A stretch of DNA of 64,000 nucleotides, taken from Marasmitruncus massiliensis (lineage in GTDB: Bacteria > Bacillota > Clostridia > Oscillospirales > Ruminococcaceae). A model generated the notes under the pieces. It was not told where the DNA came from and ran no database searches. It saw nothing but the letters and a program-made list of their open reading frames with translations. Below are positions 1-64,000 of the stretch, piece by piece (position 1 is the first letter of the stretch; each line of letters begins with the position of its first letter). The position numbers were made by a program, and so were the translations under genes. The DNA lies in the NCBI RefSeq assembly GCF_900186535.1, contig NZ_FYDE01000005.1, positions 906,895 to 970,894 on the forward strand, given 5' to 3'.

Positions 1-29
1 TTTGCGCCAAAAGAAAGGCGGGAATCAGT

Positions 30-929
30 TTGCCGGATTTCACCGGGATTCTTTGTATTGACAAGCCGTCCGGCTTTACATCTTTCGACGTAGTGGCTAA
101 AATGCGCGGCATTGCGCGGGAGCGCCGCATCGGGCACGCGGGTACGCTTGACCCGATGGCGACCGGCGTATTGCCGCTGTTTTTCGGGCGGGCGACAAAG
201 GCCTGCGATATTCTGCCCCTGCAGGATAAACGCTATACGGCGACGTTTCGGCTGGGTATTACAACCGATACGCAGGATATTACAGGCGCCGTGTTGTCGC
301 AAAGCCCTGTGAATGCGGACAGAAAAGCCGTCGAAGCTGCTGCTGCGCAGTTTGTGGGCGCCATCCAACAGGTTCCGCCCATGTATTCCGCGGTCAAGGT
401 AAACGGACAGCGGCTCTACGATCTTGCCCGCAGGGGTGTGGAAGTGGAGCGTCAGGCGCGGGAAATCACGATCTACAGCATTGAATTTCTGGATTGTGAT
501 GAGGAGAACACCTATTCCATCGATGTTTTTTGCTCCAAAGGGACCTATATCCGCACGCTGGTCGCGGATATAGGGGAAGCGCTTGGCTGCGGGGCTGCTC
601 TGACCGCCCTGCGCCGGACGATGGCGGCAGGCTTTACGCTGGATCAGTGCATAACGCTTGAACAGGCGCAGCAGCTTGCGGGCGAGCGGCGGCTGCCTGC
701 GGCGGGTGTGCCGGTCGAATATGCGTTTGAGCCGCTGCCCAAGGCACAGCTTACTGAAATGCAGACCAAGATGGCGTTGAACGGCGTCAGCCTGGATCCG
801 TCCCGTGTCAGCGGTGTCGGCGTGGCGGAGCGGTATTCCGTCTATTCGGATAAAGGAATTTTTATCGGTATCGCCGCCGTTGCCGGCGGGAATTTCAAAA
901 TGACAAAACTGTTCACACTGGAGGTTTGA
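30..929 (+). CDS. truB: tRNA pseudouridine(55) synthase TruB
   Basis: TruB converts U55 in the T-loop of most tRNAs to pseudouridine in the cytoplasm. The 299-residue protein has the family's N-terminal [10 protein letters not shown] stretch and the catalytic segment [12 protein letters not shown], with the nucleophilic Asp at residue 41. [12 protein letters not shown] and [10 protein letters not shown] match later conserved blocks of the catalytic domain. The start is a TTG preceded by an AAAGGCGGGA-type SD. The gene heads the usual truB-ribF-rpsO-pnp order and overlaps the ribF region; its upstream neighbours (probably rbfA, infB) lie outside the window. Confidence 0.96.
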
Positions 930-934
930 AACGG

Positions 935-1921
935 ATGCCCATTCGGATTTACACTTCGCTCGAGGAGCTGCTGCCCTGCGGAAAGAGCGCAGTAGCGCTC
1001 GGCTATTTTGACGGGCTTCATGCCGGCCACGCGGCAGTTATTTCGCGGGCTGTCGCGAAAGCGGAGGAGGGGTTTTGCCCCTGTGTATTTACGTTTACAG
1101 TCAAAGGGGGACATCCCAAAGCCAAACCGCAGGACAGCGAAATTACAGCCGAAAGCCAGAAGCGTTCCCTTTTGGAGCAATGGGGCGTCCACCTCGTTCT
1201 GGAACCGGACTTCAGCGAATTTCAGCAGATGCCTCCGGAAAAATTTGTGGATGAAGTGCTGCTGCACAGGATGCATGCGGCGGTTGTCTGTTGCGGAACT
1301 GATTTCCGCTTCGGCCACCGTGCGTCGGCGGGAGTCAATGAGCTGGCAGCTCTTTGCAGGGACCGGAAGATCGCGCTGGAAGTTGTGCCGCCCGTTACCT
1401 ATGAGGGGGAGCGTGTCAGCTCTACCCGTATCCGCGCGCTGCTGGAAGCCGGTAACGTGGAACAGGCCGCTGTTTTGCTGGGGAGGCCGTTCGCTTATGA
1501 CTTTCCTGTCGCCCACGGCAGGCAGCTAGGCCGGAAACTGGATTTTCCTACGATTAATCAGGCTATTCCCGGGGAGTTCGTAAAGCTGCGCCGGGGCGTC
1601 TATGCGTCTGTAACCTGCGCAAAAGGCAGTTTCTACCCGTCGGTTACCAATATCGGCGTCAGGCCGACGGTGGACGATCATCAGCCGGTAACATCCGAAA
1701 CCAGTATTTTCGGCTTTTCGGGGGACCTTTACGGACAGAAGGTGGAAGTGCGTCTGCTGAAATTTCTGCGTGCGGAAAAGAGTTTTCCCTCGGTACAGGC
1801 GCTGCGGGAACAGATTGTAATTGACAGCGCCGCGGCGCTTCCGATCAGCCGCAGTTATCTGGATGGAGAGGCAAATTACGGGCGCATAGGGACTTTACAA
1901 TCTGCCCATACTATGTTATAA
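935..1921 (+). CDS. ribF: Bifunctional riboflavin kinase / FAD synthetase
   Basis: RibF phosphorylates riboflavin to FMN and then adenylylates FMN to FAD. The N-terminal nucleotidyltransferase domain shows GYFDGLHAGH (HIGH-like motif) and CGTDFRFGHR, followed by SSTRIRALLEAG. The C-terminal riboflavin-kinase domain shows GRKLDFPTIN, RRGVYAS and NIGVRPTV. A TTG at 926 is in frame, but GGAGG at 920-924 sits only one base from it and 10 bases from the ATG at 935, so 935 is chosen. The 3' end overlaps the -10 box of the rpsO promoter. Confidence 0.95.
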   Translation: MPIRIYTSLEELLPCGKSAVALGYFDGLHAGHAAVISRAVAKAEEGFCPCVFTFTVKGGHPKAKPQDSEITAESQKRSLLEQWGVHLVLEPDFSEFQQMPPEKFVDEVLLHRMHAAVVCCGTDFRFGHRASAGVNELAALCRDRKIALEVVPPVTYEGERVSSTRIRALLEAGNVEQAAVLLGRPFAYDFPVAHGRQLGRKLDFPTINQAIPGEFVKLRRGVYASVTCAKGSFYPSVTNIGVRPTVDDHQPVTSETSIFGFSGDLYGQKVEVRLLKFLRAEKSFPSVQALREQIVIDSAAALPISRSYLDGEANYGRIGTLQSAHTML

Positions 1922-1922
1922 T
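1894..1922 (+). promoter_or_regulatory. SigA-type promoter for rpsO
   Basis: TTTACA (1894-1899), a 17-base spacer and TATAAT (1917-1922) make a near-consensus vegetative promoter inside the last codons of ribF. It gives rpsO, and perhaps pnp, a transcript separate from truB-ribF. The leader of about 110 bases contains short GC-rich repeats (CAGGG/CCCTG) that could fold, but I cannot identify an S15 autoregulatory site with confidence. Confidence 0.75.
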
Positions 1923-2037
1923 CAGCAATTAAGCGACCTTTTCCCGGAGACAGGGATACACGCCTGTTATACACAGGATTGTTCACCCGCCTGTCCCTGA
2001 GATACAGGACGAAAATTTATGATGAGGTGAAACAGTT

Positions 2038-2304
2038 ATGTTGCGCAAAGAAGAAAAACAAGAAGTCATCCAGTCCAACAAACAGCATGAAAATGACACT
2101 GGTTCTCCCGAGGTACAGATTGCAATTCTGACCAAGCGGATTAATGATCTGACCGAGCATGTCAAAATTCATGCAAAAGACCACCACAGCCGCCGCGGCT
2201 TGCTGAAAATGGTCGGTAAAAGAAGAAATATGCTCAATTACCTTGCCAAGAAAGATATCGAACGCTATCGTGCGCTGATTGCAAAACTCGGCCTGCGTAA
2301 GTAA
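2038..2304 (+). CDS. rpsO: 30S ribosomal protein S15
   Basis: S15 is a primary binder of 16S rRNA in the central domain of the small subunit. The 88-residue length is typical. Family signatures include [30 protein letters not shown] and [18 protein letters not shown]. The ATG follows a GAGGTG SD. The gene has its own promoter upstream and a hairpin terminator just downstream, then pnp, the classic S15-PNPase pairing. Confidence 0.98.
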
Positions 2305-2316
2305 GTATCCACCGGG

Positions 2317-2351
2317 AAGGCAGGCGGAAGGAATCCGCCTGCCTTTCAAGG
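2317..2351 (+). terminator. Hairpin after rpsO
   Basis: A 12-bp perfect stem (2317-2328 with 2334-2345) has a 5-base loop and is followed by a short, interrupted T stretch. It probably gives partial termination or 3'-end stabilisation of the rpsO mRNA, with read-through into pnp. Confidence 0.75.
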
Positions 2352-2365
2352 CATTTTTAACCCCG

Positions 2366-2457
2366 CGGAGCTGTGGAAAGCACTTTTAGCAGTTACTTGA
2401 GCGCTCGAGGTCCCCCTTTGAACGCTGAAATACTTGCTAAAAAGTACGCAGCTCCGT
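2366..2457 (+). promoter_or_regulatory. Long stem-loop in the pnp leader
   Basis: CGGAGCTG (2366-2373) pairs with CAGCTCCG (2449-2456). Inside it, ACTTTTAGCA (2382-2391) pairs with TGCTAAAAAGT (2435-2445) with one bulged base. The apical part holds further complementary GAGCG/CGCTC segments. The structure ends 37 bases before the pnp ATG. In E. coli a long hairpin in the pnp leader is cut by RNase III and then used by PNPase for autoregulation; the position here suggests a similar role, which is inference. Confidence 0.6.
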
Positions 2458-2493
2458 ATCAGAAACAGCTAAATTTGAAACGGAGGAACTGCA

Positions 2494-4611
2494 ATGTTTG
2501 AAAATTACAAAGTATTCGAAACTGAATTGGCCGGCAAAAAAATTATTTTTGAAACCGGCAAAATGTGCTGCCTGTCCAACGCGTCTGTTCTTGTCCGCTA
2601 TGGCGAGACGGTCGTTCTGGTCAATGTGACCGCTTCTCAGAAGCCCCGTGAGGGCGTCGACTTTTTCCCTCTCTCTGTTGATTTTGAAGAAAAATTATAT
2701 TCTGTGGGAAAGATTCCGGGCTCGTTCATCAAACGCGAATCCCGTCCGTCCGATAAGGCAATTCTCTGCTCCCGCCTGGTTGACCGCCCCATCCGCCCGC
2801 TGTTCCCGAAGGATATGCGCAACGACTGCTCGGTTGTCATGACGGTGATGTCGGTCGATCCTGACTGCCTGCCTGAAATCGCGGGCATGATCGGTACTTC
2901 ATTTGCGCTGTCCATTTCGGATATTCCCTGGAACGGGCCGATTGCCGGCGTCAACGTTGGCCTTGTGGATGGCGAAGTCGTCGTCTGCCCGGACGCCGCG
3001 CAGCGTGAGAAAAGCGGCCTGAACCTGACAGTTGCCGCCAATGAAGATGTGATCTGCATGATTGAAGCGGGCGCAAACGAGGTGTCCAACGATGTCATGC
3101 TGGATGCCATCATCAAGGGCCACCAGGAAATCAAGAAGATGGTGCAGTTCATCAAACATGTCCAGGCACAGATTGGCAAACCGAAATTCAGCTTTGAATC
3201 GATGGAAGTGCCTCACGACCTGTTCGACGCGGTGGAGGCTTTTGCCGCGGAAGATGTGAAATATGCGCTTGATACCGACAACAAGCTGATTCGTGATGAA
3301 CGTCTGGCTCCGATCGTGGAAAAAATCCATGAAAAATTCGACGAGCAGGTCGGTGACAAAACCGCTGTGCTCGATGAAGTTGTTTATAAGCTGCAGAAGA
3401 AAATTGTCCGCCGCTGGCTGCTTGATGAGCAGAAGCGTGTGGACGGGCGCGGCATGGATGAAATCCGCCCGCTGGCTGCCGAGGTGGGAATCCTGCCCCG
3501 CGTGCATGGTTCCGGTATGTTTACCCGCGGCCAGACACAGGTGCTGACCGTTGCAACGCTTGGTACGATCGGCGAGGCGCAGAAGTTGGACGGCATTGAC
3601 GACCAGGAAGAGAAACGCTATATTCATCACTATAACTTCCCGTCCTACTCGGTGGGCGAAACCCGCCCGAGCCGCGGACCTGGCCGCCGTGAAATTGGTC
3701 ACGGCGCACTTGCGGAACGGGCGCTGGAACCGGTGATTCCTTCCGTTGAGGAGTTCCCCTACACGATCCGCCTTGTGTCCGAGGTGCTTTCTTCCAATGG
3801 TTCTACCTCACAGGGCTCCATCTGCGGTTCCACACTGGCACTGATGGATGCGGGCGTGCCCATTAAGGCCCCGGTTGCCGGTATTTCCTGCGGCCTGATC
3901 ACTGAGGGCGACCGTTGGATGACCATGGTGGATATTCAGGGCTTGGAAGATTTCTTCGGCGATATGGACTTTAAGGTGGGCGGCACCAAGAACGGTATCA
4001 CCGCCATCCAGATGGATCTGAAGATTACCGGTCTGACTTATGACATGATCAAAGAAGCGTTTGAAAAAACCTACAAAGCCCGGATGTATATCTTGAACGA
4101 TATCATGCTGCCGGTCATTCCGGAGCCGCGTGCGGAGCTTTCCAAGTATGCGCCGAAGATGAAGACGATGAAGATCCATCCCGACAAGATCCGCGAAGTC
4201 ATCGGTTCGGGCGGCAAGGTGATTCAGAAAATCTGCGCTGACTGCAATGTGAAAATTGATATTGATGACGATGGAAATGTATTTGTTTCTTCTACCGATG
4301 CGGATGGCCTGCGCCGCGCGATTTCGATTATCGAAACCATTGTGAATGACCCGGAAGTGGGCGCGATTTATAAAGGTAAAGTAACCCGGCTGATGAATTT
4401 CGGCGCGTTTGTGGAACTGGCTCCTGGAAAAGAGGGTCTGGTTCATATTTCCAAGCTGGATATGGGCAGGGTCGAGAAGGTTGAGGATGTTGTCGCGGTC
4501 GGCGACGAAGTGATTGTAAAAGTGACTGAAATCGACCAGCAGGGCAGAATTAATCTGTCTCGCCGCGATGCGCTCCTTGCGATGGAAGCAAAGAAAGGCG
4601 CTGCCAAATAA
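2494..4611 (+). CDS. pnp: Polyribonucleotide nucleotidyltransferase (PNPase)
   Basis: PNPase degrades RNA 3'-5' by phosphorolysis and can also add 3' tails. The 705 residues carry two RNase PH-like domains (about 10-145 and 315-545) joined by an alpha-helical domain, then a KH domain (HPDKIREVIGSGGKVIQKI, near 560) and an S1 domain (VTRLMNFGAFVELAPGKEGLVHISKL). FPSYSVGETRPSRGPGRREIGHG is the conserved catalytic-core block. The ATG follows GGAGGAACTGCA. A hairpin terminator follows the stop. Confidence 0.97.
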   Translation: MFENYKVFETELAGKKIIFETGKMCCLSNASVLVRYGETVVLVNVTASQKPREGVDFFPLSVDFEEKLYSVGKIPGSFIKRESRPSDKAILCSRLVDRPIRPLFPKDMRNDCSVVMTVMSVDPDCLPEIAGMIGTSFALSISDIPWNGPIAGVNVGLVDGEVVVCPDAAQREKSGLNLTVAANEDVICMIEAGANEVSNDVMLDAIIKGHQEIKKMVQFIKHVQAQIGKPKFSFESMEVPHDLFDAVEAFAAEDVKYALDTDNKLIRDERLAPIVEKIHEKFDEQVGDKTAVLDEVVYKLQKKIVRRWLLDEQKRVDGRGMDEIRPLAAEVGILPRVHGSGMFTRGQTQVLTVATLGTIGEAQKLDGIDDQEEKRYIHHYNFPSYSVGETRPSRGPGRREIGHGALAERALEPVIPSVEEFPYTIRLVSEVLSSNGSTSQGSICGSTLALMDAGVPIKAPVAGISCGLITEGDRWMTMVDIQGLEDFFGDMDFKVGGTKNGITAIQMDLKITGLTYDMIKEAFEKTYKARMYILNDIMLPVIPEPRAELSKYAPKMKTMKIHPDKIREVIGSGGKVIQKICADCNVKIDIDDDGNVFVSSTDADGLRRAISIIETIVNDPEVGAIYKGKVTRLMNFGAFVELAPGKEGLVHISKLDMGRVEKVEDVVAVGDEVIVKVTEIDQQGRINLSRRDALLAMEAKKGAAK

Positions 4612-4626
4612 GGATGACATGCACAG

Positions 4627-4653
4627 CAGCCGGACGGTTTGTCCGGCTGTTTT
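4627..4653 (+). terminator. Terminator after pnp
   Basis: A 9-bp GC-rich stem (4627-4635 with 4641-4649) with a 5-base loop is followed by four T residues. Confidence 0.75.
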
Positions 4654-4730
4654 CGCATATTGGGTGCTTTCTGCGGGGAAACAGGCACCAAATGGAAATT
4701 GAATTTTCGGTAAACATATGCTAAAATGAG

Positions 4731-4759
4731 TTGTTACGGAATGAAATATTTGCTATGAT
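4731..4759 (+). promoter_or_regulatory. SigA-type promoter upstream of the CNNM/CorC gene
   Basis: TTGTTA (4731-4736), a 17-base spacer and TATGAT (4754-4759). It lies 70-100 bases before the TTG start and after the pnp terminator, so it probably drives the CNNM-proBA unit. Confidence 0.65.
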
Positions 4760-4832
4760 AAATAACGGAAATGATCCGTTTGGCTGGTTTCACAGATCCT
4801 GTGAAATCTGAATTTTGGAGGCTGAATTTTTT

Positions 4833-6104
4833 TTGGACGATACAAATGGTTTATCCTATCTGTTTCTGTTGGTTCTGCTGGCGTTGTCCGCATTTTTCTC
4901 CGCGAGTGAGACGGCGTTTTCTTCTCTGAATAAAATCCGTTTAAAAAACTATGCGGATGAAGGAAACCGGAAAGCAAAACGCGCGCTGCGCATCGCAGAA
5001 AATTTCGACAAGATGCTTTCCACGATCCTTGTGGGAAACAATGTAGTCAATATGGCCAGCGCTTCGCTTGCCACTCTGCTTGCGACTGCTGTATTCGGCG
5101 CGTCCGGTGCCGCGATTGCCACAGCAGCCATAACGGTTTTGGTTCTGATTTTCGGCGAAATCCTGCCGAAATCGCTTGCAAAAGAAAACAGTGAGAATGT
5201 GGCCATGGCTTTCGGCGGTCTGCTTTCTATGCTGATGAAGTTGCTGACCCCGATTGTTTTTGTGTTTGTCAAAATCAAGGAGTTTTCAATGCGCTTGATT
5301 CATCATGGAAAAACCCAGCCGTCTGTCACCGAGGAAGAACTCAAATATATTGTTAACTCTATTGAGCAGGAAGGTGTGCTGGAGGAGCAGGAAAGTGACC
5401 TTGTGCGCTCCGCGCTGGAGTTTGACGAGATTATGGTGCAGGAGATTCTGACGCCCCGGGTGGATCTGACCGCAATCAATGTGGATACCAGCCTGCAGGA
5501 AGCGCTGAAAGTTGTTTTAGACGCTCATTTTTCCCGTATCCCTGTCTATCGGGGAACGATTGACAACATCATCGGCGTTTTGCAGGTGCGCGATCTGCTC
5601 AAAGCGGTTGTTACCGGCGAAGAAACGCGGCTGTCCCATCTGGTCACTGATTGTATTTATATACATAAGACCATGAGGATTTCAAAGCTGCTGACAGAGC
5701 TGAAGTCAAAGAAAATGCATCTCGCGGTCGTTACCGACGACTACGGCGGAACCATGGGCATCGTTACCATGGAGGATGTGCTGGAACAGCTGGTCGGCGA
5801 CATCTGGGATGAAAGCGACGAGGTGGTGGATGACCTGGTGAAGACCGGGGACGACACTTATCTGGTAAGCGGCGATATGAATGTATTTTCCCTGCTGGAG
5901 GACTTGGAAATTGACGACCGGGATTTTGACAGCGACTATAATACGGTTGGCGGCTGGGCAATGGAAATGCTGGGCCACATCCCACAGCCGGGGGAGCAAT
6001 ATGCCTACCGGAATCTGACTGTGACGGTTATGGTGGTCGAGGAGCAGCGGATTATCTCGCTGCGTGTGCAGAAACTGCCTTCGGCGGATGAAGAAACAGA
6101 ATGA
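4833..6104 (+). CDS. CNNM/CorC-family (HlyC/CorC) membrane protein with CBS domains
   Basis: The N-terminal DUF21 membrane domain (about residues 1-190) begins with a hydrophobic helix and the ETAFSSLNKIRLKN signature and includes FGEILPKSLAKENSE. A CBS-domain pair (about 200-320, including ILTPRVDLTAIN and YGGTMGIVTMEDVLEQLVGDIWDE) and a C-terminal CorC_HlyC domain follow. Homologues are linked to divalent-cation (Mg2+/Co2+) efflux or resistance; 'hemolysin' in older names is misleading. The start is TTG 4833, 11 bases after GGAGG (4817-4821); the longer frame from 4815 would overlap that SD. The next gene, proB, follows within 10 bases. Confidence 0.88.
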   Translation: MDDTNGLSYLFLLVLLALSAFFSASETAFSSLNKIRLKNYADEGNRKAKRALRIAENFDKMLSTILVGNNVVNMASASLATLLATAVFGASGAAIATAAITVLVLIFGEILPKSLAKENSENVAMAFGGLLSMLMKLLTPIVFVFVKIKEFSMRLIHHGKTQPSVTEEELKYIVNSIEQEGVLEEQESDLVRSALEFDEIMVQEILTPRVDLTAINVDTSLQEALKVVLDAHFSRIPVYRGTIDNIIGVLQVRDLLKAVVTGEETRLSHLVTDCIYIHKTMRISKLLTELKSKKMHLAVVTDDYGGTMGIVTMEDVLEQLVGDIWDESDEVVDDLVKTGDDTYLVSGDMNVFSLLEDLEIDDRDFDSDYNTVGGWAMEMLGHIPQPGEQYAYRNLTVTVMVVEEQRIISLRVQKLPSADEETE

Positions 6105-6114
6105 GGGAATCGAC

Positions 6115-6927
6115 ATGAGGAATTTTAACCAGGCCAAACGGATCGTGATCAAAATCGGCTCTTCTACGCTCACCCATGAGAGCGGCCTGCTCAATATCCG
6201 CAGGGTGGAAGAACTGGTGAAGGTGCTGGCTGATATCAAAAACAGCGGGAGGCAGATTGTTCTGGTCAGTTCGGGCGCAATGGCGGTCGGGGTCGGCAAG
6301 CTCGGCCTCGCCGGAAAACCCGGGGATATGCCGGGAAAGCAGGCGGTTGCCGCCGTGGGCCAGTGCGAGCTGATGTATACATATGATAAGCTGTTTTCGG
6401 AGTTTAACCACGTGACCAGCCAGATCCTGCTGACGCGCGACGTGGTTGATGAGCCGCTGCGCAAGCAGAATGTCCGCAATGTGTTCAAGCGGCTGATCGA
6501 GATGGGGACCATTCCGATTGTGAATGAAAATGACTCGGTCTCCACCGAGGAAATTGAATTCGGCGATAACGATACCCTTTCCGCGATTGTCAGCGTGATT
6601 GCCGAAGCGGATTTATTGATTGTACTCAGCGATATTGACGGCCTTTATGAAGAAGACCCCCGTATCAATCCACACGCACGGCTGATTTCGGAGGTGCACG
6701 AGATTACGCCGGAAATTGAGTCGGCTGCCGCGGGCGCCGGCAGCAACCGGGGAACCGGAGGTATGATTACGAAGATCCATGCCGCAAAAATTGCCAATGC
6801 GAATGGCGTAGATATGGTAATCCTGAACGGCGATCATCCCAGAAAGCTATATAGTTTGCTGGAAAATGAGGACATCGGTACCTATTTTTCAACGAAGTCA
6901 AGACAAAAGCATACGAATTACAAATGA
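6115..6927 (+). CDS. proB: Glutamate 5-kinase
   Basis: ProB phosphorylates glutamate to gamma-glutamyl phosphate, the first step of proline synthesis. The protein is an amino-acid-kinase fold of about 270 residues with KIGSSTLT near the start, LVSSGAMAVG, NENDSVSTEEIEFGDNDTLSA and GTGGMITKIHAA. The start is ATG 6115, six bases after GAGGGA. The C-terminal PUA domain of the E. coli enzyme is missing; shorter PUA-less versions exist in other bacteria. The gene lies directly upstream of proA. Confidence 0.95.
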   Translation: MRNFNQAKRIVIKIGSSTLTHESGLLNIRRVEELVKVLADIKNSGRQIVLVSSGAMAVGVGKLGLAGKPGDMPGKQAVAAVGQCELMYTYDKLFSEFNHVTSQILLTRDVVDEPLRKQNVRNVFKRLIEMGTIPIVNENDSVSTEEIEFGDNDTLSAIVSVIAEADLLIVLSDIDGLYEEDPRINPHARLISEVHEITPEIESAAAGAGSNRGTGGMITKIHAAKIANANGVDMVILNGDHPRKLYSLLENEDIGTYFSTKSRQKHTNYK

Positions 6928-6947
6928 TAGAAGCCTGATGAAAGGGT

Positions 6948-8201
6948 GTGAGCGGATTGAATTCATTGACAGAGCTGGGCAAGCGCGCAAAAGCGGCCTC
7001 AAGGGGTTTATCCTGTCTGTCTACCGCACAAAAAGATGCGGCGCTGCGGGCGATAGCGGCTTCCCTGCGGGAGCATGCAAAGGAGATCATAGAAGCAAAT
7101 GCCCGTGATCTCGATGCGGCGCAGGAAAGCGGGATGTCCGCATCCCTGCAGGATCGCCTCCGGCTGACGAAAGACCGGATTGATGCAATTGCCGGTGCGG
7201 TAGAAGAGATTGTCAAGCTGGAGGACCCTGTCGGTCAGGTGATCGGGGGCGGAAACCGCCCCAACGGGCTGAAAATTGAAAAAATCCGGGTGCCGCTCGG
7301 CGTCGTGGGAATGATTTTTGAAGCGCGTCCCAATGTGACTGTGGATGCCGCGAGTCTCTGTTTAAAATCCTCAAACGCATGTATCCTGCGCGGCGGCAAG
7401 GAGGCAATCCATTCCAATACCATGCTTGCCGGGCTGATGCGCGGCGCATTGGCGTCACAGGGGCTTCCGCGGGATGCTATTCAGCTGGTGGAGGACACCT
7501 CCCGGCAGAGTGCCGGCGACCTGATGAGCCTTAATGGCTATCTCGATGTGCTGATTCCCCGCGGGGGCAAGGGGCTGATCCGCGCGGTAGTGGAAAATGC
7601 CACTGTGCCTGTGATTGAAACCGGCGCGGGAAACTGCCACATTTTTGTGGATGCTTCCGCGGATGTGGATCTCGCGGTTTCGGTCTGCGACAACGCAAAA
7701 ACCTCACGCCCGTCGGTATGCAACGCGGTGGAAACGATCTTGGTGCACCGTGAAATTGCACCGGCGTTTCTGCCCAAGCTGAAAGCGGCACTGGATGCCC
7801 ATCAGGTGGAACTGAGGGGCTGTGCGCGGACCGCCGCGCTGATTCCCGAGGTGATACCAGCCACGGAGGAGGATTACGCGACGGAATATGACGACTATAT
7901 TCTTGCGCTGCGCGTGGTGGACAGTCTGGAGGACGCGATCGTGCATATCCAGACCTACTCAACAGGACATTCCGAGGCAATCCTCACGAACGATTACCGC
8001 AACGCGCAGGAATTTACCGCGCGTATCGATTCTGCGGCGGTGTATGTCAATGCTTCCACCCGTTTTACCGACGGCGGAGAATTCGGGTTTGGCGCGGAAA
8101 TCGGTATTTCCACACAGAAGCTGCATGCGCGCGGGCCGATGGGCCTTGCGGAATTGTGCTCCTGTAAATATATTGTGACCGGAAACGGACAAATCCGCTG
8201 A
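6948..8201 (+). CDS. proA: Glutamate-5-semialdehyde dehydrogenase (gamma-glutamyl phosphate reductase)
   Basis: ProA reduces gamma-glutamyl phosphate to glutamate-5-semialdehyde with NADPH, the second step of proline synthesis. The 417-residue aldehyde-dehydrogenase-like protein shows GVVGMIFEARPNVTVDA, IPRGGKGLIRAVVENATVPVIETGAG in two conserved blocks, the catalytic-Cys region TSRPSVCNAVE, and HSEAILTND and FGAEIGISTQKLHARGPMG near the end. The start could be GTG 6948, used here, or TTG 6957, which has better spacing from AAAGG. It forms an operon with proB. Confidence 0.96.
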   Translation: MSGLNSLTELGKRAKAASRGLSCLSTAQKDAALRAIAASLREHAKEIIEANARDLDAAQESGMSASLQDRLRLTKDRIDAIAGAVEEIVKLEDPVGQVIGGGNRPNGLKIEKIRVPLGVVGMIFEARPNVTVDAASLCLKSSNACILRGGKEAIHSNTMLAGLMRGALASQGLPRDAIQLVEDTSRQSAGDLMSLNGYLDVLIPRGGKGLIRAVVENATVPVIETGAGNCHIFVDASADVDLAVSVCDNAKTSRPSVCNAVETILVHREIAPAFLPKLKAALDAHQVELRGCARTAALIPEVIPATEEDYATEYDDYILALRVVDSLEDAIVHIQTYSTGHSEAILTNDYRNAQEFTARIDSAAVYVNASTRFTDGGEFGFGAEIGISTQKLHARGPMGLAELCSCKYIVTGNGQIR

Positions 8202-8218
8202 TGGGAAAGGAAGGAACG

Positions 8219-9046
8219 ATGGAACAGTCGAAACGCAACAGGCCGGCGCGGCTGGCCGAGGAAATGCAGTATCGCAGGAATAAGTATGCCGCGCCGGTTG
8301 GAGGCGTGTTTATCCTTCTGGCACTGGTCGGTATGGTAGCGCTGGGAGCTTTCTGTGTTCAGTTTACACGCGGGATTTTGGATAACTCCGGAGAGAAGGA
8401 AATGTTCGAAGATGTCATTACGCCGGTGCTGATGTTTGACCCGGTGCCTTTTGAAAAAGCTTCGGATGCGGACCCGGTATTCCTGTTGCAGTCCTCTCTC
8501 TGGAGCACGATGCTCGGAGAAAAGAGGGACAGCTACCAGTTCGACGCGCTGGGACGGCTGATCGTACCCGCTTCTGACGTGGATGTTGCGTGCGCCCGTC
8601 TGTTTGGATCGGAAATCAAATTACAGCATCAGACGTTCGGTGACTATGAAGTTGCTTATGTTTACGACGAATCCACAAAGACCTATTTCGCGCCGGTCAC
8701 CCTGCAGGCAAACCAATATTCGCCAAACGTTGAACGCGTCGTAAAAAAGGGGAATGTATTTACCCTGACAGTCGGCTACATTCCTCCTGCGAACGCATGG
8801 ACACAGGCGCAGAATGGGAAAAGCAACGAGCCTGTCCCGGAAAAGGAAATGATCTATGAGCTTTTAAAGAACAAAGATAACTATCAGCTGGTGGCTATCC
8901 GCGATCTTCCCAAATCGAGCTCTTCCAGCTCTTCCTCCAGCATCCCCTTTAATCAGACAAAGCCGGCGGTCCCGGCGGTGACGACGCCCGATCTATCGAG
9001 TTCCATGGATTTTGGAACAGATATTGACAGTTCGGACGCAGCATAA
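8219..9046 (+). CDS. Membrane-anchored protein of unknown function
   Basis: I do not recognise this family. A basic N-terminus is followed by one hydrophobic helix (about residues 27-50, PVGGVFILLALVGMVALGAF). An extracytoplasmic domain of roughly 170 residues comes next, then a low-complexity serine run and a Pro/Thr/Ser-rich tail ending in acidic residues, with no catalytic motif visible. The start is ATG 8219 after AAGGAAGGA; an upstream ATG at 8201 overlaps the proA stop by one base and lacks good spacing. It follows proA directly and precedes a strong terminator, so it is probably cotranscribed with proBA. Confidence 0.7.
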   Translation: MEQSKRNRPARLAEEMQYRRNKYAAPVGGVFILLALVGMVALGAFCVQFTRGILDNSGEKEMFEDVITPVLMFDPVPFEKASDADPVFLLQSSLWSTMLGEKRDSYQFDALGRLIVPASDVDVACARLFGSEIKLQHQTFGDYEVAYVYDESTKTYFAPVTLQANQYSPNVERVVKKGNVFTLTVGYIPPANAWTQAQNGKSNEPVPEKEMIYELLKNKDNYQLVAIRDLPKSSSSSSSSSIPFNQTKPAVPAVTTPDLSSSMDFGTDIDSSDAA

Positions 9047-9060
9047 CAAAGTTTCGAATA

Positions 9061-9104
9061 AAAAGACTGAGCATCACATGCTATTGTGATGCTCAGTCTT
9101 TTTT
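9061..9104 (+). terminator. Strong terminator ending the proBA unit
   Basis: A 17-bp perfect stem (9061-9077 with 9086-9102) with an 8-base loop and a T-run. A-rich and T-rich flanks on the two sides allow it to work in both directions, which suits its place between convergent genes. Confidence 0.9.
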
Positions 9105-9171
9105 GTTGGCTGTTTTTCGAAAGAGTGAGAGGCCTCATCTGCACAGTAATCTTCATGTAAGAATAACGGAA

Positions 9172-9205
9172 AGCGCCGCCGGTACTATTTTGTACCAGCG
9201 GCGCT
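9172..9205 (-). terminator. Hairpin downstream of the minus-strand membrane protein
   Basis: AGCGCCGC plus GGTAC pairs with GTACC plus GCGGCGCT, with one unpaired base on the 3' arm. It lies just 3' of the gene at 9221-10057 on its own strand. There is no clear U-run, so its role as a terminator is uncertain. Confidence 0.45.
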
Positions 9206-9220
9206 GAATCAATGAATCTG

Positions 9221-10057
9221 TTATTCACGGCGCAGTGAGAAAACCGAGGATGCCGCATAAAACCCCATGCATAAATAGAATAAGGCGGCAAAGGGAGAAA
9301 GCCCGATTTCAACAACCTTACCTGCGAATGACGCAGCCAGAACGCCCAGAGAAAGGGGCACAGCAACCAAAGAAAAGGGCAGGCCAAACATGATCAGCTG
9401 GCGGGTGCCCTTTTTTGCATCAATGCCGCCTAACATACGCCCATTTGCAAGGAGAAACGGAACCATCAAGATCAGCATGACGATCGCCAGTATCTGATCA
9501 GAAACGCTGCGCATCAGCGTGTAATCCATAAATGTGGTCAGCAGCATGGCGGATTGCCAGAGAACGGGCAGTAAAAGAAGAACTCCATGATACCGGCCGG
9601 CTCCGTGGGTCCCCTTCAGGCCGATGACGATCCACAAAATTCCGGCAATCACCGGTGCGGCAAGCAGGCAAACTATGCCGAACACAGATATAAGCAGGGA
9701 AAACAGTACGGCCACTCCGGGCAGGTCAGGGCTAAAAGTCAGCAGGCTGTCCACTTGTTCAAGCAGTGAGGAACCGACAAACACCAGTGCGGCGATACCG
9801 GAAGCGATTAAGAATACCCGCGCTGGAAGGTTCATGTGAAAAACCGGTGCGGCCTCTTTGCTCTTGGAAAGCCATCCAAACAGCAAGAGGGCAATACAGC
9901 TTACCCCCAGAACCCAGTTGAAGATGGAAGAAAGCGCCAGATTGTCTTTGTAGAACCCGGTGGAAGGGTCAATGGCAGAAAGCTTCAAATAAATACGCAG
10001 TACCGTGCAGCACAAAAGCGCAGCCGGAAAAATTAGTTTTTGTGGTTTAATAAGCAT
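9221..10057 (-). CDS. Polytopic membrane protein, function unknown
   Basis: About 278 residues, almost entirely hydrophobic, with roughly seven or eight predicted membrane segments separated by short loops (for example near LIFPAALLCCTVLRIYL, VFLIASGIAALVFVGSSLL, GVAVLFSLLISVFGIVCLL). I see no transporter, enzyme or metal-binding motif and do not recognise the family. The start is chosen at 10057 (MLIKPQKL) because GGAAAGGGA stands at good spacing; an upstream in-frame codon at 10087 lacks one. It lies downstream of citrate synthase on the same strand, but an intrinsic terminator separates the two. Confidence 0.7.
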   Translation of the reverse strand: MLIKPQKLIFPAALLCCTVLRIYLKLSAIDPSTGFYKDNLALSSIFNWVLGVSCIALLLFGWLSKSKEAAPVFHMNLPARVFLIASGIAALVFVGSSLLEQVDSLLTFSPDLPGVAVLFSLLISVFGIVCLLAAPVIAGILWIVIGLKGTHGAGRYHGVLLLLPVLWQSAMLLTTFMDYTLMRSVSDQILAIVMLILMVPFLLANGRMLGGIDAKKGTRQLIMFGLPFSLVAVPLSLGVLAASFAGKVVEIGLSPFAALFYLCMGFYAASSVFSLRRE

Positions 10058-10125
10058 GAAAATCCCTTTCCGGCCAAAACCAGCCAAGAACGCTATCCCG
10101 CCCTTCTGCGGAACGCTACATAATT

Positions 10126-10158
10126 ATACCGCTTGACCGGAAATCGGTCAAGCGGTAT
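10126..10158 (-). terminator. Terminator after citrate synthase
   Basis: A 14-bp perfect inverted repeat (10126-10139 with 10145-10158) with a 5-base loop lies just 3' of the citrate synthase stop on the minus strand and is followed there by an A/T-rich stretch. Confidence 0.75.
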
Positions 10159-10168
10159 CCTGCGATGG

Positions 10169-11557
10169 TCAGGGCCTTTCATGCAATGGAATATAGGATG
10201 ACGGTTTCGAAATTGGTTTGTAGGCCGGCCTGATGATTTTGTTCCCGGTGGTGATTTCCTCCAGCCTGTGGGCACACCAGCCGGCTGTGCGCGCAATGGC
10301 GAACAAAGGCGTATGCAGTTCGTCCGGAATCCGCAGCATCCGGTAAACCAACCCCGAATAAAGGTCCACATTGTTGCTGACCGGACGGCTGCTGCCCCAT
10401 TTTTCACGCAGGACGTCAGGCGCAAGCCGCTCGACAGCGTCAAGAAGCCGGAACTCTCCTTCAAAGTCGGTTCCATGCGCTATATGCAGCGCATTTGCCT
10501 TGAGGACAATGGCACGTGGATCGCTCTTCGTATAGACAGCATGCCCCATGCCGTAAATCAGCCCAGAACCGTCGCCCTCCTGCCTGTTCACGATTTTCCG
10601 GAGAAACTCACGGATTTCCTGGTCATCGTCCCAGTTGGAAACGCCTTCTTTCAGATACTCCAGCTGTTCGATAACCTTGCAGTTTGCCCCGCCGTGACGA
10701 GGCCCTTTCAATGAGCCGATTCCCGCGGCAATCGCGGAATAGGTGTCCGTACCCGACGAGGTCAGGACACGGACGCTGAAGGTCGAGTTGTTGCCGCCGC
10801 CGTGCTCGCTGTGCAGCATCAGACAGAGGTCAAGAAGCCGTGCTTCTTCTTCAGTGAACTGCTTATCCGAGCGAAGCAGGCGAAGAATATTCTGGGCGGT
10901 CGAATAATCCGGCCGGGGATTATGTAGATACATGCTGCGTCCGTCATAGATTCTTTTTTTTACCTGATAGGCGGAAACCATGATTGAAGGCATCCGCGCG
11001 ATGAGCTGGATCGACTGCCGGATGACGTTTTCGACAGAGGTGTCCTCAGGATTGAAATCATAAGTATAAAGCGCCAGTACTGAACGCGCAAGCATATTCA
11101 TAATATTGGGGCTGGCGACCTTCATAATAATGTCTTCGGTAAAATTGTCGGGAAGTTCGCGTGAGGCGGCGAGTATTTGCAAAAATTGATTCAGTTTTTT
11201 CTCATTGGGAAGCGAACCCATCAGCAAAAGCCATGCGGTTTCCTCGAAAATATAGCGGTTTTCTGCCCGGCATCCGGCAATCAGGTCGTTAATATTGATG
11301 CCGCGGTAAATCAGTTCACCGTCAATCGGCATCTTTTCACCTTCGCTGAGCAGATAGCCGTGTACGTTACAGATTTGCGTGATTCCGGCCAGCACGCCAG
11401 TGCCGTCGGAGTTGCGCAGACCCCGCTTGACATTGTACTGATTGAACAATGCCGGATCGAAACTGTTATAGCGGGGATATTCGTCGCATAGTAATTGAAT
11501 ATCCTTTTGAAGCTGCTCATTCGGTTTTTCGGGGTCTCTGCTATACATGATGGACAT
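10169..11557 (-). CDS. gltA: Citrate synthase (Si-type)
   Basis: Condenses oxaloacetate and acetyl-CoA to citrate, presumably feeding 2-oxoglutarate and glutamate synthesis in an anaerobe. About 462 residues show the active-site blocks HSEHGGGNNSTF (near 250), GPRHGGAN, GMGHAVYTKSDPRA and SNNVDLYSGLVYRMLRIP. The protein is longer than the E. coli enzyme at the N-terminus. ATG 11557 and ATG 11548 both sit near the SD GGAAGGAAAGGAG; 11557 is used. A promoter lies upstream and the gene appears monocistronic. A different symbol, such as citZ, would be equally valid. Confidence 0.95.
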   Translation of the reverse strand: MSIMYSRDPEKPNEQLQKDIQLLCDEYPRYNSFDPALFNQYNVKRGLRNSDGTGVLAGITQICNVHGYLLSEGEKMPIDGELIYRGININDLIAGCRAENRYIFEETAWLLLMGSLPNEKKLNQFLQILAASRELPDNFTEDIIMKVASPNIMNMLARSVLALYTYDFNPEDTSVENVIRQSIQLIARMPSIMVSAYQVKKRIYDGRSMYLHNPRPDYSTAQNILRLLRSDKQFTEEEARLLDLCLMLHSEHGGGNNSTFSVRVLTSSGTDTYSAIAAGIGSLKGPRHGGANCKVIEQLEYLKEGVSNWDDDQEIREFLRKIVNRQEGDGSGLIYGMGHAVYTKSDPRAIVLKANALHIAHGTDFEGEFRLLDAVERLAPDVLREKWGSSRPVSNNVDLYSGLVYRMLRIPDELHTPLFAIARTAGWCAHRLEEITTGNKIIRPAYKPISKPSSYIPLHERP

Positions 11558-11676
11558 GGCTCCTTTCCTTCCCAACGGGTCATTCGGCGTAAATGCCGCC
11601 AGCAGATATGCAGACTATGTGCAATTCTTTTGACTGACAGCGAAAACAGGCCAACTGTTCGATGTGCAATGCAAAT

Positions 11677-11705
11677 ATTGTATAACAGTAAAGTGTCAAA
11701 GTCAA
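11677..11705 (-). promoter_or_regulatory. SigA-type promoter for citrate synthase
   Basis: On the minus strand, TTGACT (11705-11700), a 17-base spacer and TACAAT (11682-11677). It lies about 120 bases ahead of the start. Confidence 0.7.
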
Positions 11706-11777
11706 TAGAATTTCCTCCGGAAAAACAGAGAAAATGAAAGTTTCAATTGGAAATCTTTCATAATCGAGGGATATGAA

Positions 11778-12833
11778 ATGAACCGCAGAGGAGTGGCAAT
11801 CGCACTATTTGCCTTAATGATGTTTCTGGTCCCGCTTTTGGCGCTAACTGGCGAAAAAGTGGACGTGCAGTTTTCGAACTCTTCAAATGCATATGGAGCA
11901 TCCTCCAAAATGCAGCCGCAGCAGGACCAGTCCAGCCAGCCGCAGCAGGAAGACCAAGTAAAACCCTCTGAAACCATTTCGGTTTCAGGGGAGAATTTCC
12001 GGATTCTGAATGAGCATACCGGAAAAATCTTTGAAGTGTCGCCGAAGGAGTATGTTCGGGGAGCACTTGCGGCGGAAATGCCTCCGACTTTTCACCCGGA
12101 AGCAATGAAGGCGCAGGCTGTAGCCGCGCATACCTATGCGCTCTGCCGCCGCGAGCAGGCGAGGGCAAACGGAGAAAATTCAGATTTTTCAGCGGATCCG
12201 GAAAATTGGAAGGTATATACCACCGAGAAACTGTTCCGTGAACGATACGGAGACCTTGCGGATGCTTACTGGAAAGCAATCTGCCAGGCAGCCGACGAGG
12301 TCGCAGGCTATATTCTCACCTATGAGGGGGAGCCGATTGTGGCGGCGTACCATTCCATGAGCAGCGGAAAAACAGAGGACGCGTCCAATGTGTGGACAGG
12401 CGGAAAGCCATACCTTGTTCCGGTTGACAGCTTCGGCGACACGCTGGCCCCCGACTACCGCATGACAGTGACCCTTTCGTCAGACGAACTTGCCGGCGCT
12501 TTGCGGAAAGCCTGGCCGGACCTCGTTCTGGAAGGCGACGCTTCCGGCTGGATCGGGGAGGCGCAGCGCTCTGAAAGCGGCTATATTACGGAAATTACAG
12601 TGGGCAATCAAACGGTATCGGGGGCGGATTTTCGCACGGCTTTGGATCTGCGGTCTTCCGATTTCACGGTTTCCTATGACGGGGGAGAATTTACCTTCAA
12701 AGTAGTCGGCTATGGGCACGGGGTGGGCCTTTCCCAGTATGGAGCCGATTATATGGCGCGGCAGGGCGCGTCTTTTGATGAAATTCTGCTTCATTATTAC
12801 CAGGGAGCTGCGCTTGCTGCCGCCGCTTCCTGA
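11778..12833 (+). CDS. spoIID: Stage II sporulation protein D (peptidoglycan lytic transglycosylase)
   Basis: SpoIID cleaves septal glycan strands during forespore engulfment as part of the DMP complex. The 351 residues begin with a membrane anchor (about 5-24), then a Gln-rich linker and the SpoIID domain. The catalytic Glu lies in GALAAEMP (residue 100). AVAAHTYAL, YHSMSSGKTEDASNVW and GYGHGVGLSQYGADYMA are family signatures. The ATG follows GAGGG. It is divergent from citrate synthase; a SigE promoter is expected, but I see only a weak candidate. The gene shows that the organism is, or derives from, a spore-former. Confidence 0.93.
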   Translation: MNRRGVAIALFALMMFLVPLLALTGEKVDVQFSNSSNAYGASSKMQPQQDQSSQPQQEDQVKPSETISVSGENFRILNEHTGKIFEVSPKEYVRGALAAEMPPTFHPEAMKAQAVAAHTYALCRREQARANGENSDFSADPENWKVYTTEKLFRERYGDLADAYWKAICQAADEVAGYILTYEGEPIVAAYHSMSSGKTEDASNVWTGGKPYLVPVDSFGDTLAPDYRMTVTLSSDELAGALRKAWPDLVLEGDASGWIGEAQRSESGYITEITVGNQTVSGADFRTALDLRSSDFTVSYDGGEFTFKVVGYGHGVGLSQYGADYMARQGASFDEILLHYYQGAALAAAAS

Positions 12834-12979
12834 TACTGTGTGGGCGGTCCTGCCATTTTCTGCACTTTAAAAGACAGGCTTGTATCTTGAGACAAAGCGT
12901 GTTAAGATTGTGCTAAGAATATAAAGGCGTCGATATTGGAAATTTCCTCGGCGGCGCAGAAAGAGGCAGGATAGAGGGC

Positions 12980-14383
12980 ATGAAAATTGTCATTGTAGGT
13001 GACGGTAAGGTTGGCTTTGCGCTGACCCAGCAGCTTTCAAAAGAAGGCCATGACGTTGTCGTAATTGACAGCAATAAAAATGTATTGCAGGAATCCCTTG
13101 TGACGCTGGATGTCATGGTTGTTCATGGAAACGGCGCCAGCCTGCGGGTACAGAAAGAAGCCGGAGTTGAAAGCTGTGACCTGGTGATTGCCGCCACTTC
13201 CGCGGATGAGATCAATCTGCTCTGCTGTATCATTGCGAGAAAGCTTGGGCACGCACATACCATCGCACGTGTGCGCAACCCTGAATATGCAGAGCAGCTT
13301 TTCTTTTTAAAAGAAGAACTGGGGCTGAGCATGATGATCAACCCCGAACGTACGGCGGCAAACGAGATTTTTCGTTTGCTGCAATTTCCGTCTTTTCTGA
13401 AACGGGATTCCTTTGCCAAGGGGAAGGTGGAAATCGTAGAAATTGTTTTAAAGGAAAACGGTGTCCTGGACGGCAAACAGCTGCTTGACCTTTATAAGAT
13501 CGCAAAGGTGCGTGTGCTGGTCTGCGCTGTGGAACGCGGCAGTCAGGTATACATCCCTGACGGGAACTTCCGCCTGCAAAAAGACGATAAGATTTATGTG
13601 ACCGCGCCTACGCGTGACCTCGCCGCGCTGATCAAGCATATGGGCCTGTACACACACAGAATCAAGGACGTCTTAATTGTCGGCGGCAGCAATATCGCCT
13701 ATTACCTTGCGGCGGATTTAATCGCGTCGGGTGTTGCCGTGAAAATTATCGAAAACAAACACAGCAGGTGTATGGAGCTGGCGGAACTGCTGCCAAAGGC
13801 TTCGGTTATCGAAGCGGACGGATGCAGCAAATCGGTTCTGCTGTCTGAAGGAATCGAAAGCACCGACGCGGTGGTGACATTGACAAATATTGACGAGGAA
13901 AACCTGCTGGTATCGATGTATGCGAATTTTTTGCAGGTTCCCAAGGTTGTTACAAAGATCAACCGGACCGAATATAACGAGGTGTTCCGCGGAAAAGGGA
14001 TCGACTGCGTGATCAGTCCCAAACTGCTGACTTCCAACGATATCGTGCGTTATGTGCGCGCTATGCAGAATACTTCCGGCGGCTCTGTGATTACGCTCCA
14101 CCGTCTGGTGGACGGCAGGGTGGAGGCGTTGGAATTTCTTGCGACGGAGGATACGCGCTATCTTGGGCAGACGCTCCTGCAGATTCAGCTGAAGCCGAAT
14201 ATTTTGATTTCCTGCATCAACCGCGGCGGTAAAATTATCATTCCAAACGGCGAAACCACCATCGAGCTGAGAGATACGGTGATTGTGGTAACGACAGCCG
14301 ACCGGCCCATTAACACGCTCAATGATATTTTTGAGGAACCTCCGGTTCCGTCGATGACATACGATTCCACAAACTGCATTTGA
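12980..14383 (+). CDS. trkA: Trk potassium uptake regulator TrkA
   Basis: TrkA is the cytoplasmic NAD(H)/nucleotide-binding gating ring of the Trk/Ktr K+ uptake system. The 467-residue protein is a tandem of two RCK units: Rossmann (MKIVIVGDGKVGFALTQQL, near 1) plus RCK_C, then Rossmann (DVLIVGGSNIAYYLAADL, near 230) plus RCK_C. The second glycine motif is degenerate (GGSNIAYY). SD AGGATAGAGG precedes the ATG. trkH follows 38 bases downstream, so the two subunits are coexpressed. Confidence 0.95.
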   Translation: MKIVIVGDGKVGFALTQQLSKEGHDVVVIDSNKNVLQESLVTLDVMVVHGNGASLRVQKEAGVESCDLVIAATSADEINLLCCIIARKLGHAHTIARVRNPEYAEQLFFLKEELGLSMMINPERTAANEIFRLLQFPSFLKRDSFAKGKVEIVEIVLKENGVLDGKQLLDLYKIAKVRVLVCAVERGSQVYIPDGNFRLQKDDKIYVTAPTRDLAALIKHMGLYTHRIKDVLIVGGSNIAYYLAADLIASGVAVKIIENKHSRCMELAELLPKASVIEADGCSKSVLLSEGIESTDAVVTLTNIDEENLLVSMYANFLQVPKVVTKINRTEYNEVFRGKGIDCVISPKLLTSNDIVRYVRAMQNTSGGSVITLHRLVDGRVEALEFLATEDTRYLGQTLLQIQLKPNILISCINRGGKIIIPNGETTIELRDTVIVVTTADRPINTLNDIFEEPPVPSMTYDSTNCI

Positions 14384-14421
14384 ATTGATTTCAGCATGTT
14401 GGACAGGAGAAAGATGTTAAA

Positions 14422-15894
14422 ATGAATTTTAAAATGGTGGTTTATCTGATTGGACATATTCTCCGGTTGGAGGCCTTGTTCATGGTACCGGCAATGGCAA
14501 TTTCTTTTTTTGGCAAAGAACCGGTATCTGCCCGGGCCTTCTTCATAACCATTATGGTATTGCTGTCGGTCAGCCTTTTTGCTACTTTCCGAAAACCAAA
14601 GAGCAGAGGATTTTACACCCGAGAAGGCTTCTTAGTAACAGCCCTGGCTTGGATGGTCATGTCGCTGTTCGGAGCACTTCCGTTTTTTATTTCCGGAGAA
14701 ATTCCGAATTACCTGTTTGCTGTTTTTGAGACGGTTTCCGGCTTAACCACAACCGGCGCCAGTATCCTGAAGGACGTGGAAGTGATGTCCAAAGGAATGC
14801 TCTACTGGCGCAGCTTTACCCACTGGCTGGGGGGTATGGGAATCCTGGTGTTTCTGCTGGCGATTCTGCCGATGACACAGGGTTCGGGCAGTACCCTACA
14901 TATTATGCGCGCGGAAAGCCCGGGACCGGAGGTAGGAAAGCTGGTTCCCAGATTGCACCAGATGGCAAAAATCCTGTATTTGATTTACTGTGCGCTTACC
15001 GTTATGCAGATGGTTCTGCTTTTGCTGGGCGATATGCCGTTGTTTGACACCGTTTGCATTACGTTTGGCACTGCCGGGACCGGCGGATTCGGGGTTTTGA
15101 ATTCCAGCTGTGCCGATTACAGCCCCTACTGTCAGATCGTGATTACCGTATTTATGATGCTGTTCGGCGTGAATTTCAGTATTTTTTATCTGCTGCTGAT
15201 GCGGGAATTTTCACAGGCGCTGCTGAATCAGGAACTTCGTGTTTATCTTGGCATTATGCTCAGTGCTGTCATTCTGGTTACAGTCAATATTCTGCCGGTC
15301 TACCGTTCAAATCTGCCTGAAGCGCTGCGGTACGCTTCCTTTCAGGTGGCTTCCATTATGACGACGACCGGATTTGCAACCGCCGATTTTAACCTCTGGC
15401 CTCAGCTTTCACGCAGCATTATGGTGGTGCTGATGGTTTTAGGCGCGTCTGCCGGCTCCACCGGGGGCGGCATCAAATCCGCCCGGGTCCTGATTTTATT
15501 CCAGTCTGCGAAACAGTCGCTGCGCAAAATGCTGAATCCCCGTGAAGTAAACGTCGTCAAAGTGGACGGCAAAGCTCTCGATGACGAGGTGATTGAGGGT
15601 GTACATGTTTATATGACCATTTACTGCGCCGTTGCAGCGGTCTCTTTTCTGATTGTTTCGCTGGACAATTTTTCGCTGGAGACCAATCTGACAGCGGTGC
15701 TTTCCTGCCTGAATAACATTGGACCCGGGTTAGGTGAGGTTGGGCCTACCGGGAATTTTTCCGGCTTTTCCGCCGGCAGCACAGTGGTGCTGATACTGAA
15801 CATGCTGATCGGCCGTTTGGAAATATTCCCGATGCTGTTTTTGTTTGCCCCTTCAAACTGGAAGCGTACCAGAGTACTCCGCCCAAATGTTTAA
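14422..15894 (+). CDS. trkH: Trk potassium uptake protein TrkH
   Basis: The membrane-spanning K+-translocating subunit, partner of the preceding TrkA. The 490 residues are mostly hydrophobic with the four membrane-pore-membrane repeats of the family. Selectivity-filter segments are visible as VSGLTTTGAS, FGTAGTGGFG, IMTTTGFATAD and CLNNIGPGLGEVGPTG. Other landmarks are FTHWLGGMGILVF and LGASAGSTGGGIKSAR. The ATG is at 14422. Confidence 0.95.
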   Translation: MNFKMVVYLIGHILRLEALFMVPAMAISFFGKEPVSARAFFITIMVLLSVSLFATFRKPKSRGFYTREGFLVTALAWMVMSLFGALPFFISGEIPNYLFAVFETVSGLTTTGASILKDVEVMSKGMLYWRSFTHWLGGMGILVFLLAILPMTQGSGSTLHIMRAESPGPEVGKLVPRLHQMAKILYLIYCALTVMQMVLLLLGDMPLFDTVCITFGTAGTGGFGVLNSSCADYSPYCQIVITVFMMLFGVNFSIFYLLLMREFSQALLNQELRVYLGIMLSAVILVTVNILPVYRSNLPEALRYASFQVASIMTTTGFATADFNLWPQLSRSIMVVLMVLGASAGSTGGGIKSARVLILFQSAKQSLRKMLNPREVNVVKVDGKALDDEVIEGVHVYMTIYCAVAAVSFLIVSLDNFSLETNLTAVLSCLNNIGPGLGEVGPTGNFSGFSAGSTVVLILNMLIGRLEIFPMLFLFAPSNWKRTRVLRPNV

Positions 15895-15915
15895 TGCAAA
15901 ACAGAATCATTGTGC

Positions 15916-15945
15916 TAATAATTGCCTTCTGATTGCGCATACTAC
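15916..15945 (+). promoter_or_regulatory. Possible SigE-type sporulation promoter
   Basis: TAATAATT (15916-15923), 14 bases, CATACTAC (15938-15945). This resembles the SigE pattern (-35 ATA-rich, -10 CATAC) and lies 30 bases before the CotJC-type gene. The match is imperfect. Confidence 0.4.
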
Positions 15946-15974
15946 TGAAAATTAGAAATCAGGAGGCGATTTTC

Positions 15975-16640
15975 ATGTTTAAACATGAAAAAGCATTGTT
16001 AAATGATGTCAAAATTGAAAAACCCAATCCACAGTTCGCGGTGCTGATGCAGGAGCAGCTGGGTGGCGGCAATGGGGAACTTAAGGCCGCGATGCAGTAT
16101 ATCTCACAGAGCTTTCGTGTGAAAGATCCCGCAATTAAAGACCTGTTTTTAGACATTGGCGCGGAAGAACTCAGCCATATGGAAATGGTCGCGACCACGA
16201 TCAACCTTCTCAACGGGCATGATGTCGACTATAATGCGGTTGGTGCCGGCGAAATACAGGCACATGTAATTAATGGCTTGAATCCCGGGCTGATCAACTC
16301 CTCGGGATATTCCTGGACGGCTGATTATGTCACCGTGACCGGCGATCTCTGCGCGGATCTTCTTTCCAACATTGCGTCTGAACAGCGGGCCAAAGTAGTC
16401 TATCAGTACCTTTACCGTCAGGTTACAGACCGGTATGTGCGCGAGACCATCGACTTCCTTCTGAACCGTGAAGAAGCACATAATGCTCTGTTCCGCGAAG
16501 CGTTCAACAAGGTGCAGAATACCGGTTCCAATAAGGACTTCGGTGTCACTGAGGACTCCAAGCTGTACTTTAATCTGTCCAATCCGTCTCCCGACAACCA
16601 GTTCGGCAAACCGGAAGCTACCCCTCCCAGTTTTTCCTGA
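15975..16640 (+). CDS. Manganese catalase family protein (CotJC-like spore coat protein)
   Basis: A 221-residue ferritin-like protein of the Mn-catalase/CotJC group, found in the inner spore coat of Bacillus and in clostridial spores, where it can decompose peroxide. Metal-ligand helices are visible as GGNGELKAAMQYI, IGAEELSHMEMVATTI, NIASEQRAKVVY and LLNREEAHNALFREA, carrying the expected E...ExxH pairs. The ATG at 15975 follows a perfect AGGAGG (15961-15966), so the longer frame from 15933 is rejected. It stands alone between trkH and a bidirectional terminator. Confidence 0.9.
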   Translation: MFKHEKALLNDVKIEKPNPQFAVLMQEQLGGGNGELKAAMQYISQSFRVKDPAIKDLFLDIGAEELSHMEMVATTINLLNGHDVDYNAVGAGEIQAHVINGLNPGLINSSGYSWTADYVTVTGDLCADLLSNIASEQRAKVVYQYLYRQVTDRYVRETIDFLLNREEAHNALFREAFNKVQNTGSNKDFGVTEDSKLYFNLSNPSPDNQFGKPEATPPSFS

Positions 16641-16670
16641 CGGATTGTGCATTCACCGATTCAACAGATC

Positions 16671-16708
16671 AAAAAAGGAAGCAGGTTTTGAAACCTGCTT
16701 CCTTTTTT
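16671..16708. terminator. Bidirectional terminator
   Basis: An 18-bp perfect inverted repeat (16671-16688 with 16691-16708) with a 2-base gap, A6 on one end and T6 on the other. It separates the convergent CotJC gene and molybdenum hydroxylase operon and should terminate both. Confidence 0.93.
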
Positions 16709-16717
16709 GGTATCGTG

Positions 16718-17182
16718 TCAGTCCGGCAATACTGTGCGAAGGGCATTCCTGATTTCAGAATAACCTGTGCACCGGCATAAGTTGGCTTGCAGCCAATCTT
16801 CTATGACTGATTCCCGGGCGTCGGGATGCTGCGTCATGAGGGAATGACAGACCATCAGGAATCCGGACGTGCAGTAGCCGCACTGGAAGGCTTCACAATC
16901 CACAAACGCTTTTTGCAGCGGGACATTCTGAAGCCCCTCAATCGTTGTGACAGCGTGCCCGGCCGCTTCAACCGCCAGCACAAGGCAGGACTTCACCGGC
17001 CAGCCGTCCATGAGCACCGTGCATGCCCCGCAGTCCCCGTTTTTGCACCCCGGTTTTGCCCCGGTCAGTCCGAACTGTTCCCGCAGGACATCCAGCAAAA
17101 CATCGGACGGCCTCACCGTGGCAGTCCTCGTTTCACCGTTGACCTGTAAATCGATCACGCATTTTCCTTTATATTCTACCAT
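16718..17182 (-). CDS. Molybdenum hydroxylase, [2Fe-2S] subunit (XdhC/CoxS type)
   Basis: The electron-transfer subunit of a xanthine-dehydrogenase-family enzyme. The 154 residues hold an N-terminal plant-type ferredoxin cluster motif (GCKNGDCGACTVLMDG with a following Cys) and a C-terminal second cluster motif (QCGYCTSGFL and LCRCTGY). It is the last gene of a three-gene minus-strand operon and overlaps the FAD subunit gene by 14 bases, which suggests translational coupling. Confidence 0.93.
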   Translation of the reverse strand: MVEYKGKCVIDLQVNGETRTATVRPSDVLLDVLREQFGLTGAKPGCKNGDCGACTVLMDGWPVKSCLVLAVEAAGHAVTTIEGLQNVPLQKAFVDCEAFQCGYCTSGFLMVCHSLMTQHPDARESVIEDWLQANLCRCTGYSEIRNALRTVLPD

Positions 17183-18017
17183 TTGGCATCTCCTTAAACT
17201 TTTGCAGTACTTTGTATACCGTGTTTTTCAGCACGAATGCCCTATATTCCGCGGAGCCGTCCAGATTATCCAGACATGGGCCCGGAAGCTGATGCGTGAT
17301 CCGCTCCGCTTTTTCGGAAATGGTACAATCCGGGCCGTTCAGGGTGTCTTCGATTCTGGAAGAACGGAACGGGAATTCGCAGAGGCCGGAAAATGCCATC
17401 CGGATATCCCCGCCCTCCAGCAGCGCGACAAGCGTGAGCAGCGGGTAGTCGATTTTCTCGTTCTTCGTCTTTTTCACGTGGATATAGGGAACGCCCAGCC
17501 ATTTTTGATCGATTGCGAACCGGGTGATAAATTCTCCCTTTTTCAGCATTACCCTCTGGTGAAAGACATCCTTAATCGGTACCCTTCGTTCCCCGTTTGC
17601 GCCCCAGAGATAGACGGAACAGTCGGTGAGGAGCAGGGGGAGTACGGATTCCCTGTAAATAATGGTGCCGCAGACATTCCCGCCCAGCGTAATCCGGCAC
17701 TGGTTGGTATGGTCTGCGATCCGGCTTACGGCTGTGCCCAGCATGGGGAACAGCTTTGATTCCGCTATCGCCGACAGCGTGACGCAGGCTCCGATCATCA
17801 ATCCCTCGTCGGCAAATCCCATATAGGTACACTCCGGTATCGCTTTCAGATCGACCACGGCGCCGGGCAGAATGCTCCCTGCCCGGGACATGGTGATCAC
17901 CTCGGAGCCGCCGGCGTAATAGGCCGGAGACTTGTCCATGGCAGATAACTTCTGATAGATTCCGTACGCTTCTTTCATCGTATCCGGCCGGTAATAATCG
18001 AAATCGTGAGCGATCAT
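17169..18017 (-). CDS. Molybdenum hydroxylase, FAD-binding subunit (XdhB/CoxM type)
   Basis: The 282-residue flavoprotein subunit passes electrons from the Fe-S centres to the acceptor. The family signatures are AYYAGGSEVITM (FAD-binding) and CRITLGGNVCGT, followed by the CO-dehydrogenase flavoprotein C-terminal domain. It sits between the large molybdopterin subunit (4-base overlap) and the Fe-S subunit. Confidence 0.9.
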   Translation of the reverse strand: MIAHDFDYYRPDTMKEAYGIYQKLSAMDKSPAYYAGGSEVITMSRAGSILPGAVVDLKAIPECTYMGFADEGLMIGACVTLSAIAESKLFPMLGTAVSRIADHTNQCRITLGGNVCGTIIYRESVLPLLLTDCSVYLWGANGERRVPIKDVFHQRVMLKKGEFITRFAIDQKWLGVPYIHVKKTKNEKIDYPLLTLVALLEGGDIRMAFSGLCEFPFRSSRIEDTLNGPDCTISEKAERITHQLPGPCLDNLDGSAEYRAFVLKNTVYKVLQKFKEMPNGRI

Positions 18018-20344
18018 GGTTTGCCTCCCATATAACTCTTCCAGATGGTTTCAGGAGTAATCGGAAGCCGGTTCAGGCTGCTGTTGGAGGCCGTGGACAG
18101 CGCGTTGGCAAGAGCGGCGGGGATTCCGATAATGCCATGTTCTGAAAATACGCGCGCGCCGTAAGGTGAATCCTCCTGCGGCGTTTCCACAAACCCCACC
18201 AGATAATCCGGTTCCTGCCCGATGTGCAGGAGTTTATAATTGCGCAGGCTGGTCGCCTGCATAACGCCCCGCCCATTATAGGGAAAATATTCGCGGCTCG
18301 CGAGACTGAGCCCCATCGACATGCCTCCGCAGATGATGCCTTCGGCGGCGCGGGGGTTGATCAGTTTTCCGACATCCATGACAGTCGCGGCCTTGATAAT
18401 ACGGTAGGTGAATTCTGTGGTGTCCAGCTCCACCTCTACCGCCTGTGCGCCGACTGTCCAGTCGGGCCCGGTCTTACCCTTGCCGGTTTCCGGGCTGAGC
18501 GGGGTAAGGTGCCCCATAATAAAGCTTCCGCGCCCGATAATTTGTCCGCCGACCGCGTTGCCGTTGGGATATTTGAACCCCTGTACAAGCTTCTGAAAAC
18601 TGATGCCGAATTGGGGGTCGGAGCGCAGGTAGACATATTCATGTCCGAGCTCCAGTTCCTCCGGAGGGCAACGCAGCGCGACGGATGCAATCGCTTTCAG
18701 CTGCGCGATCGCGTCGTCGGCGGCCTTTATAACCGCGCGCCCCGCCATATAAGTGGTCATACTTGCCACCGTTTTCCAGTAGTGCGGATTGAGCTGGGTG
18801 TCCACGTCGAGGCGCACATGCACCCTGCCGATATCCATCTTCATCCTGTCGGCCAGCATCTGCGCCAGCTGCGTCTGCCCGCCGGAGCCCATTTCTACGA
18901 CCCCTGTGTTCAGATTCAGGCTGCCGTCGGAATTGAAGGTCAGGATGGCCCCTGCGGATGCGTCTGTGGGGGAGGTGGATGTTTTCCAAAGGCAGCTCAT
19001 CCCCTTTGCCCGCACCTTTCCGTCCCCCAGCTCGATCCGGATTCCTTCCTCCCAGTTGATCAGGGAGGAAAGCTTTTGGATACAGGCGGAGGTATTTCCG
19101 GCGTTGCTGCTGGTAATTCTCACCTGGGTGGGAGAAAAATGGCCGGGCTGAATTGCGTTTTTCAGGCGGAGTTCCAGCGGGTCGATGCCGCACCGATTTG
19201 CCAGAGCGTCCAGTGCCCGCTCGATGCAGAAGGTGTAAGATTCGTGGGCAAAGCCACGGAAGGAGGTCGCGGGGATGTGGTTGGTATAAACGCAGAGGGA
19301 ATCGCACCACAGGTTTTCGATGTTGTAAGGGCCGGTGCAGTCTGCCGCGATGGCTTTTGACATGTAGGGACTGCTGGTGCAGTAGGCGCCGGTGTCCAAC
19401 AAAAACAGCATTTCGGCGGCCACAATGGTTCCGTCGCGCGCAGCGCCCAGTTTGATATCCGCTTCGAGCCCCAGCCGCGCGGGGCAGGATGCCATATCCT
19501 GCTCTCTTGTAATGGTCAGGCGAACAGGGCTCCCCCCAACCGCGAAAGACGCCATATAGGCCAGCACTTCCAGATAAACGGCGGCTTTTCCGCCAAACCC
19601 GCCGCCCAGAAAAGGGACACGGACAACCACTTTCCCCTCCGGAATGTTAAACAGCTTGCTGACCTGTTTTTTTACCGCAAACGGGGACTGTGTGGATGCC
19701 ATAATCTCCACCGTTCCGCCGGGTTTGATTTCTGCCTGTGCGACCCGCACCTCCATCGCGGCGTGGTCGGAACCGGGGAGGGAGTAGTGCTCTTCTATGA
19801 CAACCTCACTGGCGGCCCACCCGTGCGAAAGATTCCCTTTCCGGATTTGGAAACTGGCGGCAACGTTGGTTCCCGCCTGCGGAAGAAGATCGTTTGCGCC
19901 TTTCTTATAGGACATCATTGCTTCGTGGATGAGCGGGGCGCCCTGCTGCACCGATTCCTGAGCCGAATTTATCACGGGAAGCGGTTCATATTCCACCTCT
20001 ACAAGTTCCGCGGCAAGCGACGCTTCCGCTTCACTTGCCGCGACGATGATCGCCAGCGGCTCTCCAAAATAGCGTACTTTGTCAATGGCGAGCGCCGGCT
20101 GGTCTTCCAAAAGGGTACCGAACAAAGCGGGGAAGCTCTTTCCGTCAAGGACTGCCCTTACCCCCGTCTGTTTTCTTGCCTTGGAAAAATCGATGGAAAG
20201 AATTCTGCCATGCGCAATGCTACTGGTGACAAGGCGTGCATGCAGGGTGCCCGGCGAATAAAAATCTCCGGTATACTTTGCTTTTCCGGTAACCTTTTCC
20301 CAGGCCTCTATGCGCTCCACGCTGGTGCCGACTGCTGATTTCAT
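18014..20344 (-). CDS. Molybdenum hydroxylase, molybdopterin-binding subunit (xanthine dehydrogenase family)
   Basis: The catalytic subunit hydroxylates an N-heterocycle or aldehyde at the Mo site. About 776 residues carry the domain pair Ald_Xan_dh_C (GKAKYTGDFYSPGTLHARL) and Mo-binding. The Mo-cofactor block FLGGGFGGKA is present, as is ATSFRGFAHESYTF, and near the C-terminus VFSEHGIIGIPAALANA carries the catalytic Glu region. The start is ATG 20344 after GGGGA; an in-frame codon at 20407 lacks an SD. The substrate (purine, nicotinate or other) cannot be told from sequence alone. No cofactor-maturation or accessory gene is next to it. Confidence 0.9.
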   Translation of the reverse strand: MKSAVGTSVERIEAWEKVTGKAKYTGDFYSPGTLHARLVTSSIAHGRILSIDFSKARKQTGVRAVLDGKSFPALFGTLLEDQPALAIDKVRYFGEPLAIIVAASEAEASLAAELVEVEYEPLPVINSAQESVQQGAPLIHEAMMSYKKGANDLLPQAGTNVAASFQIRKGNLSHGWAASEVVIEEHYSLPGSDHAAMEVRVAQAEIKPGGTVEIMASTQSPFAVKKQVSKLFNIPEGKVVVRVPFLGGGFGGKAAVYLEVLAYMASFAVGGSPVRLTITREQDMASCPARLGLEADIKLGAARDGTIVAAEMLFLLDTGAYCTSSPYMSKAIAADCTGPYNIENLWCDSLCVYTNHIPATSFRGFAHESYTFCIERALDALANRCGIDPLELRLKNAIQPGHFSPTQVRITSSNAGNTSACIQKLSSLINWEEGIRIELGDGKVRAKGMSCLWKTSTSPTDASAGAILTFNSDGSLNLNTGVVEMGSGGQTQLAQMLADRMKMDIGRVHVRLDVDTQLNPHYWKTVASMTTYMAGRAVIKAADDAIAQLKAIASVALRCPPEELELGHEYVYLRSDPQFGISFQKLVQGFKYPNGNAVGGQIIGRGSFIMGHLTPLSPETGKGKTGPDWTVGAQAVEVELDTTEFTYRIIKAATVMDVGKLINPRAAEGIICGGMSMGLSLASREYFPYNGRGVMQATSLRNYKLLHIGQEPDYLVGFVETPQEDSPYGARVFSEHGIIGIPAALANALSTASNSSLNRLPITPETIWKSYMGGKP

Positions 20345-20499
20345 ACAATTTCCCCATTTATGTTTGATATCTTTAATATTCACATTTTTGGGGGGAATAG
20401 ACAGCATGCGGCCATTTTTCTTTCAGCAAAAAACGCATCGGATAAACAGGACCCCGCCGTTCATAATAGATTCAGATCGGTAAAGAATGAGAGGTTATT

Positions 20500-21396
20500 A
20501 TGGAAGGGATCGGATTCTTGAGCAAATCTGAGCTTATCATCATTGTGATCGGTATTATAACAGGAACTGCGGCGCGCCTGATTACCCTTTGTGTGGATTT
20601 CAGGCAGGTTCCTACCTATCCGAGCGCCCTGTTTAACAATGTGGTGCAGGGCTTTATTGCCGCATCCCTGGGAGCCGTGGCGATTCCGGCGGTGCTGGCC
20701 GGGGATTTTGCCGCGGTGACCTTTCTGACGGTCGCCGTTCAGCAGTTCCGCGATATCAGAACTGCTGAAATGGAGAGTCTGGGGAATCTGGAACATACGG
20801 AATATGCAAAGCGCGGGCAGGCCTATATTGACGGGATTTCCAAAACCTTTGAGTCGAGAAGCTATATCTCGCTGGTGACTTCATTTGTGTCCGTCCTGGT
20901 CATGCAGCTGACCGGCAGCGGGAATATCCTGCTTCTGGCGGCCTTTGGCACCGTATCGGGAGCAGTTGTGATGATAGCCCTATACCGGTTTACAAAAGGG
21001 AAAATGATTGGGATAATCTGTGATATTGTTCCCGGAAAAATTGAAGTAAAAGGCTCGGAGCTCTACGTGGACGGGATCTTTGTCACCAATTTTCTCGGGA
21101 CGGATCTCAGCAGGGAACTGATGTCCTCACAGGGGCTTGCCGTAGTCATAAAACCGCGGGACGAGGGAAGCCGGATGACGCTTGAAAATGCGGGGCAGCG
21201 CCAGGCGGTGGCGTTTGAGGCGTTCAGAACACTTGGTGTGAAGCAGTATAACTTCGTGCGCCGGGATATTCCATCCGGAAAGGTGATTCTTGCGTTTGTT
21301 CCGATTGAGCGGGACATGGATAAGCTGATTTATGTGGTGTCGCATACGCCGATTCTGGAAAACAGCCGCAAGATCAAAAGAATTATGAAGCAGTAA
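20500..21396 (+). CDS. YIEGIA family membrane protein
   Basis: This belongs to the Firmicutes family named after a YIEGIA motif, here YIDGISKTFESRSY near residue 107. N-terminal hydrophobic helices (about 8-25 and 48-75) and two central ones (about 128-165) are followed by a soluble domain. Molecular function is not established; the family is confined mostly to spore-formers. The ATG follows GAGAGG. The next gene encodes its usual small partner, so the pair probably acts as one complex. Confidence 0.82.
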   Translation: MEGIGFLSKSELIIIVIGIITGTAARLITLCVDFRQVPTYPSALFNNVVQGFIAASLGAVAIPAVLAGDFAAVTFLTVAVQQFRDIRTAEMESLGNLEHTEYAKRGQAYIDGISKTFESRSYISLVTSFVSVLVMQLTGSGNILLLAAFGTVSGAVVMIALYRFTKGKMIGIICDIVPGKIEVKGSELYVDGIFVTNFLGTDLSRELMSSQGLAVVIKPRDEGSRMTLENAGQRQAVAFEAFRTLGVKQYNFVRRDIPSGKVILAFVPIERDMDKLIYVVSHTPILENSRKIKRIMKQ

Positions 21397-21409
21397 GGAG
21401 CGTCGTGAA

Positions 21410-21604
21410 ATGGGAAAAGGCTCGGAAATTTTAGTTTATATTACCGCGGATGAAAACAGGGTCCTTGGCGGCGACCCGCTTACCCTTCTGGTCCGGGGCC
21501 TTGAGGAACAGAAATCCATATCGCTCGAACTGTCCCGTGCGCTGGATGCAACTGTCGTGCAGCTGAGAAACGGGGATTTCCTGATCATTCAAACCAACAG
21601 CTAA
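21410..21604 (+). CDS. Small partner of YIEGIA ('capping complex subunit')
   Basis: A 64-residue protein starting MGKGSEILVYITADENRVLGG, with an alternating beta-rich pattern and a hydrophobic C-terminus (GDFLIIQTNS). The ATG is nine bases after AAGGAG, which also spans the end of the YIEGIA gene. The family name follows database usage as I recall it and rests on adjacency and size. No membrane segment or catalytic residue is visible. Confidence 0.7.
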   Translation: MGKGSEILVYITADENRVLGGDPLTLLVRGLEEQKSISLELSRALDATVVQLRNGDFLIIQTNS

Positions 21605-21685
21605 AGTCTTCCATTTTGTTGAAACTATGTTATACTGATAGCGGGAGCGGTTGGGCTCCTGAATTTTAAAATGCAGAGGGCTAAA

Positions 21686-23032
21686 ATGTCGGAATTTGAA
21701 CAAAATGATGTGAATATGTTTGACCTGCTGATCTGCCTCACAAAGGCGGTCGACCTGATCAGCCACGAGCTGGAAAACCATCACCAGCAGGTCGCCTATC
21801 TTGCGCTGCGCATCGCAGAACAGCTGAGGCTGCCGGTGGAGCAGAAAAAGGATTTAATATTGGCCGGGCTCCTGCATGATGTCGGAACCATCTCTCTGGA
21901 TGAGCGGCTGGAACTGATCGAAAACGAACCGCTGACCGCCCAGAACCATGCGCTCCGGGGGGCGAAGCTGATCGAGGGGTTTTCACCGCTTCATCATGCG
22001 GCGGACATCATCCGGTTCCATCATGTCCCATGGAATTACGGTGAAGGGAATTTTTTTCAGGGAAACAGGGTATCACAATTAAGCCATATCCTGCATTTGG
22101 CGGACCGCGTTGCGGTCCTGACGGGGAGCAACCAGAATATCCTGGGAAAGGTTAAAGAAATCCGGAAGGCCATCCTGTCCCAGAAGGGCAGGAATTTTCA
22201 GCCGGAACTGGCAGATGCTTTTCTGGAAATCAGCGCACAGGAATACATATGGCTGGATCTGGTTTACAGTCCTTTGATTTATATCCTGCCGAAAGCGGTC
22301 ACCTTTGACACGCTGGAACTTAGCCTCGACGAAGTCATCGGCCTGACCGGAATTTTCTCCAATATCATCGATTCCCGCAGCCCTTTCACCGCATATCACT
22401 CTGCAGGGGTGGCAAGCACTGCGGAAAAGCTGGCCGAGCTGGCTGGATTTTCTGAGGTTGAATGCAAGATGATGCTGGTTGCGGGCAACCTGCATGATCT
22501 CGGCAAGCTGGCGGTCAGGCGGGAGGTGCTGGAGAAGCAGGACCGGCTGAACGCGGAGGAATTCAATGAGATCCGGAGCCACACGTTCCATACCTACCGC
22601 TTGCTGGAGCTGATCAAAGGTTTTGAAACAATCAACCAGTGGGCCTCTTTCCACCATGAAAAGCTGAACGGGAAAGGATATCCGTTTCACTTAAAAGGCG
22701 CGAACATCCCGTTGGGATCGCGTATTATGGCGGTCGCGGATATCTTCACGGCAATCTCTGAAAATCGCCCTTACAGGCAGGGAATGGAACAGCAGGAAGT
22801 GGTGTCCGTTCTTCAGTCTATGGTAGGGGATGGGGCGATTTGTCCAAAAGTGGTCGCGCTTTTGCTCAGTAATTACGAGCTGATTGATGAAACCCGCAAA
22901 ACTGCCCAGCAAAAAGCGAGGTACTCCTTTACAGTCTCGCTCACTGAGACCCGTAAAAAGAGTGCGATTTTGCAGATAGAAGAAGATTCATCGGTGAACT
23001 TCCTTCCGGAAGACGAAGAACTTAAGGTGTAG
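21686..23032 (+). CDS. Double HD-domain (HD/HD-GYP) phosphohydrolase-like protein
   Basis: About 448 residues with two HD domains. The first has H...HHQQVAYLALRIAEQL, GLLHDVGTISL and FHHVPWNYGEG (about 20-120). The second has YHSAGVASTAEKLAELAG, LHDLGKLAVRREVL and SFHHEKLNGKGYPF with ADIFTAISENRPYR, a full HD-GYP signature (about 225-400). HD-GYP proteins typically hydrolyse cyclic di-GMP; whether both units are active is unknown. No membrane or receiver domain is visible. ATG 21686 after AGAGGG is preferred over ATG 21671. Its 3' end overlaps the convergent DMT gene by 11 bases. Confidence 0.85.
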   Translation: MSEFEQNDVNMFDLLICLTKAVDLISHELENHHQQVAYLALRIAEQLRLPVEQKKDLILAGLLHDVGTISLDERLELIENEPLTAQNHALRGAKLIEGFSPLHHAADIIRFHHVPWNYGEGNFFQGNRVSQLSHILHLADRVAVLTGSNQNILGKVKEIRKAILSQKGRNFQPELADAFLEISAQEYIWLDLVYSPLIYILPKAVTFDTLELSLDEVIGLTGIFSNIIDSRSPFTAYHSAGVASTAEKLAELAGFSEVECKMMLVAGNLHDLGKLAVRREVLEKQDRLNAEEFNEIRSHTFHTYRLLELIKGFETINQWASFHHEKLNGKGYPFHLKGANIPLGSRIMAVADIFTAISENRPYRQGMEQQEVVSVLQSMVGDGAICPKVVALLLSNYELIDETRKTAQQKARYSFTVSLTETRKKSAILQIEEDSSVNFLPEDEELKV

Positions 23033-23480
23033 AATCAGGCGGCTGGGCAGCGGACTTGAGCGATGAAAATTGATCGAAGAGAACTCCCGCTATTACGAGC
23101 GCGATTCCCAGAATTTTCAGCGGATTTATCGTTCCTGCCGCCATTGAATCAATCGCGAAACCTGCGCCAAGCTGCCCGATGAGGACCAGTGCGGTGGCGT
23201 AGATCATCTGCGTGTTGACCATTCCTTTCAGAATCAGAAGCATGGAAAACAGTCCGAAAATGCCGCCGGTAAAATAAACGGGTGAGATGTTGCTTAGGTG
23301 GGGCAAATCTGTCAGATTACCTGAAAACAGGGCGATCGCAAGAGAAATCAGAGTCCCTTCCAGATAGTTGATCAGAGTCCCGTTTGCCATGCCGAGCCGC
23401 TGCTTGGCCTCAAAGTTCACCAGCTTGTTAATCGTGTTCACGATTCCGTTCAGGACAGCCAATCCGGTATAAAACAACAT
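23022..23480 (-). CDS. DMT-family (DUF606/YdcZ) small transporter, subunit 2
   Basis: A 152-residue, five-helix protein of the DUF606 (YdcZ) branch of the drug/metabolite transporter superfamily. The pattern GLAVLNGIVNTINKLVNFEAKQRLGMANGTLINYLEGT fits one half of the usual transporter. It follows a paralogous gene by 15 bases, so the two half-size proteins probably form a heterodimer. Substrate unknown. The 3' end overlaps the HD-GYP gene on the other strand. Confidence 0.82.
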   Translation of the reverse strand: MLFYTGLAVLNGIVNTINKLVNFEAKQRLGMANGTLINYLEGTLISLAIALFSGNLTDLPHLSNISPVYFTGGIFGLFSMLLILKGMVNTQMIYATALVLIGQLGAGFAIDSMAAGTINPLKILGIALVIAGVLFDQFSSLKSAAQPPDSTP

Positions 23481-23495
23481 AGACTCAACTCCCTT

Positions 23496-23918
23496 TCAAG
23501 TGTGCAGAATCAGCAGCAGCCCTGCCCCTATCATGAGATAGGATGGGATTCGTTTCAGGCGGAATCTGACTACCGGCAGATGAAACAGCCCGAAATGATC
23601 GATGACAGCCGAGGAGATCAACTGCCCGGCGATCGACAGCGCCATGGTTAAAGTGGCTCCGATCTGATTGGCGCAGATACTGGAAGTAGTGACCAGAGCC
23701 ACGCCCAGAAAGCCGACAAAATAGATGTACGCCGGCCCCCCGCCAAGGCAGAACCGTTCTTTTTTGGAAACAAGAATGTACCCTGCCAGCAGGGCCGCGC
23801 CGATTGCATGGACAATGAAACTGATTTCGAAGCTGGTCAGGTAGGATGCAAGTTGCCCGTTCAGGCTTGTCATCAGGCCAAGGCAGATACCGCCCGCCAG
23901 CAAAAGGAATAGATTCAT
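23496..23918 (-). CDS. DMT-family (DUF606/YdcZ) small transporter, subunit 1
   Basis: About 140 residues and five hydrophobic helices, with the DUF606 opening LLAGGICLGLMTSLNGQLASYL. The start is ATG 23918, eight bases after GGAGG; an in-frame ATG at 23954 would sit further from any SD. It is transcribed away from a Crp/Fnr-type regulator gene with a dyad operator between, so the regulator probably controls this pair. Confidence 0.82.
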   Translation of the reverse strand: MNLFLLLAGGICLGLMTSLNGQLASYLTSFEISFIVHAIGAALLAGYILVSKKERFCLGGGPAYIYFVGFLGVALVTTSSICANQIGATLTMALSIAGQLISSAVIDHFGLFHLPVVRFRLKRIPSYLMIGAGLLLILHT

Positions 23919-23983
23919 ACACATATCCTCCGAACTGATGGAATCCTTTTTCATTAGTATGGCAGAAAATCAGCAAAGCGGGG

Positions 23984-23999
23984 TATGACGCCTGTCATA
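23984..23999. promoter_or_regulatory. Dyad operator between the DMT pair and the Crp/Fnr regulator
   Basis: TATGAC-GCCT-GTCATA is a perfect 6-4-6 inverted repeat in the divergent intergenic region, 41 bases before the regulator ATG. Crp/Fnr dimers bind such symmetric half-sites, so this is a likely self-operator. The spacing differs from the classic TGTGA-N6-TCACA layout. Confidence 0.6.
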
Positions 24000-24039
24000 T
24001 TGCGTCTCAAAAATTTCAGAAGGACAATAAAAGAAAACG

Positions 24040-24726
24040 ATGAAGCAGATTAGCTTGACAGATCAGCCGCGTTTAAAAGAAAAAGTGGAACTGGTGAAGA
24101 GGCATTTATCAGCTGCGGTTTTTGAGAAAATGCAGCCATGCCTCTTTAAAAACGGCGAATTTCTCTGCGTCGAAGGGGAACGCGCGGCGTATCTTTATAT
24201 CATTCTGGACGGCAGGTGCAGGGTCTTTAAAACACTGGAAAACGGAAAAGTCCTGCTGGTCTGCCATTATGAGGACATTCAGGTATTGGGGGAATTTGAA
24301 CTTTTTACCGATTCGATTGCAAAAACCACGATTCAGGCTCTGGGAGATTTTTGCTGCCTTGCAATTCCTGTTTCGGAGTATAGAGAACTGCTTTTAGCAG
24401 ATAATCAGTTTTTACAGTGGGTTTGCCGCCAGACCTGCGAAAAAGTGGAGCGCAACAATCAAACAACCGGAATCAATTTGCTGTATCCGCTGGAACAGCG
24501 GCTGGCAAATTATATCCTTGTCATGCAAAATGACGGGGTGTTTTTCAGCAACTACACGCGCCTGTCCCAATATCTGGGGTGCAGCCACAGGCACCTTTTG
24601 AGGACGCTCGGATTATTATGTAAGAAACAATTTCTGGAAAAAGAGGATGCCGGTTACCGGCTGAAAAACCCGTCCGCATTGAAACAGCTGGCCGGAAACC
24701 TCTTTCAAGCGCAAAAAAAAGCTTGA
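24040..24726 (+). CDS. Crp/Fnr-family transcriptional regulator
   Basis: The 228 residues comprise an N-terminal cyclic-nucleotide-binding-like beta-barrel (about 20-115; YLYIILDGRCRVFKTLENGKVLLV, LGEFELF) and a C-terminal winged HTH (about 155-210; NYTRLSQYLGCSHRHLLRTLGLL). The cAMP-contact residues of E. coli Crp are not obvious and there is no Fnr-type N-terminal Cys cluster, so the ligand is unknown. It lies divergent from two DUF606 transporter genes. The last codons overlap the -35 box of the ilv promoter. Confidence 0.88.
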   Translation: MKQISLTDQPRLKEKVELVKRHLSAAVFEKMQPCLFKNGEFLCVEGERAAYLYIILDGRCRVFKTLENGKVLLVCHYEDIQVLGEFELFTDSIAKTTIQALGDFCCLAIPVSEYRELLLADNQFLQWVCRQTCEKVERNNQTTGINLLYPLEQRLANYILVMQNDGVFFSNYTRLSQYLGCSHRHLLRTLGLLCKKQFLEKEDAGYRLKNPSALKQLAGNLFQAQKKA

Positions 24727-24751
24727 CAATTTGTTTTTCATCCGTTATGAT
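24723..24751 (+). promoter_or_regulatory. Consensus SigA promoter of the ilv leader/operon
   Basis: TTGACA (24723-24728), a 17-base spacer and TATGAT (24746-24751). This is one of the best promoters in the window. The transcription start would be near 24758, placing the leader-peptide ATG about 33 bases into the RNA and ilvA about 320 bases in. Confidence 0.88.
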
Positions 24752-24790
24752 ATCGATAATTTACTTGTAAGTTTGAAAGGACACAGTGTT

Positions 24791-24952
24791 ATGAATTTTA
24801 TGCTGCCCGCCCTTTTTGCCAATATGATTAACGTAGTAGTAAGCGGAATCGTACTATCGATTATTCCGCTTATTATTGTTGTAGTCATTTTGATTAGCAA
24901 GAGGCGAACGAGTGTGTCCTTTCTTCCGGCTCCCGCGGTGAGTATGGAATAA
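24791..24952 (+). CDS. Branched-chain amino-acid leader peptide (candidate attenuator peptide)
   Basis: A 53-codon ORF with SD AAAGGA (24776-24781) nine bases before the ATG. Residues 13-35 contain 18 Val, Ile or Leu codons out of 23, including VVV, LIIVVVILI and IVL runs. The peptide then continues with SKRRTS and a Pro/Ala-rich end. The composition mirrors the ilv leader peptides of Enterobacteria, where ribosome stalling at these codons senses charged tRNA. The position between a consensus promoter and an intrinsic terminator ahead of ilvA fits that role. A small membrane protein is the alternative, since the run is also hydrophobic; the RNA arms argue for a leader. Confidence 0.72.
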   Translation: MNFMLPALFANMINVVVSGIVLSIIPLIIVVVILISKRRTSVSFLPAPAVSME

Positions 24953-25052
24953 AGAACGAAGACATAGAACCTTCGCCTCTGATCGGAAAACGCGGGCGAA
25001 GGGATTCCATAAAAAGGAAGAACCTCCGTCTGTGGATCAGGCGGAGGTTCTT
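24841..25052 (+). promoter_or_regulatory. Alternative RNA arms of the ilv attenuator
   Basis: Several mutually exclusive pairings are visible. A hairpin sits within the Val/Ile run (AAGCGGAAT 24841-24849 with ATTCCGCTT 24863-24871). Arm 1 AGAGGCGAA (24900-24908), just past the Val/Ile codons, pairs with TTCGCCTCT (24972-24980) in arm 2. Arm 2 CCTTCGCC (24970-24977) also pairs with GGCGAAGG (24995-25002). Arm 2 (24966-24984) is a near copy of the terminator 5' arm and can pair with the terminator 3' arm (25035-25051) over 12 plus 5 base pairs. A stalled ribosome would cover arm 1 and free arm 2. Confidence 0.65.
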
Positions 25053-25060
25053 TTATTTTT
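25018..25060 (+). terminator. Attenuator terminator ahead of ilvA
   Basis: A 15-bp stem with one G-T pair (25018-25032 with 25038-25052) and a 5-base loop, then TTTTATTTTT. It ends 15 bases before the ilvA ATG and before its SD, so it can only act as a conditional terminator of the leader transcript. Confidence 0.88.
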
Positions 25061-25075
25061 ATCCGGAGGTGGGTT

Positions 25076-26278
25076 ATGGAATTAAAAGAGATCGAACAGG
25101 CAGCCGCAAGGCTTCGCAATGTTGTGCATAAGACGCCGCTATGTTCCTCGAGGACTTTTTCGGAAATGAGCGGCGCGGAACTGTATCTGAAATGTGAAAA
25201 CCTGCAAAAAACAGGGTCGTTCAAGGTCAGGGGGGCCTATAACAAGATTGCAAAGCTGATGGAAAACGGCCAGACGGTTTCTGTGGTTGCTTCCAGCGCG
25301 GGAAACCACGCGCAGGGCGTTGCTTACGCCTCCGGCGCGGTGGGGATTTCTTCCACGATTGTCATGCCGCGCGGCGCGCCGATTGCGAAAATTTCCGCTA
25401 CCGAGGGTTATGGGGCGCGGGTTGTCCTGCATGGGGACTGCTACGACGACGCCTTTTCGGAAGCAATGGAGATTCAGCAGAAAACGGGGGCGGTGTTTGT
25501 GCATCCCTTTGACGATGGGGATGTCATCGCGGGGCAGGGGACGATCGCTCCGGAAATCCTCCGCGATCTTCCGCAGGTCGATGTGGTGCTGATTCCGGCG
25601 GGCGGCGGAGGGCTTCTCGCGGGAACGGCGGCCTATATCAAGCAGATCAATCCGCGGGTGCGGGTGGTCGGTGTGCAGGCGCAGGGCGCGAATGCAATCG
25701 AGCAGTCTTTTGAGCAGAAGACGTTGGTATCCACAACCCACTCGGCCACCATCGCGGACGGAATCGCGGTGAAAACACCGGGGGAACTGCCGCTGGAACT
25801 GATTCACCGGTATGTCGACGAGGTGGTATCGGTCTCTGAGGAGGAGATTGCGGAAACAGTGCTCCTCCTGCTGGAGCGCAACAAGATGGTGGTTGAACCG
25901 GCGGGCGCGGTATCGCTGGCCGCGGCGCTCCACCAAAAAACCGGGCTGGCCGGCAAGCGGGCGGTATGTCTGCTTTCAGGGGGCAACATGGATGTGAGCA
26001 TGATTCACAAAATCGTGGAAAAAGGACTGGTGACACGCGGCCGGCAGATGAAGTTCCAGACCGTCATGCTGGATGTTCCCGGAAGCCTCCAGCGGTTTTC
26101 TTCTATCATCGCCGGCTGCGGAGCCAATATCATCATGGTGCAGTATGACCGCATGCACGCGGGTTTGCAGCTCAATGAGGTCATTCTTCACATCGCCTGC
26201 GAGGTGAGCGGCAGGGAACATGGGCAAAAGGTCATTCAGCAGCTCGAACAAAACGGCTATCAGACAGCCATGGAATAG
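25076..26278 (+). CDS. ilvA: Threonine ammonia-lyase (threonine deaminase)
   Basis: A PLP enzyme that converts threonine to 2-oxobutanoate, the first step of isoleucine synthesis. The 400 residues show the PLP-lysine block TGSFKVRGAYNKI (near 45-57), SSAGNHAQGVAYA, the glycine loop PAGGGGLLAG and a C-terminal ACT domain (about 325-400). The length matches the single-ACT, shorter form also called TdcB-like. As first gene of the ilv operon it is probably biosynthetic. The SD GGAGGTG lies just after the attenuator T-run. Confidence 0.95.
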   Translation: MELKEIEQAAARLRNVVHKTPLCSSRTFSEMSGAELYLKCENLQKTGSFKVRGAYNKIAKLMENGQTVSVVASSAGNHAQGVAYASGAVGISSTIVMPRGAPIAKISATEGYGARVVLHGDCYDDAFSEAMEIQQKTGAVFVHPFDDGDVIAGQGTIAPEILRDLPQVDVVLIPAGGGGLLAGTAAYIKQINPRVRVVGVQAQGANAIEQSFEQKTLVSTTHSATIADGIAVKTPGELPLELIHRYVDEVVSVSEEEIAETVLLLLERNKMVVEPAGAVSLAAALHQKTGLAGKRAVCLLSGGNMDVSMIHKIVEKGLVTRGRQMKFQTVMLDVPGSLQRFSSIIAGCGANIIMVQYDRMHAGLQLNEVILHIACEVSGREHGQKVIQQLEQNGYQTAME

Positions 26279-26289
26279 GAGGAAACGAC

Positions 26290-27957
26290 ATGCAGATGAC
26301 TGGCGCACAGATTTTAGTGCAATCACTTCTCGATCAGGGTGTGGAAGTGGTATTCGGCTATCCGGGCGGTTCGGTGCTGAATATTTATGATGCCCTGTAT
26401 GAACGGCAAATGGAGCTGCGGCATATCGTAACTTCCCATGAACAGGGCGCCGCGCATGCGGCGGACGGATATGCGCGTTCCACCGGGAAAATCGGTGTCG
26501 TTCTGGCAACCTCGGGGCCGGGGGCCACCAATCTGGTGACAGGGATTGCCACCGCGTACCATGATTCCGTTCCGCTTGTCGCGATTACCGGCAACGTACC
26601 CACCGGGCTGATCGGGCGCGACAGCTTTCAGGAAGTGGATATCGTCGGCATCACCAACCCGATCACCAAGCATAACTACATTGTAAAAGATGTCTGCGAG
26701 CTTGCCGGAATTGTACGGGAAGCGTTTGTGATAGCCAATTCGGGCAGGAAAGGCCCTGTGCTGATTGATATTCCCAAGGACATCACCGCCCAGAAAACGG
26801 AATATAGCAGGCAGCCGGTTTTCGAGCCGCGCAAAAATCCCGCTCCGTCGGAATCGGACTATCAGGTGGCGCTCGAAGCAATCGCACAGGCAAAGCGCCC
26901 CCTGATTTACGCGGGCGGCGGGGTGGTTTTCTCGGACGCATCGGAACTGCTTGTGCAGTTCGCCCACAAAATCAGCGCGCCGGTCTGTGTGAGCATGATG
27001 GGGCTGACGTCGATGCCCTATGACGATCCGCTCTATCTGGGGATGATCGGGATGCATGGCACGGTTACCGCCAATGTGGCGGCGCGTGACTGCGACCTGA
27101 TGATTGCGATCGGTTCCCGTTTTTCCGACCGTGTAGCGGGTAACCGGGAAAAATTCGCGTCCAACGCGCAGATCCTTCATCTTGACATTGACCCGTCTGA
27201 AATTTCGAAAAATGTATCCGCCGGTCTGTCGCTGCTTGGCAGTGCGCGGGAAGTCCTTTCCGAGCTGCTTGCGCGTACGGAGCAAATCTACAATTCGGAG
27301 TGGGTGCACAGCCTGCTCCGACACAAGGCGTACCATGCCCTGCCGAGTGCAATCAACGGGGAAGAGCTGACGCCGCGTGAAATTCTTTTAAAAATCAAAG
27401 GCGCGGCGGGGAAAGACACGGTTGTCGTAACAGATGTGGGGCAGCACCAGATGCTGACCGCTCAGTATTACCCGTTCTCGCAGCCCCGCACGCTGATCAG
27501 CTCCTGCGGGCTTGGAACCATGGGGTACGGCCTCGGGGCGGCGATCGGTGCAAAGGTTGGGAATCCTGACCGGCCGGTAGTGCTGGTTACGGGCGACGGC
27601 AGTTTTCATATGAACCTGAACGAGCTCGCGGTTGCCGTAACGCACCGGCTCCCGATCGTTATCCTGGTCATGAACAACGGCGTGCTCGGCATGGTGCATC
27701 AATGGCAGAAGCTGTTCTATGAGCAGCGGTATGCCTATACCGAACTCAACCGTGCCACGGACTTTGTCAGGCTGGCGGAAGCGTTCGGAGCCGCAGGCAT
27801 GCGGCTGACAGACCGCAGCCAAATTCACAGCACTCTTTCCCGGGCGTTTTCCTGCGGAGGGCCCTGCGTTGTGGACTGCATGATTGACCGCAAGGAGCGG
27901 GTATATCCGATCATTCCGCCCGGCGGAACAGAAGAAGATATGATTTATTCAGATTAG
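26290..27957 (+). CDS. ilvB: Acetolactate synthase, large (catalytic) subunit
   Basis: A ThDP enzyme that joins pyruvate with pyruvate or 2-oxobutanoate, the first common step to Val/Leu and Ile. The 555 residues show GYPGGSVLNIYDAL, the catalytic Glu in SHEQGAAHAADGYAR, GPGATNLVTGIATA, RFSDRVAGN and the ThDP/Mg motif GDGSFHMNLNELAVAVTHRLP with NN further on. The gap from ilvA is 11 bases with an SD AGGAGG. It forms a holoenzyme with the next gene's product. Confidence 0.97.
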   Translation: MQMTGAQILVQSLLDQGVEVVFGYPGGSVLNIYDALYERQMELRHIVTSHEQGAAHAADGYARSTGKIGVVLATSGPGATNLVTGIATAYHDSVPLVAITGNVPTGLIGRDSFQEVDIVGITNPITKHNYIVKDVCELAGIVREAFVIANSGRKGPVLIDIPKDITAQKTEYSRQPVFEPRKNPAPSESDYQVALEAIAQAKRPLIYAGGGVVFSDASELLVQFAHKISAPVCVSMMGLTSMPYDDPLYLGMIGMHGTVTANVAARDCDLMIAIGSRFSDRVAGNREKFASNAQILHLDIDPSEISKNVSAGLSLLGSAREVLSELLARTEQIYNSEWVHSLLRHKAYHALPSAINGEELTPREILLKIKGAAGKDTVVVTDVGQHQMLTAQYYPFSQPRTLISSCGLGTMGYGLGAAIGAKVGNPDRPVVLVTGDGSFHMNLNELAVAVTHRLPIVILVMNNGVLGMVHQWQKLFYEQRYAYTELNRATDFVRLAEAFGAAGMRLTDRSQIHSTLSRAFSCGGPCVVDCMIDRKERVYPIIPPGGTEEDMIYSD

Positions 27958-27967
27958 GGGGAAAGGT

Positions 27968-28495
27968 ATGCAGCAGGGTATTTTATCGATTTTGGTCTCC
28001 AACCATTTCGGTGTTTTGACAAAAATAACCGGACTGTTCGGCAGGCGGGGCTATAATATCAAGGCTTTGTCGGTCGGGGAAACGGAAAACCCGGAGGTAT
28101 CGCGCATCACAGTTTTAACGGAAGGAGACCCCGCGCAGCTGGAACAAATTTATAAACAGGTCTGCAAGCTGGAGGAAGTCAGGGCGGCGGCAATCCTTCC
28201 CGAAGAGCAGCTGATCGAACGGGAACTCCTGCTGGTCAAAGTTTGTCCCGGTGAAAAAGAAACAGGCGCACTGATGGAACTGGTGACAAACAGCGCCGCG
28301 AAAGCGGTTGCGGTGCCGGACGGCGGCGTTATTATCGAGGCAAGCGGCCGGCCGGAACAAATCAATGAGCTTGTGGAGCGGATTCGGTTATTCGGCGTTG
28401 TAGAACTCAGCCGTACCGGCGTCACCGCGCTGCAGGCAACCGGGAAAGCGCTTGTCGACAACGCGTTCCAAATAGGGTATTCAAAATTCAGATAA
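27968..28495 (+). CDS. ilvN: Acetolactate synthase, small (regulatory) subunit
   Basis: The 175-residue regulatory subunit has an N-terminal ACT domain ([33 protein letters not shown]) and a C-terminal ALS_ss_C domain (LLLVKVCPG...[27 protein letters not shown]). It normally activates IlvB and confers valine feedback inhibition. It sits 10 bases after ilvB. The symbol could equally be ilvH. Confidence 0.95.
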
Positions 28496-28511
28496 TCATG
28501 GAGGTATTCAA

Positions 28512-29507
28512 ATGGCAAACATGTATTACGAAAGCGACTGCAAACAGGAACTCTTGAGAGGGAAAACCATAGCGGTCATCGGGTATGGCAGTCAGGGCCA
28601 CGCACATTCGCTCAACCTGAAGGACAGCGGCGTTTCCGTCGTGGTGGGGCTTCGCAAAAATTCCGCCCGCTGGGAAGAGGCAAGCAAGGCCGGGCTTACA
28701 GTGAAGGAGGTCCCGGACGCGGTGCGCGGCGCGGACGCCGTCATGATGCTGGTGCCGGATGAACTGGCGGCGGACGTCTACAAGGAAGCGGTCGCCCCCA
28801 ACCTGAAAGAAGGGGCCACGCTGATGTTCGCACACGGCTTCAATATCCACTTCAATCAGATCGTGCCGCCTGCCGGTGTCGACGTTTCGATGGTGGCGCC
28901 CAAGGGCCCGGGCCATCGGGTACGCGCGGAGTACATGGAGGGGAAGGGTGTTCCCTCACTGATTGCCGTTCATCAGGATGCGTCCGGCAGCGCAAAAGAG
29001 TTCGCTCTGGCATATGCGTGCGCGATCGGCGCAGGCCGCGCGGGAATTTTTGAAACCACGTTCCGGGAAGAAACCGAGACGGACCTGTTCGGTGAGCAGG
29101 CTGTGCTTTGCGGCGGCGTGACAGAATTGATGAAGGCCGGTTTTGAGACACTGGTGGAAGCGGGCTATTCCCCAGAAATGGCATATTTCGAATGCGTGCA
29201 TGAGATGAAACTGATTGTTGACCTCATCAACAGCGGTGGATTCGGCATGATGCGCTATTCCATCAGCGATACGGCGGAATACGGCGATTACTGCACCGGC
29301 AAACGCATCATTACGGAAGACACCAGAAAAGAAATGAAAAAGGTGCTCGCTGAAATCCAAAACGGGACTTTCGCAAGCAGATGGATTTCGGAAAACCGCG
29401 CGGGAGGACGCGCGAGCTTTTTGGCGACGCGGCGTCTGGAAGCGGAACATCCGGTGGAGGTTGTGGGGGCGAAACTTCGCAAAATGATGAGCTGGCTCAA
29501 AAAATAA
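28512..29507 (+). CDS. ilvC: Ketol-acid reductoisomerase (class I)
   Basis: Isomerises and reduces acetolactate or acetohydroxybutyrate with NAD(P)H. At 331 residues it is a class I (short) enzyme. The Rossmann motif [16 protein letters not shown] is near residue 19, followed by [12 protein letters not shown] and [12 protein letters not shown]; the C-terminal knotted domain shows [17 protein letters not shown] and SDTAEYGDY. It is the last gene of the operon, followed by a terminator. ilvD and leu genes are not in the window. Confidence 0.97.
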
Positions 29508-29516
29508 AGCAAACTG

Positions 29517-29553
29517 AAAAGCTGTGCGGAGAATGTTCCGCACAGCTTTTTAT
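29517..29553 (+). terminator. Terminator of the ilv operon
   Basis: A 14-bp perfect stem (29517-29530 with 29537-29550), a 6-base loop and a T5 run starting at the end of the stem. Confidence 0.92.
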
Positions 29554-29637
29554 GCCATTGATCCGGCAAAGGACGGCAAGCAGAAATCGAATGGGAATAG
29601 CATAATTTTTCAGTACTTTTTAGTACTATTCCAAACA

Positions 29638-29675
29638 ACAAAAAATCCGCTTAAACAGTTCGTTTAAGCGGATTT
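29638..29675 (-). terminator. Terminator of the tRNA-Ser pair
   Basis: A 14-bp perfect stem (29643-29656 with 29662-29675). On the minus strand it immediately follows the CCA end of tRNA-Ser(GCT) and runs into T6. Confidence 0.88.
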
Positions 29676-29765
29676 GGCGGAGATGGAGAGATTCGAACTC
29701 TCGCGCCCGTTTCCAGACCTACTCCCTTAGCAGGGGAGCCCCTTCACCAGCTTGGGTACATCTCC
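29675..29765 (-). tRNA. tRNA-Ser (anticodon GCT)
   Basis: The 91-base minus-strand gene folds as a type II (long variable arm) tRNA. The acceptor GGAGATG pairs with CATCTCC, the discriminator is G and CCA is encoded. The anticodon stem-loop is CCCCT-GCT-AAGGG and the T-arm carries GTTCGAATC. Serine identity fits the long variable arm; GCT reads AGC/AGU. Confidence 0.96.
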
Positions 29766-29801
29766 AGGTGAAAGATAAACATATTTGTATTTTAGAGAAG
29801 A

Positions 29802-29888
29802 TGGCGGAGAGAGTGGGATTCGAACCCACGGCTCTTGCGAGTCACTGGTTTTCAAGACCAGCTCCTTAAACCGCTCGGACATCTCTCC
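29802..29888 (-). tRNA. tRNA-Ser (anticodon TGA)
   Basis: An 87-base type II tRNA on the minus strand, 36 bases upstream of tRNA-Ser(GCT). The acceptor GGAGAGA pairs with TCTCTCC, with G and an encoded CCA. The anticodon loop is CTGGTCT-TGA-AAACCAG. It reads UCA and other UCN codons. The two genes are probably one transcript ending at the terminator 3' of the GCT gene. Confidence 0.96.
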
Positions 29889-30214
29889 ACAGCTGTTAAT
29901 AACCCAACTGGAACACTAAAACAACAAGTTCAACGCTTGAATAGTATATCATAGCTGAAAACGAAATGCAAGTACTATTTTTATTTGCTCATTCGGACGC
30001 AGGGTGCCCGGCCTGTCTTTTTCATCAAAGGCATGCTAGACATTTGCATGAATGCCTATGAAGAGCGCGCAGAGGGGCGAAGTGTTCTTTCCCTTGGAAA
30101 CTTAGGCTGGATGAATGCCGTCTGGATGTTACCGGCAGTGTGCGCCTGTTCGGGGAAGGAAAGGCTGCGGCAGATAAACCGGGCTATGATGCCTGAAGAG
30201 ATCGCCGTTTAGAC

Positions 30215-30243
30215 TTGAATTTAAATGGCATATATGCTATCCT
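30215..30243 (+). promoter_or_regulatory. SigA-type promoter of the DUF1538 leader
   Basis: TTGAAT (30215-30220), a 17-base spacer and TATCCT (30238-30243). It implies an untranslated leader of about 220 bases before the DUF1538 gene. Confidence 0.6.
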
Positions 30244-30249
30244 TAAAAT

Positions 30250-30447
30250 AATAAGTATAAGTTGCCATGCCGCCTGAGCGGTTATGCTGGCAATACTCGG
30301 GGATGTAAGAACGAATGTGCGGATATTGGCATTAAAAATATGTAACACTCGCTCACCATGAATAATAGGCATTTTACATGTTTGCGATACTGCCAGCGTC
30401 AAGCGCTCAGGACCGTCTTTCGAGAAAAATCGAAAGACGGTCTTTTT
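30250..30447 (+). promoter_or_regulatory. Structured leader with terminator ahead of DUF1538 (candidate riboswitch or attenuator)
   Basis: The leader begins with a stem-loop (TTGCCA 30262-30267 with TGGCAA 30288-30293, enclosing a CCGC-CTGA-GCGG hairpin). A region with several short complementary segments follows. It ends in a 13-bp terminator (30411-30423 with 30430-30442, then T5), 25 bases before the first gene. No peptide-coding frame stands out. I do not recognise a known riboswitch consensus. The stretch between the tRNAs and this promoter (29889-30214) holds no convincing gene. Confidence 0.5.
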
Positions 30448-30472
30448 ATAAATATCTTATATAAATGGGGGG

Positions 30473-32014
30473 ATGTTTCTATTGCCTGTGAAGAACGTCA
30501 ATAATTTTAGCAACAAAATGAAAGAGGCTGCGTCGTCCATACTACCGGTTATGCTGCTTGTGCTGGTGGTATGCTTCATTGCGATTCCGATACCGCCGGA
30601 TCTGATGCTGTCCTTTATCATTGGTTCAGTCCTGCTGATCATAGGAATGGGACTTTTTACCCTTGGTGCCGATATGGCTATGACGCCGATTGGAAGGTAT
30701 ATCGGCAGAAAAATGACGAAAACAAAAAATTTATGGCTGATTCTTTTATTGAGCTTCATACTGGGCGTGATGATAACCATATCCGAGCCGGACCTGCAGG
30801 TGCTTGCGGCAAGTGTGCCGCATATCGATACCGGCGTGCTCATCATAACGGTTGCTGTTGGCGTCGGACTCTTTCTGACAATTTGTATGCTGCGCATCAT
30901 CTTTGGCGTTCAGCTGAGATGGCTGCTTTTGGGTTTTTATGCGCTGATATTTGTACTTGCCTGGCTGTCCGACGCCGATTATCTGAGCATTGCATTCGAT
31001 TCCGGCGGTGTTACAACCGGACCGATGACCGTTCCGTTTATCATGGCGCTCGGTGTCGGCGTCGCTTATGTACGAAGTGATATGAGGGCTGAAGAGGATA
31101 GTTTCGGTCTGGTGGCATTATGCTCTATCGGTCCGATATTGGCAGTTCTGGCGTTGGGATTTCTGTATTCCGGCGGGAGCCAAATCGCAGAAGATACCGT
31201 GCTCAAAACCTATGCCGATACCACAGCAATAGGTTTTGGCTATCTGTCCGCATTGCCTAAGTATATGTTGGAAGTCTTTGTGGCGCTGGCGCCGATCGTG
31301 GCGTTTTTCCTCGCCTTTCAGATTGTCGCGCTGAAACTGGAAAAGCGCGTGCTCCAGCGCATATTGATCGGAATTGTCTATACCTATGTCGGTCTCGTGC
31401 TGTTCCTCGTCGGTGTCAATAAAGGATTTTCGCCGCTTGGCACCGCACTTGGCGGAGAACTGGCTATCGGATGGAGACGCTATCTTCTCATACCGCTCGG
31501 TATGCTCATGGGTTGGTTTATCATATCGGCGGAACCGGCGGTGCACGTGCTCAACAAGCAGGTGGAAGAAATCAGCTCTGGCGCCATATCCGCCAAGGCG
31601 ATGGGCCTCAGTCTTTCGATCGCAATTGCGGCGGCAGGCGGACTGGCGATGCTCCGCGTGCTTACCGGCATCTCAATTTTATGGTTTCTTGTGCCCGGAT
31701 ATATCGCCGCATTGGCGCTGAGCTTTTTTGTGCCCCCGATCTTTACCGCTATTGCGTTCGATTCGGGCGGCGTTGCGTCCGGCCCTATGACCGCCACCTT
31801 TATGCTGCCGCTGGCGGTCGGTGCAGGAAATGCGCTGGGCGGCAATATATTGACCGATGCCTTCGGCCTTGTGGCGATGGTGGCGATGATGCCGCTGATC
31901 ACGATACAGGTTATGGGTATGGTATATGTCTTTAAAACAGATACTGAGGATAAGGTTGTACCTGCTGGGGCGTATGACGATCTCGACGTTATCGAACTGT
32001 GGGAGGTAGTCTGA
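30473..32014 (+). CDS. DUF1538 membrane protein (internally duplicated transporter-like)
   Basis: A 513-residue, highly hydrophobic protein with two homologous halves. Each half carries the motif FDSGGVxxGPMT (YLSIAFDSGGVTTGPMTVPF near 180 and AIAFDSGGVASGPMTATF near 430), and a SEPDLQVLA or SAEPAVHVL element precedes each. This matches DUF1538, a family without an assigned substrate; the inverted or tandem repeat with conserved Asp/Gly loops resembles ion or metabolite transporters. The start could be ATG 30473, used here, or TTG 30482, which is better placed behind GGGGGG. It abuts a PII-like gene with no gap. Confidence 0.82.
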   Translation: MFLLPVKNVNNFSNKMKEAASSILPVMLLVLVVCFIAIPIPPDLMLSFIIGSVLLIIGMGLFTLGADMAMTPIGRYIGRKMTKTKNLWLILLLSFILGVMITISEPDLQVLAASVPHIDTGVLIITVAVGVGLFLTICMLRIIFGVQLRWLLLGFYALIFVLAWLSDADYLSIAFDSGGVTTGPMTVPFIMALGVGVAYVRSDMRAEEDSFGLVALCSIGPILAVLALGFLYSGGSQIAEDTVLKTYADTTAIGFGYLSALPKYMLEVFVALAPIVAFFLAFQIVALKLEKRVLQRILIGIVYTYVGLVLFLVGVNKGFSPLGTALGGELAIGWRRYLLIPLGMLMGWFIISAEPAVHVLNKQVEEISSGAISAKAMGLSLSIAIAAAGGLAMLRVLTGISILWFLVPGYIAALALSFFVPPIFTAIAFDSGGVASGPMTATFMLPLAVGAGNALGGNILTDAFGLVAMVAMMPLITIQVMGMVYVFKTDTEDKVVPAGAYDDLDVIELWEVV

Positions 32015-32677
32015 ATGGAACTCAATTACGTTATCTCCATCGTCGACCGCGATAAGGGTGAATATATGGCCTCCATTTGTATGGAGCGTGAGCTCCCGAT
32101 TGTCCTGACGGCGCTGGGCAGGGGAACTGCTACGAAGAAGCTTCTGGACCTGTACGGGCTGGAATCCACCGAAAAGTCAGTAGTGGTGACCATAGCCAGT
32201 GCGAAGAACACAAGGGACCTGATATTGCAGGCAAGAAAAAAGCTTTACATTGATATTCCCGGGAATGGTATTATGCTCTCAATCCCGATAAAAAGTGTTG
32301 GAGGAGGAAAAACATTGGCCTTTTTATCTGATCACGCAACACCTGACAAGTCGCTCCCCCGAATGAATTTTGACCATGAAATGATTGTCGTGATTGCGAA
32401 CGAAGGATACACCGAGCAGGTGATGGATGCGGCGCGAACCGCCGGCGCCATGGGCGGAACCGTTATTCATACGAAGGGCACCGGTGCAAAAAAAGCAGAA
32501 AAATTTTATGGTGTATCCCTTGTAAACGAAAAGGAAATGATTTTTATCGTAGCCAAGTCTTCTGAAAAAGCCGGCATCATATCCAATATCGTTAAAGAAA
32601 CCGGGCCTGACAGTCCGGCGGGTACGATTGTGTTTTCTCTGCCGGTTTCACGTGTCGCAGGGCTTCGTCTGTTATAA
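32015..32677 (+). CDS. PII-like signalling protein, apparent tandem of two PII-like halves
   Basis: At 220 residues it is about twice normal PII length. The second half (about 120-220) has HEMIVVIANEGYTEQVMDAARTAGAMGGTVIHTKGTG and FIVAKSSEKAGIISNIV, a clear PII fold with a short T-loop region. The first half (about 1-105) has VISIVDRDKGEYMASICMERELPIVLTALGRGTAT and a hydrophobic strand pattern suggesting a diverged second PII-like unit. The Tyr of uridylylated PII is not evident. Placed directly behind DUF1538 (start adjacent to the TGA), it probably senses a metabolite or nucleotide and gates that protein, as GlnK does AmtB. Confidence 0.8.
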   Translation: MELNYVISIVDRDKGEYMASICMERELPIVLTALGRGTATKKLLDLYGLESTEKSVVVTIASAKNTRDLILQARKKLYIDIPGNGIMLSIPIKSVGGGKTLAFLSDHATPDKSLPRMNFDHEMIVVIANEGYTEQVMDAARTAGAMGGTVIHTKGTGAKKAEKFYGVSLVNEKEMIFIVAKSSEKAGIISNIVKETGPDSPAGTIVFSLPVSRVAGLRLL

Positions 32678-32730
32678 AATGTCATGCGGCTATGACAAAG
32701 ACTGTATCGGGCGGGCAAATGATCCTAATA

Positions 32731-32766
32731 AAAAGGCTTTAGAATGCGAATTCTAAAGCCTTTTTT
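32731..32766 (+). terminator. Terminator of the DUF1538-PII unit
   Basis: A 15-bp perfect stem (32731-32745 with 32750-32764) with a 4-base loop and T6. The remaining 210 bases before the next promoter show no gene. Confidence 0.9.
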
Positions 32767-32975
32767 GGTTGTGCACAGCCTGCCTGTGATGTTGTTTTGC
32801 AAATGAATGATTCCGGCATGGGCGACAAACTGTCCGGCCTCGGCTTGTTTTCTCAAACCGCGGCAAAGCGAAATAAAATTAAATATGACAAAGAATGGCT
32901 ATAACGATAGCTTAAAGCATGTATTTAGCCTTGACAGCATTTACTTACTGGGCCAAACATCAAATCCTGCTATTA

Positions 32976-33003
32976 ACAGAAGATAAACCAACTTCATAGA
33001 TTA
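32976..33003 (+). promoter_or_regulatory. SigK-type late-sporulation promoter
   Basis: AC (32976-32977), 17 bases, then CATAGATTA (32995-33003), which fits the SigK pattern AC-N16/17-CATANNNTA exactly. It lies about 58 bases ahead of the collagen-like gene and fits mother-cell expression of a spore-surface protein. Confidence 0.62.
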
Positions 33004-33060
33004 TGAATGGGAATTACAAAAAGTTTTTATATTTAAGTAACATGAAAAAGGAGAGTTAAT

Positions 33061-33585
33061 ATGTGTAATAAATGTCTTCCCTGTTGCTGCAATTTGAGTT
33101 TAATAGGCCCTCAGGGCCCTCAGGGTCCTCAGGGACCAGCAGGCCCGCCGGGACCGCCAGCTACGGCATCAGCTTTATCCGGCCTACAGACACAGCTGGT
33201 TGGAAGCGGTGGGACAACTGTTGCAGTTGGCGCAAATGTAATTTTTAATTCTATCGTCAGCAACCCCAGCCCCAATATAACCTATAACGCTGCTACCGGC
33301 GTTTTCACGATAACACAGCCAGGCACTTATTATATTGATTGGTGGGTGAATGCGGATGGCGCCGGTCCGGAAACCACCGTTATTTTTAGTATAGTAGCTT
33401 CGAACGGCCAAACAATTTCCGCGTCTTCACTTTCCCCGGTCACTTCCTTACAGCTAAATGGGCATGCACTTATAACTGTTGCAGCGCCTGCAACATTTTC
33501 TCTTGTTAACAACACCCCGTTTGCAGTCGCTTATGGCGTATCAGCCATCCAGGCAGATTTGGCAATCATTCAGGTAACTGCTTAA
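33061..33585 (+). CDS. Collagen-like, BclA-type spore-surface protein
   Basis: A 174-residue protein with a Cys-rich N-terminus (MCNKCLPCCCNL), six Gly-X-Y triplets from residue 16 (GPQ GPQ GPQ GPA GPP GPP) and a C-terminal beta-rich domain of about 135 residues typical of exosporium/BclA trimerisation heads (SNPSPNITYNAATGVFTITQPGTYYIDWWV). The SD AAAGGAGAG is strong. The SigK-type promoter supports spore-coat or exosporium location. The collagen stretch is unusually short; strain variation in triplet number would be expected. Confidence 0.85.
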   Translation: MCNKCLPCCCNLSLIGPQGPQGPQGPAGPPGPPATASALSGLQTQLVGSGGTTVAVGANVIFNSIVSNPSPNITYNAATGVFTITQPGTYYIDWWVNADGAGPETTVIFSIVASNGQTISASSLSPVTSLQLNGHALITVAAPATFSLVNNTPFAVAYGVSAIQADLAIIQVTA

Positions 33586-33603
33586 TCATCTGAAAATAAC
33601 CTT

Positions 33604-33634
33604 GAGGGGGCGTCTGAAACAGGCGCCCTCTTTT
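33604..33634 (+). terminator. Terminator after the collagen-like gene
   Basis: GAGGG-GCG-CTG pairs with CAGGCGCCCTC (33620-33630), with one bulge and one G-T pair, a 3-base loop, then T4. Confidence 0.78.
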
Positions 33635-33750
33635 GGGCTTCTCAGCGGTGGGAAGCATTGATCATCCGATTTTTTGCAGTATGCTGCGCGGGTACGATCA
33701 GTGAAAGGACAAGCCTGTCATCCCGCACCATCCCGCCGTGTACCGGCTTT

Positions 33751-33798
33751 AACCAGGTGGGCCGGATATTTCAATTGAAATATCCGGCCCATCTGGTT
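33751..33798. repeat. 48-bp near-perfect palindrome
   Basis: Two 24-base arms meet with no loop and differ at only one position (a G-T pair when folded as RNA). It stands in a gene-free stretch (33635-34219) and has no T-run, so a simple terminator role is not obvious. The rest of the gap carries a second inverted repeat at 33955-34000 and no convincing ORF. Confidence 0.8.
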
Positions 33799-33954
33799 AT
33801 GTTATCAGAAATGTCACCGTCGGACTGACCTTTCGACGGCGGCTTATTTTGAGAGGACTGCCCTGTAAATATCATATGCCGGACCAGTCAAAAGTGCTAT
33901 TGGGCACAGATGACATAGATTCGAAAGGAAAAAGAGTCATTCATAGAGCCAATC

Positions 33955-34000
33955 CTGTCAAAAACACCGCCGGATTGTTTTCCGGCGGTGTTTTTGACAG
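33955..34000. repeat. 20-bp perfect inverted repeat
   Basis: The arms 33955-33974 and 33981-34000 are perfectly complementary with a 6-base loop. Each arm contains an A5 or T5 tract, so it could terminate transcription in either direction, yet no gene ends nearby upstream on the plus strand. Confidence 0.75.
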
Positions 34001-34219
34001 GAGGGTATACATAACGAAAAAAGCTGTTTAGACTCCTGACTATTTTGTGCGGATTCAATTGCAATATTCATACGAAAGGTGTCGAAAGAGCCCCGTATCA
34101 GTTTTAGCCTGCGGTTTTTAAAACAGGCAACCGCATGGATAAAAGTAAAAATGAGATTTTGAATGCAAAGGCATGCTAAAAACGAAATAAAATAAATATG
34201 ATTACTAAAAGAAGATTCA

Positions 34220-35263
34220 TTGGCGGTGGTGAATTTGCTTACAAAATTGTTCAAAAAAGGATTTGCGGCAGCTGCGGTACTTTTGACAATATCAATTTTA
34301 TATTATTCGGTCTCCATTTTCCACCATATACGTACGGTTAATGCAATGGCGGATAATTCGTTGACATGGGTAGACTTTAATGTCACCAAATCGGCGATGG
34401 ATCGGGCGCTCCAGTTGGATATAGAAAGCCGCAACACAAAAAATCCACTTAATTGGATTGATCTGCTTGCTTATCTGGGAGCAAAATATGGAGGAAATTT
34501 TAATCAATATCGGGCAAAGGATTTAAATGAACTTGTAAAACAATGTAAAGACGGCGTTTCGGTCAAGCAGCTGGCAGAAAATATGAAATACTTTGATTAT
34601 TATAAAAAAGCGTATGAAGCCGTTCTGGGCGGTATGGTTGGAGAATATCTGATACAGCTTACGGATAAACCCGGCGGCAAGGCCCTGCAGCTTCAGACCG
34701 GATACGGGCTGAAAGCCTATTCTCCGGTTGCTGAGGGATATGGTTTTTCACACTACAATGATTTCGGCAGTTCACGTTCCTTTGGATTCAGCAGACCTCA
34801 TCAGGGACATGATATTTTTGGAAGAATCGGAACGCCGGTTGTGGCGGTGGAGTCAGGAATTGTCGAAACGCTTGGATGGAATCAATATGGCGGGTGGCGC
34901 ATAGGAATCCGGAGCTTCGACGGCCGCAGATACTATTATTATGCACATTTGCGCAAAGACCGGCCGTACCATGGAGACATGCAGGAAGGCGTGCTGGTAC
35001 AGGCAGGTGACGTAATCGGATACCTTGGTATGACAGGTTACTCTAACGCTGAAAATGTGAACGGGATGAAAAGCCCGCATCTGCATTTCGGGATGGAGAT
35101 TGTTCCGGAAGGGTGTGAAAGGGAAAGCAACTGCGAGATCTGGATTGATACATATGAAATTATAAAATTTTTGGAACAACATAAATCTACGGTGGTGCTT
35201 GACAAGGAAACAAAAGAATATAACCGCAAGTACAGGTTCTTGGATCTGGGGATGCTGGAATAG
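34220..35263 (+). CDS. M23-family (LytM) peptidase, membrane-anchored
   Basis: The 347 residues have one N-terminal hydrophobic helix (about 14-35), a helical linker domain and a C-terminal M23 peptidase domain. Zn ligands are visible as HQGHD (H194 and D198 of the HxxxD motif) and HLHFG near 290. The protein should cleave peptidoglycan cross-bridges outside the membrane. The start is uncertain among TTG 34220, GTG 34226 and GTG 34229. A terminator follows about 60 bases after the stop. Sporulation or cell-separation roles are possible; the neighbours do not decide. Confidence 0.85.
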   Translation: MAVVNLLTKLFKKGFAAAAVLLTISILYYSVSIFHHIRTVNAMADNSLTWVDFNVTKSAMDRALQLDIESRNTKNPLNWIDLLAYLGAKYGGNFNQYRAKDLNELVKQCKDGVSVKQLAENMKYFDYYKKAYEAVLGGMVGEYLIQLTDKPGGKALQLQTGYGLKAYSPVAEGYGFSHYNDFGSSRSFGFSRPHQGHDIFGRIGTPVVAVESGIVETLGWNQYGGWRIGIRSFDGRRYYYYAHLRKDRPYHGDMQEGVLVQAGDVIGYLGMTGYSNAENVNGMKSPHLHFGMEIVPEGCERESNCEIWIDTYEIIKFLEQHKSTVVLDKETKEYNRKYRFLDLGMLE

Positions 35264-35321
35264 CCAGCCGACCGGGGCTGGCTGCTTCAATCAACTGTGC
35301 GGGACTGCAACGATAAATGCG

Positions 35322-35345
35322 GGCGGCATCTTTGCCGCCTTTTTT
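35322..35345 (+). terminator. Terminator after the M23 peptidase
   Basis: GGCGGCA (35322-35328) pairs with TGCCGCC (35333-35339), followed by T6. Confidence 0.8.
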
Positions 35346-35588
35346 AATTTTGCATCTTTCTGAAAATGCAGATTGTATCCATCACCGGCGTATTCATGAC
35401 CTTCAGCTCCGAGCGTACTGAATCGTACTACTACCCCAAATCGATTTAGATACTGGGTCAAACGGAAAAAGCTGCCAAAACAGCCTGAAATCAGCAGTTG
35501 AATATAGCATCCGGCAGTCTAAGACAGGCTTATCCTGGCCACGGCTGATACTGTTTTTGTGTGGGGCTATCGCACAGGCGGCTGATTT

Positions 35589-35718
35589 GTGGTATAATAG
35601 CTGCAAAGCGGCTATTATACGATTATGGCCAAGGCGATGCGCTCGCAAAGCTTGCTCCCGCCCAATGGCCAATTATACCACTGCGTGCTTTGCACTTGTG
35701 GCATAATAGCCGCAAAGC
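35589..35718. repeat. Repeat element with terminal inverted repeats, plus a partial copy
   Basis: A 93-bp unit (35589-35681) is bounded by GTGGTATAA and TTATACCAC. Inside it is a 27-base hairpin with arms TATAATAGC and GCTATTATA. A second, diverged copy of the left part begins at 35698 (GTGGCATAATAGC followed by CGCAAAGC). The wider gap 35346-35846 contains no convincing gene, and the longest frames across it look like noise. It could be a small non-autonomous or REP-like element. Confidence 0.5.
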
Positions 35719-35846
35719 TGTTAATAGTCGCGCTGCGGATGTTACAACCATTCTTTTTTCCGTAGCTGTACTGATGGAAAACGGCTGGATAAATGGATTG
35801 CTTTGGCATCCATGACAGAAATTACTGCCGGCAGGAGGAATTCATA

Positions 35847-36764
35847 ATGGAAATCAAAAAAGCCGCAATCATAGGCGTTGGCGCTTTGGGGGTTTTATTT
35901 GGGCGGCAGATTGCCGCCGCCCTTGGAAAAGACGCTGTTTGCTATGTGGCGGATAGACAACGAATTGAGCGGTATCAGAGGGACGGCGTTTACTGCAACG
36001 GGGAAAAGCTGGACCTATGCTTCATTGACCGCGATGATACGACCGCAAGCCCCGTAGATCTCCTGATCTTTGCGGTGAAATATCCTGCCATACAGGAAGC
36101 GGTGGAGGCGGCGCGCCGCCTGGTGGGCGAACAGACGGTCATCATTTCCCTGCTGAACGGGATCACCAGCGAACGGGTTCTCTCCGACGTGTTCGGCGCG
36201 GAAAAGGTGTTATACTGTGTGGCGCAGGGAATGGACGCGATCAAGGACGGAAGCCGGTTCTCCTATCAGAATATGGGCGAGCTTGTCATTGGAGAAGCCG
36301 ATAACAGACGAAGTGAAAAGCTGTCTGCGGTCGCAAGGTTTTTTGACCGCGCGGGCGTCCCTTATAAAATTCCGGAAAATACCATGCATACCCTGTGGAA
36401 CAAGCTGATGCTGAACGTGGGGGTGAATCAGACCACGGCTGTCTACGGAATCAACTTCCGGGAATTGCAGAAAGAGGGCCCCGCGAGGCAGACGATGCTT
36501 TCCGCTATGCGGGAAACGAAGGCTGTCGCCGCCTATGAAGGAATTACACTGACCGAAGATGACATCAGCCGCTGGATGCAGATTCTGGATTCGTTGAATC
36601 CGGACGGACGCCCTTCGATGGCGCAGGATGTGCTGGCCCGTCGCCGAACCGAGGTGGAGCTGTTCGCCGGCACCATAACCGCCCTAGGCAAAAAGCATGG
36701 TATCCCCACCTCGACAAACGATCTGCTTTATGCGAAAATTAAAGAGATTGAACGGCAGTTTTAG
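35847..36764 (+). CDS. Ketopantoate reductase family protein (2-dehydropantoate 2-reductase-like)
   Basis: A 305-residue NADPH-dependent oxidoreductase of the ApbA/PanE fold. The N-terminal Rossmann motif is IIGVGALGVLFGRQIA, then VDLLIFAVKYPAIQEAVEAA and LLNGITSERVL. The C-terminal helical domain shows the catalytic Lys/Asn pattern TLWNKLMLNVGVNQTTA and SMAQDVLARRRTEVELFAGTI. The ATG at 35847 lies seven bases after AGGAGGA; the longer frame from 35793 is rejected. Whether it makes pantoate or reduces another 2-keto acid is open; no panB, panC or panD is nearby. Confidence 0.85.
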   Translation: MEIKKAAIIGVGALGVLFGRQIAAALGKDAVCYVADRQRIERYQRDGVYCNGEKLDLCFIDRDDTTASPVDLLIFAVKYPAIQEAVEAARRLVGEQTVIISLLNGITSERVLSDVFGAEKVLYCVAQGMDAIKDGSRFSYQNMGELVIGEADNRRSEKLSAVARFFDRAGVPYKIPENTMHTLWNKLMLNVGVNQTTAVYGINFRELQKEGPARQTMLSAMRETKAVAAYEGITLTEDDISRWMQILDSLNPDGRPSMAQDVLARRRTEVELFAGTITALGKKHGIPTSTNDLLYAKIKEIERQF

Positions 36765-36790
36765 TCCCGCCGCGTCGCTCTCATAAACAG

Positions 36791-36820
36791 AAATCCCGCC
36801 TTGAATTCAAGGCGGGATTT
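36791..36820. terminator. Hairpin between convergent genes
   Basis: A 30-base perfect palindrome (AAATCCCGCCTTGAA and its complement) lies between the ketopantoate-reductase-like gene and the minus-strand dehydrogenase. It can form a stem from either strand, but the T-run is only three bases. Confidence 0.65.
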
Positions 36821-36843
36821 CATGATTGTTCAGAAACGGCAGG

Positions 36844-37911
36844 TCACTGCCAGCTTTCCAGTTTATCAACAGCGGCTGTGATCATTTCAGGAGTGACCTC
36901 ATAGGGATAATGGCGTACGTCGATGCCGCTGAGCGCTTTGGCAATCACGTTTCCAAGATCCTCTCTGGAAACATGAAGATCGGAGAGCTTCGTCGGCAGC
37001 CCCATTTTTTCGCTGAACTGATGGATTCGAACAAGCTCTTCGTCCTGCCCGTCCACGGCCAGCAAAACCAGCACGCCATAGGATACGATTTCTCCGTGCA
37101 GATGTCCGTAGCGTTCGATCTGCGGAAGAATGGTGAAACCATTGTACATGGCGTGGGCAAGTCCTGTCGTCAGATCAATGCCGACAAGGTTGGAAACCAG
37201 CCCGGTTGAAACAATGATTCCCAGAATAATTTCCTCCAGATCGGGGGAAACCGTATTGCTGTCGCAGTCGTGCAGGGCTTTCACGCCGTAACGTACCAGC
37301 GGGTCGGAACACATGCTGCTGATCGCGGTGCCGAGTGCGTTGGAGTGGGAAAGCACGTCCCCGCGCCCGGAAGTGGTGCATTCGTAAAATTTTGCCATGG
37401 TATCGCCGATGCCGGCCCAGAGGTACTGGCGGGGAGCTTCGGCGATGATCCTGCTGTTAATGAAAATATGGATCGGCGGAACATCGGAAAAGGAGTATTC
37501 CCGAAGGGAACCGTCCGGATGGTAAAGGATTCCCAGCGAGGTGCAGGAGGCACAGGTTGAAGCGATGGTCGGAAAGGTGAAAAACGGCCGGTTGGTTCTG
37601 TGCGCCAGCACCTTTGCGGTGTCGATCGCTTTGCCGCCGCCCACCGCAAAGATCATATCGGCCTGCTGTACTTCGGCGTTTGCTTCAAGCAGTTCGATGT
37701 TTTCCACAGAGGCTTCCCCGCCGTTCCAGAAAAATCCGAGAATGGACAGCGCGGTCTCTTTCACTGCCGCAGCAATGGCATCCCGGGATGCCTGCAAAGC
37801 CCGTTTACCGCCGATAACGGCGATTTTGCTGCCATAGCGGGGGCAGATCGTTTTGATATCATCGTAGGCGTCGTCACCGATTGTATAGCCCGGAAACAGT
37901 TGTCTGTTCAT
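36844..37911 (-). CDS. Iron-containing (GldA-like) alcohol dehydrogenase
   Basis: A 355-residue member of the Fe-ADH/glycerol dehydrogenase family. The NAD-binding block is FAVGGGKAIDTAKVLAH and the following conserved segment is FTFPTIASTCASCTSLGILY. Metal-site His residues appear in GLAHAMYNG and HGEIVSYG. The start is ATG 37911, six bases after AAGGAGA; the 55-residue upstream extension has no SD. It lies 25 bases downstream of a YkvI-type transporter on the same strand, both under the T-box, so its substrate may relate to the amino acid sensed. Exact substrate unknown. Confidence 0.87.
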   Translation of the reverse strand: MNRQLFPGYTIGDDAYDDIKTICPRYGSKIAVIGGKRALQASRDAIAAAVKETALSILGFFWNGGEASVENIELLEANAEVQQADMIFAVGGGKAIDTAKVLAHRTNRPFFTFPTIASTCASCTSLGILYHPDGSLREYSFSDVPPIHIFINSRIIAEAPRQYLWAGIGDTMAKFYECTTSGRGDVLSHSNALGTAISSMCSDPLVRYGVKALHDCDSNTVSPDLEEIILGIIVSTGLVSNLVGIDLTTGLAHAMYNGFTILPQIERYGHLHGEIVSYGVLVLLAVDGQDEELVRIHQFSEKMGLPTKLSDLHVSREDLGNVIAKALSGIDVRHYPYEVTPEMITAAVDKLESWQ

Positions 37912-37936
37912 CGTAAAGTCTCCTTCTAAAGTTTGA

Positions 37937-39160
37937 TTATTCAACGGGAACGGCGTCAAAGCCGGAAAGGTTCTTGCCGCTCTTAGCTTCCGCGGCAGTC
38001 TGCCCCACGTATTCCGGATGCTCTTTGAGGTATTTCCGGTTTTTATAAACACCGATCGTAAGGAAGGGGACGACAATAATGGCGATTCCCAGGTATCCGC
38101 AATAGCCGTAACCGTATTTGATGATTTTGCTGAGCCCCACCGTAGAAACCCCCATGGAAATCATCATGGAAAAACACGATACCACTGCGCGGCGGAAAAC
38201 CGGCTGGCGGATGCCGGAGAGAACTTTCAGGTGTTCAAAGCGCGAAACAAACCCGTAGACGGTGGTAACACCGGTAGAAATGAAGCATAAAAGCAGGGAA
38301 ATGTTATAAAACCAATAGAGAACGGGCATTCCAAGCTGGTTGCAGATATAGAGCGAGGGGAGCGTGGTTTCGCCTGCCGCGGAAAACTCGGGATACCAGC
38401 CGAGCAGCATGATGCAGGAAAGCCCCAGTGCGAAAGCGTTCATGAGAAAGGCGACGGTCATGGCTCTGGATGCGTTACGCCCGTTTTTGAGCGGAGCACC
38501 GCAGGAAATCATGGTTGGAATGACTACCGACTGGAAACCCGCATAGGTGAATGCGTTCAGCAGGGGAGTGCCAAGACCTTTCGAAGCTTGTAACGTGCTG
38601 AAAATGGTTGTGATCTCCGGCAGCCTGGCTTTGACGCCGACTGTAAAAATGATGGCGCAGCAGATCAGAATGCACACGGACATCAGGGTGGAGGCCCTGG
38701 AGACCAGAGATGCCCCAAAAATGGTAAGCGCCAGCAGAATCAGCCCGACAAGAAAGACCGCCGCGCCATAGGAGAGAATCCCCAGCTTTTCAAACAGGGA
38801 AGCCGCTCCGGCAATCACCGCCCCCACGGCGCAAATCACCATGATGTTGAAATAGAGCTCAAAAACCCATTCCAGTTTGTCAAACGGATGGTAAAGGGTC
38901 TGGAACAGTTCCTTATAGCTTTTTAGGCCTCTGGAATTATACATGATCATGCATTCCCGGATGGTCAGCGACAGCAGCGCCATCGAAAGGACTGCCGCGA
39001 GAGGAGCAATCCAGCCATACTGGGCATAATATTGGGTGGCCTGATTACCCGTGGCAAAGCCTCCGCCGGCGTGGGAGCTGAACAGGACACTGGCCACCGC
39101 AAAGACCCCTGCAAATTTCATGCGGGCGGAGATGGCCGCTTTTTGATTGGGATTGGACAT
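37937..39160 (-). CDS. YkvI-type membrane transporter (LeuT/APC-like fold)
   Basis: A 407-residue protein with roughly ten membrane helices. The N-terminal helix carries the broken-helix motif SSHAGGGFATGNQATQYYAQYG, typical of the YkvI group related to amino-acid/cation symporters; no member substrate is firmly assigned to my knowledge. The start is ATG 39160 after GAAAGAGGTG; the frame from 39217 would overlap the T-box terminator. T-box control implies amino-acid transport, with tyrosine the best guess from the specifier. Confidence 0.72.
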   Translation of the reverse strand: MSNPNQKAAISARMKFAGVFAVASVLFSSHAGGGFATGNQATQYYAQYGWIAPLAAVLSMALLSLTIRECMIMYNSRGLKSYKELFQTLYHPFDKLEWVFELYFNIMVICAVGAVIAGAASLFEKLGILSYGAAVFLVGLILLALTIFGASLVSRASTLMSVCILICCAIIFTVGVKARLPEITTIFSTLQASKGLGTPLLNAFTYAGFQSVVIPTMISCGAPLKNGRNASRAMTVAFLMNAFALGLSCIMLLGWYPEFSAAGETTLPSLYICNQLGMPVLYWFYNISLLLCFISTGVTTVYGFVSRFEHLKVLSGIRQPVFRRAVVSCFSMMISMGVSTVGLSKIIKYGYGYCGYLGIAIIVVPFLTIGVYKNRKYLKEHPEYVGQTAAEAKSGKNLSGFDAVPVE

Positions 39161-39214
39161 AACTGACACACCTCTTTCAATGTTAGAAACATGAATCCGC
39201 ACAAACAAGGCAAA

Positions 39215-39515
39215 CAAAAAAAGCCTTTCGCCTCCGGGTATTAAACCCTAAGAGACGAAAGGCTTTACACTTTCGCGATACCACTCTTGTTCATTTCCGT
39301 GGAAATGCACTCACCGGATACGGACGCCATGCATCGTATATCCTGTCACTGTAACGGTTGACCTCCGTATTCACCTACACTTTTTTCAGTGAACCCACTC
39401 CGAGGCCAGTTCGGTATTTCTCCCGATGCTGTTTTTCACCACCCAACAGCTCTCTGCAATCGTTCAAAATCCTACTATTCCTCATCGATGTGTTTGTCGA
39501 TTCAGTTTTCCTGTT
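39215..39515 (-). promoter_or_regulatory. T-box riboswitch (probable Tyr specifier) ahead of the YkvI-type gene
   Basis: On the minus strand the leader shows AGAGAGCTG, GGGTGGTGAAAA, the specifier region GAAATACCGAACTGG (around 39420-39406) and the antiterminator core AGTGGTATCGCGAA (39285-39272), a variant of TGGNACCGCG. A terminator follows (10-bp lower stem, 39221-39230 with 39256-39265, then T7). The likely specifier is UAC (Tyr, 39416-39414); AUA and ACC are the overlapping alternatives. The base after TGG is U, which would pair with discriminator A, as in tRNA-Tyr. Confidence 0.85.
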
Positions 39516-39519
39516 TCAT

Positions 39520-39548
39520 AATTTAGCACGAGTCTGACCAATTGTCAA
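39520..39548 (-). promoter_or_regulatory. SigA promoter of the T-box transcript
   Basis: On the minus strand, TTGACA (39548-39543), a 17-base spacer and TAAATT (39525-39520). It sits directly upstream of the T-box leader and between it and the 3' end of the HTH gene. Confidence 0.75.
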
Positions 39549-39587
39549 CCCTTTTTTGAAATAAAGTGGTAAAGGATGAAACAACAA

Positions 39588-41147
39588 TCACTTGCAGACA
39601 TCGGCTTCGGGGGATGGTTCAAGGCCGGCAATCATTCCTTCCAGCTTTTGAATCACAGCTTCTTTGCTGCGCTCTTTCAGGGGAATGCGCAGGATCATAT
39701 CTTCCAGATAATCCTGAAAGGCGCTGACCAAAGTTTGCTGACGGAAGACAAAAATGATGGAGCCGTCATTTTTTGCTGCAATGACGCCGTTTTCCTCTTT
39801 CACGGCGAAGAAATAATTCTGTATGGGTTTCTCCGGATAAATGAGAAAAGAATAGCGCTCATAGGTTTTCAGAAGGTGAACGATATTTTTTAAGTGCAGG
39901 CAAAAATCTGAGCGGGAATATTGTAAAGCGGGTCCTCCCAAAAGGTCGCGCGGACAGGGCACAACCGTCGCTTCCGGAAAAGTTTCCGGAAGGGATAGCC
40001 CAACGAGTTCCGTGACATCATTGGCTTGCAGCTTGGATAAAAATGCAGACTGCATCTTTTTCTGGAGCGCGGAGATGCGTTGCGTTTGTTCCGCCGTGCC
40101 ATAGCTCTGCGCAAGCAGACGGTCAAACATCGGCTTGGGCATCGTCAATGCGGATAAAGCTGTCGTACATAAAATGGAGTTTCCAAACTGCTCTTCAAAA
40201 CGGACCCACAGTTCGGAGAATTTGGGAAAGCTCTCTTCTTTAAAAATCTGCATCAGAGGATAACAGGTCTTTAGAAATTCCTGAAATTCCACAGTCAGAT
40301 TTTTTATCATATCGGGGTCCGTATAATAGAACAGCTGTGGGTTTGTCACAGACGGAGAGAAGGAAGTCGAGGTAACGGCGGCAATTCCAGGGGCGATAAA
40401 CAGGGTTCGCCGAACGATATGCTCCCGAAATTTTGGAAAATAAAAGGATTCAATTGCGCCCGTCATATAAATCGGCATCCACTGGTCGATAGCGGTCAGC
40501 AGCTGCGACAGATCTCTGGCGATGGTATGAATGATCTTAATTTTCCATCCCTGTGCAATGATTTTTAAAAGCAAAGCTTGCCACTGATGGTTGAATTCTT
40601 TGCTTTTCATCATCCAGTCCATACTTTCATCACTGTATAACAGTAGCGTACAGGGCTTTCTGCTTGCCGCAACAGCGGAAAGAAACCGGATGATGACATC
40701 CTGTTTGCCTCCCAGTCCGTAAAAAACTTCCGCATTTACAGGTCTTCCTGCCGGCTGGCAGGTGCGTACTTCGGCATTAGGCAGCAGCACTTCGGATTTT
40801 CGGGGCAAGTTGAGCCTGTCCAAAAATTCAATAATTGACTCGTCCTGAATATTGCCTTCATTCAGCCAGGCAAGAAGCTGTTCCGTGATCTTTTGAGGAT
40901 TTTCCGATCTTTCCTGCGGCTCTAAATTCATTAACTCGAACAAAGTGTTCTTCTGGCTCTCCAATTTTGCCTGTGCAACAAAAAACGCGGCAATTTCTCT
41001 GACGTAACTGTTTCGTGGTGAAGGGATACGTTTTCCGGTGCGCCAGCGGCTTACTAAGGAAGCATCGACCGACAGCGATTTTGCAAGGCGGCTGTTTGCA
41101 ATATTTTGAACAGTCATCAGCAAATTCAGTCTTTTGTAAAAACTCAT
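39588..41147 (-). CDS. Large HTH protein of unknown function
   Basis: About 519 residues. An N-terminal XRE-like helix-turn-helix (about 5-60, ANSRLAKSLSVDASLVSRWRTGKRIPS) is followed by about 450 residues with no domain I recognise. The middle has alternating alpha/beta character (PCTLLLYSDESMDWMM, GWKIKIIHTIARDLSQLL). The start is ATG 41147 after GAAGGG; an ATG at 41174 is less well placed. The gene is divergent from a chemoreceptor gene and upstream of the T-box operon. The length is far above a simple repressor, so the C-terminal part may be a sensor or effector domain. Confidence 0.75.
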   Translation of the reverse strand: MSFYKRLNLLMTVQNIANSRLAKSLSVDASLVSRWRTGKRIPSPRNSYVREIAAFFVAQAKLESQKNTLFELMNLEPQERSENPQKITEQLLAWLNEGNIQDESIIEFLDRLNLPRKSEVLLPNAEVRTCQPAGRPVNAEVFYGLGGKQDVIIRFLSAVAASRKPCTLLLYSDESMDWMMKSKEFNHQWQALLLKIIAQGWKIKIIHTIARDLSQLLTAIDQWMPIYMTGAIESFYFPKFREHIVRRTLFIAPGIAAVTSTSFSPSVTNPQLFYYTDPDMIKNLTVEFQEFLKTCYPLMQIFKEESFPKFSELWVRFEEQFGNSILCTTALSALTMPKPMFDRLLAQSYGTAEQTQRISALQKKMQSAFLSKLQANDVTELVGLSLPETFPEATVVPCPRDLLGGPALQYSRSDFCLHLKNIVHLLKTYERYSFLIYPEKPIQNYFFAVKEENGVIAAKNDGSIIFVFRQQTLVSAFQDYLEDMILRIPLKERSKEAVIQKLEGMIAGLEPSPEADVCK

Positions 41148-41481
41148 AAAGACCCTTCTCTCTTTATTCAGCAAGATGACAATTTCAAATGTGATGTCAC
41201 GGGTTCATGACAAATCTGTCATTGACAAAATAATAAAAGTAACTAGTTTTAATTAAAAAACTGACGAGTTAAATAATACAGACGAAATTGTGACGGCTGT
41301 GTTCGGTAAGCGTATCGGTGCTGAATGTGTAACAAAATCACATACAAGGTATCTTTTCTATTTTAATATAAAGGCAAAAGAAAAGCCATACCAAAAAATG
41401 GACGCGAAACCGTATGAGCATGTCAATACACAGTCTGTGAGAGACAATTTAATCAACGGCTTAAGAGAGGATAGGGTGAGT

Positions 41482-43557
41482 ATGAAATTTCAATTCAAAA
41501 AACGAAACAGGACCCAAAGTCTGAGCAAAATGGTATTGCAGTTCAATGCGATGACAGTTGCCGTTACAGTCGCGATCACCTGCACATTTGCGCTGGTTTC
41601 CATGGACAATTCAATTAGAGATTTATCCAGAAAACAGGCAGCGGCTTCTATAGAAATCGTAAAGGAAGACCTGACTGATATGGAACAGGACCTGCTTGAT
41701 TCGGCACAGGCAATTGCTGGAAATCACGAGATTTCAGCAGCGGTGGCTGCGGGTGACCAGGGAAAAATAACAAGCAAATTAGGGGAACTTGCAAATTCTT
41801 TAAATTTGGAAATGGCGACGGTGACTGATGAAAAAGGCACGGTAATTGCACGCACACATGAAGAAAATAAAGGAGACGATATTTCCTATCAGGAGAATGT
41901 GCGCAGAGCTATGCAGGGGGAAGCGACAGCGCAGATCGAGACTGGAACAGCGGTTCGATTTGCGGTAAGGGCAGGGGCGCCTGTTTATGAAACAAACGGA
42001 AAAGTTGCAGGTGTCATCTCCGTTGGATACAGGCTGGATAATCCGAAGTTTGTAGATGAGCTGAAAGAAAAAATCGGTGCCGAATTTACGATATTTGCAG
42101 GCGATGAAAGAGTGAATTCAACCATCATGGAAAACGGCGAAAGAATTGTCGGAACCAAGCTGGATAACAAAATAGCCGATGTCGTCATTGGCCAAAAGCA
42201 GCAGTACATAGGAAATGCCACGTTATATGGAAAAAACTACACAGCGGTGTATAGCCCGATTCTTTCTGAAGATGGCAGTACGGTTACCGGCATTTTATAT
42301 TCGGGCAGCGACATGACGGAAACAGAAAAAAAATTAGCGGAAGAAATTATCCTGATTGTCACAATTGCTGTTTTGGCGGTACTGCTGAGTATGCCAATCG
42401 GTGCAATGATCCTGAAAAAGCGCTTGAAAGCCCCTCTTGAAAAAGTAGTGAATGCGGCAAAGGCAATAGAAACTGGCGTGATTGACGAATCTCTGAATCT
42501 CCAGCTGCAGTCTATTACCAGCAGGGACGAAATCGGCTCGCTGGCACGCTCCATGGAAGGCGCCGTCCGGTCTGTCAATCGAATTGCCGAAGATTCAAAA
42601 GTTTTGGCGGAGGCAATTGCGAATCATGATCTGACCGTCCAGATAGACACATCATCACATAGCGGAGTGTATAAAGAGATTATAACGGTAGTGGACAGCT
42701 TGTTCTCGCAGATCGGTTCAATTTTGGAGCAGATCAGACAGGTGGCGGACAGCATTGGCGTGGGTTCGGAGCATATTTCCTCCGCCTCGCAGACACTTGC
42801 TCAGGGCGCAACCGAGCAGGCCAGTTCCACGGAAGAACTTGCCGCAACCATTTCAGAAATTGCCCAGCAGATTAAAGAAAATGCGATGAACGCCAACGGC
42901 GCCAATAGCCTGACACAGGAAGCCGGACAGGAAGTCGCCATCGGCAGCAGGCATATGGACGATCTGCTGGCCGCCATGGATGAAATCAGCCGGACTTCCA
43001 GCGAAATCGGTAAAATCATCAAAACCATCGACGATATTGCGTTTCAAACCAACATTCTTGCGCTGAACGCTGCTGTAGAAGCGGCGAGGGCAGGTTCCGC
43101 GGGAAAAGGGTTCTCCGTTGTGGCGGATGAAGTCAGAAATCTTGCGATTAAGAGCGCAGAGGCGGCCAAGAGCACGACCAGCCTGATTGAAACATCGACG
43201 CTTGCGGTGGGAAAAGGCGGAAAAATCGCGAAAGAAACGGAACAGGCACTTAGAACTGTCGTGGAAAAGACCGAACAGGTAAGCCGGATTGTGAGTGAGA
43301 TCAGTCAGGCGGCCCGTAAACAGAGCGATGGCATTTATCAGGTAAATGTCGGAGTTGAGCAGATTTCCGGGGTTGTTCAGACAAACTCCGCGACCGCGGA
43401 AGAAACCGCTGCCTCCAGTGAGGAGCTTGCCGGACAGGCACTGACGCTGCGGGAGATGGTGGGCAGATATCGCCTGAAAAACAGGATGGCTTCGCTGCAC
43501 GAAAATAAGCAGTCGTTCCATGAGATCCGGTTTACAGAAGCGCAGAGCAAATATTAA
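41482..43557 (+). CDS. Methyl-accepting chemotaxis protein
   Basis: A 691-residue chemoreceptor: TM1 (about 20-40), an extracellular Cache-type sensor (about 45-285, with [19 protein letters not shown] and [15 protein letters not shown]), TM2 (about 290-312), HAMP (about 315-370) and a long cytoplasmic signalling coiled coil. The hairpin tip shows [23 protein letters not shown]. The start is ATG 41482 (or GTG 41476) after AGAGAGGA; the longer frame from 41290 is unsupported. No che or flagellar genes are in the window, so the ligand and partner kinase are unknown. Confidence 0.92.
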
Positions 43558-43569
43558 GGCAAAGCGAAC

Positions 43570-43597
43570 GGGGCACCGGCGATGCTGCCGATGCCCC
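43570..43597. terminator. Hairpin after the chemoreceptor gene
   Basis: GGGGCA plus CGGC pairs with GCCG plus TGCCCC, with one mismatch and a 6-base loop. The T-run is weak. It lies between convergent genes. Confidence 0.5.
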
Positions 43598-43667
43598 TTC
43601 TGATGATGAAATAAAATGAGAGAAGTTCCGGATGGAGTATTTCGCTGTTTTGGGCCGAGGCACAGGA

Positions 43668-44123
43668 TCAATGAAAATGCAGCTCGACCATTGACAGTAC
43701 ATCCGTCCCGCCGCTCCCGTTTGAGAGGCTGTGGCCGATTTTACGGTTGTTTTCCTCCTCGACGCCGGGGGGCACACTGATCTGATACATCCTTCCCGCC
43801 GTATCACTGACACCGCACCAGAACCCTCTTGCGGAAGCGGTATCGTTTTTTAAAAGCACTTCAGCTTTTCCGCTCACTACCACCTTTACAAGTGAGCCAT
43901 TTGCAATTCCGCTTTCGTAGATGACGCCAATCGGCATTTGGGAGTCCGCCGGGGCAATATCTACTGCCTGGTCAACAGTAGCTGATGCAATGACGATGGT
44001 GCCCTTGACACTGACGCCTGTGTTGTTTACAAACGTTTCAAAAATTCCGCCTTCCGCTGTAAATCCGCTGCTGCTGCCGCCTGTTTTTTCTGTAAACAGT
44101 TCGTAACTGACTGCCCCGCTCAT
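43668..44123 (-). CDS. Phage-like structural protein (capsid-decoration/tail-fibre type)
   Basis: A 151-residue protein. Residues 1-14 (MSGAVSYELFTEKT) resemble the start of the next gene upstream. The body is beta-rich (GTIVIASATVDQAVDIAPADSQMPIG, GSLVKVVVSGKAEVLLKN), reminiscent of small phage capsid-cement or tail proteins, and it ends in MVELHFH. There is no signal peptide or membrane helix. It follows its neighbour by nine bases without a clear SD, which suggests coupling. I cannot name a family firmly. Confidence 0.55.
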   Translation of the reverse strand: MSGAVSYELFTEKTGGSSSGFTAEGGIFETFVNNTGVSVKGTIVIASATVDQAVDIAPADSQMPIGVIYESGIANGSLVKVVVSGKAEVLLKNDTASARGFWCGVSDTAGRMYQISVPPGVEEENNRKIGHSLSNGSGGTDVLSMVELHFH

Positions 44124-44132
44124 AGCTTAAGA

Positions 44133-44477
44133 TTAAGGATTCGGTATTACAATATAAGGAACAGCAGCTCTTTCAGCCGCGCTTAACGCCGCGTAGTCAG
44201 CTTCGGTGATTTGCTGGTTGACCCATGCGGCCGTTGTCAGAGCGTCGTTCCAGTACCAATAGGATGTCGTCTCGGTTACATAGGCGTAGTCTCCAAGATC
44301 GGCGGCAGGATATGCCGCAATCAGTGCGACGCTTGTGGCAAAGGTCCCTTTATAGGCGGAGACAGCTTCGGGCGGAAGCTGTGAAACCGGCAGTTGACCG
44401 GACGCATCCAAAGTTGCAATTCCGTTTGCGGTACCCTGTTTTGCTTGGAAAAGTTCATAACTAATTGCACTTGCCAA
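44133..44477 (-). CDS. Phage tail-fibre-like N-terminal protein
   Basis: 114 residues. The segment GTANGIATLDASGQLPVSQLPPEA is the typical start of phage tail-fibre and baseplate-associated proteins. A domain with LGDYAYVTETTSYWYWND and AAWVNQQITEADYAALSAAERAA follows. The protein stops at YIVIPNP, so it looks like a fibre base without the long shaft. The start is TTG 44477 behind AAGGAGGA. It shares the SYELF-x2-K-x-G opening with the downstream gene, pointing to duplication. No other phage gene is near. Confidence 0.6.
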   Translation of the reverse strand: MASAISYELFQAKQGTANGIATLDASGQLPVSQLPPEAVSAYKGTFATSVALIAAYPAADLGDYAYVTETTSYWYWNDALTTAAWVNQQITEADYAALSAAERAAVPYIVIPNP

Positions 44478-44793
44478 CTTTTATTTCCTCCTTACGGTAT
44501 GACAATCCACAGGATGTGCGGATTGATTTTTTGACAAATAAATAATTTATGATAGTTTTCTTCTGTGACAAATTTTATTACCATAAAACCAGTCCTTAAG
44601 TTGGTTCTATTTTAAAATAATGGCGGCATGGTTTTGCCGTGCAAACTATTTTATGCCTCATACCGGTGATTGTTTCAGTTTTTCTGACAAGAGAATAGGA
44701 CGCCGCTTTCCACAAGCCCCTTTTTTCATGTGGAATTTTGGGCAGGGTAATGCGAATTACCAGAAATCGTACCAGATAAAATTTATTTATGAT

Positions 44794-45546
44794 TCATGGG
44801 TATAGGTAATATCTGTTAGTTTTTATAGTATCCAGAACATTTTTCATCCTGTCCGGAAAGTTGGTTATGACAGCGTAGGTATTTGCTTTTGCCAAACGGA
44901 GCATTTCGCTTTCTTCATTAACTGTCCATGCCTGCGCGTCAACTCCATGGCATTTCAGATCCCGGATCATCTCATCCGTAAGAAACGAGTGGTGTACATT
45001 CAGAAAGCTGCCCCCATGGGAGGCTGTGTACCTGCCGGGTTCGGCAAGCGGCGAGCTGACCAGAAATGCCACCTTGATTTCCGGAGCCAGCTGTTTGCAT
45101 TTGATCATGGAACAATGGTTAAAGGAGGAGAACAGTACCCGGGAAGCTATATGGTATTCATGAACCGTTTCAATCACTTTTTCTTCCAGACCCGGATAGT
45201 TACAAATTGTATTCTTTAACTCAATGTTGGTAAGGGTGTCTTTATGCCTGATCAGGTCGAAATATTCCCGGAGGGTCGGAATCCGGTTCGTTCCAAACTG
45301 CCCTGGGAATGCGCCGTACGCGTCAAATTTACGCAGTTCACTCAACTTTAGTTCCCCGATAAACCCTTTCCCATTGCAGGTGCGGTCCACGCTCTCATCA
45401 TGAATAATCACCAGTTGGCCATCCCGGGTCATCTGAACGTCAAGTTCGATGCCGTCACAGCCGGACTCAATCGCTTTCCGGAAAGCCAGTATTGTATTTT
45501 CCGGATACCGGCCGCTGAAGCCCCGGTGTGCAAAATTTTTTGTCAT
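44794..45546 (-). CDS. Glycerophosphodiester phosphodiesterase
   Basis: A 250-residue GDPD/UgpQ-type enzyme that hydrolyses glycerophosphodiesters to glycerol-3-phosphate and an alcohol. The active-site set is visible: HRGFSGRYPENTILAF, the Glu/Asp pair in GIELDVQMTRDGQLVIIHD, IELKN and a late QAWTVN. The start is ATG 45546 after AAAGGGGC. No signal peptide is visible, so it should act in the cytoplasm. The 316-base stretch upstream of its stop (44478-44793) shows only the SD and leader of the phage-like gene and no ORF I trust. Confidence 0.92.
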   Translation of the reverse strand: MTKNFAHRGFSGRYPENTILAFRKAIESGCDGIELDVQMTRDGQLVIIHDESVDRTCNGKGFIGELKLSELRKFDAYGAFPGQFGTNRIPTLREYFDLIRHKDTLTNIELKNTICNYPGLEEKVIETVHEYHIASRVLFSSFNHCSMIKCKQLAPEIKVAFLVSSPLAEPGRYTASHGGSFLNVHHSFLTDEMIRDLKCHGVDAQAWTVNEESEMLRLAKANTYAVITNFPDRMKNVLDTIKTNRYYLYP

Positions 45547-45583
45547 GCGAATTGCCCCTTTCACTATTCCCTTTATATGCACG

Positions 45584-45619
45584 AAAGAACCGGTACGGAA
45601 TGGTCCGCACCGGTTCTTT
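45584..45619 (-). terminator. Terminator after the RND operon
   Basis: AAAGAACCGGT plus CGGA pairs with TCCG plus ACCGGTTCTTT, with one mismatch, just 3' of the RND permease on its strand. The T-run is short (three bases). Confidence 0.6.
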
Positions 45620-45647
45620 CAACTTTATTTTGGAAAGGTCAGTTTAC

Positions 45648-48600
45648 TTAATAGTCAAGCCCCTGAACGGCTTCCTCCAGATCGGGAGCCGGAGGCTGCG
45701 GCAGATCCGAATTCTTACCACGGTTAAACATCAGATAGAAGGTCGGAAGAAGCAGAAGCGTCAGCAGCGTAGAAGCGCACAGGCCGCCGATCATAACAAC
45801 CGCCATGCCGCGCATCATTTCCGCTCCGCTGCCAATACCGATTGCCATAGGCAGCATGGACAGAACAGTGGTCAGTGTGGTCATCAGGATTGGGCGCAGC
45901 CTAGTCCGGCCCGCGGTGATGAGCGCTGTCTCGATATTCATGCTCTTGCGGTACTGGTTAGTGGTATCGACAAACAGAATGCCGTTGTTGACTACCGTAC
46001 CAACCAAAGTCAGGAATCCCATCAACGAAGGGAGGCTCAGGGTTGCGTTGCAAAGATAGAGGAGTCCGAATGACCCAATCAGGCTGAATGGAACGCAGAG
46101 CATTACCATGATAGAGAACTTTGGCGATTCAAACTGCATGGCCATCACCATAAAGACCAGCAAGATCGCAATCACAATCGCAAAACCCAGCGACTGGAAT
46201 TCCTCCATCATGCTTTCATCCGTATCGCCCTGCGCAATGGTCACACCATCCGGGAGCGAAAGAGTTTTTACGGCGGCAACAATTTCATCCTTTGCGGTAA
46301 ATTTCGCCGCAAGGGTGGGCTGGCCGGTGACAGTTACCACATATTGGTTGTTTTTACGGTCAATACTTTGTGGGCTGTCGGAATACTCAATCGTGGCTAC
46401 GTCCATCAGTGGAACCAGCTGCCCTGCCTGATTGGTGAGCATCAGACCCGAAAGATCGTTGACGGTCTTATAACGATCCTTGGGGTATTCTACCCAGATG
46501 TCATATTCCTGCCCGTTCTCGGTCAAAGTAGCGGCATTTTTACCGCTGAGAGTGGTGTTGATCGTACCCGCAATTTGCATGGGCGTAAGTTTTTTGGCAG
46601 ATGCGCGCATCGTGTCAATTTTTACTTTTGCCTGCGGGTTGCCTTTTGTCGCGCTGGAAGATACGTTGAGAATCTGTTCGTTATCCCGCATGACCTTTTC
46701 AACCTGAACGGCTGTGGTTTTCAGATCATCCAGATTACTGCCTTCCAGCACAACATCAATGCCGCCGCTGGAACCCATGGAACCCATGGAATCACTGGAG
46801 GAAGTGATATTAATATTGCAGTCAAGCATATCATGCGTTTTTTTCTGCCAATCCTCAACTACCTCGTCGGTAGACATCTTGCGGTCATCCCGGAGATAAG
46901 CGGTGAGTGAGGCGTTGGTATTCCCAGTCATCATGGAGTTCATCCCGGAACCGCCGCCTGTGACGGAATAGCTTTCAACGTCAGGATTGCTTGCGGCCAA
47001 CGATTCGATCTCAGCGCAAATTTCGCTGACGCGGCTCAACTGCAATCCGGGGCGTGTTTCAATATCGACCTTCACGACTCCTTCATCCACCTGCGGCATC
47101 ATTTCCATGTTAATCTGTGTAACAAGCGCAAAGGAACCGATCAGCAGAATGACAGCGGTCACAACCACCAGCACTTTGTGCGGAAGGATGCGTTTGATCA
47201 GGTTTCCATAAGATACCTCTACTTTATGCATAAAGCGGTTAAAGGGAGCTTCTCGTTTTTCACGCGGTTTGAAAATATTGAAGAAAAGGGGAACCAATGT
47301 CAATGCGCAGATGAGCGACGCGGTCAGTGAAAAGATGATCGTAAAGCCCAGCTGGCGGAACAGCTGACCGGAAATGCCCTGCATAAGACTGATGGGCAGG
47401 AATACGACCACCGTTGTAAGCGTAGAGGCCACGATGGAGGAGGCGACAAACCCCGCCCCTTCCAGGGCAACCTGCTTATAATCCTGCTTTTCGCCGACAC
47501 TTCGCCTAAAGCAGCTTTCAATAACGACAATCGAGCTGTCCACCATCATGCCGACACCGACTACCATACCGCCAAGCGAAACCATGTTCAGAGAGAAGCC
47601 CATAGCATACATGAGTATCAGCGTAACAAGCAGGGAAACCGGCATGGAACTGCCGACAATTAGCGATGCTTTCAGGTCACCGAAGAACAGGAACAGCACG
47701 ATCATTGACAGCAGGATGCCGAGCAGCAGGGTGCTGAACACAGAGTTTACCGAACTGACGATCATTTCGCTGTTGTCGTCGATCACGTTGAGCTGTACAC
47801 CCATATCGGCCTGATTAATTTTGTCCATCTGTTTCAGCACAGCTTTGGAGACGCTCAGTGTGGAAGCACTCTGGCGTTTCTGCACGGACAGGGTTACGTT
47901 ATCCTGCCCGTTATAGCGGCTTAAAGACTCCGAATCCTTGGTAGAACGGGAGATTGAAGCCACATCGGAAAGGTGAATTACCTTTCCGGAAGAAAGGGTA
48001 ATCGGAATATTGCGCAGGGACTCCGCCGAATCGTAGGAAACGCCGGTACGCACCGCAAGATTCTGGCTGCCCATATCTGCGTCGCCGCCGGGGATAGAGA
48101 AATCCGCATTGGAAACCACATCGATGATCGAATTCATCGTCAGCCCGTACTGGCGCAGACGGTCATCCATCAGGCGGACGCTGACATAACTGTCGTTGCC
48201 GCCGGATACTTCGATGCTGGCGACGCCTGCCAGTTTTTCAAATTCGGGAGTAATTTCATCGTCAATAAAATTCTTCAGATCAATATCGCCTGTCGCTGTA
48301 GCGGACAGGGTGATGGAAGGCATCGCATTGACATCCAGTTCGAGGATAATTGGGTCCTGTGCATCGTCCGGCAGGGTGTTCTGGTACATGTTGACCTTTT
48401 CCTGCAAGTCCATGTGTGCAACATCCATGTTTGTGCCGTATTCCATTTCAAGAATGACCATGGACATATTTTCCATAGAACGGGACTGGATATTTTTTAC
48501 GCCGCTGATTGTGGAAACGGCGTCTTCTATCTTTTTGGAGACCAGTTCCTCGACATCCTCAGGGCTTGCCCCGGGATAGGTTGTCAGCGTGATCAGCATG

Positions 48601-48728
48601 GGAAGCTCAATGTCAGGAGTCAGCTCTAAAGGAGACTGAAGAACAGCCATTGCTCCGAAGATCACCAGCGCTACCACGACAATGATTGCGGAAACAGGCC
48701 GTTTTAAAGTCAGTTTTGTAATATTCAT
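45648..48728 (-). CDS. RND-family efflux permease (HAE1-like)
   Basis: A 1026-residue, 12-helix proton-driven exporter with two large extracytoplasmic loops. Signatures are TLKRPVSAIIVVVALVIFGAMAV at the N-terminus, ELPMLITLTTYPGASPEDVEELV and, in TM4, GVGMMVDSSIVVIES, where AcrB has two adjacent Asp and this protein has Asp-Ser. Gram-positive relatives include B. subtilis SwrC/YerP. It follows its adaptor gene by 14 bases; no outer-membrane channel is expected or seen. A two-component system lies divergently upstream of the adaptor and probably controls it. Confidence 0.93.
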   Translation of the reverse strand: MNITKLTLKRPVSAIIVVVALVIFGAMAVLQSPLELTPDIELPMLITLTTYPGASPEDVEELVSKKIEDAVSTISGVKNIQSRSMENMSMVILEMEYGTNMDVAHMDLQEKVNMYQNTLPDDAQDPIILELDVNAMPSITLSATATGDIDLKNFIDDEITPEFEKLAGVASIEVSGGNDSYVSVRLMDDRLRQYGLTMNSIIDVVSNADFSIPGGDADMGSQNLAVRTGVSYDSAESLRNIPITLSSGKVIHLSDVASISRSTKDSESLSRYNGQDNVTLSVQKRQSASTLSVSKAVLKQMDKINQADMGVQLNVIDDNSEMIVSSVNSVFSTLLLGILLSMIVLFLFFGDLKASLIVGSSMPVSLLVTLILMYAMGFSLNMVSLGGMVVGVGMMVDSSIVVIESCFRRSVGEKQDYKQVALEGAGFVASSIVASTLTTVVVFLPISLMQGISGQLFRQLGFTIIFSLTASLICALTLVPLFFNIFKPREKREAPFNRFMHKVEVSYGNLIKRILPHKVLVVVTAVILLIGSFALVTQINMEMMPQVDEGVVKVDIETRPGLQLSRVSEICAEIESLAASNPDVESYSVTGGGSGMNSMMTGNTNASLTAYLRDDRKMSTDEVVEDWQKKTHDMLDCNINITSSSDSMGSMGSSGGIDVVLEGSNLDDLKTTAVQVEKVMRDNEQILNVSSSATKGNPQAKVKIDTMRASAKKLTPMQIAGTINTTLSGKNAATLTENGQEYDIWVEYPKDRYKTVNDLSGLMLTNQAGQLVPLMDVATIEYSDSPQSIDRKNNQYVVTVTGQPTLAAKFTAKDEIVAAVKTLSLPDGVTIAQGDTDESMMEEFQSLGFAIVIAILLVFMVMAMQFESPKFSIMVMLCVPFSLIGSFGLLYLCNATLSLPSLMGFLTLVGTVVNNGILFVDTTNQYRKSMNIETALITAGRTRLRPILMTTLTTVLSMLPMAIGIGSGAEMMRGMAVVMIGGLCASTLLTLLLLPTFYLMFNRGKNSDLPQPPAPDLEEAVQGLDY

Positions 48729-48742
48729 TGAATGGCCCCCCG

Positions 48743-50197
48743 TTAAGCTTCTTCAGAAGCGGATTCGGAAGAGCTGGCCTGCGTGTCGGAATTTTTCAGC
48801 ACTACAGCCGCACCGTCAAGAAGACGGGGATGCCATGTGGTGATGACCTCGTCATCTGCGGTGATGCCGGAGACAATCTGAATGTTATTCATGTCGGAGA
48901 CGCCGGTTTCCACATCGGTTTTCACAGCGACCCCGTCTCTGTAGACATAGAGATAGGGCTTTTCACCGTCGTAATAGACTGCGTCGGCCGGAACAAGAAG
49001 GCTGTTGGTCGCTTTTTCAGTAGCCGCATAGATTTTCACAGTGGCCCCGGTGAAAAGCGGCATGTCGGCCTGATCGACGCTGGCTTTTACGGTAAAGAGC
49101 CCGCTCTGCGCGTCCACCATTGTGGAAATTTCCGTAATGGTACCTGTCACGTTTTTTCCGCTGTTTTCCACCTGTACCTGGTCACCGACAGCAAGGTTTC
49201 CGACTGCGGACTGCGAAACACTGAACTGAACGGTCATAAGACTTTTGTTCGAAACGGTGTAGGCGGGCTGGGAAGTAGATGTAAGGTCGTGTGCCGATAT
49301 GTTCTTCTGCTCAACGATACCGTCGATTGGCGCATATACTTTGGTATATTCCAACTGCTTTGCCTGTGCTTCGAGAGCCACCTCGGCGGCGTGCAGCCCG
49401 GCGTCTACCGTGACTTCCGTATCGTCGCGGCTGATACCGGCAGCCTGGTCATAGGCTTCCTTAGCGGCATTGTATGAGATCTGCGCGTTCCGGTATGCAG
49501 TACGGGCGGAGCGCAGAGTAGGGTCGTCGTCATCCTCCAAATCTTTCACCTGTGCATGGGCAGTGCTGTATGTGTCATACGCGTCCTTATAGTCTTTATC
49601 GGCTTTTTCATATTCTGGACTGCCCGGTTCGTGTTCCTTTTTTTCTGCGTCTGCGGCCTGCATGTCTGCCTGCGCTTTGTCCTGCGCCTTCTGCGCATTC
49701 AGCAGATCATCATCTGCGTCATCGTTTAAATTTCTTAGTGAACTGCGTGCGGAATTCAGCTGCGTCTGTGCGGCATCCAGCTGAGCTTTGAGCGAAATCA
49801 GGCTGGAATCATAGCCGCTGCCCAGTTTCTGCTGGGCTTCAATCTTAGACGCCTCCAGCTGTGCAACTGCGGAATCATAGGCCATCTGCAGATCGACGGG
49901 GTCAATTTCATAAAGCAGGTCGCCAGCTTTTACCTGTTGCCCGATTTCAAAATATGTACTCAAAACGGTTCCCGATACTTTCGGGAACACCTGTACCTGT
50001 TGGTCCGGCTCCACCGTACCGATAAATTCTCCGTCCAACGCGACGTCGCCGACTGTCGGACGGCTTGCGCTGACAGTTACCTGCGAAGCGATTGCTTCCG
50101 CTGCGGGTTCCGAATTGCCGGCCATACGGACGGCAACCGCCGCACCTGCGGCAACAACTGCAACGCAGCAAATGGTGATAATTACTTTTTTACTCAC
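48743..50197 (-). CDS. Efflux adaptor (membrane fusion) protein for the RND permease
   Basis: 484 residues. An N-terminal membrane anchor (about 3-24) without a lipobox is followed by a lipoyl/barrel-sandwich half (FPKVSGTVLSTYFEIGQQVKAGDLLYEID), a long helical hairpin (about 100-280) rich in Ala/Asp/Lys, the second lipoyl half (TKVYAPIDGIVEQKN), a beta-barrel and a C-terminal membrane-proximal domain. An Asp/Glu-rich patch (DLEDDDDP) occurs in the hairpin, and a Ser/Glu tail ends the protein. First gene of the efflux operon, with SD GGAGG. Confidence 0.92.
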   Translation of the reverse strand: MSKKVIITICCVAVVAAGAAVAVRMAGNSEPAAEAIASQVTVSASRPTVGDVALDGEFIGTVEPDQQVQVFPKVSGTVLSTYFEIGQQVKAGDLLYEIDPVDLQMAYDSAVAQLEASKIEAQQKLGSGYDSSLISLKAQLDAAQTQLNSARSSLRNLNDDADDDLLNAQKAQDKAQADMQAADAEKKEHEPGSPEYEKADKDYKDAYDTYSTAHAQVKDLEDDDDPTLRSARTAYRNAQISYNAAKEAYDQAAGISRDDTEVTVDAGLHAAEVALEAQAKQLEYTKVYAPIDGIVEQKNISAHDLTSTSQPAYTVSNKSLMTVQFSVSQSAVGNLAVGDQVQVENSGKNVTGTITEISTMVDAQSGLFTVKASVDQADMPLFTGATVKIYAATEKATNSLLVPADAVYYDGEKPYLYVYRDGVAVKTDVETGVSDMNNIQIVSGITADDEVITTWHPRLLDGAAVVLKNSDTQASSSESASEEA

Positions 50198-50396
50198 AAA
50201 AAGAACCTCCTGTATCCCCTCTTTTTCATTATACCAATTTATTCTAACGATTAATTATGAACCCTGTGTTTCAACAATTGAGAAAAAAGTGAATAATTCA
50301 TGAACGAAGAGTATCATTTTTCCCTGAAAAAGCTCTTCTCATTTTTCCGCTTCTCTGCTAGTATTAAGAAAAGCAGGCTAAAGGAGGAAAACCGCA

Positions 50397-51074
50397 ATGG
50401 GAAGTATTCTGATTGTTGATGATAATGTGAAAATCCGAAATCTGATTGATATCTATCTGCGCAGGGAGGGCTTCTCAACCCTCAAAGCGGAGGATGGCGC
50501 CGAAGCGATGGCCCTTTTGGAAACGCAGCAGGTGGATTTGATTATCGCGGATGTGATGATGCCGAATCTGGACGGTTATGATCTGCTCAGACAGCTGCGG
50601 GAAAACAGAATTGAAATACCGGTGCTGATGGCAACCGCGAAGACCGAATTCGCGGACAAGCGCAAGGGCTTTGAATTGGGCGCCGACGACTACATGACCA
50701 AGCCGCTGGATATGGAGGAACTGACACTGCGGGTCAGGGCGCTGCTTCGCAGAAGCAAAATTTACAGCGAGAACCGTATCGTTATGGGGGATGTTGTGCT
50801 GGATTACAACAGCCTTGAGGTACGCATGCCCGAAGAAACGGTCGTCCTGCCGCAGAAGGAATTCTATCTGCTCTATAAGCTGTTTTCCTATCCCAACCGT
50901 ATTTTTACCAGGCAGGAGCTCCTTGACGATATCTGGGGAATGGACACCGATACCAGTCCGCGCGCGGTGGATGTACATATCAAGCGGCTGCGGGAGCGGT
51001 TTGAACAGGTGAAAACATTTGAGATTGTGACCATCCGGGGGCTGGGCTATAAAGGCGTCCAGCATACGGCTTGA
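50397..51074 (+). CDS. OmpR-family response regulator
   Basis: 225 residues. The receiver domain has DD at 8-9, phospho-acceptor Asp52 in IIADVMMPNLDGYD, Thr/Ala at MATAKTE and the switch Lys in MTKPLDME. The C-terminal winged HTH (about 130-225) shows LPQKEFYLLYKLFSYPNRIFTRQELL and SPRAVDVHIKRLRER. SD AAAGGAGGA. It is divergent from the RND efflux operon, the likely target, and overlaps the kinase gene by four bases. Confidence 0.94.
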   Translation: MGSILIVDDNVKIRNLIDIYLRREGFSTLKAEDGAEAMALLETQQVDLIIADVMMPNLDGYDLLRQLRENRIEIPVLMATAKTEFADKRKGFELGADDYMTKPLDMEELTLRVRALLRRSKIYSENRIVMGDVVLDYNSLEVRMPEETVVLPQKEFYLLYKLFSYPNRIFTRQELLDDIWGMDTDTSPRAVDVHIKRLRERFEQVKTFEIVTIRGLGYKGVQHTA

Positions 51075-52369
51075 AGCGGGTTTACGGCACGATTTATGTA
51101 AAAGTCGTTGCCATCATGCTCGCTGTTATCTTTATTTCCGTAGTGGTACCGTATTCCGTTTTTAACTTATACTATAAAAAATATGCGGGAGACGAAATTG
51201 AATATTTCTTTATACAAAATCTGAAAACAGCCACCCGCTATCTGGAAGAACATGACCTGCCCCTCAATGATATGGAACACTTATACAATGTCGGAACGTT
51301 CCGGGTCCTTGTGCAGCAGGATACCAAAGGGCTTACTTTGACGCCGGAACAGGAAAAGATGCTGGAAAATGAAGAAGAGCCGGTCATTACCAACTGGCAG
51401 GGGGAAAAAGGTGTATATGCGGCCGCTGCGCGCTATCGGGATGTCTATGTCATCTGGATCCTCCAAACTGACAGCTTGTTTCAAAAAACACATTTTGCCG
51501 GGATGCTTGCGCTGCTTGTCTCCGTCCTCGGCGGCTCGTTTATAGCGGTTGTGGCCGGACGCAAGATGACCGGTCCGATCCGCAAGCTGAACGATGCGAC
51601 CAGACGAGTGGCCGCCGGGGAATTTTCTCTGCAGCTGAAAAATCCTTACAGAGATGAAATCGGCTCCCTCATCAACAGCTTTAATATTATGACACGTGAG
51701 CTTGCAAGCGTCGAAATGCTGCGCAGCGATTTTGTATCTGATATTTCACATGAATTTAAAACGCCGCTGACGGCGATTGAAGGCTACGCAAAACTCCTGG
51801 TGGATGAAACGGATCCCGATGAACGAAGAGGATATGTGCAGATTATCACGGAGGAAACACAGCGGCTGTCTACGCTGGCGCAGAATATTCTTACCTTGAA
51901 CAAGCTGGAAAAGGGAAATATTCCGGTGCAGCGGAGCCGGGTCTGTATTGACGAGCAGATTCGGCGCGCCCTGACGCTCTGCGAGTCGAAGTGGAGCGCA
52001 AAGCTCCTGGAACTGGAGCTTGAACTGGACGAGGCGGAAATAGAAGGATTGGAACCGCTGCTCATGCAGGTTTGGACAAACCTGATCGATAACGCAATCA
52101 AATTTTCAGCAGAAGGCAAAAAAATATGGATCACACTCGTCAACGCAGACAGGCATACCATATTCCGAATTCAGGACGAAGGACCCGGAATCCCGGAAAT
52201 TGACCGTAATCATATTTTTGAAAAGTTTTATAAAGGAGACAAGTCCCGCGGCAGTGACGGCAACGGGCTGGGGCTTTCGATTGTCCGGCGTGTGGTGGAA
52301 ATGCACAATGGGACAATTTCGGTGGAGAACCGGGAACAGGGCGGAACCTGCTTTACAGTTACACTGTAA
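51071..52369 (+). CDS. Membrane sensor histidine kinase
   Basis: 432 residues. TM1 (about 10-32) and TM2 (about 143-163) flank a sensor of about 110 residues. Next come HAMP (about 165-215), HisKA with phospho-acceptor His227 in SDISHEFKTPLTAIEGYAKLL, and HATPase_c with N-box LIDNAIKFS, DEGPGIPE and GNGLGLSIVRRVVEMHNG. TTG start within the regulator stop (TTGA overlap). It probably senses an envelope signal and controls the divergent RND pump. Confidence 0.94.
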   Translation: MKRVYGTIYVKVVAIMLAVIFISVVVPYSVFNLYYKKYAGDEIEYFFIQNLKTATRYLEEHDLPLNDMEHLYNVGTFRVLVQQDTKGLTLTPEQEKMLENEEEPVITNWQGEKGVYAAAARYRDVYVIWILQTDSLFQKTHFAGMLALLVSVLGGSFIAVVAGRKMTGPIRKLNDATRRVAAGEFSLQLKNPYRDEIGSLINSFNIMTRELASVEMLRSDFVSDISHEFKTPLTAIEGYAKLLVDETDPDERRGYVQIITEETQRLSTLAQNILTLNKLEKGNIPVQRSRVCIDEQIRRALTLCESKWSAKLLELELELDEAEIEGLEPLLMQVWTNLIDNAIKFSAEGKKIWITLVNADRHTIFRIQDEGPGIPEIDRNHIFEKFYKGDKSRGSDGNGLGLSIVRRVVEMHNGTISVENREQGGTCFTVTL

Positions 52370-52447
52370 GCCTTTCCATTTCAGGCGGTTTGTGCTATAA
52401 TGCTTGCGTTGTGTGACGCAAGTTTAAAACAGTGGGAGTCTTTGCAA

Positions 52448-53167
52448 TTGGAGAAAAAACAGGCATTTTTGAAAGGCCTGAAGGACGGAATCCCGATCTG
52501 TCTGGGATATCTTTCGGTTTCCTTTACGTTTGGCATGATGACGGCTGAAAACGGACTGCCGTATTGGATATCGCTGCTGATTTCCATGACCAACCTGACC
52601 TCGGCCGGGCAGTTTGCGGGAACGGCGCTGATCCTTTCGGGAGGAGCGTTTGTGGAAATCGCCGTCACGACCTTTGTTATCAATATCCGCTATATGCTGA
52701 TGTCCCTTTCCCTTGCTCAGAAAGCCGACCCCGCAATGTCTGCCGGCCAGCGGCTCCTGCTTTCGTTCGGCATTACGGATGAAGTATTCGCGGTGGGCGT
52801 TCAGCAGCCGGGGCTGCTGACAGCACCCTATCTTGCGGGCCTGATTTTTGCCCCCTACTGGGGCTGGGCGCTGGGCACCCTGACAGGCGCGACCGCTACA
52901 AGCCTGCTGCCGGCGGCACTGCGCAGCGCGCTCGGTGTGGCAATTTACGGAATGTTTCTCGCGATCATCATTCCCCCGGCCAGAAAGGTGCGCCCGGTGG
53001 CAATCACCATCGTCATTGCGGCGGTCATGAGCTGTATCTTTCGCTACACGCCGTTGCTGAACCGAATTTCAAGCGGATGGGTAATCATCTTGTGCGCCAT
53101 GGCGGCCGCCGGCTATTCCGCCCTGCGCTATCCTGTCGGTGAAGCGGGAGAGGAGGATGCGCAATGA
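52448..53167 (+). CDS. azlC: AzlC-family transporter (branched-chain amino-acid exporter, large subunit)
   Basis: A 239-residue membrane protein of the AzlC/LIV-E family, which with AzlD exports branched-chain amino acids or analogues. Key stretches are GLKDGIPICLGYLSVSFTFGMM, LTSAGQFAGTALI and FVINIRYMLMSLSLA. TTG 52448 is chosen, nine bases after GGGAG; the ATG at 52400 lies in a TATAAT-like -10 box and is probably not translated. It overlaps azlD by four bases. Confidence 0.9.
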   Translation: MEKKQAFLKGLKDGIPICLGYLSVSFTFGMMTAENGLPYWISLLISMTNLTSAGQFAGTALILSGGAFVEIAVTTFVINIRYMLMSLSLAQKADPAMSAGQRLLLSFGITDEVFAVGVQQPGLLTAPYLAGLIFAPYWGWALGTLTGATATSLLPAALRSALGVAIYGMFLAIIIPPARKVRPVAITIVIAAVMSCIFRYTPLLNRISSGWVIILCAMAAAGYSALRYPVGEAGEEDAQ

Positions 53168-53484
53168 ATCTGCCTTATATTTTGACGGCTGTTTTTGTGA
53201 TGGCTCTGGTTACTTACATACCGCGTATGCTCCCTCTGGTTTTTATGAAGCGCAAAATACAAAATCGCTTTGTAAAATCGCTGCTCGAATATGTCCCCTA
53301 CGCGGTGCTGGCGGCCATGACGATCCCCGATATCCTCTACGCGACGTCGGGGATCGTGTCCGCGCTCATCGGGCTGGCCGCCGCCCTGATCCTGGCCTAC
53401 TCCGGAAAAGGACTCCTGACGGTGGCTCTGGGCTCCACAGCCGCGGTATTCCTTGCGGAACAGGCTGTCCGGCTGTTTATTTAA
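53164..53484 (+). CDS. azlD: AzlD-family small transporter subunit
   Basis: A 106-residue partner of AzlC with four hydrophobic helices and the family motif VTYIPRMLPLVFMKRKI. The ATG overlaps the azlC stop (ATGA), implying translational coupling. It could export excess Val/Leu/Ile; the ilv operon in the same window makes the link plausible but not proven. Confidence 0.9.
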   Translation: MNLPYILTAVFVMALVTYIPRMLPLVFMKRKIQNRFVKSLLEYVPYAVLAAMTIPDILYATSGIVSALIGLAAALILAYSGKGLLTVALGSTAAVFLAEQAVRLFI

Positions 53485-53491
53485 AGAAAAG

Positions 53492-53524
53492 AAAATCCGG
53501 TGCGGCTGGGCCGCACCGGATTTT
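53492..53524. terminator. Bidirectional terminator between azlD and the ECF gene
   Basis: A 15-bp perfect stem (53492-53506 with 53510-53524) with a 3-base loop, A4 on the left and T4 on the right, between convergent genes. Confidence 0.88.
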
Positions 53525-53527
53525 GAT

Positions 53528-54166
53528 CTATTGATTGGACTGAAAGAACCTGCGCAGCGGCGGTACAATCGCGGCGCCGATTACAACTGCGACAAACGCC
53601 TCGGCAAGCCCGTTGGTAAATACGACAGTCAGAATGAATTTTGAAAAGCTTTCAAATGCGATCTGTTTTGCGGCGGCATATTCCTGCCCGAACAAAACGT
53701 AAATCCCGCCCATTACCAAACCTGTATTGACGGCGGAACCGGCAAACGCGGCAATCGCGGCCGCAATGCGGACTTTCGCGGCCCCGGCCTCGGCATGGAC
53801 CAAGGCTCGGAAGATCAGCCCTGTCACCACACCGATCAGAATCCGGGGCACGAGCGCAATGATCAGCGCTTTAAAGCTGCCCGAGCCGGTTCCGGGAACG
53901 GCGATCAGGGGAGAAAAAACAAACGATACCAGGGAAGGCTCCATGGTGTTTTTGATGATGCTGGTGATGCCGAATACCGCGCCGAGGATACCGCCGGCTT
54001 TCGGCCCCAGAAGAATCGCGCCGATAATCACCGGGATATGCACCGTTGTGGCTTTAATTACCACCAGAGGGATATACCCCAAAAACGGCACAAACGCGAC
54101 GAGAGCCACGATAGCCGCCATGAGGGCGACCTGTGCGAGGTAGCGGGTTTCTGATTGGTTTTTCAC
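53528..54166 (-). CDS. ECF transporter S component (possibly pantothenate-type)
   Basis: A 212-residue integral membrane substrate-binding protein of an energy-coupling-factor vitamin transporter. It has about six helices, the N-terminal ALMAAIVALVAFVPF and the characteristic GYIPLVVIKATTVHIPVIIGAILLGPKAGGILGAVFG. The energising module (EcfA, EcfT) is elsewhere. It follows a CoaX homologue by 56 bases on the same strand, which suggests pantothenate as substrate; this is inference. Confidence 0.82.
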   Translation of the reverse strand: MKNQSETRYLAQVALMAAIVALVAFVPFLGYIPLVVIKATTVHIPVIIGAILLGPKAGGILGAVFGITSIIKNTMEPSLVSFVFSPLIAVPGTGSGSFKALIIALVPRILIGVVTGLIFRALVHAEAGAAKVRIAAAIAAFAGSAVNTGLVMGGIYVLFGQEYAAAKQIAFESFSKFILTVVFTNGLAEAFVAVVIGAAIVPPLRRFFQSNQ

Positions 54167-54222
54167 AAAGAATTCCTCCTGCTGTCACTCCCGCAGAACG
54201 GGATGTAACGCTTATTTGGAAA

Positions 54223-54996
54223 CTACCGGTTTTTTTGATACAGGAGCCGCAGCCCGTCATGCAGCAGGCGGGGGCGGTACAGAACCGTATGGCTGCAGAG
54301 AGGTGCAAGCACCCCGGCGATTTCGCCGGTCGCGGCGACAGACGCGCTTTCCCCAAGCTCGGCTATGTAACGCGCGGTCATGCCGTCCAGCATGGAAATG
54401 GCGCCGTACAGTGCGCCGGATTTGATCGCATCCACCGTTCCGCGCCCGATCAGCGGCGCGTGCGAATCGAAGGAAACCAGCGGGAGCTGGGCGGAGCTCT
54501 GGCATAAATGCTCCAGTGCGCTTTCCACGCCCGGCAAAATCGAGCGGCCGATCAGCACGCCGTCTTTGTCAATCGCGGAGAAAGTGGTGGCGCCCGCCAG
54601 ATTGATCACGATCAGCGGCGGTGCAAATTCATGCAGCGCCCCGATGGCTGTGGCGATAAAATCCGAGCCTACCGTGCCCGCGCTGTCCACGCGGAGGTTC
54701 AGCCCTGTCCGCATGCCCGCGCCGACTACCAGTACCTTTCCCGCCGCCAGCTGCCCGGCCGCGCACTGCGCGGTGCGGGTGAGGGACGGCACTACGGAGG
54801 AGATCACGGCGCCTTCAATGACGTCCGTGTCAATTCCGCGAAAAGAAAGAACTGTGTGCATCGCCGCGGCAAGCTGGTCTGCCGTTGCAAGAGGGTCGGT
54901 TCCAATGGAAGCATAGATGGCCTGTTTTTCGCCGTCGTACGCGGCAAGCGAAAGAATACGGTTGTCGATATGGACGGTCAGAACCACAGCATACAC
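54223..54996 (-). CDS. CoaX-like protein (type III pantothenate kinase homologue, altered active site)
   Basis: The 257 residues align with CoaX along the whole length (VISSVVPSLT, GLNLRVDSAGTVGSDFIATAIGA, GRSILPGVESALEHLCQSSAQLP, ALYGAISMLDGM). But the phosphate-binding DxGNT near residue 9 reads HIDNR, the DR of GxDR reads DF (112-113) and the Asp of DFGTATTF reads Asn (N132). Three positions that bind ATP or act in catalysis are therefore changed. It may be inactive, altered in chemistry or regulatory. It is first in an operon with an ECF S component. Confidence 0.8.
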   Translation of the reverse strand: MYAVVLTVHIDNRILSLAAYDGEKQAIYASIGTDPLATADQLAAAMHTVLSFRGIDTDVIEGAVISSVVPSLTRTAQCAAGQLAAGKVLVVGAGMRTGLNLRVDSAGTVGSDFIATAIGALHEFAPPLIVINLAGATTFSAIDKDGVLIGRSILPGVESALEHLCQSSAQLPLVSFDSHAPLIGRGTVDAIKSGALYGAISMLDGMTARYIAELGESASVAATGEIAGVLAPLCSHTVLYRPRLLHDGLRLLYQKNR

Positions 54997-55147
54997 CTCC
55001 TGATAAAATTGACCGGATTTCCTGCTTTTATGATACCCCGCAGGACGGCCGCTGTCAATGTGTGAATGATTTTCATAAAAAGCGGCTAACTTCTATTTAC
55101 TTGGTCCAAAATATGATATACTGGGACAGATACTTTCGGGAAGGGAT

Positions 55148-56077
55148 GTGAACCGGTTGGCGATCAATAAGGCGATGCGGGCCGCGTTAAAAGCGCTGTC
55201 CTATCCCGACCTTAACGTCAAAAAAAATTATCAGTCGCTGCGGCAGGTCAAAAATATCACTTCGCCCAAGCTGCCGTTTTATAAAACGTGGGATCATCAG
55301 GTGTCCCGAGATGGGTATGATATTCCTGTACGCCTGTTTGCACCGAACGGCTGCCCTGCCGGAATGCTTGTATTTTTTCACGGCGGCGGCTGGGTAACCG
55401 GCAATATTGACAGCTACACCCGCGTCTGCGCCGATATGGCACGGATTACCGGGCGGCTGGTGATCTCGGCGGACTACCGGCTGGCGCCCGAGCACCGGTT
55501 CCCGGCGGCGCTGGAGGACTGCTATGCGGTTGCTGAGGAAGTATACGCCTGCTCGTCACTGTTTGGAATGCAGTGGGAGCAGATCGTTCTGATCGGTGAC
55601 AGCGCGGGTGCCAACCTGGCCGCCGCAGTTTCTTTAATGGCGCGCGACAAGGGGAGATTTCTGCCATCCGCGCAGATTCTGATTTATCCGGCAACTTACT
55701 TCGACCATTCCGAACGATCGCCGTTCCGGTCCGTGCAGGAAAATGGAACCGGCTATCTTCTGACCGCAAAGCGTATCTGCGATTATATGGAGCTTTATCA
55801 GAGCGGCCCGGAAGACCGGACGAATCCGTATTTTGCGCCGCTTTTGGCGCAGTCGTTCGAACATCAGCCCCGAACCTTGATTATCACCGCGCAGTACGAC
55901 CCGCTGCGGGATGAGGGGGAGGCTTACGGGCGGCGTCTGGCGGAGGCGGGCAACGAAGTTGAAGTCTATCGCATCGCGGACGCCCTGCATGGATTTTTTG
56001 CACTGCCGCCGCACTTTATGCATGTGAAGCGCACGTATGAATATATCAACCGTTTTCTGAATGGGGTGGACGCTTAG
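55148..56077 (+). CDS. Alpha/beta hydrolase (HSL/GDXG family esterase-like)
   Basis: 309 residues. The oxyanion-hole motif FHGGGW (near 77-82), the nucleophile in GDSAG (150-154, Ser152), the acid in QYDPLRDEG and the catalytic His in ALHGFF make a complete catalytic set of the hormone-sensitive-lipase (GDXG) group. The likely activity is on short-chain esters or lipids. GTG 55148 is used; TTG 55157 is an alternative. It overlaps the next gene by one base, first of a three-gene unit. Confidence 0.88.
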   Translation: MNRLAINKAMRAALKALSYPDLNVKKNYQSLRQVKNITSPKLPFYKTWDHQVSRDGYDIPVRLFAPNGCPAGMLVFFHGGGWVTGNIDSYTRVCADMARITGRLVISADYRLAPEHRFPAALEDCYAVAEEVYACSSLFGMQWEQIVLIGDSAGANLAAAVSLMARDKGRFLPSAQILIYPATYFDHSERSPFRSVQENGTGYLLTAKRICDYMELYQSGPEDRTNPYFAPLLAQSFEHQPRTLIITAQYDPLRDEGEAYGRRLAEAGNEVEVYRIADALHGFFALPPHFMHVKRTYEYINRFLNGVDA

Positions 56078-57348
56078 TGGGAAATAAAAAAGCCGCTGAA
56101 TGGAACAGGCTGGACAATGCGGCTAAAATTTTTCCGCCTGCCAGCAGCAAGCGGGACAGCAAGGTATTCCGGTTTGCCTGCGAGCTGTTTGAAGAGGTGG
56201 AACCGGAACCTTTGCAGGCGGCGCTGGAACAGACAGTTGAAATGTTCCCGATTTTCAGGTCGGTGCTGCGCAAGGGCCTGTTCTGGTACTATCTTGAGGC
56301 AAGCACGCTGGAACCGGCGGTTCATACCGAAAACAAGATGCCCTGCAGCCCGCTTTATGACGGTGACCGCAGGGATTTGCTCTTTCGCGTCACCTACTAT
56401 CGCCGGCGCATCAGTTTGGAAGTCCATCATGCCATAACCGATGGTACGGGTGCCATGCAGTTTCTAAGGATGCTGGTTTACCACTATCTTTCGATCCGCT
56501 ATGCGGGTGATTTTCCAGACGGGCTGCCGCCGATGGACTATGACGCGTCTATGACACAGCGTAAGGCGGACAGCTTTCAGAAATATTATTCCGGAAAACA
56601 GCGCGTGAAAATGGAGAAGATGCCGCCCGCCTACCAGATTCGCGGGATGCGCCTGCCGACGGGGCAGATGCGTGTGATTGAGGGCGTAATGTCCGCCCGT
56701 GCGGTGTTGAACGCGGCGCACAGCTATCATGCAACGATGACGGTATTCCTGTCCGCCGTCCTGCTGTGCGCCATCCATGACGAAATGCCGCTGCGTCGCG
56801 AACGCGAACGCGTCGTGCTGATGGTGCCGGTGAACCTGCGCAAATATTTTTCGTCCGAATCGGCGCGCAATTTTTTCAGCATTATCCGCGTTGGGCATTG
56901 TTTTGCCAGTGACGGGAAAACGCTGGGCGAGGTGGTGGGGCAAATCGGCCGCGTGTTTGCGCAGGAGCTGACCACCGAGCGTTTAGGGCGCCGGATGGAT
57001 GACCTTGCCGCGCTGGAGCACAACGTTTTCGCGCGGCTGGTACCTCTTGTTTTCAAAGATATGGGAATGGCCGCGGCCAACCGTATGGCCAGAAGGGCGA
57101 TCACCGCGTCGATTTCCAATATCGGAAAAGTGGATATGCCGCCGCCCATGCGGGAGTATATCCGGCAGTTTGACGTTTTTACAAGCACCGACCGGCTGCA
57201 GATGTGTATGTGCTCCTATCAGGACCGGCTGGTGCTGAGCTTCAGTTCTGTATTTGCGGATACAGATATCATAAAACGGTTTTTCCGGACGCTGACAGGT
57301 ATGGGGATTGATATGAAAATTGTCAGCAACCCTTTGGATGAGGAATGA
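56077..57348 (+). CDS. HHxxxDG acyltransferase-like protein (condensation/AATase superfamily)
   Basis: 423 residues with the motif VHHAITDGTGAMQF (HH at 117-118, Asp122, Gly123), the catalytic signature of the condensation/chloramphenicol-acetyltransferase-like superfamily that includes wax-ester synthases and alcohol acetyltransferases. Later segments (VPVNLRKYFSSESARNFFS, SISNIGKV) fit the second half of that fold. There is no carrier-protein domain. It starts at GTG 56077, overlapping the hydrolase stop. Substrate unknown; an acyl transfer to a lipid or alcohol is likely from motif and neighbours. Confidence 0.75.
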   Translation: MGNKKAAEWNRLDNAAKIFPPASSKRDSKVFRFACELFEEVEPEPLQAALEQTVEMFPIFRSVLRKGLFWYYLEASTLEPAVHTENKMPCSPLYDGDRRDLLFRVTYYRRRISLEVHHAITDGTGAMQFLRMLVYHYLSIRYAGDFPDGLPPMDYDASMTQRKADSFQKYYSGKQRVKMEKMPPAYQIRGMRLPTGQMRVIEGVMSARAVLNAAHSYHATMTVFLSAVLLCAIHDEMPLRRERERVVLMVPVNLRKYFSSESARNFFSIIRVGHCFASDGKTLGEVVGQIGRVFAQELTTERLGRRMDDLAALEHNVFARLVPLVFKDMGMAAANRMARRAITASISNIGKVDMPPPMREYIRQFDVFTSTDRLQMCMCSYQDRLVLSFSSVFADTDIIKRFFRTLTGMGIDMKIVSNPLDEE

Positions 57349-57357
57349 GGTGTTTTT

Positions 57358-58029
57358 TTGCAGTTTTGCGATAAATGCAGAGTACAGGTTGCGGGCAGCA
57401 GAAAACGCTGTCCGCTCTGTCAGGGCAGTCTTACCGGAAGCGGTGAACCGGAAAATGAAGCATTCCCCGTTTTGCCCCAGTGGTACAGCCGGAGCGGTCT
57501 GCTTCTGAGAGCACTGGTGTTCCTTTCGGTGACGGCGGCTGTGGTATGCTTTACAGTGAATGCATTGTTCCCGGTGGGACGGATATGGTCGCTGTTTGTC
57601 GCGGCCGGAATCGCATTTATGTGGCTCGGCATTGCAACGGCACTGCGCAAACGCCATAATATTCCGAAAACCATCCTGTGGGAGGTGGTGCTCCTGTCCG
57701 TCTTCTCGGTTTTTTGGGATCTGCTGGCAGGGAAGAATTGGTCTGGCTGGTCGGTGGACTATGCCATCCCGAGCCTGTGCGTGTTTGCGCTGCTTTCCAT
57801 GACGGTGATTGCAAAAATATTGCGGATTCAGGTGAAGGACTATCTGATCTACCTCATGATTGGCACGCTGTTCGGGATTCTTCCCATTCTGTTTCTGCTT
57901 ATCGGTATTGTGCGCGTCCGGTACCCGTCTATTCTGTGTGTAGCGGCAAGCGCTGTCTTTTTAACGGCGCTGCTCTCCTTTCAGGGGCGCAACATGCGTG
58001 CGGAACTGAAGAAGAAACTGCACCTGTAA
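57358..58029 (+). CDS. Zinc-ribbon membrane protein (DUF6320-like)
   Basis: 223 residues. An N-terminal zinc-ribbon motif CDKC...CPLCQG (residues 4-23) is followed by six hydrophobic segments (about 47-67, 72-95, 105-125, 135-153, 160-185 and 190-208). It matches my memory of the DUF6320 family found beside such acyltransferase genes; no function is known. TTG 57358 lies behind GAGGTG. Third gene of the hydrolase-acyltransferase unit. Confidence 0.7.
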   Translation: MQFCDKCRVQVAGSRKRCPLCQGSLTGSGEPENEAFPVLPQWYSRSGLLLRALVFLSVTAAVVCFTVNALFPVGRIWSLFVAAGIAFMWLGIATALRKRHNIPKTILWEVVLLSVFSVFWDLLAGKNWSGWSVDYAIPSLCVFALLSMTVIAKILRIQVKDYLIYLMIGTLFGILPILFLLIGIVRVRYPSILCVAASAVFLTALLSFQGRNMRAELKKKLHL

Positions 58030-58096
58030 AATGGCTGTTTGTCACAAGATATGGTATTGCGAGTAAAAAAATCCACTAAAGATTGTGATTTTGCAG

Positions 58097-58125
58097 TTGA
58101 CTTTTTGCATCCGATGATTTATGCT
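58097..58125 (+). promoter_or_regulatory. SigA-type promoter of the NrdD-like microprotein and nrdG
   Basis: TTGACT (58097-58102), a 17-base spacer and TATGCT (58120-58125). No NrdR-box pair is apparent around it. Confidence 0.65.
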
Positions 58126-58211
58126 TAATAAGCGATCAATCGGCGTCGCCATAGATGCCGAAGGAATAGACGACCCCGGTATCGGGAAACAAGACAATGG
58201 AGGGCTGCAAA

Positions 58212-58379
58212 GTGGGCAACAAAACAGGACAGATGATAGGCGAAGGTGTAAAATTCGAGAGGATCCGCAGGATTACCGGTTATCTTGTGGGTACGGTTGA
58301 CCGCTGGAACAATGCAAAGCGCTCCGAAGAGCATGACCGTGTGAAGCACGGTGTGGGCACCGGCTTGGAGCAGTTATAA
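58212..58379 (+). CDS. NrdD C-terminus-like microprotein (55 residues)
   Basis: GTG start with GGAGGG (58199-58204) seven bases upstream. Residues KFERIRRITGYLVGTVDRWNN and AKRSEEHDRVKHG match the last part of anaerobic ribonucleotide reductase NrdD, which normally reads CERITRITGYLxGTxDRFNxAKxxExxDRVKH. The zinc-site cysteines and the glycyl-radical Gly are absent; Cys before ERI is Phe-preceded Lys here. It has its own promoter and precedes nrdG. It could be a stand-alone accessory protein or a decayed NrdD 3' end. An upstream ATG (58197) would give 60 residues. Confidence 0.72.
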   Translation: MGNKTGQMIGEGVKFERIRRITGYLVGTVDRWNNAKRSEEHDRVKHGVGTGLEQL

Positions 58380-58390
58380 GAATATGCGGG

Positions 58391-58420
58391 AAGGGCGGCC
58401 TGCGGGCCGCCCTTTTCTTT
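58391..58420 (+). terminator. Hairpin between the microprotein gene and nrdG
   Basis: AAGGGCGGCC pairs with GGCCGCCCTT with a 4-base loop, then TTTTCTTT. It sits directly before the nrdG SD, so it may limit transcription into nrdG. Confidence 0.75.
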
Positions 58421-58433
58421 GGAGGAATTGTTG

Positions 58434-58934
58434 ATGTCTGCCATCCGGATTGCGGGAGTGGTCCGGGAATCCATTGTAGATGGGCCCGGTTTCCGGTTTG
58501 TCGTATTTGTGCAGGGATGCCCGCACCACTGCAAAGGCTGCCATAATCCCCAGTCGCACGACTTTACGGGCGGCTATCTCTGTGAAACGGACACATTGCT
58601 GGCGGAGATTCAAAAGAACCCGCTGCTGTCCGGGGTCACTTTTTCCGGCGGGGAGCCGTTTTGCCAGCCGGAGCCTCTTGTGGAGCTGGGGACAGAAGTG
58701 AAAAAACTGGGGCTGAATCTGATTGTTTACAGCGGTTATACCTACGAGGAACTGAACGGGATGGACAGCCCCGATGTGCATGCGCTGCTGGATTTATCCG
58801 ATTATCTCATCGACGGAAAGTTTCTGCTCGAACAAAGAAATCTGCTGCTGCGTTACCGCGGCAGTGAAAACCAGCGCATTATTGACCTGAAACGCACGCA
58901 CGGGCAGGGTGCCGTGGTTACTGTGGAACTGTAA
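58434..58934 (+). CDS. nrdG: Anaerobic ribonucleotide reductase activating protein
   Basis: A radical-SAM enzyme that installs the glycyl radical in NrdD. The 166 residues show the cluster motif GCPHHCKGCHNPQS (Cx3Cx2C), FSGGEPFCQPEPL and LIVYSGYTYEEL. ATG 58434 lies behind GGAGG. The full-length nrdD gene is not in the window; only a short NrdD-like ORF precedes it. Confidence 0.95.
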   Translation: MSAIRIAGVVRESIVDGPGFRFVVFVQGCPHHCKGCHNPQSHDFTGGYLCETDTLLAEIQKNPLLSGVTFSGGEPFCQPEPLVELGTEVKKLGLNLIVYSGYTYEELNGMDSPDVHALLDLSDYLIDGKFLLEQRNLLLRYRGSENQRIIDLKRTHGQGAVVTVEL

Positions 58935-58937
58935 AGA

Positions 58938-58965
58938 AAAAAGGACGCCGGCCGGCGTCCTTTTT
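58938..58965. terminator. Bidirectional terminator after nrdG
   Basis: A 28-base perfect palindrome (AAAAAGGACGCCGG and its complement) with A5 and T5 ends, between convergent nrdG and the lipoprotein gene. Confidence 0.88.
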
Positions 58966-58986
58966 GATTGTTTTGCTGTATATTGA

Positions 58987-60522
58987 TTAAAAAGCGCCCA
59001 TGCGTATCAGCTGCTGTGTCGTCATGCCAATCAGGGCCGCGCTGTCCGGCTGCTTTTCCGCAAGCCCGGCGGCGGGAAGGTCTCCGGCTGCTTCAATATC
59101 GTAAAAACAGCCCACAAGACGGCCTGCGAGGCTTTCGCCGGGTTGGCCCAGAACTCCGACAAAGCTTCCGGTATAGCTGCTCTGCGCCGAATTATCCACT
59201 TTTACCGAGGCGATTCCGCGGTCGATCGTGCCCTGCACCAGCTTGCCCGCAAATCCGCCGGCGGCGGTGCAAAAAGAGTTCCCGGAGACCGTTCCGGTGA
59301 TAGTGCAGTCGGTCAGCATGCTGGCCGGACCGTCAACCACGCCGCAGAGCCCGCCGACAATACCGCCCCCGGTGACGGTGACGTCCGCGCGGCATGCCTG
59401 CAAAACCCCGCCGCTGACCAACCCGGCAATACCTCCGGTGGCCTCCGAACCGCTGATTTCGCCGGAAACCCTGCATTTACTGATCCAGCCTCCGGCTACC
59501 CAGCCGGCAATGCCGCCGCAGGGCTGTTTAGAATCTTTGCCGGCCTCAACCTTCACGGATTCCAGATTCAGGTTGGCAATAAAACCGTTGCTGCCGACGC
59601 CCGCAAACAGTCCGTTCCCCTTTGCCGTTAAGTTGCGGATGGTATGCCCCTGCCCGTCAAACGTGGTGCAGAACCCTTTGGGCGCGGGGTCCCTGGGATC
59701 GTCGGACGCATAGGAACCGATGGGGGACATCAGGATTCCCGACAGATCAAGATCGGCATCCAGCAGATAAACATTATCCTGGTAATCCCTGTCTCCCGAA
59801 TTTATCAGCTTGGCCAGCTCGGTCAGTTCCTGCGCGGATCGGATTTTTACCACCTGGCCTTTGTTGCCCCTTTCCGGCAAAGGCAGATTCCGTACAGAAA
59901 TTATCCTCCAGAGAGAGTCCTGGGATTTCGCCTTTAAAAAAGTGCCGGCGCCCTTTTCGGGAGGAACGGCAGGGGCGAAAACATATTCGCCGGGATAGAG
60001 TTCCCGCCCCGCGACACTGCGGTTCACGACCAGCCTCCATCCTCCATCCTCAGTCTTTTCCAGGCTGGATAATGTCAGGTCCGGCAAATTGAACTGCTGT
60101 GTGTAGTCCGCGCTGAAACGAAGGTCGGACAGCCCCTCCGTTGCCGCGCGGTTCTTGCCGAAACAGGCTTCATACAGTGCCGCAGCGTCTTTCGTGGGGA
60201 GCACATAGCTCACCACATCGGAGCCGCTGTAAACGGCGCAGGCGTCCAGCAGACGGTTTTCTTTTGCCCAGCCGAACGCAAAATTGCGCAGGATATCCGG
60301 ATTCGGCTTGCCGGCGCTGAACGCGGCTCCGCCGCAGTAGCCCTCGTAAATACGTACGTAGTCCTGTATCAGGGTGGCTGTTACGGCTTCTTCGCTGCTA
60401 TCAGCAGCGGCTGGGACCGGTTTTTGAGGCTGAGAAAGGACGGATATTCCGTTATCCGGCTGTGTATTGCATCCCGCAAAAAGGAGCAGGCACGCAGCAA
60501 GCGCGGCAGTGATCAGTTTCAT
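58987..60522 (-). CDS. GLUG-repeat surface lipoprotein
   Basis: 511 residues. The signal peptide has a lipobox (LLLFAGC, Cys18), so it is probably lipid-anchored outside the membrane. The N-terminal domain (about 50-200) is unrecognised. The C-terminal part (about 225-490) is a run of glycine-rich repeats (GGIAGWVAGG, GGIAGLVSGG, GGIVGGLCGVV, GGFAGKL) of the GLUG type seen in surface adhesins and peptidase-like proteins, probably a beta-helix. The start is ATG 60522 after GAGGTGG. Function unknown; surface binding is likely. Confidence 0.8.
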   Translation of the reverse strand: MKLITAALAACLLLFAGCNTQPDNGISVLSQPQKPVPAAADSSEEAVTATLIQDYVRIYEGYCGGAAFSAGKPNPDILRNFAFGWAKENRLLDACAVYSGSDVVSYVLPTKDAAALYEACFGKNRAATEGLSDLRFSADYTQQFNLPDLTLSSLEKTEDGGWRLVVNRSVAGRELYPGEYVFAPAVPPEKGAGTFLKAKSQDSLWRIISVRNLPLPERGNKGQVVKIRSAQELTELAKLINSGDRDYQDNVYLLDADLDLSGILMSPIGSYASDDPRDPAPKGFCTTFDGQGHTIRNLTAKGNGLFAGVGSNGFIANLNLESVKVEAGKDSKQPCGGIAGWVAGGWISKCRVSGEISGSEATGGIAGLVSGGVLQACRADVTVTGGGIVGGLCGVVDGPASMLTDCTITGTVSGNSFCTAAGGFAGKLVQGTIDRGIASVKVDNSAQSSYTGSFVGVLGQPGESLAGRLVGCFYDIEAAGDLPAAGLAEKQPDSAALIGMTTQQLIRMGAF

Positions 60523-60629
60523 AGTCCACCTCATTTCTATCCATCAAGTTAAATTTATTTATTTTATCCGGATTGTATATGGATTTTTCTCCCTATCTTT
60601 TAATATGTGCAGAAAACATAGGCAAATGA

Positions 60630-60659
60630 TTGCGCCTATGGCAAAAAAAGTGATATACT
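60630..60659 (+). promoter_or_regulatory. Possible SigA promoter of the flavin reductase gene
   Basis: TTGCGC (60630-60635), an 18-base spacer and TATACT (60654-60659), 30 bases before the ATG. Confidence 0.5.
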
Positions 60660-60688
60660 AATCTGACAGTAAAAAACGGAGGGGTAAC

Positions 60689-61294
60689 ATGTCAAAATTA
60701 GTCTGGAAACCGGGTACGCTGCTTGCGCCTGTTCCGCCCGCGCTTGTTTCCTGCGGTACAATGGAACGTCCCAATGTCTTTACAGTCGGCTGGACAGGCA
60801 TTGTGAACACCAACCCCGCCATGACCTATATCTCTGTCCGCCCCGAAAGGTACTCCTATGCGCTGATTAAAGAGTCAGGCGAGTTTGTCATCAATCTGAC
60901 AACCGTCAGCCTTGTGCGTGCCGCTGATTTTTGCGGGGTACGCTCGGGCCGTGACACGGATAAATTTTCCGCATGCGGCCTGACGGCTGAGCAGGCGTCG
61001 CAGGTTGCAGCGCCCATGATCGCAGAAAGCCCGCTTTCGATTGAATGCAGGGTGGAGTCCGTCACCGCTTTAGGGACGCATGACATGTTCCTTGCGAGGA
61101 TCGTTGCCGTAAATGTGGACCCGTCGCTGGTCGACGCGGCCGGCCGGCTTCATTTGGGAAACTGCGGTTTGGCCGCCTATGCACACGGGGAATACTTTGA
61201 ACTGGGGAAACGGATCGGGACTTTTGGCTATTCGGTGAAAAAACCAGTTAAAAAATCCCGAAAACCCGCCAAGGCCCGGGATAAGAGGCGCTGA
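60689..61294 (+). CDS. Flavin reductase-like (FMN-binding) family protein
   Basis: A 201-residue split-barrel flavoprotein. VFTVGWTGIVNTNPAMTYISVRPERYSYALIKESGEFVINL covers the family's FMN-binding block in two parts, and GTHDMFLARIV is the next conserved strand. Such proteins reduce flavins or act as small flavodoxin-linked oxidoreductases in anaerobes. The C-terminus ends in a Lys/Arg-rich tail. SD GGAGGGG. Monocistronic by position. Confidence 0.88.
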   Translation: MSKLVWKPGTLLAPVPPALVSCGTMERPNVFTVGWTGIVNTNPAMTYISVRPERYSYALIKESGEFVINLTTVSLVRAADFCGVRSGRDTDKFSACGLTAEQASQVAAPMIAESPLSIECRVESVTALGTHDMFLARIVAVNVDPSLVDAAGRLHLGNCGLAAYAHGEYFELGKRIGTFGYSVKKPVKKSRKPAKARDKRR

Positions 61295-61469
61295 AAAAGA
61301 ATTGGGGCCTGCAAGATGGTTCTATGCCCTTATCATAGCTGGACGATTTGATACTGTCAATGTTTCACAACTGCCAAAATGTGCGAATGGCCTGATCAAT
61401 CCGGCTGTTTACGTACGGCGGCGCGTGATTTTTGTATTTCAGGAAAGATGAAATGGGAGGGAGAGACCC

Positions 61470-63383
61470 ATGCGGGATGGATTTGTGAAAGTCGCGGCGG
61501 GAACGCCTGAAATCAGGGTGGCAGACTGCGCGTTTAATGCCGCTTCAACGATTAATATGATGAAAGAGGCGCAGAAACTGGGCGTACGGCTGCTGGTTTT
61601 GCCGGAGCTTGGACTGACCGGGTATACCTGCGGCGATCTGTTTTTTCAACCTGCGCTGCTGGACGGTGCACGGGAGGCGCTGGACTCGGTCCGCAAGGCT
61701 TCCGCAAAGCTGGATATGCTGGTGGTGGCAGGGCTTCCGATCGAGCTGCGCGGCAAGCTTTTCAACTGTGCCGCGGTCGTTTACCACGGGGAGATTCTGG
61801 GGCTGGTTCCGAAAACCCATCTGCCCAATTACGGGGAATTTTACGAGAGGCGCTGGTTTAGCCCCGCGCCGGATCAGTACGACTATTATAACGCCTATGG
61901 GGACGACGCGGTTCCGTTTTCTTCCAGGCTGCTGTTTTCCTGCGCCGAACTGCCGGAATTTATTCTGGCGGTGGAGGTCTGTGAAGACCTGTGGTCGGTC
62001 AGCCCGCCGTCGGTTGCCCACGCGGTTGCGGGCGCAACGATCATAGCCAACCTTTCCGCGAGCGACGAAACGATCGGTAAAGACGCCTACCGGAGAAGCC
62101 TTGCAGTCGGGCAGTCGGCCCGCCTTGTCTGCGGTTATGTCTATGCCGACGCGGGCGAAGGGGAGTCCACCACCGACATGGTGTTTGCCGCGCACAACCT
62201 GATTGTGGAAAACGGCACGCTGCTGGCGGAAAGCGAACGGTTTGTATCCAATGCGCTTACTGTAAGCGAAATTGATGTCAAACGGCTTACAGGGGAGCGC
62301 CATCGGATGACAACCTATCCGGAAGTGAACGACAAGGGATACCTGCATATCGAATTCTCCATGCCTCTGCGGGAAACAACGCTGACGCGGCCGATATCCG
62401 CCAAGCCGTTTATCCCGGCGGACCCTGAGGCGCGGCGCAGCTGCTGCTGGGATATCCTCTCCATCCAGTCGATGGGGCTGAAAAAACGCCTGGCACATTC
62501 CCATGCGAAAACCGCCGTGGTCGGAATTTCGGGAGGGCTGGATTCCGCGCTTGCCCTGCTGGTGGCGGTGCGCGCCGCGGATCTGCTCGGCCGCCCGCGC
62601 ACCGATGTGGTGGCGGTGACGATGCCGTGTTTCGGTACGACAGCCCGCACGAAAGGGAACGCCGAGCGGCTTTCCGAACTGCTCGGCGTTACGCTGATGC
62701 ATGTGGACATCACGGCGGCTGTGCGGCAGCATTTCAAGGACATTGGCCATCCGGAGAACCAAACCGACGTCACCTTTGAAAATTCACAGGCGAGGGAGCG
62801 CACACAGGTGCTGATGGATCTTGCCAATCGGACCGGCGGCATTGTGGTGGGAACCGGTGACCTTTCCGAATTGGCGCTTGGTTGGGCTACTTATAACGGT
62901 GACCATATGTCCATGTACGGCGTGAACGCCTCCATCCCTAAAACACTGGTGCGCCACCTGGTGGCCTTTGAGGCGCAGCGGCTTGGCGGCGCGCTGGAAA
63001 AGGTGCTGGCTGATATTCTGGACACACCGGTCAGCCCCGAACTGCTTCCGCCCAGTGAGGGGGAAATTCAGCAGAAAACGGAGGATCTTGTCGGGCCTTA
63101 TGAACTGCATGACTTTTTCCTGTATTACGGAATCCGCTGGGGGTTTCCGCCGGAAAAGGTGCTAAGGCTCGCGGAATACGCGTTTGCCGGGGAATATGAG
63201 AAAGCAACAATCTTAAGCTGGCTGAAGATTTTTTACCGGCGCTTTTTTCAGCAGCAGTTTAAACGCTCCTGCCTGCCGGACGGTCCCAAAGTTGGTTCGG
63301 TTTCCCTGTCGCCGCGGGGCGACTGGCGGATGCCGAGCGATGCGGTTGCTGATTTATGGCTTCGCAGGCTTGAAAACCTGTAG
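61470..63383 (+). CDS. nadE: NAD+ synthase, glutamine-hydrolysing
   Basis: The 637-residue two-domain enzyme converts nicotinate adenine dinucleotide to NAD+ with glutamine as amide donor. The N-terminal nitrilase-type glutaminase (about 1-290) has the triad Glu46 (LPELGLTGY), Lys115 (VPKTHLPNYGEFYE) and Cys171 (EVCEDLW). The C-terminal synthetase (about 320-637) has the P-loop GISGGLDSALAL and GTGDLSELALGWATYNGDHMSMY. SD GGAGGGAGA. A strong terminator follows. Confidence 0.97.
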   Translation: MRDGFVKVAAGTPEIRVADCAFNAASTINMMKEAQKLGVRLLVLPELGLTGYTCGDLFFQPALLDGAREALDSVRKASAKLDMLVVAGLPIELRGKLFNCAAVVYHGEILGLVPKTHLPNYGEFYERRWFSPAPDQYDYYNAYGDDAVPFSSRLLFSCAELPEFILAVEVCEDLWSVSPPSVAHAVAGATIIANLSASDETIGKDAYRRSLAVGQSARLVCGYVYADAGEGESTTDMVFAAHNLIVENGTLLAESERFVSNALTVSEIDVKRLTGERHRMTTYPEVNDKGYLHIEFSMPLRETTLTRPISAKPFIPADPEARRSCCWDILSIQSMGLKKRLAHSHAKTAVVGISGGLDSALALLVAVRAADLLGRPRTDVVAVTMPCFGTTARTKGNAERLSELLGVTLMHVDITAAVRQHFKDIGHPENQTDVTFENSQARERTQVLMDLANRTGGIVVGTGDLSELALGWATYNGDHMSMYGVNASIPKTLVRHLVAFEAQRLGGALEKVLADILDTPVSPELLPPSEGEIQQKTEDLVGPYELHDFFLYYGIRWGFPPEKVLRLAEYAFAGEYEKATILSWLKIFYRRFFQQQFKRSCLPDGPKVGSVSLSPRGDWRMPSDAVADLWLRRLENL

Positions 63384-63399
63384 AAACGGCAGACTATAT

Positions 63400-63435
63400 A
63401 AAAATCCCGCACTGCTTTTGCAGCGCGGGATTTTT
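63400..63435. terminator. Terminator after nadE
   Basis: AAAAATCCCGC plus CTGC pairs with GCAG plus GCGGGATTTTT, with one mismatch and a 4-base loop. Symmetric A and T tracts suit the convergent arrangement. Confidence 0.88.
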
Positions 63436-63451
63436 AGAAATATGTGAGAGG

Positions 63452-64000
63452 TCACAGGGGGTATTCTGACAGAATATGTTCGTATTTTTCAAGAAGGCTG
63501 TTGCTGACAGAATCGACGGCTGAAAAGTCCATGGCGGCGATATAATAAGTCTCCAGCTGATTATGCAGTTCATAAGCTTCTGCGAGCAGGGAGCCTGCTT
63601 CGCTCAAAAGCTGCTGTGCTGCCTTTCGGTTAAATGTCAGCCTGCGGCGGGATTTTCTCAGGGCTTCTTCATCGGTAAACCTGCGGGAACGGATGACTTT
63701 GTAGGGGACAACATCCGGATGGTGGAAGTCATTGGATGTCATAAATCCAAGCTGCAGGGACGGGATAAACAGGTGTTCGAGCTTTTCAAATGGAGAAAGC
63801 GGGCAATAGCAGGAGATAATGTCAAGCCCGGATTCCAGCGCACGGCTGCGCAGTGCGTTTAAGATCAGCCGCGAAGTGGCGCCGTAGGAGTCTTCGATCA
63901 GGTAGATGCGGCTGCAAAGGGTATTTGCTGTCTCGTGAAAGAGGATGGGGCCTTTGTTTGTAATTGCGGAAAGGAAACGCACCGATTCGTGGCCTGGGGC
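63452..64000 (-). CDS. ATPase-like protein (PRK06851-type), C-terminal part, cut by window edge
   Basis: The reading frame runs open to the end of the window; upstream of the first in-window start codon (63982) it continues as APGHES..., so the 5' part lies outside. Visible residues fit the second half of a duplicated P-loop ATPase family of Clostridia: HLF-like opening (RFLSAITNKGP), then IYLIEDSYGATSRLILNAL where related proteins have GRPGTGKST, and DIISCYCPLSPFEKLEHLFIPSLQLGFM. The Walker A here is degenerate. Function unknown; some relatives occur in spore-formers. Confidence 0.6.
   Translation of the reverse strand, partial: APGHESVRFLSAITNKGPILFHETANTLCSRIYLIEDSYGATSRLILNALRSRALESGLDIISCYCPLSPFEKLEHLFIPSLQLGFMTSNDFHHPDVVPYKVIRSRRFTDEEALRKSRRRLTFNRKAAQQLLSEAGSLLAEAYELHNQLETYYIAAMDFSAVDSVSNSLLEKYEHILSEYPL

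Follow-up and report, generated by a model that had tools for sequence, protein, structure and literature searches.

Which sensor governs the ilvABNC operon of Marasmitruncus massiliensis? The operon lies in a stretch of 64,000 nucleotides, which is called the window below. T-boxes sense tRNA by binding uncharged tRNA directly, without a peptide. An earlier note on this DNA had proposed another kind of sensor in front of ilvA, a ribosome-mediated attenuator reading Val, Ile and Leu codons, and this proposal has held up: relatives retain the codon run, the arm and the terminator, and leaders pair better with their own arms than with swapped ones. Judged by sequence comparison, the ilvABNC leader is very probably a ribosome-mediated (leader-peptide) transcription attenuator.

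The ilvABNC leader and its codon run

The promoter, Shine–Dalgarno (SD) sequence, ORF, hairpin within the run, arms and terminator described in the earlier note were recovered with the same coordinates and counts. The ilvA, ilvB, ilvN and ilvC genes were identified with NCBIfam equivalog models, all above cut-off. The features, in the numbering of the window, are:

24723–24751 (+), sigma-A type promoter, TTGACA-17-TATGAT, 11 of 12 consensus matches
24776–24781 (+), Shine–Dalgarno sequence for the leader ORF, AAAGGA, 9 nt 5' of the ATG, by direct reading
24791–24952 (+), leader peptide ORF of 53 codons, ATG at 24791, from the ORF list and a homologue in genome G147 of the same family
near 24800–24825, segment 1
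24820–24892 (+), imperfect hairpin within the run, part of a long ribosome-free fold; inverted repeat 24820–24849/24863–24892 with 30-nt arms, 73%
24827–24895 (+), control-codon run, codons 13–35, 18/23 Val/Ile/Leu by codon count
24900–24908 (+), segment 2, AGAGGCGAA, immediately 3' of the run (Lys-Arg-Arg codons), from an inverted repeat and the alignment of relatives
24966–24980 (+), segment 3, in which 24972–24980 pairs with segment 2 (anti-termination) and 24970–24977 with segment 4 (termination)
24990–25009 (+), segment 4, partner of either segment 3 or the 5' arm of the terminator, from an inverted repeat, duplex energy and folding
25016–25054 (+), intrinsic terminator (segments 5 and 6) of 17 pairs, with a T-rich tract behind it up to 25060
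25076–26278 (+), ilvA, threonine ammonia-lyase (TIGR01127)
26290–27957 (+), ilvB, acetolactate synthase large subunit (TIGR00118)
27968–28495 (+), ilvN, acetolactate synthase small subunit (TIGR00119)
28512–29507 (+), ilvC, ketol-acid reductoisomerase (TIGR00465)

The terminator is located between the leader ORF and the first gene, ilvA, and its T-rich tract ends 15 bases 5' of ilvA. The −35 box of the promoter and the stop codon of the gene before it (24040–24726) overlap; that gene encodes a YeiL-like Crp-family regulator with a score below the cut-off of the YeiL model. The mechanical ORF list opens the leader frame at TTG 24731; because this codon sits within the promoter, ATG 24791 was chosen as the start. 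An 11-nt perfect inverted repeat (24775–24785/24913–24923) allows the SD region of the leader to pair with codons 41–45, which could prevent re-initiation on a finished leader; a by-eye look at the G147 leader found no similar repeat. Convergent with the end of ilvC are two tRNA-Ser genes (anticodons GCT and TGA; 29675–29888, −). The region 30473–32674 encodes a DUF1538 protein and then a protein with a C-terminal P-II domain, which are likely a pair, and 33061–33585 encodes a protein of the spore-surface type with a collagen-like repeat (seen by eye) and a BclA C-terminal domain.

Residues 13–35 of the leader peptide include 7 Val, 8 Ile and 3 Leu, i.e. 18 such residues in 23. Not one of 1374 ORFs with ≥200 residues (490,301 windows of 23, in the fetched loci and the window) reaches this density, and this set includes membrane proteins such as the DUF1538 protein. 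Among 9791 distinct short ORFs two reach it, the leader of the window and that of locus L037 (see below), and the G147 leader, with 17 per 23, is tied with one other short ORF. A chance origin of the run was ruled out by these scans together with the count on coding and reverse strands given below. The folding energy of the leader corresponds to a z of −6.35 relative to shuffled sequences. GTA makes up 5 of the 9 Val codons in the leader, compared to 15% in the genes of the window, and one Leu codon is CTA, which has a usage of 1% in those genes. According to excerpts of a modelling paper, codon rarity by itself is insufficient to explain leader codon choice (PMC1183508).

A hydrophobic run followed by Lys/Arg is also found in single-pass membrane segments, and the ORF might encode a small membrane protein (an uptake or enzyme partner) followed by an unrelated, partial terminator. 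This is most improbable given that membrane proteins in the long-ORF set fall short of 18/23, that the peptide has no Pfam or NCBIfam match, that homologous leader peptides differ in their C-terminal thirds whereas arm 2 and the non-coding arm 3 are invariant, and that the swapped-arm test described below came out as it did.

A T-box or another known RNA at the leader was rejected by a covariance-model scan, in which no Rfam family, RF00230 included, reached its threshold there. The ten sub-threshold matches are to miRNA, sRNA and plant RNA models and to SAM-alpha on the minus strand (15 bits versus 36). CodY control was also rejected: there is no match to the CodY-box consensus within 1 kb of the promoter, and the window has 5 matches with 3 mismatches versus 3.34 expected. 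The terminator could still be controlled by an RNA-binding protein or a ligand-binding RNA, with the ORF as a mere translated spacer; this is compatible with the sequence, and undescribed aptamers exist. The Rfam and CodY results speak against it, as does the recurrence, in unlike leaders, of an arm directly after the V/I/L run, and we give it very little credence.

Homologous and unlike leaders

A search with the leader peptide in 297 genomes of the family (E up to 1) gave matches in 110. In addition to the window's own genome, these include a clear homologue in G147 (E 7e-6, 56% identity over residues 3–45), the only genome of its genus, and a match in G007, a genome of the window's genus, at E 0.007; the 107 others have E of at least 0.0095. 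The G147 leader precedes ilvA of an ilvABNC operon, with ilvA and ilvB 72% and 77% identical to those of the window, and the G007 leader precedes ilvB, in an arrangement that differs from the window's. An IlvB scan covered one genome per species (84,980 species), and the best 80 of 595 candidates were taken. Among these 80, L036 is an ilvABNC operon with a leader, and L037 is ilvAB with a leader on a contig that ends within ilvB. At every level from genus through family and order to class, stand-alone ilvA genes (35–68% identity) have no comparable leader; weaker hydrophobic ORFs before ilvA (e.g. at L003, L019, L024 and L213) were dismissed by eye, without a terminator check. Searches for the operon in the order and class returned ilvA loci with no ilvB, ilvN or ilvC in their 1.5-kb flanks.

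Alignment in relatives, which the earlier note had named as a check, found the V/I/L run, the arm behind it and the terminator all kept. When the leaders of the window, G147 and L037 are aligned, two blocks are invariant, AGGCGAA right after the run and, in the non-coding part, CCTTCGCCT; the sequence between them is mostly variable. The 7-nt core of segment 2 is unchanged across the three. The trio displays no covariation because its arms do not vary; the aligned arms pair at 100%.

A mechanical scan for a V/I/L-rich short ORF (8/12 residues) followed by a terminator upstream of ilv was run on 101 upstream regions, namely those of the window, G007, the best-80 IlvB loci and 19 of the 20 ilvC-chosen loci described in the last section (L168, without ilvB, was dropped). 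It found such an arrangement in 11/101 regions on the coding strand and 0/101 on the reverse strand, and in 9 and 0, respectively, at 9/12 residues. The scan misses G007 (7/12) and counts L108, the ORF of which lies far upstream and which was excluded from later tests. Leaders before ilvA or ilvB are found in G147, G007, some other Bacillota and Lentisphaerota.

The arms of nine leaders (window, L036, G007, L042, L061, L065, L069, L090 and L109) are mostly unlike, and these leaders were used for a swapped-arm test. From each leader it took a 36-nt region at the run's end together with the terminator's 5' arm and loop (segment 3 in the window); run ends and arms were picked by hand with the sequences in view. 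Own arms pair at a mean of −14.0 kcal/mol and swapped arms at −9.7 kcal/mol, which none of 20,000 permutations equals; for helix length, p = 0.00095. Minus the window, 4/20,000 permutations are as good. With the window's terminator arm replacing segment 3 the count is 0/20,000, and with regions of 24 and 51 nt it is 20/20,000 and 1/20,000. L042 and L069 fail the helix-length test, L069 fails in energy also, and L090 is middling in helix length, with 5/10 other leaders doing equally well.

Upstream of ilvB in L090, a Lentisphaerae MAG, there are two consecutive V/I-rich leader ORFs, 426 to 98 bases before the gene and each starting with MNT, which are a possible tandem attenuator. L109, from the culture-collection strain Oribacterium sinus DSM 17245, has a compact leader, MQNIWLAIIMILAVIIVLHDNVCLRNATFER, upstream of ilvB, whose arm pairs over 9 bp with the terminator loop, and is a convenient test organism.

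Proposed alternating pairings and the second terminator

The arm pair 24900–24908/24972–24980 is complementary at 9/9 positions, as the earlier note had reported. This pair alone does not block the terminator at 25016–25054: blocking needs 24990–25009 to pair with 25016–25035. The 3:4 stem of the window has no U tract, and therefore 2:3 alone would not prevent termination at 25054. Owing to the likeness of segments 3 and 5, segment 4 is able to pair with either of them. Alternative pairings share segments and are therefore mutually exclusive. The sequences show this directly, and they also show the named elements themselves and how relatives conserve the run, arm 2 and arm 3.

The enterobacterial his attenuator consists of six segments, in which A:B, C:D and E:F alternate with B:C and D:E. 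The pairings proposed for the window leader, 1:2, 3:4 and 5:6 versus 2:3 and 4:5, would follow the same logic, but the his attenuator has His codons, and the 3:4 stem of G147 looks like a terminator in its own right and carries a U tract.

In the proposed mechanism, RNA polymerase would start at a predicted position around 24757, and a ribosome would then translate the 53-codon leader. When charged Val-, Ile- or Leu-tRNA is scarce, the ribosome would stall within codons 13–35. If the starved A site lies no later than codon 33, the leading edge of the ribosome (assumed to lie 12 nt ahead) would leave segment 2 (24900–24908) free to pair with segment 3, which would release segment 4 (24990–25009); the latter would capture the 5' arm of the terminator and permit read-through into ilvA. 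With ample supply, the ribosome would reach the stop codon, segment 2 would be masked or folded onto segment 1, and the 3:4 pair and the terminator 5:6 would form. In this scheme, we infer that the leader is translated, that the ribosome stalls, that transcription terminates or reads through, and that 4:5 serves as a relay. Given an attenuator, the six-segment relay is the somewhat better bet, the alternative being a simpler 2:3 versus 3:4 switch with a second terminator.

The 4:5 duplex has an energy of −22.8 kcal/mol in the window (shuffle mean −15.7; 4/500 shuffles equal or better) and −17.7 kcal/mol in G147 (shuffle mean −11.8; 7/500). For 2:3, shuffles are as good in 330/500 cases in the window, 157/500 in G147 and 102/500 in L037, and fewer than 25/500 are as good in just 3 of 11 leaders: L036 (16), L090 (8) and L109 (5). 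Since shuffles match the 2:3 energy of the window, support for this pairing comes from relatives and not from the window alone.

Folding was also computed for a ribosome placed on each codon in turn, its footprint being assumed, before segment 6 emerges and with pairing across the ribosome allowed. Among the 23 run codons of the window, 15 give 6.6–9.3 pairs of 2:3, and codons 22–25, 31, 32, 34 and 35 give at most 4.7. With the ribosome at the stop codon there are 9.9 pairs of 1:2, 0 of 2:3, 7.4 of 3:4 and 7.8 of 4:5. The 2:3 pairing is also present with the ribosome at codons 1–12 and, in part, at 49–50, and is therefore not run-specific in this model. In L037, 2:3 amounts to ~9 pairs at the majority of the codons sampled between 3 and 31; in G147, sampled at every second codon, 2:3 is found solely at codons 5–13 and weakly at 33. 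In a downstream-only model, where no pairing across the ribosome is allowed and 2:3 thus forms more easily, 8 of the 11 leaders (without L042, L061 and L069) were folded: the window and G147 each form 2:3 at 19/19 V/I/L codons, 7/8 leaders form it at the majority or all of these codons, and L065 gives 0/16. The 4:5 pairing amounts to 13–15 pairs all along the run, compared to the 7.8 at the stop codon and to 13.1 without a ribosome (before segment 6). At full length, the terminator prevails at equilibrium in every ribosome state. As the terminator wins at full length and 4:5 is favoured without a ribosome, the switch must be kinetic. Equilibrium folding thus supports the segment relay in part only.

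The attenuator could also be a four-segment switch, 2:3 versus 3:4 (or versus a pairing of segment 3 and the terminator's far arm), with the terminator at 25016–25054 acting as a separate constitutive brake and no 4:5 relay. L037 has exactly this simple four-segment design. G147 has two terminator-like hairpins in series, since its first terminator, which includes segment 3, carries a U tract of its own. The minimum-energy fold of the window leader joins segment 3 to the far terminator arm, and 4:5 hardly changes along the run. Against these points, the missing U tract of the window's 3:4 stem means that 2:3 alone leaves termination at 25054, and the pairing of segment 4 with the 5' arm of the terminator beats all but the few shuffles counted above in both the window and G147. 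We regard this variant as possible but rather doubtful.

Two probable tRNA sensors and the descent of the operon

T-box control of branched-chain amino acid (BCAA) synthesis has been described in Bacillales and Clostridia and is lacking in staphylococci, Listeria and several streptococci, according to excerpts of PMC2494555. The earlier note had contrasted Enterobacteria, with peptide attenuators at ilv, with Firmicutes, typically with T-boxes. For Clostridia this agrees with the same excerpts, but not for Firmicutes at large: as excerpted, papers on Staphylococcus aureus (PMC5794164) and Listeria (PMC5864092) describe ilv peptide attenuators supported by mutants, and such attenuators are predicted in Lactococcus lactis and Streptococcus (PMC6123439). 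Leader-peptide attenuation of ilv is thus already known in Firmicutes, and the leader of the window is a further case. A description of clostridial ilv peptide leaders was not found in searches of an open-access library, which leaves out most subscription papers.

Compared by description in excerpts of the respective papers, Listeria Rli60 (ilv-leu) is likewise a BCAA-rich leader peptide of a Firmicute ilv operon with a 2:3 anti-terminator versus a 3:4 terminator, a design tested by start-codon, RBS and terminator mutants; unlike the leader described here (53 residues, 18/23 V/I/L, before ilvABNC), it has 13 residues and precedes ilvD (PMC5864092). The window leader also has a probable extra segment pair relative to Rli60. 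The S. aureus ilvD attenuator shares the BCAA-rich short ORF and the terminator, without a T-box, but its peptide has 26 residues with three Ile and five Leu codons and is supported as Leu-responsive, and its anti-terminator is proposed to trap the poly-U tail, unlike in the window (PMC5794164). The Escherichia coli ilvGMEDA and ilvBN leaders are also BCAA-rich (15 BCAAs in 32 residues for ilvGMEDA), with a gene order different from the window's (PMC6123439). The leader of Corynebacterium glutamicum ilvBNC combines a peptide with terminator, anti-terminator and anti-anti-terminator hairpins, but it is actinobacterial, its three hairpins overlap and its control codons are few (PMC11857589). Predicted His leader peptides in Firmicutes likewise stand in place of a T-box or repressor in Bacilli, Eubacteriales and Erysipelotrichales, but govern his genes and not ilv (PMC2965389, PMC9413887).

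The earlier note's contrast with T-boxes in the same genome and family turned out stronger than claimed. The T-box machinery it had placed at 39.2–39.5 kb is the window's single T-box at threshold (39248–39497, −; 132 bits). This T-box precedes a membrane-protein-like ORF (37937–39217, −) with no Pfam match, perhaps an amino-acid transporter. T-boxes (RF00230), absent at the leader, precede ilv genes in the window's family and ilvD and leuA in its genome. In the family, 20 loci were taken by best ilvC match among 238 genomes with such a match, 216 of which lay outside the examination. A T-box motif precedes ilvB or ilvA in 17 of the 18 other loci with ilvB (the exception is L162), and in 11 of the 18 the T-box reaches the Rfam threshold. 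The genome of the window has 13 T-box matches, six of them above cut-off, including the one before leuA (105.9 bits); the one before ilvD, at 92.7 bits, is just below the cut-off of 93. Read by eye from the T-box landmarks, their specifiers look like CTC (Leu) for leuA and ATC (Ile) for ilvD. One pathway thus appears to be split between two tRNA sensors in this genome. In G147, ilvD lies 3' of ilvC on the same strand (1993500–1995113 and 1995173–1996165) and, adjoining it, is therefore within the leader's operon; no leuA was found behind the G147 T-boxes examined. In G007, ilvD is 1.3 kb beyond ilvC, and leuA has a T-box (L228).

A joint reading would have one ribosome's decision passed along alternating pairings to a second terminator (two in series in G147) and, at the same time, the pathway divided, with ilvABNC responding to charged Val/Ile/Leu-tRNA through the ribosome and ilvD and leuA to uncharged Ile- and Leu-tRNA through T-boxes, ilvD standing outside the leader's operon, unlike in G147. 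We offer it tentatively, at a little under even probability.

The IlvB tree contains 47 proteins, with 11 peptide, 23 T-box and 13 other rows, the last hand-picked; it was built quickly and without bootstrap. The window, G147, L037, G007, L036 and one T-box row, G131, group together (SH-aLRT 99). Sixteen T-box rows of the window's family are in a separate group of 18 (support 100), together with two Peptoniphilaceae rows, and six other peptide rows (Bacillota, Lentisphaerota and one unplaced record) are in a third group of 13, mixed with T-box and other rows. The peptide label requires 3 changes on the tree versus 10.0 in shuffles, and the named IlvB neighbours of the window are Bacillota. By this placement, the operon belongs outside the main IlvB line of the family, and its position in the tree suggests that the leader probably came along with it. 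The 'independently evolved' sensor that the earlier note had suggested would be one possibility among others: the leaders follow an IlvB lineage common to other Bacillota, and peptide leaders may have arisen once or several times. The G131 locus (L174) has a T-box in front of its ilvABNC operon, the IlvB of which falls among the peptide-leader rows, and may represent a sensor switch within one operon lineage.

The leaders point to a Bacillota IlvB lineage with recurrent peptide attenuators and a T-box relative, G131, inside the group, and switching between the two tRNA sensors is open to study in these relatives. With both sensors on one pathway in one genome, their sensitivities would be comparable under identical starvation.
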